Source of the DNA: Treponema sp. | GTDB taxonomy: Bacteria; Spirochaetota; Spirochaetia; Treponematales; Breznakiellaceae | Direction of reading: 5' to 3' | Length of the DNA: 43,209 nt | NCBI GenBank assembly: GCA_009785215.1 | Contig: WQWU01000018.1 | Span: forward strand, 1-43,209 | Part shown: in pieces, positions 1-43,209 of the stretch | Position numbering within the stretch: position 1 is the first letter of the stretch | How the letters are laid out: every line of letters starts with the position of its first letter | Program-made: the position numbers and the translations under genes | Notes under the pieces: generated by a model | Told to the model about the DNA's origin: nothing | The model's input: the letters and a program-made list of their open reading frames with translations, nothing else | Database searches by the model: none

Positions 1-1
1 A

Positions 2-144
2 CAAAAAACAGACAACAAAAAACAAACAACAAGAAACAAACAACAGGCAACAGGCAACAGGCAACAGGCAACAGGCAACAGGCAACAGGCAACAGGCAAC
101 AGGCAACAGGCAACAGGCAACAGGCAACAGGCAACAGGCAACAG
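2..144. repeat. Heptanucleotide tandem array (CAACAGG)n
   Basis: Fourteen uninterrupted copies of CAACAGG run from 41 to 138, followed by a partial copy to 144. Positions 2-40 keep the same 7-bp phase but with degenerate A-rich units such as CAAAAAA, CAAACAA and CAAGAAA. The array may begin before the window. It lies outside any gene, so copy-number change would not shift a reading frame here. It ends about 85 bp upstream of a possible promoter for the lipoprotein gene at 371. Confidence 0.95.
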
Positions 145-370
145 TTCCCAATTATACTCTAACTACGATAAGATTCGTGTCAACTATACTTTAGTTTTTT
201 TATTAAAATATTTAATTTTCTCATTTATTTGGAAAATTCAGGGTTATTCTGTATATGCAAAACCGCCGTTTGCACCGTTATACAAGCTTCTTTTTTACAC
301 TCGTGCAATTAAGAAGTCTATGGAATAATACTTGTTTTTTATAAATCGAACAAACAAAAGGAGTTTTGAT
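145..370 (+). promoter_or_regulatory. AT-rich upstream region with candidate promoter
   Basis: This is non-coding upstream DNA of the lipoprotein gene. A weak sigma70-like pair is visible: TTGGAA at 229-234 and TATATG at 252-257, 17 bp apart, each 4 of 6 to consensus. A TTG at 332 is in frame with the gene but has no ribosome site. AAGGAG at 358-363 is correctly spaced for the ATG at 371. If the promoter is real, the leader is about 105 nt. No other element is recognised. Confidence 0.35.
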
Positions 371-1348
371 ATGAAAAAAAATGTTTGGATTTTATGGATT
401 TTTACTGGTCTTTGTGCAATATTTTTTTCTGGTTGTCTTACAGCAAAAGCTGTAACAACTTCCCAAAATAATAATGCAGGACGAAGCATGGTGGTTATTT
501 CTGATGACGCAACTGTTTGGATTGGCGGAATAAGAATCGATAGAGATTTTTTAGGACAACAAAATTTTATCTTTCCTGCAGGAAAACATACGGTAACCGT
601 TAGAGATAACTTACAGTTCACTACTATGGAAACACATCAAGGCAGGAGATATATACCTTATACAGCAATTTGGAACACTGAATATGAATTTAAACCAGAA
701 AAATCGTATAAAATAAACGTTAGCCGTGCCCGATTAAGATATGTAAATGGTAATTTAATATCTGATGATAGCAGAGTACGTATCGTTGTAGAAAACAGAC
801 GCCCTACAGTTTATTTTGAAGGAGATAATTTTATTACAATATCAGAGTATAGTTTTGGTCCTAGCGGTGGTTTGATTGGAACTACTTATATTGGTCCTTA
901 TTTCAATTCAAATACAGATTTTCTTCTTTGGAACTATGGTCCCGGTTTAGGGTTGAACGCAGGTCCTCGTCTAGGACTACAAATGATTTCCGGAAAAATA
1001 GACTTAAAATTAGTAGGGGAAGCTGGTATAGGTGCAGGTATATTTTATCATTTAACACCAGAATCTTTTGGAGGTGTATACAACTATTATTACAGCGGAA
1101 TGATAGACTTTTCTTTTCCAGGAATAGTTATTGGTACTGGTTATGGTATGCTTAACGAACAAATTTCTTTTCTTGATAATGATACTGAGCTAAAAAACAC
1201 TTTTCCTTATGTAGAAATAAATTTGAGAAAACTACATGATACTGACTGGATTGGAGGAGGATCAGCAGGAATTTTTGCCAGGTATTATTTTATTAATGCA
1301 AATGATTGGTACAATAAATTCGCCTTTGGTATTAGAGCATATTTTTAA
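371..1348 (+). CDS. Predicted lipoprotein of unknown function
   Basis: A 325-residue protein of unrecognised family. The N-terminus is a lipoprotein signal: basic MKKN, a hydrophobic stretch, then the lipobox FSGC at about residue 22, so the mature protein should be lipid-anchored in the envelope. Residues about 40-120 contain a segment with PAGKHTVTV, which recalls PEGA-like surface stalks (an inference). The C-terminal half is rich in Gly, Tyr and Phe with alternating hydrophobics and ends in Phe, as many outer-membrane beta-barrels do; a barrel is possible but unproven. The ATG at 371 is chosen for its AAGGAG site. The gene stands alone, converges on fliJ, and has a tandem repeat array upstream. 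Confidence 0.8.
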   Translation: MKKNVWILWIFTGLCAIFFSGCLTAKAVTTSQNNNAGRSMVVISDDATVWIGGIRIDRDFLGQQNFIFPAGKHTVTVRDNLQFTTMETHQGRRYIPYTAIWNTEYEFKPEKSYKINVSRARLRYVNGNLISDDSRVRIVVENRRPTVYFEGDNFITISEYSFGPSGGLIGTTYIGPYFNSNTDFLLWNYGPGLGLNAGPRLGLQMISGKIDLKLVGEAGIGAGIFYHLTPESFGGVYNYYYSGMIDFSFPGIVIGTGYGMLNEQISFLDNDTELKNTFPYVEINLRKLHDTDWIGGGSAGIFARYYFINANDWYNKFAFGIRAYF

Positions 1349-1364
1349 ATAATATGTCTTCTTT

Positions 1365-1392
1365 TCAGGGAGGCAGCATCTGCCTCTCCTGA
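1365..1392. terminator. Hairpin between converging genes
   Basis: TCAGGGAGGCAG pairs with CTGCCTCTCCTGA across a short loop, with one bulged A, giving a stem of about 12 bp. It lies between the stop of the plus-strand lipoprotein gene and the stop of fliJ on the minus strand, where a bidirectional terminator is expected. The flanking T-tracts are imperfect on both strands, so efficiency is uncertain. Confidence 0.65.
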
Positions 1393-1414
1393 AGCATTGG
1401 TTTAAATTTTATTT

Positions 1415-1837
1415 TCATGCTCTATTATATCTTGCCGCTGTTAAATTATCAACTTCATCCATTTCATAATTTAAAACCTCTTTGTGATAGGCTTTCTTTT
1501 GTTTTTCCTTTAATTTTTCTATCGCTTTTAATTCTTTTTGAGCTTCCAGATAAACTGCACGTTTTTCTTCTACAACAATTTCTGCCTGAGCCGCTTGTTC
1601 TGCCATTTTTTCGGCATCCTGTTCAAGTTTAAGAATATAATTATCCCATGAAAACATCTCAAGAGGATTTTTAAAGCGCTGCCCCGCGGCATTAAATCTT
1701 TTAACAGCTATTTTTTTTATTTCGCTTTCAATCTTGTTTAAAATGCTGATTGCCTGACCAAGAGCCAGTTTACATTCTTCTTCTTTAAACTGCCTTAATT
1801 GAAGAATTTTTTCAAGATTAAACTTAAATCGTCTCAT
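1415..1837 (-). CDS. fliJ: Flagellar export chaperone FliJ
   Basis: A 140-residue, almost entirely helical protein with heptad-like charged repeats, starting MRRFKFNLEKILQLRQ. This opening and the length match FliJ, the coiled-coil component that sits in the FliI hexamer of the flagellar type III export apparatus and helps move export chaperones. Its ATG overlaps the fliI stop by 4 bp (1834-1837), so translation is probably coupled. It is the last gene of the 24-gene minus-strand block and is followed by a hairpin at 1365-1392. Sequence conservation in FliJ is low; position after fliI carries much of the assignment. Confidence 0.9.
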   Translation of the reverse strand: MRRFKFNLEKILQLRQFKEEECKLALGQAISILNKIESEIKKIAVKRFNAAGQRFKNPLEMFSWDNYILKLEQDAEKMAEQAAQAEIVVEEKRAVYLEAQKELKAIEKLKEKQKKAYHKEVLNYEMDEVDNLTAARYNRA

Positions 1838-3327
1838 GATAAAGAAGAAAATAATGCTGCGACACTGTTAAGCGCCTTTGCGGTATCTTCGATAGGAGGA
1901 GATTTTTCTGTATCCTGCGGTACTTGTTCTTTTTTAGCAGAACGAAAGGATGAAAATGATTTTTGATTATTATCTGCCATTTCATCCGGAGGAATACTAA
2001 TTCCTGTTATTAAAGACATACCTTCCAGAGTATCCTGAAGCGAAGAAGGCTCTTCTATATCCTGAACAAGAAAATCTTCTATAGCGACATGTTTGGATAT
2101 GGCTTCGTCTACTTCCGGATTTGATCCGTAATGGTACGCGCCTACATTAATTAAATCTTCTGCTTTTGCATAAGCTGCCATATTCTTCCGGATAATACCG
2201 GCTGCTTTTTTACTTTCGCTTCCTGTTATATTCGGCGCTAACCTTGAAATGCTCTGTAAAACATCAATTGCAGGATAATGAAAACCCTGTGCAAGTTCAC
2301 GGGAAAGAACTATATGACCATCCAGTATTCCGCGGACAGTATCTGCAACAGGTTCATCCATATCATCACCGTCTACAAGAATAGTATAAAAACCTGTAAT
2401 GCTTCCTTTTTCGGAAGTGCCGGATCTTTCAAGAAGTTTCGGCATGGAATCGAACATGCTTGGCGGATACCCTCTTTGAGCAGGCGGCTCGCCGGAAGCA
2501 AGACCGATTTCCCTCATTGCACGGGCAAACCGCGTAACAGAATCAAATAAAAGCATTACGTCTTTTCCCTGATCCCTGAAATATTCTGCGACAGCTGTTG
2601 CGACATAAGCTCCGCGAAGACGGGCAAGAGGCGGTGAGTTAGACGGAGTTACTATTAATACGCTTCTTTTTAGTCCTTCTTCGCCAAGATCATTCTCTAT
2701 AAAATCATTAACCTCGCGCCCGCGCTCTCCTATAAGCGCTACAACATTAACATCTGCGCTAGTGTTACGCGCAATCATTCCAAGCAGCGTAGATTTACCT
2801 ACGCCTGAACCTGCAAATATGCCAAGGCGCTGTCCTTTACCTACAGCTAAAAGCCCGTCAATTGCGCGTACGCCTGTTGTAATGCGTTCTGTTACCCTTC
2901 TTCTTTTTAACGGATCAGGAGGACTTGTTAAAGCCGGATATAAACATGAAGATGCGATGTTACCCTTATCGTCAATTGGATTGCCAAGAGCATCTATAAC
3001 ACGGCCTAAAAGTTTATCGGAAACCGGAACTTCAAGCCGCGCTCCAAGGGCAATAACTCTATCACCAATTTCTATACCGTCTGTTTCTTCATAAGACATT
3101 AATTGAACAGTTTCATCTCTTAATCCGACAACTTCTGCTCTTATGTTTCCTCTGCCTTTGGGAACAATAATTCTGCAAATTTCACCAATAATTGCCTGCG
3201 GGCCGCGGCTTTCTATTAAAAGCCCCTGAACTTTTGTAACCCTTCCAACGCATTTAATTGGATCTGTGCGATCTGTACAACTAAGATATTTTTCGAAAAT
3301 TACATTTTCTATAATCTGTTCCTGCAT
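1834..3327 (-). CDS. fliI: Flagellar export ATPase FliI
   Basis: A 497-residue F1-beta-like ATPase that energises flagellar type III export at the inner membrane. The Walker A motif GIFAGSGVGKST, the GERGREVNDFIE segment and the Walker B region VMLLFDSVTRFARA are all present and typical of FliI/SctN. The ATG at 3327 is chosen because GGAGAGGAGG lies just upstream; an in-frame TTG at 3348 has no such site. The last 45 or so residues form a Ser/Lys/Glu-rich tail beyond the usual FliI end (family members are commonly about 440-460 residues), which looks lineage specific. It sits between fliH, its regulator, and fliJ. Confidence 0.97.
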   Translation of the reverse strand: MQEQIIENVIFEKYLSCTDRTDPIKCVGRVTKVQGLLIESRGPQAIIGEICRIIVPKGRGNIRAEVVGLRDETVQLMSYEETDGIEIGDRVIALGARLEVPVSDKLLGRVIDALGNPIDDKGNIASSCLYPALTSPPDPLKRRRVTERITTGVRAIDGLLAVGKGQRLGIFAGSGVGKSTLLGMIARNTSADVNVVALIGERGREVNDFIENDLGEEGLKRSVLIVTPSNSPPLARLRGAYVATAVAEYFRDQGKDVMLLFDSVTRFARAMREIGLASGEPPAQRGYPPSMFDSMPKLLERSGTSEKGSITGFYTILVDGDDMDEPVADTVRGILDGHIVLSRELAQGFHYPAIDVLQSISRLAPNITGSESKKAAGIIRKNMAAYAKAEDLINVGAYHYGSNPEVDEAISKHVAIEDFLVQDIEEPSSLQDTLEGMSLITGISIPPDEMADNNQKSFSSFRSAKKEQVPQDTEKSPPIEDTAKALNSVAALFSSLS

Positions 3328-3348
3328 GCAGCCCTCCTCTCCATGCAA

Positions 3349-3362
3349 GCCGCTTTAGCGGC
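3349..3362 (-). other. Short intergenic stem-loop between fliH and fliI
   Basis: GCCGC and GCGGC flank a 4-nt loop directly after the fliH stop and before the fliI ribosome site. There is no T-tract, so it is unlikely to terminate. It may separate translation of the two genes or mark an mRNA processing point. Confidence 0.4.
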
Positions 3363-4580
3363 CTAATCGGTTTTTCTCTTTCCCATACTTTCTATTTTTT
3401 CTGTTATCTTTTTATCCGCAGCCCTTTTACCTTTTGTTGCCATTGTGGCAAGTGCGGCAAGTGCGGCAGAAGCAGTTAATGCAGCATTAGCTCCATGCGA
3501 AAGTTCAGAATCTTCATCATCCATATCAGAATCATTATCTGTAGATCTCATTAATGATGCCGCAGCTGCTGTTGATGCTCCCATTAAAGTAGAGGCAGCC
3601 AAATCTGCATTTAAATTGGCTGTCTTTATAACAGGAGGCGGTGTATTGCCTTTTATCCTTGATTGTATCGGTGATATTTCCAGAATTTTATTTTCCAGTT
3701 CCGCAAGCTGGCTTGCAATACGCGCATCAATTTCACCAAAGTCAGTTTCTATAATACAGCCGCCAAGATCTACAGAACTGTCTTCTACTACATGAATGTT
3801 ACTTACGCCTTCCATCATTTTAATAAAATCCTGTTTATGTTCTGTAGCAAGTTTTAAATCTGCCAAATTAACCCGAATAATAACCGAACCTTTTGCTTTT
3901 ACTTTTCTTAAAGCTTCTATTACATTTGCAGAAATTATATCACGCTGATTTTCAGAAATAACTTTAATAACCTTGCGGGAAATAAGAAGCACAAGGTCTA
4001 CTATTTCTTTTTCTGTTTCGCTTAAAATATCGCCTCTCTTGTCCTGAGCGCGTTCCAAAACAACCTGTGTTCTTTCTATAAGCCTGTCAACTTCTGATTT
4101 ACCGTCTGCATATCCGTCTTCTCTGCCTTCTACTCTGCCTTGCTCTCTTGCTTCCTTGCGTTCAGCTTCCAAAGACTGCCTTATTTCCATTTCAAGTTCA
4201 TTTGATTTATTTCTTGCATCTGCGATAATTCTTTCTGCTTCTTCTTCTGCCTGCTGTTTAATAACCTGAGCTTCATCGGTTTGTCTTTTAACTTCTGCAA
4301 AAGCTGCTTTCTGAGCATCAGAAACAATGTTTTCCGCTTCTGTTTTTGCGCTGGAAATCATCCTTTCCTTTTCTTCTTCCCACTGCATCTTAAACATTTC
4401 AGCTTCACGGCGAAGGTCATCCGCCGTTGGGCCTGCATATTCTTCTACATCATCAAGCGCTTCAACTTCATCCTCTATTACAGATAAATGCGCCATCTCG
4501 GGATATGAAGTAGGTGAATCAATAACTATCTTTTCAGAAAGCGTTACAAGTTCATTCGGTCTGAAAACAGCCTTTAACAT
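3363..4580 (-). CDS. fliH: Flagellar assembly protein FliH with long Ala-rich tail
   Basis: A 405-residue protein. Residues about 50-170 are a long charged coiled coil with Ala/Glu/Gln-rich heptads, followed by a region containing [16 protein letters not shown] and the segment [14 protein letters not shown], which is the FliH/SctL C-terminal domain that binds and restrains FliI. It acts in the cytoplasmic export complex. Family proteins usually end near residue 300; here about 90 further residues follow, with an acidic patch ([10 protein letters not shown]), an Ala-rich stretch and a Lys-rich end. AAAGAGGG upstream supports the ATG at 4580. The identity rests on domain pattern and position between fliG and fliI. 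Confidence 0.93.
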
Positions 4581-4604
4581 AAGTTACCCTCTTTAAAACT
4601 TTTT

Positions 4605-4631
4605 GGTGCCAGGCAAAAACCTGACACCAAA
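4605..4631 (-). repeat. REP-like hairpin between fliG and fliH
   Basis: TTGGTGCCAGG (plus strand) is matched by CCTGACACCAA after a 5-nt A-rich loop, an 11-bp stem with a single G.U-type mismatch. It fills most of the 61-nt fliG-fliH gap, an unusually large gap in this operon. There is no following T-run on the transcribed strand, so a terminator is unlikely. Its form resembles repetitive extragenic palindromes. Only this copy was noticed in the window. Confidence 0.55.
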
Positions 4632-4641
4632 TTTAACCAAA

Positions 4642-5700
4642 TTACACTACAAGCTCGTCTTCACCAGCACGTGCAACAACAATTTCTCCAGTATCTTCAA
4701 GATGCCTGATAATGGAAACAATTTTTTGCTGCGCTTCTTCTACGTCCTTTAAGCGTACAGGACCCATATATTCCATGTCCTCTTTAAGCATACTTGCGGC
4801 ACGCTTGGACATGTTCTTGAATATCTTGTCCTGAACTTCTGAATCAACGGACTTAAGCGCTTTTGCAAGTTCCTGTGAGTCGACTTCGCGCATAACTTTC
4901 TGAATGGCACGGTCGTCGAGCATAACAATGTCTTCGAATACGAACATTCTTTTTTTGATTTCTTCTGCAAGTTCCGGATCTTCGTCTTCAAGCGCTTCGA
5001 TAATCTGCTTTTCAGATGCACGGTCAACAAGGTTAAGAATTTCAACGATACTTTCAACACCGCCTGCCGCTGTGTAGTCTTCGCTTGATAATGAAGACAG
5101 TTTCTTTTCCAGAACACGTTCAACTTCGCGTAATACTTCAGGGCTTGTTCTGTCCATTGTTGCAATACGCCGGGCGACATCACTCTGAACTTCATGCGGA
5201 AGATTCTGCAGAATAATAGAAGCCTTGTTTGGTTCCAGGTACGCTAAAATAAGCGCAATAGTCTGCGGATGTTCCTGCTGAATAAAGTTTAACAAATGCG
5301 CAGGGTCAGTCCTTCTGATAAAATCGAAAGGACGAACCTGAAGGCTCGATGTTAAACGATTAATAATGTCGATAGCTTTTTGGCTTCCCAATGATTTTTC
5401 CAGGAGCTCTCTTGCATAGTCGATACCGCCAGTTGATATAAACTGGTTTGCCATCATCAATTCCTGAAACTCCTGCAGGATTGCATCTTTCTGTTCAGCA
5501 TCGATTGTTTCCAATCGTGCAATTTCGAAAGTAAGAGTTTCAATTTCATCTTCACGCAGATATTTAAAAATCTCAGCAGATATTTCTGAACCAATTGTTA
5601 CAAGAAAAATAGCTGCTTTCTGCCTTCCAGAATATTCTTTTACACCTTTCTTTTTTGAACCGCCTACAATGGCGTTTTGGTTTACTGATGCTTTTGCCAT
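4642..5700 (-). CDS. fliG: Flagellar motor switch protein FliG
   Basis: A 352-residue protein with the hallmark middle-domain motif EHPQTIALILAYL and the C-terminal torque segment MFVFEDIVMLDDRAIQ, whose charged residues face the stator. FliG joins the FliF ring to FliM/FliN and reverses rotation. An N-terminal Lys-rich lead of about 20 residues precedes the first domain. GGAGGA, inside the end of fliF, supports the ATG at 5700; the genes are 3 nt apart. Spirochaetes often carry two fliG paralogues, and the one inside the flgB-fliJ operon is normally the motor-active copy (established knowledge, not tested here). Confidence 0.98.
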   Translation of the reverse strand: MAKASVNQNAIVGGSKKKGVKEYSGRQKAAIFLVTIGSEISAEIFKYLREDEIETLTFEIARLETIDAEQKDAILQEFQELMMANQFISTGGIDYARELLEKSLGSQKAIDIINRLTSSLQVRPFDFIRRTDPAHLLNFIQQEHPQTIALILAYLEPNKASIILQNLPHEVQSDVARRIATMDRTSPEVLREVERVLEKKLSSLSSEDYTAAGGVESIVEILNLVDRASEKQIIEALEDEDPELAEEIKKRMFVFEDIVMLDDRAIQKVMREVDSQELAKALKSVDSEVQDKIFKNMSKRAASMLKEDMEYMGPVRLKDVEEAQQKIVSIIRHLEDTGEIVVARAGEDELVV

Positions 5701-5703
5701 ATA

Positions 5704-7419
5704 TTATTCCTCCAATAGCCAGGTTCTGATTAACTGGGCTGCATCTTCCGGATGCTCTTTTGCCATATTGATGGCGCTTTCCATCAATTCCATTCTTGTG
5801 CGTTCTTCGAGAGAAATGGATACATCCATTCCTTCCTGTTCCGCCTCGGCCATTGCACTCTCGCGCAGCATCTGTTCACGTCTTGCGCGTTCTTCTTCTG
5901 CAAGCCGTTTACGTCTCTCCATCTCGCGGGAGATCATTCTAAACAGCATAAAGCCAAATAACAATAATGTCAAACCAACAATAAAAACGAGTACTGTTGT
6001 TTGTATCTGTCTTTTTCTGAAATATTCTGCGTCTTCGGCTCTAAACTCGACTGAGCGGTCTACCTGAATATTTTGGACACTAACAAAGTCACCTCTTGCA
6101 GGATTATAACCAATAGCGCCTTTAATTAATTCCTCTGCATGCCTTATAACTTCCGGAGGAACAGGAGTGTATTCCCTTTCGATTGAACCGTTATGTCCAA
6201 CTATTGGATTTCCTTTATTATCGAATTTCCATTCCCATATACCGTCTATATTGACAGAAACAGTTACACGATCAATCGAAGGACTTCTTTCTTCCTGAAT
6301 ATTTCTTCTGTTAATTTCCTGATTATGGGTTCTTGTTGTTTGAGTCATCCTTCCGAATAAATTACTCATATCCCTGAAAGCAGGCATTAAGTTTGCTTCC
6401 ACTCCGGGAGGTCCTTCCGGATTCATTCCGATTCCTTCAAATGTTGTTGTAGAAACTGACTCAGCAACAAGTACAGAATCTGTATATTCAGAATCATCAT
6501 AAGCAAGCCCTGGTGTTCTGGCTCTTCTTTCAAAAGGAAAGTTCTCATTTGTTTCAACAGTTTTCTGAGACATATCCATATCAATCTTAATATTAAGATC
6601 CCTAACACGATCTGGTGTAAAAATCTTTTGAAGAGAAACAAGAATATCATTTCTATACTGCATTTCCTGTCTTCTTATTTGATTTTGTTCCTGAGCTATC
6701 AAAGCAAGCCTGTCAGCCGCTGCCATACCTTCGAAATCGTTTAATATATTGCCTCTATTGTCTGTAATAACAATATGTTCAAGCTCAATCCCTTCTATTG
6801 CATATTGAATCAACTTTTGAATACCTTCGATTTGCCTGCGATTTTGCGGAGATCGCGTAATATCACTTCCTGGTTTAGGTGTTATTCTGACACTTGCAGT
6901 TGCAGGATTCTGATCTCTTAAAAACATTGTATCTTTTGGCCATACAATTTGAATTCCAACATTGTCCACATCATCAATTGCCCTAATGTGTTCAATGATC
7001 ATTCTTTCCTGCGCACGTTGAAAGTTTATGTTTCGTTCAAAATCGGTAAGGCTCCATCTTTCCCTGTCAAAAATTTGCCATGGGTCTATTCCAGTTGGAA
7101 TCAGATCTTCGCGGATAAGAATCGCCCTCATGCGGCGTGCAGTTGCAGCATCCGCTACCTGCACTACGTTGTTCGGCGTTACATAAGCTCTTACATCTTC
7201 CTGATTAAGACGTAATACAATCCTGTCAAGCGCAGCTTCGTCTCTGATAGGAGCATCAATAACAGATACCATAACAGGCGTAGATGAAATCCTGAATAGG
7301 GCAACCATCCCTGCAATTGCAACAACTGCTATTACGCCTATTATAAGCCGTTGATGCATCGACCAGCCTGCCCACAATGCAGCAGCCTTAGTCATCATTT
7401 TTTTGAGTAATTCGTTCAT
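5704..7419 (-). CDS. fliF: Flagellar MS-ring protein FliF
   Basis: A 571-residue protein that builds the MS ring in the inner membrane around the export gate. A transmembrane helix lies near residues 20-41 (LIIGVIAVVAIAGMVAL) and a second near 474-496 (VFIVGLTLLLFGFMLF), with the ring-building domains between. After the second helix comes a charged helix and a C-terminal segment, AAQLIRTWLLEE, that docks to FliG. GGGAGGGG precedes the ATG at 7419; an in-frame ATG at 7431 is less well placed. It lies between fliE and fliG in the usual order, with fliG only 3 nt downstream. Confidence 0.98.
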   Translation of the reverse strand: MNELLKKMMTKAAALWAGWSMHQRLIIGVIAVVAIAGMVALFRISSTPVMVSVIDAPIRDEAALDRIVLRLNQEDVRAYVTPNNVVQVADAATARRMRAILIREDLIPTGIDPWQIFDRERWSLTDFERNINFQRAQERMIIEHIRAIDDVDNVGIQIVWPKDTMFLRDQNPATASVRITPKPGSDITRSPQNRRQIEGIQKLIQYAIEGIELEHIVITDNRGNILNDFEGMAAADRLALIAQEQNQIRRQEMQYRNDILVSLQKIFTPDRVRDLNIKIDMDMSQKTVETNENFPFERRARTPGLAYDDSEYTDSVLVAESVSTTTFEGIGMNPEGPPGVEANLMPAFRDMSNLFGRMTQTTRTHNQEINRRNIQEERSPSIDRVTVSVNIDGIWEWKFDNKGNPIVGHNGSIEREYTPVPPEVIRHAEELIKGAIGYNPARGDFVSVQNIQVDRSVEFRAEDAEYFRKRQIQTTVLVFIVGLTLLLFGFMLFRMISREMERRKRLAEEERARREQMLRESAMAEAEQEGMDVSISLEERTRMELMESAINMAKEHPEDAAQLIRTWLLEE

Positions 7420-7447
7420 TTCCCCTCCCATAGTTCTTCTAAATAAA

Positions 7448-7843
7448 TTACCTTGTATTAATTAAATCTCTCCAGCCCTGAACCAGTCTGCTTAAAACAT
7501 TTCGTGTTATTCCAAGCGCCATGGTTGCTTCTGCCTGTGCGATTGTAATATCATGAATATCAATCGAACCCGGATTAATAATTGCTTCTTTTTGAAGTTC
7601 GCTGGCATTTAACTGCGCACCGGATACTTTATCCAGCGCCTGCAGCATAGCGTCTTCGAATGTTCCGGCTCTTGTTATACCTTGAGCCCCTACAGTATCT
7701 CTTAAATTAAGAATATTATGCCCGCTTCCTGAATAAGGACTGTCCGGCGGCAGCATATGTTTTGGATTTGTGCGTATCATTTTTGTCGAATAATCCTTTG
7801 CAGCAGATGCATTTACAAAGGCTTCATTATTGAATATTCTCAT
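7448..7843 (-). CDS. fliE: Flagellar hook-basal body protein FliE
   Basis: A 131-residue protein whose C-terminal half (FEDAMLQALDKVSGAQ, then IHDITIAQAEATMAL and NVLSRLVQGWRDLINTR) is the conserved FliE region. FliE joins the MS ring to the proximal rod and is exported by the flagellar type III system. The N-terminal 50 residues are Pro/Ser/Gly-rich and variable. GGGAGGGGG directly precedes the ATG. It follows flgC by 23 nt and precedes fliF by 28 nt. Confidence 0.95.
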   Translation of the reverse strand: MRIFNNEAFVNASAAKDYSTKMIRTNPKHMLPPDSPYSGSGHNILNLRDTVGAQGITRAGTFEDAMLQALDKVSGAQLNASELQKEAIINPGSIDIHDITIAQAEATMALGITRNVLSRLVQGWRDLINTR

Positions 7844-7866
7844 TTCCCCCTCCCAAAATTATTATT

Positions 7867-8328
7867 TTATCTGGCTCCTATGTCCAACGCACGCTGGAAC
7901 ATCATTTTAGAACCTTCTATAATAGCGGCATTTGCTTCATATGAGCGCGAAGCCGAAATCATATCTACCATTTCTGTAACAACATCAACATTCGGCATTT
8001 CTACATAATCCTGTCTTGGACCAGATAAGATTCTATCCGGATGCGTAGGGTCGTAAACATAACGCGGTTCTGTTGTTCTGTCTTTTTGAACTTCGACAAC
8101 ACGAACTCCTCTTCCTATGCCGCCATCCAGTTCCTGAGGAAGAAACGGAGAACGCCAAAATGCGCCTTCGGCAACAGGCCGCATAATTACACGGCTGCGT
8201 TTAAAAGCGCCGCCTTCTGTAGTACGCGTAGTATTTACGTTTGCCATATTGTCAGCAATTACATCCAGCCTTAATCTATTGGCGCTTAATCCTGTCGATG
8301 CAATATTTATTGAACTGTAAATTCCCAT
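7867..8328 (-). CDS. flgC: Flagellar proximal rod protein FlgC
   Basis: A 153-residue rod protein. The N-terminal helix with SINIASTGLSANRLRLDVIADNMANVNT is the Asn-rich axial-protein signature, and the C-terminal motif SASRSYEANAAIIEGSKMM is the matching helix of the coiled-coil pair. It polymerises in the periplasmic rod just outside the MS ring. The length is close to the spirochaete norm. It starts 4 nt after flgB stops, with AGAGGA upstream, so the two are almost certainly co-translated. Confidence 0.97.
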   Translation of the reverse strand: MGIYSSINIASTGLSANRLRLDVIADNMANVNTTRTTEGGAFKRSRVIMRPVAEGAFWRSPFLPQELDGGIGRGVRVVEVQKDRTTEPRYVYDPTHPDRILSGPRQDYVEMPNVDVVTEMVDMISASRSYEANAAIIEGSKMMFQRALDIGAR

Positions 8329-8332
8329 CTGC

Positions 8333-8746
8333 CTATCCTCTTAATACCTGATTTATCTGGCTAAATTCAAATGCCGCTGCCTGCGCAAAAAGCGTATAAC
8401 TCATCTGATTCTGAGTGGCAAGCATGAATTCCTGTTCAGGATCCACGTTATTTCCGTTGTTATTATAAGTTGAGGCATAATCCAGAACACGCCGAATCTG
8501 AACATCGCGGTAATCCCTTTCTTTAAAGTTTGGAAAGTGTTTTTCGTTTGTTCTTGTCATTTCCAGCGCAGGACGCTGTTTTTCCGACTCTAAAGCGCGT
8601 TTTAATTCACTCTCAAAATTTACATTTGTCCTTTTAAAGTTGGGAACATCCGCATTTGCAAGATTATTGGCAATTACCTGACGGCGTACCGTACTTGCAT
8701 CCATTGCGCGATGGAGTAAATCAACTGTTCTTGCAAAAGTATTCAT
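8333..8746 (-). CDS. flgB: Flagellar proximal rod protein FlgB
   Basis: A 137-residue rod protein with the family opening MNTFARTVDLLHRAMDAST, then RRQVIANNLANADVPNFKR, the flagellar axial-protein motif. FlgB forms the base of the rod with FlgC and FliE. GGAAGG precedes the ATG by 5 nt. It is the first of the eight flagellar genes in the block and lies 46 nt after hslU, with a possible sigma28-like site in between. Confidence 0.96.
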   Translation of the reverse strand: MNTFARTVDLLHRAMDASTVRRQVIANNLANADVPNFKRTNVNFESELKRALESEKQRPALEMTRTNEKHFPNFKERDYRDVQIRRVLDYASTYNNNGNNVDPEQEFMLATQNQMSYTLFAQAAAFEFSQINQVLRG

Positions 8747-8767
8747 TAAAACCTTCCTTAACTCTGA

Positions 8768-8795
8768 ATTTCGGCATAAAAAAGCACTTTCATTA
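8768..8795 (-). promoter_or_regulatory. Candidate sigma28-like promoter before flgB
   Basis: On the minus strand, GCCGAAAT (8768-8775) matches 6 of 8 positions of the flagellar sigma28 -10 element GCCGATAA. TAAT lies 16 nt upstream, close to the TAAA -35 core. The start point would fall about 15 nt before the flgB ATG. The upstream half overlaps the hslU stop codon. The match is partial and could be chance. Confidence 0.3.
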
Positions 8796-10328
8796 CAAAA
8801 TATACCTTCCCAAATCCTGATCTTTTACGATATCTGCAAGTTTTTCATTTACATAATCCACCGTTATATTGATGTTTGCCGGCGCGATATCCGAAGCTTC
8901 AAAGGACAATTCTTCAAGCAAAGTCTCCATAATGGTATGAAGCCGCCTTGCTCCGATATTTTCCAGTTTTGAGTTTACATCTGCCGCGAGGGCTGCCAGA
9001 TGTTCAATAGCCTCTGGGGTAAAGTTGAGTGTTACCTTTTCTGTACCAAGCAGTTCGGTGTATTGTTTAATCAGGGCGTTTTTTGGTTCTGTAAGAATAC
9101 GTAAAAAATCGTCCTTTCCAAGAGAATCAAGTTCTACACGCAGTGGAAACCTGCCCTGTAATTCGGGGATAAGATCCGAAGGTTTACTAACATTAAAAGC
9201 TCCTGCTGCAATGAAAAGAATGTGATCTGTATTTACAGGACCCCATTTTGTGTTTACTGTGGCTCCTTCTACAATTGGAAGAATGTCGCGCTGAACACCT
9301 TCACGGCTGACATCAGGCCCGCCGCCTCTTTCGCCTTTTACTGCAATTTTATCGATTTCATCGATAAATATGATGCCTGTTTCTTCTACACGCTGACGGG
9401 CTTCTTCGCTTACTTTATCACGATCTACAAGTTTTTCAGCTTCTTCTGCTTTTAAAATTTCCATAGCGCGGGGAACAGAAACAACTTTTTTCTTATGTCC
9501 TCCGCTTAACATTCCTGCAATTCCGGAAAGACTCGCTTCTAAATCTTCCATGCTGCCGCCCATCATCTCAAAGGCAGGAAATGTCGGGTTTTGCCCAACT
9601 GTTATTTCTACTGTTCTATCATTAAGTTTTCCTTCATGAAGCATTACGCGCAATTTTTCTCTTGTAGATTTAAACTTTTCATCGTTTTCTGCATTCTTTT
9701 GGCTGTCTGTGAATGTTTCAGTTTCCTGTCTATCATCGCTTTCGTTATTCAGATTTTCGCTATTTTTGTTAAAAACAGGAATTCCCAGTTGTAATGTAGT
9801 AGCAATTATTCTGGAGTTGGAATTTTCCGGATTAATTGAAAATGCATTCATAGGACCCAATACAGGATTTGTTTTTGATTTATTATTCTTTTCCTTTTTT
9901 TCATTACTGGGAAGCAATAGATCCAAAAGCGCTTCTTCTGCTCTTTTTTCGGCTTCCTGTGTTACCGATTCCTGCATTTCCTGTTTTACCATCTGAAACC
10001 CTGCAGCCATTAAATCGCGCACCATGGATTCTACATCTCTTCCAACATAACCTACTTCTGTATATTTTGTTGCTTCTACTTTTACAAAAGGAGAATCTGC
10101 AAGTTTTGCAAGTCTTCTTGCTATTTCTGTTTTTCCAACGCCTGTTGGACCTATCATCAGAATATTTTTAGGCGCTATATCTTCGCGTAATTCCGGCTCA
10201 AGTTTGAGTCTTCTTATGCGGTTTCGCAGCGCAACAGCAACAGCGCGTTTTGCATTTTTTTGCCCTACAATATATTTATCAAGCTCCGCTACTGTTTCTC
10301 TCGGCGTATATTCTTTTTTTGTTTCCAT
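8793..10328 (-). CDS. hslU: ATP-dependent protease ATPase subunit HslU with enlarged I-domain
   Basis: A 511-residue AAA+ unfoldase that feeds substrates to HslV. Walker A is GPTGVGKT (residues 60-67), Walker B is [12 protein letters not shown], and the C-terminus GRYIL is the tail that docks into HslV pockets. HslU is commonly about 440-470 residues; the excess lies in the intermediate domain, where residues about 141-219 form a Lys/Asn/Ser/Glu-rich, low-complexity insertion. The I-domain contacts substrates, so the insertion could alter substrate gating, but it may be only a disordered linker. It follows hslV by 76 nt, the largest gap in the operon. Confidence 0.97.
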
Positions 10329-10404
10329 TACCCTAACCTCATTTTACTGCAGCTATACCGTATCTTGTACGCACCGCATAATATTATCGAAGATGTAATT
10401 ACTT

Positions 10405-10944
10405 TCATCCCAATTCCTCTAAAGTTATCTGCATATTTGTATAAATACAGATATTACCTGCTATCTTTAAACTCTTTTCTGCTATTTCTGCGGCAGAAAA
10501 ACTGCTTCCTTCCAAATATGCTAAAGCTGCCGCATACGCATAATTGCCTCCTGAACCTATTGCAAGCGCATTTTCTGCAGGTTCTATTACATCTCCGGTA
10601 CCGGAAATTAAAAGTGTTTTGGAAATATCAGCTACAAGAAGCAATGCTTCCAAACGCCTTAAATTTCTGTCCATGCGCCAGTCTTTTGCAAGTTCAACAG
10701 CAGCTCTTAATAAATCGCCTGAATATTCTTTTAGTTTTACTTCGAATCTGTCAAACAGGGTAAATGCATCTGCCGTTGCGCCTGCAAAACCGCAGAGTAC
10801 CTTTCCGTCCATAAGGCGGCGTACTTTACGCGCATTGTTTTTCATTACCGTATTTCCCATTGTTACCTGGCCGTCTCCTGCCATTGCAACTTTATCATTT
10901 TTCCGCACTGCAACTATGGTAGTGCTCTTAATTTTTTCTGCCAT
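10405..10944 (-). CDS. hslV: ATP-dependent protease proteolytic subunit HslV
   Basis: A 179-residue N-terminal-nucleophile peptidase of the HslUV complex. The signature [24 protein letters not shown] and the later [17 protein letters not shown] are typical. The catalytic Thr is the first T of TTIVAV, which lies behind a short leader MAEKIKS, so the leader must be removed by processing before activity. GGGAGGA upstream supports the ATG at 10944 over an in-frame TTG at 10965. The start codon lies inside the end of xerC (17-bp overlap). Confidence 0.96.
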
Positions 10945-11827
10945 TATTCCTCCCTGCTTTCGCAAAAACTTTTTTTAGTTTATCTAAATTAACATGTGTA
11001 TAACGCTGTGTTGTAGAAATGCTTGAATGTCCAAGCATCTCCTGAACCATGCGCACATCACAGCCGGAGTTTACCAAATGCGTTGCAAAGCTGTGGCGAA
11101 GCGCATGAGGATGAATATTCTTACCCAAGCCTGAACGTTTTGCATAACTTGATATAATCCAGCGTACTCCCGGTATGGAAATTGGTTTTCCTTTTCTATT
11201 TACAAAAAGAGCGCCTTTTTTTTCGTCGGTTCCGGACATCTTTAGTCTTGCAGAACGCTGGGGAAGATAATCAATAATCGCCTCTTTTGTATCATCAGAG
11301 AAAAACACATAACGCTGTTTTCCTCCTTTTCCTGTAATTTTTGCTTCTTCCAAAGACGGAGAAATATCCGCCATGGAAAGTGAAACAACTTCGCTTATAC
11401 GGAGTCCTGCAGAATACATTGCCATAATTAAAGCTTTATCCCTTAAAGGCCATAAAATTCCGGCAGTATCAGGAAGAGCTGCAAAATCTGCCATTTCATT
11501 TTCCCATAAAACAGAAGGAAGTTTGACAGGCATTCTGATATTTCTAAGCGAAGAACATGGATTATCTTCCCGTAATTTAAAGCGGTTCATCCAGCGGTAA
11601 AATCCCCGAATGGAAGAAAGGTGACGGTTTACGCTTGAGGCTGCCATACTTTCTGCAGATAAGTCTGCAATAAAACTCTGCACCTGAAACGATGATGCAT
11701 TATTTAGTTCAATCGCATGATTATTGCAGTAGTTTTCGTATCGTGAAAGATCATTATTATAAGCTTCTATAGTTCTTTCAGAAGCTCCTTTTACGGCACG
11801 AAGATATGTCAGATAATCCTGCAGCAT
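10928..11827 (-). CDS. xerC: Tyrosine recombinase XerC
   Basis: A 299-residue tyrosine recombinase of normal XerC/D length. An N-terminal SAM-like DNA-binding domain ([17 protein letters not shown]) precedes a catalytic domain with Arg in SAGLRISEV, Lys in GKGGKQR, HALRH, the second His in MLGHSS and the nucleophile Tyr in TQRYTH. With XerD it should resolve chromosome dimers at dif during division. Its ATG overlaps the topA stop (TAATG), with GGGAG upstream; a longer TTG start lacks a ribosome site. XerC versus XerD is assigned from position next to hslV (codV-like order) and is the less certain part. Confidence 0.88.
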
Positions 11828-13980
11828 TATTCTTCTCCCTCTGCGCTGTGTAAATAATCGCAGTCCGGATTTATGCATACTTTATGTGTTCCGTTTTTCT
11901 TGTCATATTTTTCTACCATAAAGAAACTGCACTTTGGACAGTCTTGATCTATCGGTTTAAAGTGGCTGATAAAATCACAATCCGGGTATTTTGTACAACC
12001 GTAAAATTCTTTGCCTCTGCCTTTTGTTTTTCTTGCAACAACATCACCCTGACATTTCGGACACTTTGCAAGCGGAATGGATTTTGTATTCCGGCATTCG
12101 GGGAAACCCGAACATGCAAGAAAGAAACCAAAACGTCCAAGTTTTTTTAACAAAGGTTTACCGCATTTTTCGCACAGATGATCTGTAACTTCATCCAATG
12201 TTCCTTTGTACGATTCGATTGTTTTGCTTACTTCATCTACTGTACTTTTAAACGGATCCCAAAACTCTCTTATCATTTCCGGCCAGCTTACTTTGCTTTC
12301 TTCTACTTCATCCAGTTTGGTTTCCATTGATGCCGTAAAATCAGCATCTACATAAAGCGGAAAATGTTCTACCAGAACTTCATAAATTAATTTTCCTAAA
12401 ACAGTAGGAACAAGCTGTTTATTTGAACGTGTAACATAATAACGATCAAGTAAAACTGATATAATCGCCGCATAGGTAGAAGGACGGCCTATTCCTTTTT
12501 CTTCCAGTGTGCGTACAATTGTTGCATCAGAATAACGCGCAGGCCCTTGAGTAAAGTGCTGTTCACTATGAAATTTGTCTACTTTAACTTTATCGCCCGC
12601 TTTTAATGAAGGATACGAACCGCCGTTTTCATCTTTGGATGTTAAAAGTTTTACAACTTTATAAAAACCTTTTTCTATTAATTTAGTTCCGCTGACACGG
12701 AAAAGACCTTCTTCTCCGGAATCACCTTCTCCTGCTTTAACTTTTATCTCTGCGCTTACAGTTCTGCTTTTTGCATTAATCATCTGGCTGGAAACAAACC
12801 TTTCCCAAATGATTGTATAAAGACGAAGCTGATCTTTAGTAAGATTTTCTTTTATGGAATCCGGAGTATATTCTGTATACGTAGGTCTTATTGCTTCGTG
12901 AGCATCCTGCGAATTTTTTCCAACAGCATATTCAATTGGTTTTTCCGGCAATTCATTCGGATAATTTTTTCCAAGCCAGGATCTTACATCTTCCAAAGCA
13001 GTGTTAGAAATTCGAACACTGTCTGTACGCATATATGTGATAAGACCAACCCTGGATGAACCGATATTTACGCCTTCATAAAGCTGCTGTGCAACCTGCA
13101 TTGTCTTACGCGATGTAAAACTAAGACGGTTTGCAGCTGCCTGCTGTAATTGAGAAGTTGTAAACGGAGCCTTTGGACGGATTGTTTTATCAGTTTCCCG
13201 TATATCAGAAACAATACAATCATTGTTTTTTATTTTTTCTATAATCGCTTTTACTTCCGCCTCATTTTTTAAATCCGGTTTACTGTTATTCCAGAAAACA
13301 AGCTGTGCAGTGTAGGTTGATCTGCCAGCAAGAAAATCCGCTTCCAATGTCCAGTATTCTTCTGGAATAAAACTAACTACTTCTTTTTCTCTTTCGCAGA
13401 TAAGACGAAGCGCAACAGATTGTACGCGGCCTGCAGAAAGCCCGTTTTTTACTTTTTTCCACAATAATGGAGAGAGATGATAGCCTACAAGCCTGTCAAG
13501 CACACGGCGCGCTTTTTGAGCCGCTACTTTGGATTCATCAATATTACGCGGATTTAAAACTGCTTCATTTACAGCTTGAGGAGTAATCTCATTAAAACTA
13601 ATGCGTTCTATCGGCACAAGTTCTGTTTTTGCAACAATGGCATTCCGCAAATGCCAGGCTATTGCTTCACCTTCACGGTCATTATCACAAGCAAGCAGCA
13701 CCTTTCCGGATTTTTTTGCATCCGATTGCAATTCTTTTAATATTTTTGCTCTTCCCCTGACTGTTATATATTCAGGTTCAAAATTATGATCTACATCGAT
13801 TGCTGTCCTGGATTTTGGAAGATCAATCAAATGCCCCATTGATGCTTTTACGTTATAACTTGGCCCCAAATATTTTTCGATTGTTTTTACTTTTCCCGGA
13901 GATTCAACGATAACAAGAGTCTGTTTTTCCTGTTTTACGGTTTTCTTTTTTACCTTTTTTTCTTTTTTTTCTTTTGTCAT
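11827..13980 (-). CDS. topA: DNA topoisomerase I
   Basis: A 717-residue type IA topoisomerase that relaxes negative supercoils. A Lys-rich start of about 22 residues is followed by the Toprim domain (LVIVESPGKVKTIEKYLG, then ACDNDREGEAIAWHL). The catalytic Tyr is in GLITYMRTDS. The C-terminus carries three four-cysteine zinc fingers: CEKCGKP...CSGFPEC, CPKCQGD...CTKYPDC, CPKCSFF...CINPDC. AAAGGA supports the ATG at 13980, 10 nt after dprA; an in-frame TTG at 14001 is poorer. It overlaps the xerC start by one base. Confidence 0.98.
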   Translation of the reverse strand: MTKEKKEKKVKKKTVKQEKQTLVIVESPGKVKTIEKYLGPSYNVKASMGHLIDLPKSRTAIDVDHNFEPEYITVRGRAKILKELQSDAKKSGKVLLACDNDREGEAIAWHLRNAIVAKTELVPIERISFNEITPQAVNEAVLNPRNIDESKVAAQKARRVLDRLVGYHLSPLLWKKVKNGLSAGRVQSVALRLICEREKEVVSFIPEEYWTLEADFLAGRSTYTAQLVFWNNSKPDLKNEAEVKAIIEKIKNNDCIVSDIRETDKTIRPKAPFTTSQLQQAAANRLSFTSRKTMQVAQQLYEGVNIGSSRVGLITYMRTDSVRISNTALEDVRSWLGKNYPNELPEKPIEYAVGKNSQDAHEAIRPTYTEYTPDSIKENLTKDQLRLYTIIWERFVSSQMINAKSRTVSAEIKVKAGEGDSGEEGLFRVSGTKLIEKGFYKVVKLLTSKDENGGSYPSLKAGDKVKVDKFHSEQHFTQGPARYSDATIVRTLEEKGIGRPSTYAAIISVLLDRYYVTRSNKQLVPTVLGKLIYEVLVEHFPLYVDADFTASMETKLDEVEESKVSWPEMIREFWDPFKSTVDEVSKTIESYKGTLDEVTDHLCEKCGKPLLKKLGRFGFFLACSGFPECRNTKSIPLAKCPKCQGDVVARKTKGRGKEFYGCTKYPDCDFISHFKPIDQDCPKCSFFMVEKYDKKNGTHKVCINPDCDYLHSAEGEE

Positions 13981-13990
13981 ACAATATCCT

Positions 13991-14962
13991 TTAGATTTCA
14001 ATTTTTAGAAAATCTGCCATGGAAGAAACAAGTTCGGTTCTGCTCTGAACTTTTTCTGCCAGTTTATTATTTAATATGGAAGTAATTTCCACATTCCATT
14101 TTTCCAGAATATCACATGATGAATTAATAACATCTGCTCCGTCACATGCCAGTTTAATTGTTCCTTCTCTGTCATATGTTCCTTCCTGCACTCCAGAAGA
14201 TGCAACCCAAAGATCTTTTCCCTGCTCAAGGGCAAAAGCAGCAGTAATCAGAGCTCCGGATTTTTTCGGAGCTTCTACTATAAGCACACTGCGGGATAAT
14301 GCTGCAATAATTCTGTTTCTTGCCGGAAAAGTCCATTTACTGGGCGGCACTCCAGGCGGATATTCAGAAATAATTGCACCGCCGGAATCTAATATTCTTT
14401 TTGCAAGCGGCTTATTCGCTGTAGGATAAATCTCGTCTATGCCTGATCCCAATACTGCATATCCTGGCATTCCGCTAATTAAATTTCCACGGTGAGACAT
14501 TGCATCAATTCCAAGGGCAAGACCCGATATAACTGATACTCCATTTCTTCCGATATTCCCCGCTATTTTATATGCCTGTTCCGATGCCTGAGTACTTGGG
14601 GTTCTTGTTCCCACCATACCCAATAGTGATTTTTCCGGGTTAGGAAGAGTTCCCCTGTAAAAGATAACAGAAGGCGGATCATACATTTCCCTTAAAAGCG
14701 GCGGATAACCGGCTTCTGTATACGAAACCCAGTTAATAGAACGCATTTTACAAATTGTATCTATCCGGCCGGCTTTATCTCTGAATTCGCTAATATCCCA
14801 AAAATCTTTTATTTCGCGTTTGAGGATTTCTTCTATATCTTTTTTAGACTGGATAAATAACTGATCTTCGTTTTCAAAAGATAACTCTAGCATTATCTTG
14901 TCTGTTATTTTGAGACCTGGCAATATAGAAATAATTAAATCCAGCAAACCGCGGTTATTCAT
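13991..14962 (-). CDS. dprA: DNA processing protein DprA (Smf)
   Basis: A 323-residue protein. The Rossmann-like core carries GMVGTRTPSTQASEQAY, ISGLALGIDAMSHRG and AVLGSGIDEIYPTAN, the DprA/Smf signatures. DprA loads RecA onto incoming single-stranded DNA in naturally competent bacteria, but it is also kept widely in species with no known competence. A C-terminal winged helix is not evident; the protein ends about 40 residues after the core. It overlaps the TPR gene by 8 bp. No competence pilus or ComEC gene is in the window. Confidence 0.94.
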   Translation of the reverse strand: MNNRGLLDLIISILPGLKITDKIMLELSFENEDQLFIQSKKDIEEILKREIKDFWDISEFRDKAGRIDTICKMRSINWVSYTEAGYPPLLREMYDPPSVIFYRGTLPNPEKSLLGMVGTRTPSTQASEQAYKIAGNIGRNGVSVISGLALGIDAMSHRGNLISGMPGYAVLGSGIDEIYPTANKPLAKRILDSGGAIISEYPPGVPPSKWTFPARNRIIAALSRSVLIVEAPKKSGALITAAFALEQGKDLWVASSGVQEGTYDREGTIKLACDGADVINSSCDILEKWNVEITSILNNKLAEKVQSRTELVSSMADFLKIEI

Positions 14963-15704
14963 ACAACATCCCCTGTACTATGTTTTTATTTACTAAAGCT
15001 TCCTGCCTTTCATTCTGGTTCCTTGTCCTGTCAATAATTCTGTCATAAATTTCTACAGACCTTGAAAAATTCTGAATCATGTAATACGACCTTGCCAGCA
15101 AAAACATTGCAGAAATATCAGACTGCTGTATTTGCAGATAACGCTCAAGCTGAACAATTGCATCTTCCGGCCTGTCAAGTTCAAATGAATAAAGTATTCC
15201 AAGAGCATACATTGGACGAGTATATGTAATTTCAAGTTCTAAAGCGCGTAAATGCGAATTTTCTGCCAGTTTAAAATATTGTTCCTGTTCTCTTGCAGCA
15301 TTTCCGGAAAACCCAACTTTTGATTTTGCAACTTTTGCCGCAGAAAGCCCCGTTAAATAATAAAGCCCCGCATCCTCCGAGTTATAATAAATAGCTCTTT
15401 CAAAAGCTTCCAGGGCGTCATTGTCCATATTCCTGTCTGCAAGCCTTGTTCCCAGTATTTTCCAGTAAATACCTGCTTGCGCTCCTTCTCTTACATTACG
15501 TTCTATCTGATCTTCGTATAACGCAATTGCCTGTCTTAAACCTTCGATGGTTTCAGGAGGGCCGCCGCGCGGACTTAATTCCATCATTCGTTTTGCCAAT
15601 TCCCTGTTATGTTTTGTGCTCCCCTGCTGATACATAAAATAGATAAGCGCACCTACTGCAGCTAGAATAAGAATTGCAGAAACTGTCTCTTTAAACTTTT
15701 TCAT
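14955..15704 (-). CDS. Membrane-anchored TPR protein
   Basis: A 249-residue protein with one N-terminal transmembrane helix (TVSAILILAAVGALIYFMY) and then helical TPR-type repeats: DALEAFERAIYYNSEDAGLYYLTGL, DAIVQLERYLQIQQSD and FSRSVEIYDRIIDRT are recognisable A/B helices. The bulk should face the periplasm or cytoplasm as a protein-binding scaffold. Function is unknown. It is one base from xerD upstream and overlaps dprA downstream, so it is a fixed part of the operon; a TPR gene between ftsZ and dprA is seen in other spirochaetes (recollection, not checked). Confidence 0.8.
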   Translation of the reverse strand: MKKFKETVSAILILAAVGALIYFMYQQGSTKHNRELAKRMMELSPRGGPPETIEGLRQAIALYEDQIERNVREGAQAGIYWKILGTRLADRNMDNDALEAFERAIYYNSEDAGLYYLTGLSAAKVAKSKVGFSGNAAREQEQYFKLAENSHLRALELEITYTRPMYALGILYSFELDRPEDAIVQLERYLQIQQSDISAMFLLARSYYMIQNFSRSVEIYDRIIDRTRNQNERQEALVNKNIVQGMLYE

Positions 15705-15705
15705 A

Positions 15706-16617
15706 TCAATCTCTTTCCCGAATTGAATTTAATTTTGGAAGGTACCGCCTGTGATTCTCACGCAATATTGCAGTATTTACGTGCGTATATATTTGCGTTG
15801 TAGCAAGATTGGCATGCCCCAATAATTCCTGAACCGATCTTAAATCAGCGCCGTTTTCCAGCAAACCTGTCGCAAAACTATGACGCAAAGTGTGAATGTG
15901 CGATGTTGTTCCTGTAAGGGCTGCATAATTTGTATAATTTTTCCAAATTCCTTTTCTTGAAATTCTCCTTCCTCTCCTGTTTAAAAATAAAGCCTTACTC
16001 TTGTCGATCTTTCCTGCCAGTTTAGGACGTGTAAAACTAAGATATAACTTTAACTGATCTTCCGCTTCTTTTCCAAACAATACAATGCGTTCCTTTTTTC
16101 CTTTTCCTCTTACTTTTGCAATTTTTCCTTCTATGTCTATGTCATTAACATTCAAGCTTGCGGCTTCTGAAACTCTTAAACCTGCTGAATAAATTAATTC
16201 AAAAAGACATCTGTCTCTGCTTCCTTTTAATCCATTAGTATTGATATTGTCCAAAAGATTTTCGACAGTATCTTTATCCAATACTTCAGGAAGGGTCGAT
16301 TTCTGTTTTGGACTTTCAAGAAGTTCTGCAGGATTATCATTTACAAGTTTTTCATCTTTTGCAAACCTAAAAAAAGAACGCAATGCAGATATTGCTTTTG
16401 CTGTAGAACGCGGATCTATTCCTTCTTCATCATGACGTTTCGCAAGATACGCTGTAAGGCTTACTGAATCAGATTTTTCCAGTAAGATTTTTTTATCTTC
16501 CAGAAAATCGAGGAACTTGTTTATTTCGGCAATATAACAGTCTCTTGTTAATAAAGAGCGGCGTTCTATTGCAATAAGCCGGGAAGAAAATCTTTTTAGC
16601 AGTTCTTTTTTGTTCAA
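15706..16617 (-). CDS. xerD: Tyrosine recombinase XerD
   Basis: A 303-residue tyrosine recombinase, a diverged paralogue of the one at 10928. The catalytic set is complete: Arg in SAGLRVSEA, Lys in GKGKKER, HTLRH, His in LLGHANL and Tyr in TQIYTH. It is expected to partner XerC at dif. The start is TTG at 16617, preceded by AGGGA within the ftsZ stop region; no ATG fits. It follows ftsZ by 4 nt, tying dimer resolution to the division genes. XerC/XerD naming of the two copies could be reversed. Confidence 0.87.
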   Translation of the reverse strand: MNKKELLKRFSSRLIAIERRSLLTRDCYIAEINKFLDFLEDKKILLEKSDSVSLTAYLAKRHDEEGIDPRSTAKAISALRSFFRFAKDEKLVNDNPAELLESPKQKSTLPEVLDKDTVENLLDNINTNGLKGSRDRCLFELIYSAGLRVSEAASLNVNDIDIEGKIAKVRGKGKKERIVLFGKEAEDQLKLYLSFTRPKLAGKIDKSKALFLNRRGRRISRKGIWKNYTNYAALTGTTSHIHTLRHSFATGLLENGADLRSVQELLGHANLATTQIYTHVNTAILRENHRRYLPKLNSIRERD

Positions 16618-16621
16618 TTTT

Positions 16622-17917
16622 TTATCCCTGCACCGCTTCCAAAACAGGCCTTTCTTCCGTCTGAAAACTATGTTTTCTGATTACAGAAGGAACATCCAAA
16701 TCATCCTGATATTCTCTTTGAGGCAGATAAGAAAGGTATTCAGGACGTTTGGTTCTTTCTACCATTCTTACATATTCATTGTAATCAATAAAATCAGAAT
16801 CGTTTATTTTTGATGTACTTGCCTGCTTAACACTAGTATATCTGCCGTTCTGAAACCCTGTAGCGATAACCGTTATCTGAATACTGTTATCCAGATCATG
16901 ATCTATTCTTAGCCCATGAATAAGGTTTACTTCCGGATCGCACTTTTCTTTGATAGATTTTATGATGTTTTGAATTTCTACAAGAGTAATATCATCCGGG
17001 CCTGCAATATTAATAAGAACACCTGTAGCTCCTTCTATGCTGGTATCTTCCAGAAGAGGATTATCTATCGCGTTTGTAACTGCATCCAAGGCGCGGTTTT
17101 CTCCAGTACCAAAACCAATTCCCATAAGCGCATCGCCCTTGCCTTTCATGATTGTTTCAATGTCGGCAAAGTCTGTATTCTGGAATCCGGTTTCTGTTAT
17201 AAGCTCGGAGATTCCCTGCACTCCGCGGCAAAGAACTTCGTCTGCCATTAGATATGCTTTATTCCACGATGTTGTATTATCAATAATTTTAAAAAGATAT
17301 TGATTGGGAATAACGATTAGTGTATCAACTTCTTCGCGGAGTTTTGTTATACCTTCTTCGGCAAGTCTCATCTTGTAGCGCCCTTCAAATTCAAACGGCG
17401 TTGTAACAACCGCTACTGTAAGCGCTCCAAGCTGTTTTGCAATTTTTGCAATAACCGGCGCAGATCCAGTTCCTGTTCCGCCTCCGAATCCTGCACAGAC
17501 AAAAACCATGTCCGCGCCCTTTAATGCTTCTGCAATTGCAATTTGATCTTCTATTGCCGCTTTTTCACCTTTATCCGGCACTCCGCCGGCGCCGCGTCCG
17601 CCTGTCACTTCTGCGCCAAGCTGCACCTTTACATCTGCCTTGCTCTTTTTATAGAGATCCTGAACATCTGTGTTAGCTGCAATAAATTCCACTCCGGCCA
17701 TTTTTGCTTCGATCATGCGGTTCAGCGCATTTCCGCCTCCGCCGCCGGCAGAAATTACCTTAATAACTGCAGGAATATCATGGCGCAAGCTCCGGTTCTC
17801 CTTATTTTCCGCCGAAAAAGCTTTTAAAGGCGCAATATCCTGTGATTTAAATTGAAGTACCTGTGGTTTACCTCCAGAAACTTCTAGAACATGTTCACTC
17901 ACCGCTAAAACATTCAT
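16622..17917 (-). CDS. ftsZ: Cell division protein FtsZ
   Basis: A 431-residue tubulin-like GTPase that forms the Z ring. The signature [12 protein letters not shown] is at about residue 145, some 45 residues later than in E. coli, because of an N-terminal extension before [17 protein letters not shown]. GTPase-activating residues follow in NTDVQDL and GEEGITKL-type contexts. The C-terminal peptide [10 protein letters not shown] is the FtsA-binding tail, after a linker of about 40 residues. GGGAGGGG is better spaced for the ATG at 17917 than for the one at 17923. It follows ftsA by 24 nt. Confidence 0.98.
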
Positions 17918-17941
17918 TTTCATTCCCCTCCCGTGGTATGA

Positions 17942-19210
17942 TCAAAAAAACTCTTCCTTTAACCAGTATTTTAATTTATCTATAAGAGCTACGCTCTTTT
18001 TATCGCCTTGCCTGATTTCAGACTTTCTTTCTGAAACATCCATTCCATCTCTTCTATTTCCTTCCAAAGCTAGTCCAATTGCAGTTGCAAAAGAAGGAGT
18101 CCTGTATTCTTCTACAAGTCCTCCCAATTCCTGAGACGGGATTGGACTTCCAAGCCTTGCAGGCAGCTTAAGTATTTTATTTGCAAGTTCAACAACTCCT
18201 GCAAGCTCTGCTCCGCCGCCTGTTAAAACAACGCCGCCGCCAAGAGGACGCGGAAGATTTATTGTATCGATATGCTGTTTTACCAATTTAAAAATTTCTT
18301 CCATTCTTGGTTTTATAATTGTTAGTATCTGTGAACGCGGAATAGACATGGGCGGTCTGCCTCCTACTCCGGGAACAATTACAGTTTCATTATCATCCAG
18401 CATTGAATCCCAGCAGCATCCGGCTTCTATTTTAATTTTTTCTGCATTTTCCAAAGAAATATTTTTTATTATTGATATATCGCTTGTAACCTGCGTTCCG
18501 CCTGCAGGTATTGTAAACGTTGAATACGGAGTTCCTTCTGTATAAATAAGAACATCTGATGTACCGCCTCCAAGGTCTACCAATACGACGCCTAAATCCA
18601 TTTCTTCCTGAGTAAGGACTGCGCACCCTGCAGCAAGAGTCTGTAAAATTAATTCATTAACCCTGAACCCTGCTCTATTTACGCATTTAATTAAATTCTG
18701 CGCACCAGTTACAGCACAGGTAATAATATGCACTTCCGATTCAAGCCTTACCCCGATCATATCCATCGGATTACGAATGCCTTTTTGATCATCAACTTTA
18801 AAATTCTGCGGAATTACTTCCAGTATTTGCCTGTCGGTTGGTATTACAACAGCTTTTGCCGCTTCTATTACCCTGTTTATATCTTCCTGTCCAATTTCTC
18901 TTTCTCTTACATCGCGCTTTTTTCCCGTAACGCCAACTACTCCGCGGGAATTTATTCCGTTAATGTGGTTTCCGCCGATTCCTGTCCAGCAGTCAGTTAC
19001 TTCAAGACCGCTCATCATCTCTGCATCTTCTATAGCTGCAGAAACCGCGCGAAGTGTAGCTTCAATATTAACTACTACTCCCTTTCTTAAACCTGTAGAC
19101 GGTTTTTGCCCTACTCCAATAATTTTTAGGCTTCCATCTTCATCACGCTCACAGATAACTGCGCGCACACATGTAGAACCTATATCCAAAGATACAATTG
19201 TTTCGCTCAT
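17942..19210 (-). CDS. ftsA: Cell division protein FtsA
   Basis: A 422-residue actin-like ATPase that tethers FtsZ to the membrane. Phosphate-binding motifs IVSLDIGSTCVRAV and VDLGGGTSDVLIY and the adenosine motif VVLTGGGAELAG are present. The C-terminus, LIDKLKYWLKEEFF, is an amphipathic membrane-targeting helix. GGGG lies upstream of the ATG. It sits in the conserved ftsQ-ftsA-ftsZ order, 34 nt after ftsQ. Confidence 0.98.
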   Translation of the reverse strand: MSETIVSLDIGSTCVRAVICERDEDGSLKIIGVGQKPSTGLRKGVVVNIEATLRAVSAAIEDAEMMSGLEVTDCWTGIGGNHINGINSRGVVGVTGKKRDVREREIGQEDINRVIEAAKAVVIPTDRQILEVIPQNFKVDDQKGIRNPMDMIGVRLESEVHIITCAVTGAQNLIKCVNRAGFRVNELILQTLAAGCAVLTQEEMDLGVVLVDLGGGTSDVLIYTEGTPYSTFTIPAGGTQVTSDISIIKNISLENAEKIKIEAGCCWDSMLDDNETVIVPGVGGRPPMSIPRSQILTIIKPRMEEIFKLVKQHIDTINLPRPLGGGVVLTGGGAELAGVVELANKILKLPARLGSPIPSQELGGLVEEYRTPSFATAIGLALEGNRRDGMDVSERKSEIRQGDKKSVALIDKLKYWLKEEFF

Positions 19211-19244
19211 AATAACCCCAAATCAAAAAAGCATATCTGTTTCA

Positions 19245-20060
19245 TCAGGACTGCTCCTTTATTTTATATGAACCCATTCCGGATCTAAAATCAATTTCCT
19301 GCGGTTTTTGAATATCATTATCAAATACATTCAGCATAAGCAGCATATAACGCAGTGTGTCTTCTGTTAAATTGTTTTCTACCCTAACTTTGATGGAACT
19401 ATGGACAGGATAAATAACAAGATCGAATCCATCCCATACTTTGCGTTCTATGCGTATTTCAGAAATAGAAGATAATAATTCCGGAGATGAAGTTCCCATA
19501 TGACAAAGATTTTCTACCAAAGGAATAAGTGCAGAAGGAAGTCTCATATTCAGCTGAACATTTTCTATTCCGGAAAGAACCGGATAATTGACAGTTTCGG
19601 CAGAACCAATCTGCCCGATTTTAAAGAACACTCCATTTCTGTCTACAAAAACAGGAACCTGAACAGAATTAATATTTGTTAAAGTGACAGCAGCCGGCTG
19701 ACGCGGATTTAAAAAGATAGACAATCTGTCAGGAAAACGCTTAATTACAACAGCAGATTCAACAAGAATATGAGATGAAAGTTTGTCGCGTATAACAGCC
19801 GTATTAACAGAAAAGAAAGATGATGTTTCGTCTATTCCTGCAATAGAAAGAATCTCTGTGCGCTGAAGCCCGGAAAAACCGTGTACTTCTATGGTAGAAA
19901 ACGGAATGAACGGACTAACAACAAAAAGCCAAACCAACTGTGCAAGGAAAATTACTGCAGCAATAATTAAAAGTCTTTTTAAGCCTTTTTCTATTTTTCC
20001 GGCAGATTTCTTTTTATTGTTTATATTTTCAGAGTCAATGCAGTAATAATCAGTACTCAT
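19245..20060 (-). CDS. ftsQ: Cell division protein FtsQ/DivIB
   Basis: A 271-residue bitopic protein: a short basic cytoplasmic tail, one transmembrane helix (LLIIAAVIFLAQLVWLFVV), then a POTRA-type domain starting FIPFSTIEVHGFSGLQ and continuing with SHILVESAVVIKRFPDRL. It links the periplasmic FtsL/FtsB complex to the ring. Two ATGs (20060 and 20063) follow AGGAGG; 20060 has the better spacing. It overlaps the ftsW stop by about 11 bp. Identity rests on topology, POTRA pattern and position before ftsA. Confidence 0.92.
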   Translation of the reverse strand: MSTDYYCIDSENINNKKKSAGKIEKGLKRLLIIAAVIFLAQLVWLFVVSPFIPFSTIEVHGFSGLQRTEILSIAGIDETSSFFSVNTAVIRDKLSSHILVESAVVIKRFPDRLSIFLNPRQPAAVTLTNINSVQVPVFVDRNGVFFKIGQIGSAETVNYPVLSGIENVQLNMRLPSALIPLVENLCHMGTSSPELLSSISEIRIERKVWDGFDLVIYPVHSSIKVRVENNLTEDTLRYMLLMLNVFDNDIQKPQEIDFRSGMGSYKIKEQS

Positions 20061-21228
20061 CATTTTCCTCCTGATTATCATAAGTTATATCTACAGAACA
20101 TCCGTTTGAATTTAATCCTGCTTTTCTTGCAACATTTGTTATAAGCCCTGCGCATATAAGGGTAGTAACCAGCGAAGATCCGCCAGCAGAAAAGAAAGGC
20201 AGCGGAATTCCTGTTGCCGGTAAAGCGCCGGAAACAACCGCAGTATTTAAAAGCGCCTGTGATACAATCATTGTTGTTAACCCTGCCGCCAATAATCTTC
20301 CAAATACTGTTTTGCTTTTTAATGCGGCTCTGTAACCAATTACGCCAAAAACAGCAAATAACGCAAAGAATAAAAGTATACCTATAAATCCGGTTTCTTC
20401 TACATACGCGCTAAAAATAAAATCGGAATGGATTTCAGGAATGCTTGCAATTTTACGCGTACCCTCTCCTATTCCTTTTCCGAAAAAACCGCTTGAAACA
20501 ATTGCATCGCGGCTTGCATTCACCTGAAAACCCGCTCCCATAGGATCCCATTCAGGTCTTAAGAAACTTACTAAACGCCTTACTCTATGTTCTTTTGTAA
20601 ATATTAAAAGTGCAGAAACCGGAATTATCATTGCAACAGCCGCAAAAAAATAACGGTAACGCATTCCTGCAAGAAAGAAAATTATCATCGCATTAAAAAC
20701 TATAAATACTGCTGTAGAAAAATTGTTTTGCATGTAAATTAAACCGAAGAAAAGCCCTGTAACAATAACAGGAGGAAGAATACCGGAATAAAAATTATCC
20801 AGATTGTTTGCTTTTTTATCAAGTAAATGCGCAAGATAAAGCGGAAGCACAAACTTTACCATTTCAGAAGGCTGATACGATACAGAACCAATTTCTATCC
20901 AGCGTGAAGCTCCGTAACGCTCTACTCCAATACCGGGAATAAGGGTTAAAATACACAAAAAAGCAGCAATACAAACCAGCGGTAAAACAAATTTTCTTAA
21001 TGCAGAAAGGCTGATATAAGAAAAAACAAAAAATGCCGCAACACCTATTACCGCAAAAATTAACTGCCTTATAATAAAATAATTACCGTCTCTGAAGAAA
21101 CGTGCTGCAAAAGAATATGATGCTGAATAAAGCGTAACAAGACCTGTGCCCAAAAGCAGTATCACGCAAAAGTAAAAGAGGTGTACTGTTTTCTGATCTT
21201 GCGATCTTTCTGCATCAAACTGATACAT
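20050..21228 (-). CDS. ftsW: SEDS peptidoglycan glycosyltransferase FtsW
   Basis: A 392-residue polytopic membrane protein of the SEDS family (about 10 helices) that polymerises septal glycan from lipid II with a cognate class B PBP. Family motifs are SRWIEIGSVSYQPSEMVKF, the NNFSTA segment and GIPLPFFSAGGSSL near the C-terminus. FtsW rather than RodA is chosen because of its dcw position between mraY and ftsQ. Its partner PBP (ftsI) is not in this cluster. GGGG precedes the ATG. Confidence 0.94.
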   Translation of the reverse strand: MYQFDAERSQDQKTVHLFYFCVILLLGTGLVTLYSASYSFAARFFRDGNYFIIRQLIFAVIGVAAFFVFSYISLSALRKFVLPLVCIAAFLCILTLIPGIGVERYGASRWIEIGSVSYQPSEMVKFVLPLYLAHLLDKKANNLDNFYSGILPPVIVTGLFFGLIYMQNNFSTAVFIVFNAMIIFFLAGMRYRYFFAAVAMIIPVSALLIFTKEHRVRRLVSFLRPEWDPMGAGFQVNASRDAIVSSGFFGKGIGEGTRKIASIPEIHSDFIFSAYVEETGFIGILLFFALFAVFGVIGYRAALKSKTVFGRLLAAGLTTMIVSQALLNTAVVSGALPATGIPLPFFSAGGSSLVTTLICAGLITNVARKAGLNSNGCSVDITYDNQEENDEY

Positions 21229-21237
21229 TTTTTTCCC

Positions 21238-22317
21238 CTACTGAATCTTCAATGTTGAAAGTGCAATAATTGCAAACAACCCGCCCAGGACCCAGAATCG
21301 GATAACTGTTTTGGTTTCCGACCATCCCATAAGCTCATAATGATGATGAAGAGGCGCCATTTTAAAAACTCTCTTCTTCCGCAATTTAAAAGAAACAACC
21401 TGAATAATAACTGATGCGATCTCCAAAACGAAAACTCCGCCGCAGATCAGAATTAATATTTCTTTTTTTGTTATTAAAGAAATAACTGCAATTACGCCGC
21501 CTAATGAAAGACTGCCTACATCGCCCATAAAAACTTCTGCAGGATGAGCATTAAACCAAAGGAAACCTACGCATGCTCCTGCGGCGGCAAGACAGAATAC
21601 TGTAAGCTCTGCAGCCTGCGGAATATGAGGTATGCCGAGATATGCAGAAAAATCATAACGTCCGGAAATATATGTAAGAACTGCAAGAGTTAAAAAAACA
21701 ATAATTAAAAGTCCTGCCAATAATCCGTCTAAACCATCAGAAAAGTTAACAGCATTTGATTCGCCTACAACCAGTAATACAGCAAACGGAATCCACCAAA
21801 AACCCATATCAAAAACAGGATCTTTAAAAAACGGAATATACAAAGCAGTTATATTCTCTTCTCCTGAATAATAAATAACAAGAACAATAGCTATTGCCGC
21901 GGCAAACTGCCCTGCCAGTTTTGCCCATGCAGGCAATCCTTCGGAATTATGTTTTTTTACTTTTAGGTAATCATCTATAAAACCAATTGCGCCAAACGCG
22001 ATAAAAGCGCACATTGTAATCCATACTGCCCTATTCTGCAGATTACCCCAGAAAAGCATTGCAATAACTACAGAAATAATTATCAATATTCCGCCCATGG
22101 TCGGCGTTCCGGATTTAATTAAATGTGTCTGCGGTCCATCCAGCCGGATCGACTGCCCAATTTTTAGTTTTTGCAGATACTCAATTATTTTTGCGCCGAA
22201 AATAAAGCAAATTAATAAAGTTGTAAGAGCTGCAAACGCGCTTCTGAATGTGAGGTAGCCAACAACACGGAATGGAGTAAAAATACTGTACAGTTGTTCA
22301 ATCAGCTCAAGAAACAT
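21238..22317 (-). CDS. mraY: Phospho-MurNAc-pentapeptide transferase MraY
   Basis: A 359-residue, ten-helix membrane enzyme that transfers phospho-MurNAc-pentapeptide to undecaprenyl phosphate, making lipid I. Conserved acidic and polar motifs are GFIDDYLKVKKHNSEGL, NAVNFSDGLDGLL and the His box MAPLHHHYELMGW. The ATG at 22317 follows GGGGG; the in-frame TTG at 22329 is rejected. Its start lies inside the end of murF (11 bp overlap), so synthesis of its substrate and its own translation are coupled. Confidence 0.98.
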   Translation of the reverse strand: MFLELIEQLYSIFTPFRVVGYLTFRSAFAALTTLLICFIFGAKIIEYLQKLKIGQSIRLDGPQTHLIKSGTPTMGGILIIISVVIAMLFWGNLQNRAVWITMCAFIAFGAIGFIDDYLKVKKHNSEGLPAWAKLAGQFAAAIAIVLVIYYSGEENITALYIPFFKDPVFDMGFWWIPFAVLLVVGESNAVNFSDGLDGLLAGLLIIVFLTLAVLTYISGRYDFSAYLGIPHIPQAAELTVFCLAAAGACVGFLWFNAHPAEVFMGDVGSLSLGGVIAVISLITKKEILILICGGVFVLEIASVIIQVVSFKLRKKRVFKMAPLHHHYELMGWSETKTVIRFWVLGGLFAIIALSTLKIQ

Positions 22318-23701
22318 CGGAACCCCCAATTAACATTTCTGTAAGTCTTTCCAAAGCACAGCCGCGCGATCCTTTTAATAGAACAAGATCACCGGACTCT
22401 AAAAAATTGTCCAAAGTTTTGGAAAGTTCGTTAATATCATTTGTATAAAAATGTATTTTTCCGTTTTCTGTCATTTTTTGCGATGTTACTTTTATTTCAT
22501 TTCCAAACAGAAAAACCTTATTTGCCGCAGATTCCGATAAAATACTTCCCAGTTTTTTATGTTCATCACCGGAATTAATGCCCAGTTCAAGCATATCTGC
22601 AATAACATAAACTTTTCTTCCCTGCCATTCTACAGAATCGCAGAATTCAACCGCTTTGGCAGTAGATTCAGGGTTTGCATTATAGCAGTCACGGACAACA
22701 GTTGTGCGTCCTTTTAAAATTTCCAGCCTGCCAAACATTGGCTTAACGGATTCAAGCCCCTGTTTAATTGTTTCTTTTTTTACAGGAATTTCTTTTGCTA
22801 TTGCAATAGCCGCAATTGCATTTTCCAGGTTATGTCTGCCAGGAAGGGAAAAATTAATTTTTTCTTCCGCCCAGTTTACCTCTGTACCGTTAAGCCCAAG
22901 ACTTAACGCTCCTTTAAATTCTTCAAAACTTTCTGCGCTGTAATGTTTTATCTTTCCATTAACACCTAAAGTTAGTTCTTCTGCAAAATCATCATTTTCC
23001 GGAATCAATGCAATATCATTAATATTTAAATAATTGTAGATACATTTTTTTTCTTTAAGGATTCCTGCCTTTGTGCCGAAGAATTCGATATGGGCAGAAC
23101 CTATGTTTGTAACAAGCGCGATGTTTGGTTTTAAAACAAATGTAATCTCTGATATTTCGCCCGGTCTGTTCATTCCAAGCTCAAAAACACCAACTTCATG
23201 ATGTGCCCTTACATCAAAAACAGAAAGCGGAAGGCCGGTTTCTGAATTAAGGTTGCCTTTGTTCATTACAGTATTTTTTTCTTTGGAAATAATCGCAGCA
23301 GTAATTTCTTTGGTAGTAGTTTTACCGGACGACCCTGTTATTCCAATTTTTATAAGATTGGGAAATTTTTCAAGATAAACCCTGGCAGAATCCTGAAGCC
23401 CTTTCAGAGTATTTGATACTATAATTAAATCTTTGCCTGTTTTCTGCGCAATTTCTTCCAGATTAAAACTTTCCAAAGCAGATGAAGCAACTACAGCAGC
23501 TCTTGCACCTGCATAAAAGGCTGAAGCTACAAAACTATGACCATTACATGAAGATCCTTCCAATGCAAAAAATAAACTGCCCTCTTTTACCGTGCGGGAA
23601 TCGATGGATACAGAAGAAAAACCATTATCTGCAGAAAATGAAACATGGCGCGCTCCAATTGAATTGGATAGTTCGCCAATTCCCATTAAGCTAGTATCCA
23701 T
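22307..23701 (-). CDS. murF: UDP-MurNAc-tripeptide--D-Ala-D-Ala ligase MurF
   Basis: A 464-residue Mur ligase that completes the cytoplasmic pentapeptide precursor. It has an N-terminal uridine-binding domain, the ATP loop GITGSSGKTTTKEI, the central LVTNIGSAHIEFFG and the C-terminal RDCYNANPESTAKA, the MurF-type motif that distinguishes it from MurC/D/E. It overlaps ftsL upstream and mraY downstream. The other ligases (murC, murD, murE) and murG are not in the window. Confidence 0.96.
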   Translation of the reverse strand: MDTSLMGIGELSNSIGARHVSFSADNGFSSVSIDSRTVKEGSLFFALEGSSCNGHSFVASAFYAGARAAVVASSALESFNLEEIAQKTGKDLIIVSNTLKGLQDSARVYLEKFPNLIKIGITGSSGKTTTKEITAAIISKEKNTVMNKGNLNSETGLPLSVFDVRAHHEVGVFELGMNRPGEISEITFVLKPNIALVTNIGSAHIEFFGTKAGILKEKKCIYNYLNINDIALIPENDDFAEELTLGVNGKIKHYSAESFEEFKGALSLGLNGTEVNWAEEKINFSLPGRHNLENAIAAIAIAKEIPVKKETIKQGLESVKPMFGRLEILKGRTTVVRDCYNANPESTAKAVEFCDSVEWQGRKVYVIADMLELGINSGDEHKKLGSILSESAANKVFLFGNEIKVTSQKMTENGKIHFYTNDINELSKTLDNFLESGDLVLLKGSRGCALERLTEMLIGGSDVS

Positions 23702-23984
23702 GCTCCATTCCCCCCATTATTCTTACCTGAAGAAAATACTCAGGTTGTATCTTGCGTAAATCCAATTGATTTTTTGCTATGTCTTCTATCCTGTCCGGCG
23801 AAGAAAATTCAGAAATACCTGCTATAAGTCTTTTATTGCTTTCTACCCATTCTATCTGAGTCTGTTCCAGACGAGCTAATTCTCTGGAAAGATTCTGATA
23901 CCTGTTCGACTGCCATACCAAAAGACACAGAAAAAGCGGAATAGTTAAAACCAGAAAATATAAAAACAGGTATTTTTTAATCAT
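23691..23984 (-). CDS. ftsL: FtsL-like bitopic division protein
   Basis: A 97-residue protein with one N-terminal helix (YLFLYFLVLTIPLFLCLLVW) followed by a coiled-coil-like stretch (NRYQNLSRELARLEQTQIE) and a short periplasmic tail. This topology, size and place between rsmH and murF fit FtsL, which with FtsB and FtsQ activates septal synthesis. FtsL is poorly conserved, so the name is by context. GGAG is correctly spaced for the ATG at 23984, not for the ATG at 23990. It overlaps rsmH by 8 bp and murF by 11 bp. Confidence 0.8.
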   Translation of the reverse strand: MIKKYLFLYFLVLTIPLFLCLLVWQSNRYQNLSRELARLEQTQIEWVESNKRLIAGISEFSSPDRIEDIAKNQLDLRKIQPEYFLQVRIMGGMEHGY

Positions 23985-24933
23985 TATCATCTCCGTTTAG
24001 TACTTTTTCGACAACGCGCAGTCTTGCGCTTCTGGAAGGAGGGTTCCGCTCAATCTCACTTTTACCGGGTGTAACACCCTTTTTGGTCAGTAAATTAACT
24101 GAACGGCGTCCATTACACTTACATATCGGCGCTTGCTGTGGGCAGGTACAGTTTTTATTCTTGGATCTAAGGAAATTTTTAACAATCCTGTCTTCCAATG
24201 AATGAAAACTGATAATCCCGAGCCGTCCCCCCGGCTCGAGAACCCTAAGCGCTGCCTCAAGGAGAGAATGGAGCTTTGATAACTCACCATTTACTGCAAT
24301 ACGCAATGCCTGGAAAGTCCTGGTCGCAGGATGTATCTGCCCGTGTCTATAAGAAGCCGGCACGGCTCTGGAAACCAAATCGGCAAGCGCCGAAGTAGTT
24401 GTAATTGTCGATCTCTGCCTCTCATTTACAATTTGAGAAGCAATACGTCTTGAATACTTTTCTTCTGCATTCTGGAACAATAAATCGGCAAGCTCGCGTT
24501 CAGGAAGAGAAGCCAAAAGGTCGGCGGCTGTTACTCCTTTGGAACTATCGATACGCATATCAAGAAATTCATTTTTTTCAAAAGTAAAACCCTTGCCGCT
24601 TTTTTTATAATGATAAAAACTGACGCCTAAATCAAAAAGGATTGTATCTGGTCTTTTATATTCCTGCGGATAATCGCCGAAGAAATCATGCGACCAACCA
24701 TTATAAAAATGAACACGGCCATTAAAAACTTCCAGACGTTTTTTTGCAATGGCAAGAATATCGCTGTCGGCATCGATTGCTACAATATCAATTTCTGAGA
24801 ACTTTGAAAGGAATGCATAACTGTGTCCGCCTTCCCCTGCATTGGCATCAATCATAAGCTCGTTTTTTTCTCTGGGTCCAAGTAACTCAATTGTTTCCTG
24901 AAGCATTACAGGGGTATGTGTATAATCTGTCAT
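23977..24933 (-). CDS. rsmH: 16S rRNA m4C1402 methyltransferase RsmH (MraW)
   Basis: A 318-residue SAM-dependent methyltransferase that modifies C1402 of 16S rRNA. It opens YTHTPVMLQETIELL, then the SAM site DANAGEGGHS, where the usual family pattern is D-x-T-x-G-x-G-G-H-S, so an Ala-Asn variant is present. DLGVSFYHYK, RTFQALRIAVNGEL and the C-terminal IISFHSLEDRIVKNF are typical. It overlaps mraZ by 4 bp (ATGA). It is the standard second gene of the dcw cluster. Confidence 0.97.
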   Translation of the reverse strand: MTDYTHTPVMLQETIELLGPREKNELMIDANAGEGGHSYAFLSKFSEIDIVAIDADSDILAIAKKRLEVFNGRVHFYNGWSHDFFGDYPQEYKRPDTILFDLGVSFYHYKKSGKGFTFEKNEFLDMRIDSSKGVTAADLLASLPERELADLLFQNAEEKYSRRIASQIVNERQRSTITTTSALADLVSRAVPASYRHGQIHPATRTFQALRIAVNGELSKLHSLLEAALRVLEPGGRLGIISFHSLEDRIVKNFLRSKNKNCTCPQQAPICKCNGRRSVNLLTKKGVTPGKSEIERNPPSRSARLRVVEKVLNGDDND

Positions 24934-25412
24934 ATACTCCCCTCTTCCACAAAGAAGTTAACTTTTCCATGCATTCTCTTATGAACATCTTTGTTAATAT
25001 TGCGGACTTCTTCCATAAAGGCTTTGTTATATTCTACATTCCAGATTTCCAAATGACCTTTAATGCTTACAACAAGGCAATCCTTTGTAAGATTGGCATA
25101 AGACCTTAAAATAACAGAAATTGGAATTCGTCCTGTTTTTGGATCGATATCTACAGTGCTTGCAGTGCTGATATGCTGATATTCAAAAGCTTCAATTTCT
25201 TCTGCTGTCCATTCATTTTCTTTGCTTTCTTTTTTAAAGGTGGAAATAAAATGTTCATAAGCTGCGGATGTCATAACCCAGACACATAATTCTTTCCCCT
25301 GCGTGATTACCAGTTTTCCGGTATATCGTTCTCGCAAAGGAGCTGGAATTACTACCCGTCCTTTATCATCCAGAGTGCTTTCAAATGTACCAGTTTGCAA
25401 CGCAAATTCCAC
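24930..25412 (-). CDS. mraZ: Transcriptional regulator MraZ
   Basis: A 160-residue protein with two SpoVT/AbrB-like half-domains: STLDDKGRVVIPAPLRERY near the start and ASTVDIDPKTGRIPISVILR in the middle. MraZ forms a ring-shaped oligomer that binds repeats upstream of its own operon and in known cases represses it. The start is GTG at 25412 with GGGGAAG upstream. It is the first gene of the 24-gene block, with a candidate promoter at 25457-25485. Confidence 0.97.
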   Translation of the reverse strand: MEFALQTGTFESTLDDKGRVVIPAPLRERYTGKLVITQGKELCVWVMTSAAYEHFISTFKKESKENEWTAEEIEAFEYQHISTASTVDIDPKTGRIPISVILRSYANLTKDCLVVSIKGHLEIWNVEYNKAFMEEVRNINKDVHKRMHGKVNFFVEEGSI

Positions 25413-25438
25413 TTACTTCCCCAATATTCTAATTAATT

Positions 25439-25452
25439 CCACTAAATGACAC
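25439..25452 (-). promoter_or_regulatory. Possible MraZ box pair
   Basis: On the minus strand GTGT and GTGG are separated by six bases, so the GTG cores are 10 bp apart, one helical turn. They lie between the candidate -10 element and the mraZ start. MraZ operators in other bacteria are short G-rich repeats with 10-bp spacing. Only two units are visible and the match is short. Confidence 0.3.
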
Positions 25453-25456
25453 CTTC

Positions 25457-25485
25457 AGTATTTCCTATTTATAATCTGCGGTCAA
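25457..25485 (-). promoter_or_regulatory. Candidate sigma70 promoter of the mraZ operon
   Basis: On the minus strand TTGACC (25480-25485) and AATACT (25457-25462) are 17 bp apart, matching 5 and 4 of 6 consensus positions. The start point would be near 25450, about 38 nt before the mraZ GTG. It is the only clear promoter-like sequence at the head of the block. Confidence 0.55.
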
Positions 25486-25564
25486 GCACTATTCATAATA
25501 TTTTTGTAATTTTTTTCAAAAAAACGCTAAATCAGCTTAACGCTCATGTAGTAAATATGCATAA

Positions 25565-25593
25565 TTGCTCAAATTTTGCTTTTTAGCTATGAT
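25565..25593 (+). promoter_or_regulatory. Candidate promoter giving a leaderless mRNA
   Basis: TTGCTC (25565-25570) and TATGAT (25588-25593) are 17 bp apart; the -10 matches 5 of 6. Six bases follow the -10 before the ATG at 25600, which is where transcription should begin. No Shine-Dalgarno sequence precedes that ATG. Together these suggest a leaderless transcript for the plus-strand pair. Confidence 0.5.
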
Positions 25594-25599
25594 TTATCA

Positions 25600-25842
25600 A
25601 TGCATATAAGCGAATTTTTTTTGGTTTTTCCTGAAGGTGATGTTCAGGAAATACAGGGGCGCCTGCCGTTTAATGCCCTTGTTGATATGAATGGCAATGT
25701 ATTAAGGCTGCCCCTGCCTACCAATAAAATGATTGTTTTTAGGGTTGCAGGCATAAAAACAGAAGAAAGAAAAGGCGTAAGCGAAACTTTTCATTTTCTG
25801 GATTTACTAAGCGCAGAGGAACTGCTTGAGTACACAGCCTAA
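25600..25842 (+). CDS. Small protein of unknown function
   Basis: An 80-residue soluble protein, not recognised. It begins MHISEFFLVFPEGD and has several short hydrophobic strands (NVLRLPLP, KMIVFRVAGI), suggesting a compact beta-rich fold, then an acidic C-terminal helix (LLSAEELLEY). No signal peptide or metal motif is seen. A TTG at 25576 would add eight residues but would sit upstream of the proposed start point. The end overlaps the next gene's TTG start by 17 bp, with AGAGG placed for coupled re-initiation. The pair diverges from mraZ. Confidence 0.65.
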   Translation: MHISEFFLVFPEGDVQEIQGRLPFNALVDMNGNVLRLPLPTNKMIVFRVAGIKTEERKGVSETFHFLDLLSAEELLEYTA

Positions 25843-26557
25843 ATCCAAAGGACTTCTCGCGGAGGCGCAGAGACGCAGAGGTAATATAGGAATAAAAAAT
25901 GAGAGCAGTTTGCATAAAACTCTTAAATTCCAATATACAGGTGACGGGGGAAAAACCGAAGAAAATGTCGGCAGCTTTGTCGCCGATGGAATAAGAAAAG
26001 ACGGCGAATATATCGAGGTTCAAACAGGCAGTTTTGCCCCTTTAAAAAAGAAAGTAAAAGCCTTTGCCGCTTTGGGAAAAGTGCGTATTATTCACCCAAT
26101 TGCTGCTGCCAAAAAAATTGAAGTTTACGATATTAAAGGAAAGCTCCTTTACAGGCGAAAAAGCCCCGTACACGGCTCTTTATGGGATATTTTTGACGCT
26201 CTTCTTTCTGCCCCGGAGATTCCTCTAATTAAAGGCGTTACAGTAGAAGCCGTCATCGTAGATATTACCGAAAAACGGATAAAAGACGGCAAAGGCTCAA
26301 GACGCCGGAAGGGCATCAGCAAGTTTGACAAAGAACTGGCTGCTTTTCATGAACGCCATGTCTTTGGCAAAAAATCTGATTATTTAAAATATTTTATTCC
26401 GTTTAAAAAAGGCGAAGAATTTACTGTATCTTCCCATGCTCAAAAAGCAAATATAAAAAGGCATTTCTCCCAAAAAGCGCTCTATGTTCTTACCAAAATG
26501 AAGATAATAAAAAGAATCAGAAAGGAAAAACAAGCCTGGGTATATGTCCGCAGTTAG
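25826..26557 (+). CDS. PD-(D/E)XK-like protein with C-terminal winged helix, unknown function
   Basis: A 243-residue basic protein. After a short lead, SSLHKTLK is followed by FVADGIRKDGEYIEVQTGSF and then a Lys-rich helix; the spacing D-(8)-E-x-Q-...-K matches the PD-(D/E)XK nuclease fold, with Asp, Glu-x-Gln and Lys as candidate metal site (inference). Residues about 195-243 (KKGEEFTVSSHAQKANI, YVLTKMKIIKRIRK, AWVYVR) look like a winged helix. Proteins of this layout occur as uncharacterised families in several phyla. The start is TTG at 25826 with AGAGG upstream. Residues about 10-19 are encoded by a repeat fragment. The stop overlaps that of ptsI. Confidence 0.75.
   Translation: MSTQPKSKGLLAEAQRRRGNIGIKNESSLHKTLKFQYTGDGGKTEENVGSFVADGIRKDGEYIEVQTGSFAPLKKKVKAFAALGKVRIIHPIAAAKKIEVYDIKGKLLYRRKSPVHGSLWDIFDALLSAPEIPLIKGVTVEAVIVDITEKRIKDGKGSRRRKGISKFDKELAAFHERHVFGKKSDYLKYFIPFKKGEEFTVSSHAQKANIKRHFSQKALYVLTKMKIIKRIRKEKQAWVYVRS
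25854..25890 (+). repeat. One-arm fragment of the pgk-flanking repeat family
   Basis: The sequence starting TTCTCGCGGAGGCGCAGAG closely matches the terminal arms of the elements at 40605-40768 and 42118-42280, but only one arm is present and there is no matching inverted arm nearby. It is read in frame in the overlapping gene as LLAEAQRRRG, near the N-terminus. Confidence 0.8.
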
Positions 26558-28260
26558 ATAAGTTCAAGATACTTTTCTATTTCTTCTGCGGTCGGTAATC
26601 CAAGTACATGTAACGCTGTCTCTTGCGCTTTTTCTATAGTTAAACCGGAAATTGTTTTTTTTACTGCCGCAATAGAAGCAGCACCCATGCTGAATTTCCG
26701 CAAGCCAAGCCCAATTAAAACAGGCACAGCTTTAACATCATTGCCAAGCTCTCCGCAGATAGATATTGATTTTCCGGCATCATTAAAGGCAGAAATTGCT
26801 GTTTTAATTAGCCTGAATACAGCAGGATGATAACATTGATAATAACTTTCTACTGTTTCGTTCATCCGGTCGGCGGCGCACAAATACTGGCATAAATCAT
26901 TGGAACCAATACTGGCAAAATCAACCTCTTGGGCGGCTAAATCGGCAATATGCGCAATGCCGGGTACTTCTATCATTATGCCGGTTTTTACATCGTTAAA
27001 TTTTATCCCTTCTTTTTTTAGTTCATTGCCGGCTTCTTTAATTATTTTTTTAGCATTTCTTATATCATCCAGCGAAGTTATCATTGGAAGCAGAATCCAC
27101 AAATTACCGTAAACAGAAGCTCTTAAAGCCGCTCTTATTTGTGTTTTTAAAATATCACGGTTAGAAAAGCAAAACCTGATTCCTCGGTTACCCAAAAACG
27201 GATTATCTTCACGTTTAAAGTCTAAATAAGGAACCTGTTTATCTCCGCCAATATCCAAAGTACGCAATACAACAGGTTTTTCGTTAAAACATTCCAATAT
27301 TTTTTTGTATGAATAAAACTGCTCGTCTTCCGGCGGCAGCTTATTATGTTCCATATAAAGAAACTCGGTTCTTAAAAGCCCGACAGAATCTGTAAAACTC
27401 TGCATTTTTAACTCTTCATCGTTAGAACTGGAAATATTCAGGGAAATCTCTATTTTTGTTCCGCAGGCAGTTCGCCCTTCCTTCTCCAGAAACCCTTCGG
27501 TTTCCTGTCTTTCGCGGTTAAAAACCCCGCTTTTTTCCAGAAACTCTTTTTTAACATCATCCTTTGGATCAACAATTACTGTTCCTTCTTCTGCATTAAC
27601 CGCAACAAGCTGACCCTGTTTTATCGAGTTTAAAAGTCCTTCTATACCCAAAACAGCGGGAATCCCAAAGCTTTTGGCAATAATTGCAGTATGAGAAGTA
27701 ATTCCGCCCGCCTCGGTAATAATAGCCAGGACTTTATCCCTTTTTAATCCAGCAGTATCAGATGGTAATAGTTCCCTTGCGGCAACAATTACAGGTTCAG
27801 GAAGGTTAGAAAGCCCTTCGGTTTTCTGACCATACCATATTTTAAGAAGCAATGCGCGTACATCATCAAAATCTGCGGCGCGTTCAGAGATAAGCGGGTC
27901 AGGTGTATTGCGCAGAACATTTAAGACTGTCTCATAAACCTGATAAACAGCCCAAGCGCCTGACCATCTTTCATTTAAAATACGAGCGGGAATTTCTTCG
28001 TTAATAATTATATCTTCTACAATTTCTTTTTGAGCATCAAAAATAGCTGCTTTTGCAGAATCTACTTTTAACATTGAAACTTTGATTTTTTCGAGTTCTT
28101 CCAAAGCTTGTTTTTTTACAGAAAAATAACGATTTAGATGTGCCTGCTCCTGCCCGGATAAAATAAAACTTTCTGCAGGTATGTCATAATTTTTATTATA
28201 TATAAATACATGCCCCACAGCCGCGCCTGGAGCAACTCCTTTTCCGTGTAACATCATCAT
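26554..28260 (-). CDS. ptsI: PTS phosphoenolpyruvate-protein phosphotransferase (enzyme I)
   Basis: A 568-residue enzyme I, which takes phosphate from PEP and passes it to HPr. The phosphorylated His is H190 in GGITSHTAIIAKSFGIP. The PEP-binding barrel carries LLRTEFLYMEHNKLP, FASIGSNDLCQYLCAADR and the active Cys in ISICGELGNDVKA. Length is normal. No HPr or sugar permease (EIIC) gene is here; in some treponemes the PTS is thought to be mainly regulatory (general knowledge). Three ATGs in a row (28260, 28257, 28254) abut the terminator of the flaA pair, and no Shine-Dalgarno is visible, so the start is uncertain. Confidence 0.95.
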   Translation of the reverse strand: MMMLHGKGVAPGAAVGHVFIYNKNYDIPAESFILSGQEQAHLNRYFSVKKQALEELEKIKVSMLKVDSAKAAIFDAQKEIVEDIIINEEIPARILNERWSGAWAVYQVYETVLNVLRNTPDPLISERAADFDDVRALLLKIWYGQKTEGLSNLPEPVIVAARELLPSDTAGLKRDKVLAIITEAGGITSHTAIIAKSFGIPAVLGIEGLLNSIKQGQLVAVNAEEGTVIVDPKDDVKKEFLEKSGVFNRERQETEGFLEKEGRTACGTKIEISLNISSSNDEELKMQSFTDSVGLLRTEFLYMEHNKLPPEDEQFYSYKKILECFNEKPVVLRTLDIGGDKQVPYLDFKREDNPFLGNRGIRFCFSNRDILKTQIRAALRASVYGNLWILLPMITSLDDIRNAKKIIKEAGNELKKEGIKFNDVKTGIMIEVPGIAHIADLAAQEVDFASIGSNDLCQYLCAADRMNETVESYYQCYHPAVFRLIKTAISAFNDAGKSISICGELGNDVKAVPVLIGLGLRKFSMGAASIAAVKKTISGLTIEKAQETALHVLGLPTAEEIEKYLELI

Positions 28261-28261
28261 A

Positions 28262-28294
28262 TAAAAAACAAGGCTGCCGGTAATTGGCAGCCTT
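28262..28294 (-). terminator. Rho-independent terminator after the flaA pair
   Basis: On the minus strand AAGGCTGCC and GGCAGCCTT form a perfect 9-bp stem with a 7-nt loop, followed by G and six Ts. It starts 8 nt after the stop of the second FlaA gene, and the T-tract ends just before the ptsI start codons. Confidence 0.9.
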
Positions 28295-28302
28295 ACTGTT
28301 TC

Positions 28303-29028
28303 TTACCAGCCGTCGACCATGTCGTCCGGATCACGGTGATGTTCAGAGAAAAGGTCTGTTTCTGCGCGAAGGTCATCAAAGTAGATATAATAACTGCCTC
28401 TGGCTTCCAGTGGATCTACATCAATGCGGAAACCTGTTATTTTAATGCCAAAGTTACCCTGATGGTGATAACTTCGCTGTACTACGCCGCTTAAACCGTC
28501 ATCTGGAGCAGGCGGAATTGCAACAGTCATTCTCTGCCAGCCCAGGAAGTTAAGTTTTCCCATGACAAACTCATAGTTTCTTCCGTAGAAGTCCTGAATT
28601 AAAAGTACAAGGGTATGATTAAAATTACGGCCTGCAACCCAAACAGAGACAGTTTTTGTTATACCTTCTACCGGAATTGGGCGGCTTGGGTAAATTCTAA
28701 AACTTGTATAACCCCTGCGTAAAAAGTCTACTCTTGTACCCAGAACATGTTCATCTGCAATGTTAAGACCTTCTTCGTCTGGAATCGGAGTTTTGCCAGC
28801 TGGGGAACCCCTGAATAATCTGGTTGTTGTATATCCGTCATCGTTGGACATTGTTGACAACCAAAAACCGTCATGCTCAAATTTTTCGACAGATACTTCC
28901 CTTATTAACTGCTGAGCAGACTCAATACCCAGTCTTTCTGGATCAGGTGAGCCGATTTCTCTCTCTTGCTGGGCATATGCAAACCCGCCGATAAACAGGA
29001 TTAAAGCAATTGCTAAAAACTTCTTCAT
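28303..29028 (-). CDS. flaA: FlaA-like flagellar filament outer layer protein (second of pair)
   Basis: A 241-residue exported protein with a signal peptide (KKFLAIALILFIGGFAYAQ, cleavage after AYA). The body shows the FlaA family pattern: RVDFLRRGYTSFRIYPSRPI, KTVSVWVAGRNFNHTL, FLGWQRMTVAIP and a final YIYFDDLRAETDLF. FlaA coats the FlaB core of spirochaete periplasmic flagella. AAGGAG fits the ATG at 29028; an in-frame TTG further out is rejected. It lies 11 nt after its paralogue and ends at a strong terminator. Confidence 0.92.
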   Translation of the reverse strand: MKKFLAIALILFIGGFAYAQQEREIGSPDPERLGIESAQQLIREVSVEKFEHDGFWLSTMSNDDGYTTTRLFRGSPAGKTPIPDEEGLNIADEHVLGTRVDFLRRGYTSFRIYPSRPIPVEGITKTVSVWVAGRNFNHTLVLLIQDFYGRNYEFVMGKLNFLGWQRMTVAIPPAPDDGLSGVVQRSYHHQGNFGIKITGFRIDVDPLEARGSYYIYFDDLRAETDLFSEHHRDPDDMVDGW

Positions 29029-29039
29029 TTTTTTTCTCC

Positions 29040-29825
29040 TTAATTGCTTGACCAAAGTCTGTCAACATTTGCCGGATCGGCCAAATCATTACCGTCAAAC
29101 AGAGCTTCAAACATATCTGTCAGAATCTTTAATTGTTTGAAATAGATATAGAAATTATCGACTCTCTCTACAGGCTGAGTCCAAATCCTAAACTTGACAA
29201 AAGACAACCCTGCATAAGAAGGCAGTGTTCGTCTGGACTGAGATATATTAGACGGTATATTAACTCGCAGGTTTCTCCAACCCGGAAAAGCAATATCGCC
29301 GAGATGAAGTGCGTGAACAACTCCGCGATGGTCTCTTATATAAACTTCTATATAATACCTAAGGTTTGCACCCCAAACCCACATATCCATATTGGAAACT
29401 CTGCCTGGAATGGGGATTTCAAAAGGTTTTTCGTCCGCATCATCTGCCAGTGTAGGATATATGTCTATCCAGTTATATCCCCTGCGGTCAAACTGACCAT
29501 GTATACCAAAACTTCTGATAGGCGGAGAATTGGGGTCTCTGTTGTAACCAAAGACTGCAACCGGCCAGGCATCAACATAAGCAGTAAGCGGGAATCTTTG
29601 CGCGTTTCCATTACTGTCCTGAGCTACAGAACCATCAGCGTTTCTTACAGGCGAAATAAACCTGCTGGCTTGAGTTCTCCAAATATACGGAGCGCCATCG
29701 TCCCCGTTAAAAGATTCCAGAATTTTTGTTTCCCAGGCAACGGTCCTATCCTGACCATATCCTGAAAAGACCGTTATACATGCCCAAGTAATCAGGCAGA
29801 TAATTTTGAAACTAGCGTGTTTCAT
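29040..29825 (-). CDS. FlaA-like flagellar filament outer layer protein (first of pair)
   Basis: A 261-residue exported protein with a signal peptide (FKIICLITWACITVFSGYGQ). It shares the FlaA layout with the gene downstream: GYNWIDIYPTLA, NMDMWVWGANLRYYIEVYI, FPGWRNLRVNIP and a closing FYIYFKQLKILTDMFE. It contains an extra segment near residues 60-110 absent from its partner. It is expected in the flagellar sheath; paralogues of FlaA may differ in location along the filament (inference). GAGGAG precedes the ATG at 29825, and a consensus promoter lies directly upstream. Confidence 0.88.
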   Translation of the reverse strand: MKHASFKIICLITWACITVFSGYGQDRTVAWETKILESFNGDDGAPYIWRTQASRFISPVRNADGSVAQDSNGNAQRFPLTAYVDAWPVAVFGYNRDPNSPPIRSFGIHGQFDRRGYNWIDIYPTLADDADEKPFEIPIPGRVSNMDMWVWGANLRYYIEVYIRDHRGVVHALHLGDIAFPGWRNLRVNIPSNISQSRRTLPSYAGLSFVKFRIWTQPVERVDNFYIYFKQLKILTDMFEALFDGNDLADPANVDRLWSSN

Positions 29826-29857
29826 CAATAACTCCTCTTTTAAAAGCCTTGTTTTCA

Positions 29858-29886
29858 ATTATATTTATTTACACTGCCTTTGTCAA
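29858..29886 (-). promoter_or_regulatory. Perfect-consensus sigma70 promoter of the flaA pair
   Basis: On the minus strand TTGACA (29881-29886) and TATAAT (29858-29863) are exactly 17 bp apart, identical to the sigma70 consensus. The expected start point is near 29851, about 26 nt before the first FlaA ATG. This implies strong sigma70 rather than sigma28 transcription. Confidence 0.92.
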
Positions 29887-29910
29887 TCGGCAAGAAGTAT
29901 TTTCTCTATT

Positions 29911-30813
29911 TTACTCTATTTTATTGATTTTACGCAATACCTCCTTATCAATTTCTTTTGGGTTTAAAACGGTAAATTTTGACCTAATCTGCCCTTCAGA
30001 TATTCCGCTGAAAACCATCCCCGCAACAGGGGAAACCTGGGTAAGGGGCGAATCGTCAATGATCAATACAATATCCAGAGGCGCTGCGGAAGGGTTCAGC
30101 CAGGAGAAAAGTATTACAGGTATACCTGCTTTTCTGTCAAGAAAATCAATACCGGAGCCGGCTAGTACCACGCAGGAGGGATCGAAATCATCGGGAAAAT
30201 CGGGGAAATCTGTAAAAAAGGAAATCTGCCCTGCGGCATTCTGCTGCCTTGCTCCGCGTAAAAAGGAATCTCTAATTTGCGCACCAATAAGGAGATTTTG
30301 ATTTGAATCGATAAAAACAGCTATGTTTCCCTTCTCACCGGCAAAGATTGCGGCAGCCCGCCCTGCCCTGTAAAAATCGGCATCAATATCAGTTCTGTAT
30401 ACATAAAAACCGTTAAAAGCTTCAGGTTCCTCGGTTTGTGTTTCCCTTCCTGTCAGTATTACTATGGAAGTTTTATTGTTCTTTTCGCGGTACATCGATG
30501 CAGAACGGCTGAATCTTACCGGAAAAATAACACAAAACGGACGTGACGAGACTTCCATTACAGCATAGGGAATAATATCGTCTCCTGCGTCATTTGCGAT
30601 ATTAACAGTTTTTATCGGGCGGAAAATCGCTAGAGATGTTTTAAAAGCGTCCTTTTTCAGCCTTTCATCACCGTAAAGTCTTATAAATGATTCTTCTACA
30701 ACGATAAGAACAGGGGAACGGAAAGAGAAAATTATCAGCGGGAGACAAACTGCCAAAATCAGGGCAGATAATAATAGCCGTTTTTTTTGCTTTATCATTG
30801 TTTTACGGATCAT
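29911..30813 (-). CDS. Membrane-anchored protein with periplasmic-binding-like body, unknown function
   Basis: A 300-residue protein with an N-terminal hydrophobic segment (RLLLSALILAVCLPLIIF), either an uncleaved anchor or a signal peptide. The body alternates strands and helices (PFCVIFPVRFSRSA, GNIAVFIDSNQNLLIGAQIRD, CVVLAGSGIDFLDRKAG, PVILFSWLNPSAAP, DIVLIIDDSPL), which recalls type I periplasmic binding proteins of the Bmp/sugar-binding kind (inference). No lipobox Cys is obvious. The ATG at 30813 is preferred; 30798 is an alternative and ribosome sites are weak at both. It lies upstream of the flaA promoter and diverges from the aldolase gene. Confidence 0.7.
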   Translation of the reverse strand: MIRKTMIKQKKRLLLSALILAVCLPLIIFSFRSPVLIVVEESFIRLYGDERLKKDAFKTSLAIFRPIKTVNIANDAGDDIIPYAVMEVSSRPFCVIFPVRFSRSASMYREKNNKTSIVILTGRETQTEEPEAFNGFYVYRTDIDADFYRAGRAAAIFAGEKGNIAVFIDSNQNLLIGAQIRDSFLRGARQQNAAGQISFFTDFPDFPDDFDPSCVVLAGSGIDFLDRKAGIPVILFSWLNPSAAPLDIVLIIDDSPLTQVSPVAGMVFSGISEGQIRSKFTVLNPKEIDKEVLRKINKIE

Positions 30814-30829
30814 ATCATACTCACATACC

Positions 30830-30859
30830 TTGACCAAGCATATATAAACCCATTAATAT
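30830..30859 (+). promoter_or_regulatory. Candidate promoter for the aldolase gene
   Basis: TTGACC (30830-30835) and TAATAT (30854-30859) are 18 bp apart, with 5 and 4 of 6 consensus matches. The -35 lies just upstream of the divergent gene's start at 30813. The start point would be near 30866, about 27 nt before the aldolase ATG. Confidence 0.45.
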
Positions 30860-30892
30860 GAATAAAATTACGCTTTCAAGGAGAAAATCAAT

Positions 30893-31891
30893 ATGACAAG
30901 TTATAGAGAATTAGGTCTTGTAAACACAAAAGACATTTTTAAGAAGGCCATTTCAGGCGGATACGCTATTCCAGCGTACAATTTTAATAATATGGAACAA
31001 ATGCAGGCTATTATTCAGGCTTGTGTAGAAACAAAATCCCCTGTTATTTTACAGGTTTCTGCAGGCGCCCGAAAATACGCCAATCAGAACATCCTTCGCA
31101 ACATGGCAAGGGGTGCTGTAGAATATGCCCACGAATTAGGCTGCGATATTCCTATCGTTCTGCACCTTGATCACGGCGATACTTTTGAAATCTGCAAGGA
31201 TTGTATCGAAACCGGTTTTTCTTCTGTAATGATAGACGGCTCGCACCTTCCTTACGACGAAAACGTAGCTCTTACAAAAAAAGTCTGCGAATTTGCACAT
31301 TCTCAAAAAGACTATGTGTCTGTAGAGGGAGAACTTGGGATTCTTGCAGGCGTAGAAGACGAAGTTTCATCCGAACACAGTTCATATACCGAGCCGTCCG
31401 AAGTTGTCGATTTTGTAAGCAAGACAAAAGTTGATTCTTTGGCTATCTCTATCGGAACAAGCCACGGCAGAACAAAGTTTAAACCCGAACAATGTACAAA
31501 AGATGCCAATGGCATCCTTATACCTCCTCCGCTCCGCTTTGACATTCTGGAAGAAATCGAAAAACAAATACCGGGCTTCCCTATTGTTCTGCATGGCTCT
31601 TCATCTGTTCCTGTTGAATATGTTCAAATGATCGAAAAATTCGGCGGTAAATTATCTGATTCTGTCGGTATCCCCGAAGAACAACTTCGCAAGGCCGCAA
31701 AAAGCGCAGTATGCAAAATTAACATCGATTCTGACGGACGTCTTGCAATGACAGCCCTTGTACGCAAAATCCTTTTTGAACAGCCGGAAGAATTTGATCC
31801 TCGTAAATTTATCGGACCTGCAAGAGATGAATTAAAGAAATTGTATGCACACAAAAATCTGAATGTATTAGGATCAGCAGGACAGGCGTGA
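30893..31891 (+). CDS. fba: Class II fructose-bisphosphate aldolase
   Basis: A 332-residue zinc-dependent aldolase that cleaves fructose 1,6-bisphosphate to triose phosphates. Zinc and substrate motifs are LHLDHGD, the VEGELG segment, SIGTSHGRTKF, VLHGSSS and INIDSDGRLAMT. AAGGAG precedes the ATG by 9 nt. Its stop overlaps the GTG start of a radical SAM gene. The other triose enzymes of the window (tpiA, pgk, gap) lie 8 kb away on the other strand. Confidence 0.97.
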   Translation: MTSYRELGLVNTKDIFKKAISGGYAIPAYNFNNMEQMQAIIQACVETKSPVILQVSAGARKYANQNILRNMARGAVEYAHELGCDIPIVLHLDHGDTFEICKDCIETGFSSVMIDGSHLPYDENVALTKKVCEFAHSQKDYVSVEGELGILAGVEDEVSSEHSSYTEPSEVVDFVSKTKVDSLAISIGTSHGRTKFKPEQCTKDANGILIPPPLRFDILEEIEKQIPGFPIVLHGSSSVPVEYVQMIEKFGGKLSDSVGIPEEQLRKAAKSAVCKINIDSDGRLAMTALVRKILFEQPEEFDPRKFIGPARDELKKLYAHKNLNVLGSAGQA

Positions 31892-33078
31892 AAAACAATT
31901 TGTCAATGATTCCATTACTTTTAACAAAGAATTGGAATCTAGCGGTAAAAATAGCGTCAAGTTTATTTAGAATTGGTAAAGCCCGTTATCTCTTAAAGCG
32001 AAACTTTGGTTTTGACCATTTTAAAAATTTGGCGCTTGTTTACTTTAAACCTACAGGCGCATGTAACTTACGCTGTAAAACCTGCGGTCAGTACGGTGAT
32101 AAAGGCGTAATGAATGATTGCGCCGCAGAAGAAAACAAAAAAATCCTGCCGCTGGAAACATGGAAAAAATTCGTTGACGAAATTGCCCCCCAAAAACCAA
32201 CTATTTATGTTTGGGGCGGAGAACCTTTTTTATATCCCGATTTATTCCCTCTTTGTAAATATATGGTAGATAAAGGTCTTTTAATCAGTGTAAATACAAA
32301 CGGCACCTTTATGGAAAAACATGCCGAACAGATTGTACGTGATAAATGGGGAACAATTTTTGTTTCGCTTGATGCATTCCGTGAAGTTAATGATGATCTT
32401 CGCGGTAAAGGCGTTTACGATAAAGTAATTGCCGGTTTTAAAGCAATTGACAGAGAAAAGAAAAAACAAAAAGCCAAGTATCCAATGCTTGGTATGGTAA
32501 CTGTTGTATCAAATAAAAACTATATGGATTTGGCTAACCTTTCAGAAGCAAGCAGAGAGTATAATATCGATCTGCATGTATATAATTTAGGTACATATAC
32601 AAACGATAATATTGTTGCAACTCAAAAACAATTTATGAAAGAAAAACTCGATACCGATATTGATTGTTTAGAAAGTTATAACACCGGTTACAATCTTGGG
32701 ATCGATGGAAAAAAACTGCACGTTATATTAAAAGATATTCAGGAAAAAAACTTTGGTCATACTATTTTAACAGTTCCTACTTTAAATCCAGAAAAAACAC
32801 ATACATATTATGCCGAACTGGAAACTCCTGTACGCAATCATTGTGTTGTTCCATGGTGTCAGCTTAATGTCGATTATAATGGTAATGTACACTTCTGCGC
32901 AGATTACCCTGATTATATAATAGGAAATATCACTCAGCAGTCAGCAAAAGAAATTTACAACGGAGAACGCGCAAACAAGTTTAGAAAAGCTCTTAACGAA
33001 AGCGAGGGCGGAATGTTCCCGGGCTGCTTACGCTGTTATCAGAATATGCTCTTTGGAAGAAAGATTAAAGGTTTTTAA
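31888..33078 (+). CDS. Radical SAM enzyme with SPASM-like C-terminus
   Basis: A 396-residue protein. CNLRCKTCG provides the three cysteines for the SAM-binding 4Fe-4S cluster; VWGGEPFLYPD is the GGE motif that holds the SAM amino group. The C-terminal part has further cysteines (CVVPWCQLNVDYNGNVHFCADYP... CLRCY), as in SPASM domains with auxiliary clusters, typical of peptide or protein maturases such as anaerobic sulfatase-maturating enzymes. The substrate is unknown and no precursor peptide is evident beside it. The start is GTG at 31888, inside the aldolase stop (GTGA); an ATG at 31906 lacks a ribosome site. Confidence 0.88.
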   Translation: MKNNLSMIPLLLTKNWNLAVKIASSLFRIGKARYLLKRNFGFDHFKNLALVYFKPTGACNLRCKTCGQYGDKGVMNDCAAEENKKILPLETWKKFVDEIAPQKPTIYVWGGEPFLYPDLFPLCKYMVDKGLLISVNTNGTFMEKHAEQIVRDKWGTIFVSLDAFREVNDDLRGKGVYDKVIAGFKAIDREKKKQKAKYPMLGMVTVVSNKNYMDLANLSEASREYNIDLHVYNLGTYTNDNIVATQKQFMKEKLDTDIDCLESYNTGYNLGIDGKKLHVILKDIQEKNFGHTILTVPTLNPEKTHTYYAELETPVRNHCVVPWCQLNVDYNGNVHFCADYPDYIIGNITQQSAKEIYNGERANKFRKALNESEGGMFPGCLRCYQNMLFGRKIKGF

Positions 33079-33110
33079 TATTCCATATAATAAAATTATT
33101 TGGAGGAAAG

Positions 33111-34268
33111 ATGCTGACCGAACCGTTAAAAGATATGTTTAACAAACAATTTTTTGACAAATTTACAAAAGACTTAAAACTTGTCATTAAAGATTTTAAT
33201 AACCGAAAGTTTGTTTCCCAAATAATGGACGAAAAATGGGAAAATATGGAATTTAAACAGCGGTGTCAGCATATCACAACAGTTCTTAAAGATTTTTTGC
33301 CTGCGGATTATAAAAGCGCAATTGCAAAAATACTTGAATTACTGGAACAATTAAAAGATGATTATGATTTTTCAAAAGTAAATGATACAGCATTCGGCTT
33401 ATCACTGGAATATGGGTGGATTCTGGATAATTTTGTTGAACAATACGGTGTTAATGATTATGAAACATCGGTTAAAGCAATAGAAAAAATTACCCAATTT
33501 ACAAGCTGTGAATTTTCTGTCCGTCCTTTTATTATTAAATATCCGGAAAAAATGATGAAGCAGATGTTAATTTGGTCAAAACATAAACATTGGGGCGTAA
33601 GAAGGCTTTCGTCGGAAGGCTGCCGTCCGCGGCTTCCCTGGGCAATGGCTTTACCAAATTTAAAAAAAGATCCAGCTCCAATAATTCCTATTTTAGAAAA
33701 TCTTAAAAATGATATATCAAGATTTGTAAGGCTTAGCGCTGCGAATAATCTGAATGATATAGCAAAAGATAATCCAAAAACCGTAATAAATCTGGTAAAA
33801 AAATGGCAAAAGGAATTTCCCGGCAAGTCTGATAATGTAAATTGGGTTATAAAACATGGCTGCAGAACGCTTTTAAAACAAGGTAATGCAGAAGTTATGG
33901 AACTATTTGGTTTTGATGCAGTAAAAAATATTACTATTAAAGATTTTAAAATTTCAAAAGCAAAAGTTAAAATAGGCGAAGCGCTGCAATTTGAATTTAA
34001 ACTAATTAATAAAAGTGCAAAAAAAACAAAAATTAGGCTTGAATACGGAATTTATTACCAAAAAGCCAATAAAACTTTATCAAAAAAAGTCTGCAGGATT
34101 AGCGAGAAGGAATATGATAAAAATTCGGTAACAAACATTACCAGAAAACATTCATTTAAAGCGGTTACAACAAGAGTATTACATCCTGGTCTTCATCAGG
34201 TTTCTGTTATCATTAATGGAAAAGAATTTGAAAAATATAATTTTGAACTTGTAAAAAAAATTAATTAA
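33111..34268 (+). CDS. AlkC-like DNA alkylation repair glycosylase
   Basis: A 385-residue protein. The helical N-terminal two thirds are HEAT-like and include CEFSVRPFIIKYPEKMM, HWGVRRLSSEGCRPRLPWA and FVRLSAANNLNDIAKDNP, the DNA_alkylation (AlkC/AlkD superfamily) pattern; these glycosylases excise N-methylated bases without base flipping in the AlkD case. The last 110 or so residues (KISKAKVKIGEALQFEF onward) are beta-rich and resemble the Ig-like domain found at the end of one AlkC branch. GGAGGA precedes the ATG. It follows the radical SAM gene by 32 nt, a possible operon. Confidence 0.85.
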   Translation: MLTEPLKDMFNKQFFDKFTKDLKLVIKDFNNRKFVSQIMDEKWENMEFKQRCQHITTVLKDFLPADYKSAIAKILELLEQLKDDYDFSKVNDTAFGLSLEYGWILDNFVEQYGVNDYETSVKAIEKITQFTSCEFSVRPFIIKYPEKMMKQMLIWSKHKHWGVRRLSSEGCRPRLPWAMALPNLKKDPAPIIPILENLKNDISRFVRLSAANNLNDIAKDNPKTVINLVKKWQKEFPGKSDNVNWVIKHGCRTLLKQGNAEVMELFGFDAVKNITIKDFKISKAKVKIGEALQFEFKLINKSAKKTKIRLEYGIYYQKANKTLSKKVCRISEKEYDKNSVTNITRKHSFKAVTTRVLHPGLHQVSVIINGKEFEKYNFELVKKIN

Positions 34269-34302
34269 CTATATTATATACTTAAATATTCGGAGGAAAA
34301 TT

Positions 34303-34650
34303 ATGACATTAAACTTAAAGAAAATTATTTTCTTATTTGTAATTGCCGGCTTTTTATCTTTTCAGGTTTCTGCTCAGTCCAATACTGAACACCAAATTGT
34401 CGGAAAATGGGAACATATATCAGGTGATTGGATTTGGTTTTTTGGTGATTCTGAAATAATTGAATTTAGATCTAACGGAACTGCAATTAGTTACGATGAA
34501 TTTGAAGCCGGTAATTGGAGTATTTCAGGCCAGCAATTAACAGTCGTAGACGATGATGGGAATAGATTCGTGTATAGATTTTCCATAAATAATAATATAT
34601 TGACTATAACTGATTCGGATGATGATGTTGGAAGATGGGAAAGGTTTTGA
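34303..34650 (+). CDS. Small exported lipocalin-like protein
   Basis: A 115-residue protein with a signal peptide (KKIIFLFVIAGFLSFQVSAQ, cleavage after VSA). The mature part is a row of short strands beginning IVGKWEHISG and continuing IIEFRSNGTAI, GNWSISGQQLTVV and NNILTITDSDDD, a pattern shared with small lipocalin-like/DUF5640-type domains that often follow a G-x-W start. Function is unknown. CGGAGGA precedes the ATG. It follows the AlkC-like gene by 34 nt. Confidence 0.8.
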   Translation: MTLNLKKIIFLFVIAGFLSFQVSAQSNTEHQIVGKWEHISGDWIWFFGDSEIIEFRSNGTAISYDEFEAGNWSISGQQLTVVDDDGNRFVYRFSINNNILTITDSDDDVGRWERF

Positions 34651-34711
34651 TAAATATTTTTAAATTAAATAGAAATTATATTTATCTCTTGTTTTAATAC
34701 CCAATAGCCCC

Positions 34712-34740
34712 TTGTTTTTTATTAAGTAAAATACCATAAT
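34712..34740 (+). promoter_or_regulatory. Candidate promoter with near-leaderless start for the ABC operon
   Basis: TTGTTT (34712-34717) and CATAAT (34735-34740) are 17 bp apart; the -10 matches 5 of 6. Only nine bases separate the -10 from the ATG at 34750, so the leader would be about 2-5 nt. No Shine-Dalgarno sequence is visible. Confidence 0.45.
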
Positions 34741-34749
34741 GTTCATCCT

Positions 34750-36540
34750 ATGGAACAAGTAATCTGGGTCTGGAACTACATGAAAGGAAAAAGATTCGTC
34801 TTTTGCTGCGGCATTTTCCTTTCTATTGTTACGGCGGCAATGCGTGTTATAAACCCGATGCTGGGGCTTAAAATAATTGACGAAGTTATAATACCCGGCA
34901 ATACAGAACCCCTGATCCCCCTCCTTATTACCATGATGATTGTCCAATTAGCCCGCCTAAGTTTGTACTATTTCATGATTATATTGATGGAAATTGCCAG
35001 CACAGATGTAATGACACGTCTTCGTCAGGATATGTACGAAACTGTTCAATGGCAGGATTTCCGCTTTTTAGGCTTATTCCCAACAGGAAACCTGATGACA
35101 CGTATGACTCAAGACCTTGATCGCCTGCGTCACACAGTAGCATGGGTTTCTTATCAATTTATTGGAGCAATCGCGCTTTTTGTATCTACTTTTACATTTT
35201 ACATGATTATTAACTGGCGTCTTGCATTGTGCCTTGTCGCTGTTACTCCTTTTATTTTATACATCAGCCGCAGGTTTGTAAAAAAAATAAGACCGCGTTT
35301 TATGCTTCTGCGGCAAAAACTTACAGACCTTGGAACTGCAGTAACAGAAAATATCGAAGGTAACCGAATCGTAAGAGCTTTTGCCCGTGAAGAATACGAA
35401 AAAGAAAAAGTAGAAAAACATAATACCGAGTTCCGTGACATATCATGCGAGAACGCAGTTATCTCCGCAAAGTACCAGCCGTTTTTAGAAACAGCCAGCC
35501 AATTATTAATGGTAATTATGCTTGTTGTAGGCGGTTATTTCCTTATTCAGGAATGGATGACTCCCGGCGAATATATGGCGTTTTCTTCATTAACATGGGC
35601 GCTCTCCATGCCAATGTGGATGCTTGGTCCTCTATTGGCAGATTTAGAACGCTACACTTCTGCTGGAAAAATGATACGTGAAGTTGTTGAAGCCCCAAAA
35701 GGAATTTCTGATATTTCGGGCGCTGTAGAACTTTCAAAAAAACCTTTGGGAAAAATTGAGTTTAGGGATATTAAATTAACGATAAACGAAACAGAAATCC
35801 TGCAGGATATTAATTTTATTGCAGAAGCAGGATCCACAATTGGAATTCTTGGCAGCACAGGTTCGGGAAAAACTTCTCTTGTTAATCTTCTTGCACGTTT
35901 TTATGAACCTGACTACGGAGCAGTTTTACTGGATGGCGAGGATATCAGGCGTTATACATTATCTTCGTTAAGAAAGCACATTGGGCTTGCAATGCAAGAT
36001 GTATTTTTATTCTCGGATTCTGTTAAGGGAAATATTTCTTACGGAAGACTCGGCATGAGCGATGAATCGATAAAAAAACACGCTATACAATCCGACGCCG
36101 ATAGTTTTATAACAAAAATGAATGATGGTTATGAAACACTGGTCGGAGAACGAGGCGTTGGCATCTCGGGAGGACAAAGGCAAAGGATTGCTTTAGCAAG
36201 AGCTCTTGCAGTGGAACCTTCCATTCTTGTGTTAGATGATACTACTTCGGCAGTTGACAGCGAAACAGAACATTTTATTCAGCAGCAATTAGAAAATCTT
36301 GATTTTTCATGCACAAAAATTATAATTGCACAAAGAATTTCTTCTTTAAGAAAAGCGGATATCATTCTTGTTATGGATAAAGGACGCATTATAGAAAGAG
36401 GAACTCATAACGAATTACTAGAAATGAAGGGATTTTATCACAATATTTGGACACTTCAGTATAATGCAGGTTTGGAAGCAATGGACATTGCAGCAATGAA
36501 TACTGCAGCATTAAACAATGCAGCAAAGGAGGTTAAATAA
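34750..36540 (+). CDS. ABC exporter subunit with degenerate ATP site
   Basis: A 596-residue half-transporter: six transmembrane helices then an ABC ATPase. Walker A is GSTGSGKTS and the signature ISGGQRQRIALARA is canonical. Walker B reads ILVLDDTTSAVD, with Asp where the catalytic Glu should be, and the switch His is Gln (IIIAQRISS). These are the features of the inactive-site subunit in heterodimeric exporters such as TM287/288 and BmrCD. An Ala/Asn-rich tail ends the protein. The next gene starts in its stop (TAATG) and is the partner. Substrate unknown; lipids or drugs are usual for the family. Confidence 0.93.
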   Translation: MEQVIWVWNYMKGKRFVFCCGIFLSIVTAAMRVINPMLGLKIIDEVIIPGNTEPLIPLLITMMIVQLARLSLYYFMIILMEIASTDVMTRLRQDMYETVQWQDFRFLGLFPTGNLMTRMTQDLDRLRHTVAWVSYQFIGAIALFVSTFTFYMIINWRLALCLVAVTPFILYISRRFVKKIRPRFMLLRQKLTDLGTAVTENIEGNRIVRAFAREEYEKEKVEKHNTEFRDISCENAVISAKYQPFLETASQLLMVIMLVVGGYFLIQEWMTPGEYMAFSSLTWALSMPMWMLGPLLADLERYTSAGKMIREVVEAPKGISDISGAVELSKKPLGKIEFRDIKLTINETEILQDINFIAEAGSTIGILGSTGSGKTSLVNLLARFYEPDYGAVLLDGEDIRRYTLSSLRKHIGLAMQDVFLFSDSVKGNISYGRLGMSDESIKKHAIQSDADSFITKMNDGYETLVGERGVGISGGQRQRIALARALAVEPSILVLDDTTSAVDSETEHFIQQQLENLDFSCTKIIIAQRISSLRKADIILVMDKGRIIERGTHNELLEMKGFYHNIWTLQYNAGLEAMDIAAMNTAALNNAAKEVK

Positions 36541-38345
36541 TGGCCTTCTGGAATAAACGTGTGCAAAAAACAGCAAAAGAACGCAACCGCTATGATGCCG
36601 ATGAATATCTTGATGAAAAGGTAAGTCTTTTTAATGTAAAACGTGTACTTGGATATTTAATAAAAGCGCAGGGACATTTAAAACTTTCTCTTGTGTTTAG
36701 TATTCTTTCCAGCATCGCATCTCTTGTTGGTCCATTATTTATAAAACGCGCTTTAGATGAAGCAGTTCCAAACAAGGATTTAAGGCTTCTTATAATGATG
36801 GGTGTTTATTTAACAGCATCGATAATCATTAGCGTCGCATTAAGCACAATCCGCAATATTCTTGTTGCAAAAGCAGGCGCTGGTATTATTCATGATATAA
36901 GGCAGGATTTATTTTCTCATTTACAAAAACTGGCTTTTAGTTTTTTTGATTCACGGCCTCACGGAAAAATATTTGTTCGTGTTGTTCCGTATGTAAACAG
37001 CGTTTCCGATGCATTAAGTAACGGAATTATCAACTTTGTTATAGAAGTTTTAAATATCTTTTTTATTATTTTCTTTATGTATCAGGTTGATCCTCATTTG
37101 GCAACTGTTACTGTAATTGGGCTTCCTCTTTTAGCGCTCTTTATCTGGACAATAAAACCTGCACAGCGAAGAGCGTGGCAGGCAGTTTCAAACAAAGGTG
37201 CAAACTTAAATGCGTATATTCAGGAATCTATAGACGGCGTCAGGGTTACACAGGCATTTGACAGACAAAAGAAAAACCTTGGAATAATGAACGATCTTAC
37301 AGATGAACGCAACCATGAATGGATGAAGGCAATTTATATTTCCAATACTGTCTGGTTTTCTACAGAATCAATAAGTCAGCTTGTTTGGTCTTTTGTTTTT
37401 ATTATGGGCGTTTACTGGATGAATCCAATGGCAAGTTTTGGAATGCTCCTTGTTATGGGAAACTATGCATGGCGTTTCTGGCAGCCGATTATTAATCTTG
37501 CAAATATTTACAATACATTTATTACAGCAATGGCTTATTTAGACAGAATTTTTGATACAATCGCAGAGCCTGTAACTATTAAAGACATTCCAAATGCAAC
37601 GGAATTTCCTTTTGTACGAGGTCATGTTAATTTTGAAAATGTAAGTTTCAGCTACGACGGAGTGCGCAAAGTTTTAAACAATGTTAGTTTTGATGCACAT
37701 CCCGGGCAAAGCATCGCTATTGTAGGACCTACAGGCGCTGGCAAAACCACTATCGTTAATTTGCTTTCCCGTTTTTATAACATAGAAGAAGGACAAGTGC
37801 TTGTTGACGGTCAGGATATAATGAAAGTTACATTACGTTCTTTACGGAGCCAAATGGGCATTATGCTTCAGGACAGTTTTTTATTTACAGGAACAATTGC
37901 AGAAAATATCCGTTACGGGAAACTGGACGCAACAGACGAAGAAATCCGCAGCGCCGCACAAATGATCGGAGCTAATCATTTTATAGAAAAACTTCCTAAC
38001 GGTTACGATACCCATATTACAGAACGAGGCGGCGGCATCTCTGCAGGAGAACGCCAGCTTTTGGCATTTACACGAACATTAATTTCTAATCCGCGCATTT
38101 TAATCCTTGACGAAGCAACAAGCAGCATCGATACAGGAACAGAACAGCTTGTTCAGGATGGAATCCACACATTAATGAAAGGCCGAACTTCATTTATAAT
38201 TGCTCATCGGCTTTCTACGATACGCAATTGCACACGAATCATGTTTATTGCAGACGGAGAGATAACAGAAAGCGGCACACACGAAGAATTAATGGCGCTT
38301 AAAGGACGTTATTACGAATTGTGCTTGGCTCAGTATAAGCAGTAG
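36540..38345 (+). CDS. ABC exporter subunit with intact catalytic Glu
   Basis: A 601-residue half-transporter with the same six-helix plus ATPase design. Walker A is GPTGAGKTT, Walker B ILILDEATSSID has the catalytic Glu, and the switch His is present (IIAHRLST). Its signature is degenerate, ISAGERQLLAFTR rather than LSGGQ. It therefore complements the upstream subunit: one working and one degenerate ATP site across the dimer. GGAGG sits before the ATG, which overlaps the previous stop. It ends immediately before the converging lipoprotein gene with no gap. Confidence 0.93.
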   Translation: MAFWNKRVQKTAKERNRYDADEYLDEKVSLFNVKRVLGYLIKAQGHLKLSLVFSILSSIASLVGPLFIKRALDEAVPNKDLRLLIMMGVYLTASIIISVALSTIRNILVAKAGAGIIHDIRQDLFSHLQKLAFSFFDSRPHGKIFVRVVPYVNSVSDALSNGIINFVIEVLNIFFIIFFMYQVDPHLATVTVIGLPLLALFIWTIKPAQRRAWQAVSNKGANLNAYIQESIDGVRVTQAFDRQKKNLGIMNDLTDERNHEWMKAIYISNTVWFSTESISQLVWSFVFIMGVYWMNPMASFGMLLVMGNYAWRFWQPIINLANIYNTFITAMAYLDRIFDTIAEPVTIKDIPNATEFPFVRGHVNFENVSFSYDGVRKVLNNVSFDAHPGQSIAIVGPTGAGKTTIVNLLSRFYNIEEGQVLVDGQDIMKVTLRSLRSQMGIMLQDSFLFTGTIAENIRYGKLDATDEEIRSAAQMIGANHFIEKLPNGYDTHITERGGGISAGERQLLAFTRTLISNPRILILDEATSSIDTGTEQLVQDGIHTLMKGRTSFIIAHRLSTIRNCTRIMFIADGEITESGTHEELMALKGRYYELCLAQYKQ

Positions 38346-39155
38346 TTAGAAAGAAGCTGTTCCGAGAACATCAATGATACCGTATTTACCGTTGATTTTC
38401 ATAAAAGCAGTATCGCCGTCATAAGATGCAATATGATCAAAAATAAGGGGAACAGCTATATTTCCCCATTTATCAATAAATCCCCATTTACCGTCTTTTG
38501 ATACAGGAATTGCATTTTCATATCTAAGAATAGTAGATAAATTATCCGGTCTGTCAAAAATAAAATCAGTTAAAAGCGTACTGCCAAGGGCAATTGCATA
38601 TTTGCTGTTTGCGTATTTTTCGCCGAAATTGTAAATTTTCTCTCCCCATTCACTTTCACTTATAATGATTTTTGTAAAATCAAACTGTCTGACATAATTT
38701 AAAATATTTTCGTGCATTGGAAAATGTTCCGAAAACTGATCTATACTGTAAATTTCAACTTCTTCATCCCATCCAAAAATTCGCTCACCAAACATTTTAT
38801 TTTCAGAATCATAAAGAAATTCCAAAAGGTACGATCCTCCATGACCACCATGGTAAGCTGCAATCTGTCCTGTCAATCTGTTAAGTATGTAAGTATAAGA
38901 ATTAGCTGTGTATCCGCAAATGTCACAATAGTATACATCGTTATAATCAAACACAGGTTCAACAATCCAGACAATATCATTTTCATTTATAAACTTTGTA
39001 TCATTTACAATAAACTGTATATTGGTTTCCTCTATTTGAATATCCGGCAAAATAGACATAGAATTTGCTGTTACATTATCAGGAACAGATCTTTTGCAGG
39101 AAAATATAAATAATAAAATCAAAATAAATACAGATAATATTATACTTTTTTTCAT
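38346..39155 (-). CDS. WG-repeat lipoprotein
   Basis: A 269-residue protein with a lipoprotein signal (KKSIILSVFILILLFIFSC; the Cys is about residue 20). The C-terminal part has two WG-type repeats, DGKWGFIDKWGNIAVPLIFD and NGKYGIIDVLG, the KWG-Leptospira-type repeat that is abundant in spirochaetes and may bind proteins. A CxxC pair (YYCDICGY) lies near residue 80 and a Gly/His patch near 103. Function is unknown. AGGAAG precedes the ATG. Its stop codon abuts that of the ABC exporter. Confidence 0.82.
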   Translation of the reverse strand: MKKSIILSVFILILLFIFSCKRSVPDNVTANSMSILPDIQIEETNIQFIVNDTKFINENDIVWIVEPVFDYNDVYYCDICGYTANSYTYILNRLTGQIAAYHGGHGGSYLLEFLYDSENKMFGERIFGWDEEVEIYSIDQFSEHFPMHENILNYVRQFDFTKIIISESEWGEKIYNFGEKYANSKYAIALGSTLLTDFIFDRPDNLSTILRYENAIPVSKDGKWGFIDKWGNIAVPLIFDHIASYDGDTAFMKINGKYGIIDVLGTASF

Positions 39156-39218
39156 ATTGGCTTCCTGCCTTTTAGTAATGATTATTTACCAAAAAAATAA
39201 AACTTGTATATTATTCTT

Positions 39219-39821
39219 TCATCTATTTTTTATTAAAAATGATAAAACAAAAGGAATATGTGTTACGGCAAATAATAAGAATCCAATAAGCGTATATTGC
39301 GAGAAGAAAGCCCAATAAGTAAGCGCTGCTGAAGAGGACAAAGCAATCATGCACAGAACCGCGATAATGGATATAAACAGATTAAAACTATTAGTCATCC
39401 AGTTAATTAGAAAAGGAATACCTACCGCCAAAGCTGTCCAAAGAAGCGGAATCATTACCAATAAAATTGGATTGCCTGAAGCGCTCCAGTCAAGTGCGCG
39501 CATGGCGCCAACAGGAATAAGCCAAAGAAGTGCAAAATTGGAAAAGTCTACCTCCCCGGAAAAGCCCCGGAAAATATACATTGCAAAACAAACAAGTATA
39601 GGAATGATCACCGGCAAGCTTACAATATCCACAAAACCAAAAAGCCATCTGGAAAAACCAAAACCTCCCGGGCTAACAAGATAACCCAGGAAGAATTGAA
39701 ATATTGCCGTTATGCTTCCCAAAAGCAGAGCCCAGACACTACCGGAAGGATTACCCCCACCTATAAATGTCCTGCGAAAGTAAAAAAATAAAGGAACCCA
39801 CAACAGGCAGAAAAAACTCAT
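39219..39821 (-). CDS. Multi-pass membrane protein of unknown function
   Basis: A 200-residue, very hydrophobic protein with about six predicted helices (for example VWALLLGSITAIFQFFLGYL, VSLPVIIPILVCFAMYIF, LLVMIPLLWTALAVGIPFLI). No family motif is recognised. Its ATG overlaps the end of tpiA by 4 bp (ATGA) and no separate ribosome site is visible, so it is translated by coupling to the triose-phosphate isomerase gene. The position suggests co-regulation with glycolysis but gives no function. Confidence 0.75.
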   Translation of the reverse strand: MSFFCLLWVPLFFYFRRTFIGGGNPSGSVWALLLGSITAIFQFFLGYLVSPGGFGFSRWLFGFVDIVSLPVIIPILVCFAMYIFRGFSGEVDFSNFALLWLIPVGAMRALDWSASGNPILLVMIPLLWTALAVGIPFLINWMTNSFNLFISIIAVLCMIALSSSAALTYWAFFSQYTLIGFLLFAVTHIPFVLSFLIKNR

Positions 39822-40573
39822 GCTTGAAATTTCGCTATCGGAATAAAGGAGTCAGTTTTTAGAGAAGCGCCGCCAACTAATGCGCCGTCAATATTTTCCA
39901 TAGCCATAAGCTGAGCTGCGTTATCTGCTTTAACAGATCCGCCGTACTGGATAATTATTTTTGACGCAATATCGTCACCGTAAAGGCGGGCGATTACTTT
40001 GCGTACAAAAGCATGAACAGCTTCGGCATCCTGCGGTGTTGCAGTTTTACCTGTTCCAATTGCCCATACAGGCTCGTACGCAATTACAACATTGTTTAAT
40101 AATGAAACATCTACGCCTTCCAGACCTTTTACAGTCTGTCTTTCGCAAACTTCTTCTACTTTGCCGGCTTCGCGTTCTTCCAAAAGTTCGCCGATGCAAA
40201 GAATGACTTCGAATCCGTGTTTAAGGGCAAGTTTTACCTTTTTATTGATAAGCGCATCATCTTCCTTGTAAACATGGCGTCTTTCGCTATGCCCAAGAAT
40301 TATTGTCTGAACGCCAAGGTCTTTTAGCTGCAGAACAGAAACTTCGCCGGTATGCGCACCCTGTTCTTCGCTTGCGCAGTTTTGCGCTCCAAGGCGGATA
40401 TTACTGCCTTCTATAACAGCAGAAACAGTTTCTAACAGTGTAAAAGACGGAGCCACTAAATATTTATGTGTACCATCTCTAAGCTGATTAACTAAATCCT
40501 GCGCAAGCTGTGCAGCATCATTGCGGGTCATGTGCATTTTCCAGTTCCCCGCCATATAATAATTTCTACTCAC
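39818..40573 (-). CDS. tpiA: Triose-phosphate isomerase
   Basis: A 251-residue TIM barrel that interconverts DHAP and glyceraldehyde 3-phosphate. It opens YYMAGNWKMHMT (catalytic Lys in NWKM), with the catalytic His in ILGHSERRH, the Glu in AYEPVWAIGTGKTA and the phosphate loop IIQYGGSVKA and GALVGGASL. The start is GTG at 40573 with AGGAG seven bases upstream. It follows pgk with a repeat element between them and is followed by a coupled membrane protein gene. Confidence 0.98.
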   Translation of the reverse strand: MSRNYYMAGNWKMHMTRNDAAQLAQDLVNQLRDGTHKYLVAPSFTLLETVSAVIEGSNIRLGAQNCASEEQGAHTGEVSVLQLKDLGVQTIILGHSERRHVYKEDDALINKKVKLALKHGFEVILCIGELLEEREAGKVEEVCERQTVKGLEGVDVSLLNNVVIAYEPVWAIGTGKTATPQDAEAVHAFVRKVIARLYGDDIASKIIIQYGGSVKADNAAQLMAMENIDGALVGGASLKTDSFIPIAKFQA

Positions 40574-40604
40574 TTTATTCTCCTAAAAAATAATTACAAT
40601 TTTT

Positions 40605-40768
40605 TTCTCGCGGAGACGCGGAGATCGCAAAGAACGCGGAGAAGAAATAAGGTATCGTTGTTTGAAAGCATAGCTAGATATTCTCATAATAAGCTTACAA
40701 ACAACAACCCCTTTTCTCTCTCTGCGTCCTGCGCCCTACGAACCGAAGGTTCGACGCCTCTGCGAGAG
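40605..40768. repeat. MITE-like hairpin element, copy 1 (between pgk and tpiA)
   Basis: A 164-bp element with imperfect terminal inverted arms of about 50 bp: the left begins TTCTCGCGGAGACGCGGAG and the right ends GACGCCTCTGCGAGAG. The right arm carries a nested hairpin, CGAACC-GAA-GGTTCG (40739-40753). Inner ends pair as GTTGTTTG with CAAACAAC. It encodes no protein. Its reverse complement aligns with copy 2 at both ends (the first 38 bases are identical) while the central 50 bp or so differ. Confidence 0.85.
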
Positions 40769-40782
40769 TCTCTTCGACTCTC
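40764..40782 (-). other. Stem-loop directly after pgk
   Basis: On the minus strand GAGAGTC, a 5-nt loop and GACTCTC form a perfect 7-bp stem 2 nt after the pgk stop. It overlaps the edge of the repeat element. No T-tract follows, so it is more likely an mRNA 3'-end stabiliser than a terminator. Confidence 0.45.
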
Positions 40783-40784
40783 TA

Positions 40785-42086
40785 CTAACCCCTGCAGACT
40801 TCGATGCCAGGTAACTTTTTGCCTTCCAGCAATTCCAACGATGCGCCGCCGCCTGTAGAAACATGGCTCATCTTCTTAGCCAAGCCAAACTTGTTAACTG
40901 CCGCAACAGAGTCGCCGCCGCCAACTACAGTTGTTACGCCTTTACCTGTTGCTTCTGCAACAAGATTTGCAACTTCTTCTGTGCCTTTTGCAAAAGCATC
41001 AAACTCAAATACACCGACAGGTCCGTTCCAAACGATTGTCTTTGCAGTTGCGATAACTTCTTTGTATTTCTCTACTGTTTTTGGCCCAACATCCAATCCC
41101 ATTAAATTATCAGGGAGGTCAAGACCGTCTACAGGAACAGCAGCAGCGGCGGCGTCAAACGAGGTGGCTCCCAAATGATCCAGCGGAAGTACTATCTGCG
41201 AATTAGCGCTTTGTGCAGCAGCTAGTATTTTCTTTGCGGTATCAATCTGATCATCTTCTACTAAAGATTTACCAACTTTATAACCTTGCGCTTTTAGGAA
41301 AGTATATGCCATGCCGCCGCCGATAATAAGCGCACTTGCATTTTTTAACAAACTTTCTAAAACTGCAATCTTGGAAGAAACTTTTGCTCCGCCGATAATT
41401 GCAACTAACGGTTTTGCAGGGTTTGTTACGATAGGTTCAAGATAATTTACTTCTTTTTCCATTAAAAAACCTGCAACTGCAACAGGAACAAACTTTGCGA
41501 TAGAAGCTGTAGAAGCGTGGTCACGGTGAGCTGTACCAAAAGCATCGTTTACAAACACATCGCCGTAGGTAGCAAGTTCTTTTGCAAGCTTGTCTAAATC
41601 CGCTGCTTCTTTGGCAGTTTCTTCTTTATGGAAACGGGTATTTTCAAGCATGATTACGCTGCCGTCAGCTTGGCTTTCTATGAATGCTTTTTTACCGTAA
41701 CATCCATCATCAGGAGGGGAACCTTCGCCCTGCGGGCTCGGCTGAGGAGCACCAGCGAATACTACAGGTTTACCCAACTTTGTTTGTAAGTAAGCTGCAA
41801 CAGGAGCCATGCGGTGTTTACCCTTGATATATGTATCTTCATCAAAAGACTTTCCGTCTTTCTCGCACTTTTCTTTTGCTTTTTTTGCGTCCTTGGAAGG
41901 ATCTCCAAGGTGAGACATAAGCGTTAAAGATTTAACACCCTGCTCTAAAATATATTGAATGGTAGGAAGCGCTGCGGTGATACGAGTATCATCCTGCACT
42001 ACCCCGTCTTTCATAGGCACGTTAAAATCGACACGCATGATTATGCGTTTGCCTTTCAGGTCAACAGTTTTAACAGTTTTTATCAC
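40785..42086 (-). CDS. pgk: Phosphoglycerate kinase with a GC-rich insertion
   Basis: A 433-residue kinase that makes ATP from 1,3-bisphosphoglycerate. It opens [14 protein letters not shown], with [37 protein letters not shown], the hinge [12 protein letters not shown] and the nucleotide loop [12 protein letters not shown]. Compared with the family, residues about 112-127 ([16 protein letters not shown]) are an added Pro/Gly-rich loop, encoded by 41706-41753, which is visibly more GC-rich than the gene around it. A second, Lys-rich loop at 62-92 seems usual in treponemes (recollection). The start is GTG at 42086 with AGGAG six bases upstream. Repeat elements flank it on both sides. Confidence 0.97.
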
Positions 42087-42117
42087 ATCATTCTCCTAAA
42101 ACATTATTCTAATTTTA

Positions 42118-42280
42118 CTCTCGCAGAGGCGTCGAACCTTCGGTTCGTAGGGCGCTGAGGACGCAGAGAGGAATAAGGGTTCTTGTCCGAAACCTAAGAG
42201 TGATACATCACGCTATACTCTCGAACAACAACCCCTTATCTTTCTCCGCGTTCCCTGCGTCTCCGCGTCTCCGCGAGAAA
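42118..42280. repeat. MITE-like hairpin element, copy 2 (between gap and pgk)
   Basis: A 163-bp element in the opposite orientation to copy 1. The left arm begins CTCTCGCAGAGGCG and holds the nested hairpin CGAACC-TTC-GGTTCG (42133-42147); the right arm ends CTCCGCGTCTCCGCGAGAAA. The arms can pair over about 50 bp if the nested hairpin is extruded. No coding potential is credible. As in copy 1, the element ends exactly 32 nt before the GTG start of the downstream gene. Confidence 0.85.
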
Positions 42281-42296
42281 TCTTCCTCTTCTGGAA

Positions 42297-43209
<913 letters not shown>

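Follow-up and report, generated by a model that had tools for sequence, protein, structure and literature searches.

In the stretch of DNA analysed here (the window, i.e. 43,209 nucleotides from contig C18 of a draft 1.9-Mb Treponema sp. genome that is 75% complete), an arm of a genome-wide repeat lies in frame at the very start of a conserved gene, where it encodes the residues LLAEAQRRRG; a recognisable version of this peptide is found in orthologues from related species and is absent outside their radiation. To the account as a whole, namely that an in-frame arm of a MITE/REP-like palindromic repeat sits behind an old, coupled TTG start and ahead of the conserved part of the protein, we assign a probability of about 0.74. 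The closest named relatives of the genome are Treponema MAGs, sets that we take to be of termite-gut origin (isolate names e.g. Emb289, Co191), and the genomes compared were draft MAGs.

The gene start, the repeat arm and the host protein

The features concerned are the following:
25576-25842, forward strand: upstream ORF of 88 aa, the end of which overlaps the TTG start by 17 bases
25816-25828, forward strand: RBS-like AGAGGA plus TTG start, which overlap the last bases of the upstream gene; orthologues that lack the extension have them too
25826-26557, forward strand: gene for a protein of 243 aa, with a repeat-derived N-terminal extension, a putative PD-(D/E)XK-like domain and a C-terminal winged helix
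25845-25882, forward strand: repeat arm, consisting of the left flank and three CGCRGAGR units; 52.4 of 57 bits
25853-25882, forward strand: codons for LLAEAQRRRG (residues 10-19) in the reading frame of ORF 25826-26557
25886-25912, forward strand: codons for the conserved IG..NESSL block (residues 21-29)
residues 10-19 of the 243-aa protein: repeat-derived N-terminal extension
residues about 21-181: putative PD-(D/E)XK-like domain
residues 181-243: C-terminal winged helix
about 40608-40790 and 42117-42282: two-armed elements, one in each of the gaps that flank pgk

The segment 25845-25882 is an arm of an octamer repeat, (CGCRGAGR)n, that is dispersed over the genome: with <=3 mismatches allowed, the 23-mer CGCGGAGGCGCAGAGACGCAGAG matches 33 places in the 1.9 Mb and the reversed control pattern 0. 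A position profile was derived from 41 further arms of this genome, the window copy being left out (consensus CAGGAAGAGCTCTCGCGGAGGCGCAGAGGCGCAGAGGA, maximum 57 bits), and in the whole 43 kb it has its top match at the gene start, ahead of the undoubted copies near 42255 and 40608; a score of 52.4 bits excludes a chance resemblance. Like the copies in cysS, dus and gltX, it is a single arm. That a repeat arm is read in frame as LLAEAQRRRG at the start of this gene (N-terminal stretch MSTQPKSKGLLAEAQR, junction GNIGIKNESSLHK), as the sequence-only reading had proposed, is thus borne out, its coordinates (25854-25890) having been a few bases off. The structure model predicts a helix at residues 10-18, outside the conserved fold. 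The coding sequence of the upstream ORF near 25814 (GCGCAGAGGAA) resembles a repeat unit by coincidence.

The TTG at 25826 is the sole in-frame ATG, GTG or TTG before the block that opens with IG at residues 21-22, a pair invariant in 45 aligned orthologues. Because this TTG is the only usual start ahead of the invariant IGxxxE block, we infer that LLAEAQRRRG belongs to the protein and must be translated, and a start downstream of the repeat, one of two options left by the sequence-only reading, has to be rejected. By the alignment, the conserved protein really begins with the IG..NESSL block. In several orthologues, the same peptide is preceded by ATG codons (L002, MKKTNPKKGLLAKAQKRK; L003, MVKSLLAEAARFRKS; L009, MTKKSLLAEAQRFKKS; L010, MGKKSLLAQAQRFRRS). 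The other option, that the repeat had created the translational coupling, fails as well: the AGAGGA...TTG arrangement overlapping the upstream stop is found in orthologues that lack the peptide (L014, L015, L017, L019, L020, L022, L024 and L025), and the coupling is therefore older than the insert. The ...LSAEELLEYT-type ending of the upstream ORF is likewise seen in orthologues; this 88-aa ORF (25576-25842) is conserved, of unknown family and coupled to the gene studied. In L010, a different repeat-like tract, reading NHTNCTNFC..NHTNHANFC, lies just upstream of the orthologue's start.

The host protein is matched in 156 of 200 genomes of the family and hits zero families above cut-off in Pfam and NCBIfam. 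Its AlphaFold model is confident (pLDDT 93.8) and has two domains. Since searches with the full model (Foldseek and VIA-align) gave nothing beyond winged-helix matches, the N-terminal domain was modelled and searched by itself; Foldseek then returned zero matches at E <= 0.001, and the top of the structure-match list consists mostly of PD-(D/E)XK folds, among them YaeQ (Z 6.7, 114 residues, 4.6 A), SfsA (Z 6.5, 111 residues, 3.1 A), PaqCI (Z 5.7, 112 residues, 4.3 A) and EndoMS (Z 5.3, 93 residues, 3.3 A). With all Z below 8, these matches suggest a PD-(D/E)XK-like domain. The residues D54, E64, Q66 and K76, invariant in the 45 aligned orthologues, are suggestive in the same sense, being compatible with the fold although they spell E-x-Q rather than the E-x-K of the PD-(D/E)XK motif. 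It is the N-terminal domain and not the repeat that resembles proteins of the YaeQ/SfsA type, from which the host protein differs by its extra C-terminal winged helix. The earlier label "nuclease-like" is a fair one at the level of the fold (Z 5-6.7).

Distribution and descent of the peptide

The peptide is present in 11 genomes of the same genus, including that of the window (G000, G156, G171, G159, G157, G161, G180, G168, G165, G179 and G164), so that the species-specific event implied by the sequence-only reading gives way to a recognisable version (LLAEAQRF and similar) in the orthologues of 10 other genomes. In the remaining orthologues of the genus, and in every orthologue examined from other genera, the start leads directly into xxIGTxxESSLH or through unrelated residues. 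These proteins begin about 3-15 residues before the invariant IG of IG(T/I)xxESSLH and not, as had been predicted for orthologues without the repeat, near SSLHKTLK. Distant orthologues lack the peptide, and its absence from other genera rejects an ancestry common to the whole protein family. An orthologue with 64% identity comes from a MAG titled Brevinematales (L071), which is probably a mislabel; the contig is the same as that of L022/G166, placed in a Treponema-type genus.

On a four-gene tree, all 11 carriers fall inside one clade of 24 genomes with 100/100 support and an unresolved backbone. The trait changes 6 times on this tree, with at least 3 changes forced by well-supported branches, and 5 times on the gene tree, so that one origin would have to be combined with several losses or with transfer; with 5-6 changes on such a backbone, a single clean origin could not be shown. 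At the same time, LLAEAQRF[KR] is near-identical in G157, G180, G168 and G164 although the cores of these proteins differ strongly, which favours common descent with losses or transfer over many independent origins. The flanking residues GLL..NIGIK are common to the window, L002 and L007. Moreover, G157, G180, G168 and G179 carry only about one copy of the repeat family each and still have the peptide; a recent insertion on the spot is therefore an improbable source of it in these genomes, where it has probably been retained.

Whether the DNA of the relatives still bears the mark of the repeat was addressed in several ways. When whole loci (2.2-3.7 kb, several thousand positions each) were scanned with the profile that lacks the window copy, L006, L002, L008, L010 and L007 gave their top match at the extension, which ranks second in L016; in the whole loci of L003 and L011 it is not the top match. 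The extension of L006 scores 24.2 bits against -1.8 for the next-best position, that of L002 21.6 against -5.8. When the DNA was shuffled synonymously, with peptide and codon usage kept fixed, the observed repeat score was reached with p 5e-5 for the window, 0.0019 for L006, 0.0035 for L002, 0.031 for L004 and 0.115 for L010, and a DNA signal beyond the peptide was absent from L003, L007, L008, L009, L011 and L016. At the level of the peptide, 0.5-3% of random 9-mers match translations of the repeat equally well for most rows, and L004 and L011 do no better than chance in this test; the match of the nine residues by itself is weak, being modestly significant. Together, the locus scan and the synonymous shuffle support descent from the repeat in the relatives.

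Traces of insertion can also be read from individual sequences. In L006, AAAATC flanks the 27-nt insert on both sides, with a similar situation in L016 and L008, and it may represent a target-site duplication; alignment rows with a single KS and no extension (e.g. L005, L019) could correspond to the empty site. The sister orthologue L004, from a genome with about 79 repeat copies, has a second, fresh in-frame repeat shortly after the old LLVKAQK (LLVKAQK...LTQRHKGAKNTEK). At four-fold sites the window gene is 29-51% identical to its relatives and its repeat copy is almost perfect; given this saturation, the copy looks younger than the peptide that the species share. Probably it was refreshed by recombination with, or by re-insertion of, one of the dozens of copies in the genome.

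The repeat family in other genes and genomes

One strand of the octamer CGCRGAGR is free of T and the other free of A, so that none of its six frames can contain a stop codon, as computed for all 64 R-combinations of three units; this property would account for reading frames that stay open after insertions of 3n bases. Judged at selected loci of the window's own genome, arms are in frame in cysS (L039), uvrC (L058), gltX (L050), ispE (L040), dus (L042), a B12/radical-SAM gene (L054), a U32 peptidase (L060), an HrpA-like helicase (L038), a Gfo/Idh oxidoreductase (L045), a DEAD-box helicase (L047) and a znuA-like leader (L032). The residues derived from the repeat align to a gapped stretch of GltX (4GRI) and to a poorly conserved stretch of CysS (3SP1), both of which are presumably solved Borrelia proteins.

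Elements recur at the same sites across species. One occupies the same position in a loop of uvrC (L163-L182) in G000, G159, G161, G169, G156, G162 and G171, as well as in G158, which lies outside the 24-genome radiation; both arms are readable in several of these genomes, and each copy resembles the subfamily of its own genome (CGCGGAG in G000; CACAGAG/CACGGAG in G159, G161 and G156). Likewise, gltX (L133-L149) has an element at a shared site in many same-genus genomes, each copy again being like the genome's own subfamily. Such same-site copies point either to insertion hotspots or to refreshment by gene conversion (concerted evolution). In the gltX of G160 (L141), the repeat-derived insert is followed by a long acidic run, EEEEEEGIGKRGEEEEEEEEGREG, inside glutamyl-tRNA synthetase. 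The family is patchy in the phylum, with exact matches in 33 of the 296 Spirochaetota genomes sampled. Two-armed (inverted) elements occur in the flanks of pgk, in uvrC and in ispE; the copy at 25845 and several others are one-armed. Between the pgk-flank arms at 40713-40769 and 42117-42173, complementarity is 86%. At the contig end, positions 7-158 of the window hold a tandem array of AACAGGC/AACAAAC-like heptamers.

These observations bear on what happened at the gene start. The strongest competitor of the preferred account holds that the site is a hotspot, which the repeat entered independently in several lineages, recently in that of the window and always in the same frame. It would account well for the nearly perfect window copy amid saturated synonymous sites, for uvrC and gltX copies that follow each genome's own subfamily, for the second insertion adjoining the first in L004 and for the scattering of the trait on the tree; against it stand the nearly identical LLAEAQRF[KR] of genomes almost without repeats and the GLL..NIGIK flanks that the window has in common with L002 and L007, as vertical descent predicts, and we consider it unlikely, with about the odds of a one-in-five draw. 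Convergence, in which an LLxEAQRF helix of non-repeat origin was made repeat-like in the window by gene conversion or drift, would fit the modest match of the peptide alone and the orthologues in which no repeat signal exceeds the peptide. Yet in L006 and L002 the likeness of the DNA to the repeat goes beyond what the peptide requires, five orthologues have the best repeat match of their whole locus at the extension, and two independent coincidences would be needed, which makes this explanation highly improbable. The chance of a gene-calling artefact, with the repeat in a leader and the protein beginning downstream, is close to nil: TTG is indeed a weak start codon, but no other in-frame start precedes the IG block and L002, L003, L009 and L010 have an ATG just upstream of the same peptide.

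According to the preferred account, an arm of an interspersed palindromic repeat would have been inserted in frame between the coupled TTG start and the conserved PD-(D/E)XK-winged-helix protein, at the latest during the radiation that gave about 24 presumably termite-gut Treponema species. Any insertion of 3n bases stays open and adds a short, charged, helix-prone peptide. In this gene, 11 genomes would have retained LLAEAQRxR as a short helix at the N-terminus, probably under selection. The absence of the peptide from other genomes would reflect losses, one old insertion followed by losses being the course of events that we would envisage, or else several gains. The window copy would later have been refreshed by recombination or re-insertion, a pattern also seen in uvrC, and the insert would be a tolerated appendage; it made neither the start nor the coupling. 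Somewhat short of an even chance, and hence tentative, is a broader generalisation: that in termite-gut Treponema the six-frame-open repeat returns again and again to the same permissive sites in essential proteins of many species, or is renewed there by conversion, and that in at least one gene the resulting peptide was exapted as a conserved N-terminal helix, which outlives the repeat family in genomes that have lost it.

Relation to known systems and significance

The Rickettsia palindromic elements (RPEs; Ogata et al. 2000/2002) are interspersed palindromes located between genes and in frame in conserved housekeeping genes (PMC2229807, PMC10969869, PMC3767692); at one locus, orthologues can each have an insert, in some cases from another subgroup (PMC3767692), and the inserts are presumed to be tolerated, with a guanylate kinase assay cited in PMC2229807. 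The Treponema repeat behaves alike in being in frame in cysS, gltX, uvrC, ispE, dus, the radical-SAM gene and others, and in occupying the same uvrC and gltX loci in orthologues with differing subfamilies. The resemblance to in-frame palindromic insertion in Rickettsia, which the sequence-only reading had noted, therefore holds for conserved genes of this spirochaete, and of that interpretation both the N-terminal sequence supplied by the arm and the recurrence of such insertions stand, whereas the new coupling, the later start and the restriction to one species do not. RPEs are palindromes of about 100-150 bp; of the Treponema repeat, many copies are two-armed, and the copy at issue and several others have one arm. 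The Treponema repeat differs in its phylum (Spirochaetota, not Rickettsiales), in its tandem octamer core open in six frames and in its often single arms. It works like an RPE, without being classed as one, the likeness being one of behaviour and not of aligned sequence.

The protein-coding palindromic repeats of Wolbachia (Ogata et al. 2005, as cited in PMC2229807) are similar by description and not by aligned sequence; they also reside in an insect-associated bacterium, of a different phylum. MITEs of the ERIC, YPAL and NEMIS type are likewise short repeats whose open frames can be fused with ORFs of the host, but those reviewed are mostly intergenic (PMC2229807), whereas the Treponema repeat is found in at least 10 conserved genes of one genome and at recurring sites. 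Of what marks a MITE (terminal inverted repeats, a target-site duplication and a related autonomous transposon), inverted arms are seen in many copies, and L006, L016 and L008 may have an AAAATC duplication.

In-frame repeats in many Treponema genes constitute a wider phenomenon, of which the gene start studied here is one case and which is apparently so far undescribed; literature searches, with most subscription journals outside their coverage, returned no description of the repeat in Treponema. Mobile repeats that encode protein sequence are familiar above all from Rickettsia and Wolbachia, and as a rule they are linked with the genome decay of obligate intracellular bacteria. The same behaviour in gut spirochaetes offers a new, densely sampled system for studying how selfish repeats turn into protein sequence. 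With a stop-free octamer and same-site copies in many of the species sampled, this system also lends itself to deciding between insertion hotspots and gene conversion. The N-terminal peptide is a candidate case of retention after loss of the repeat family.
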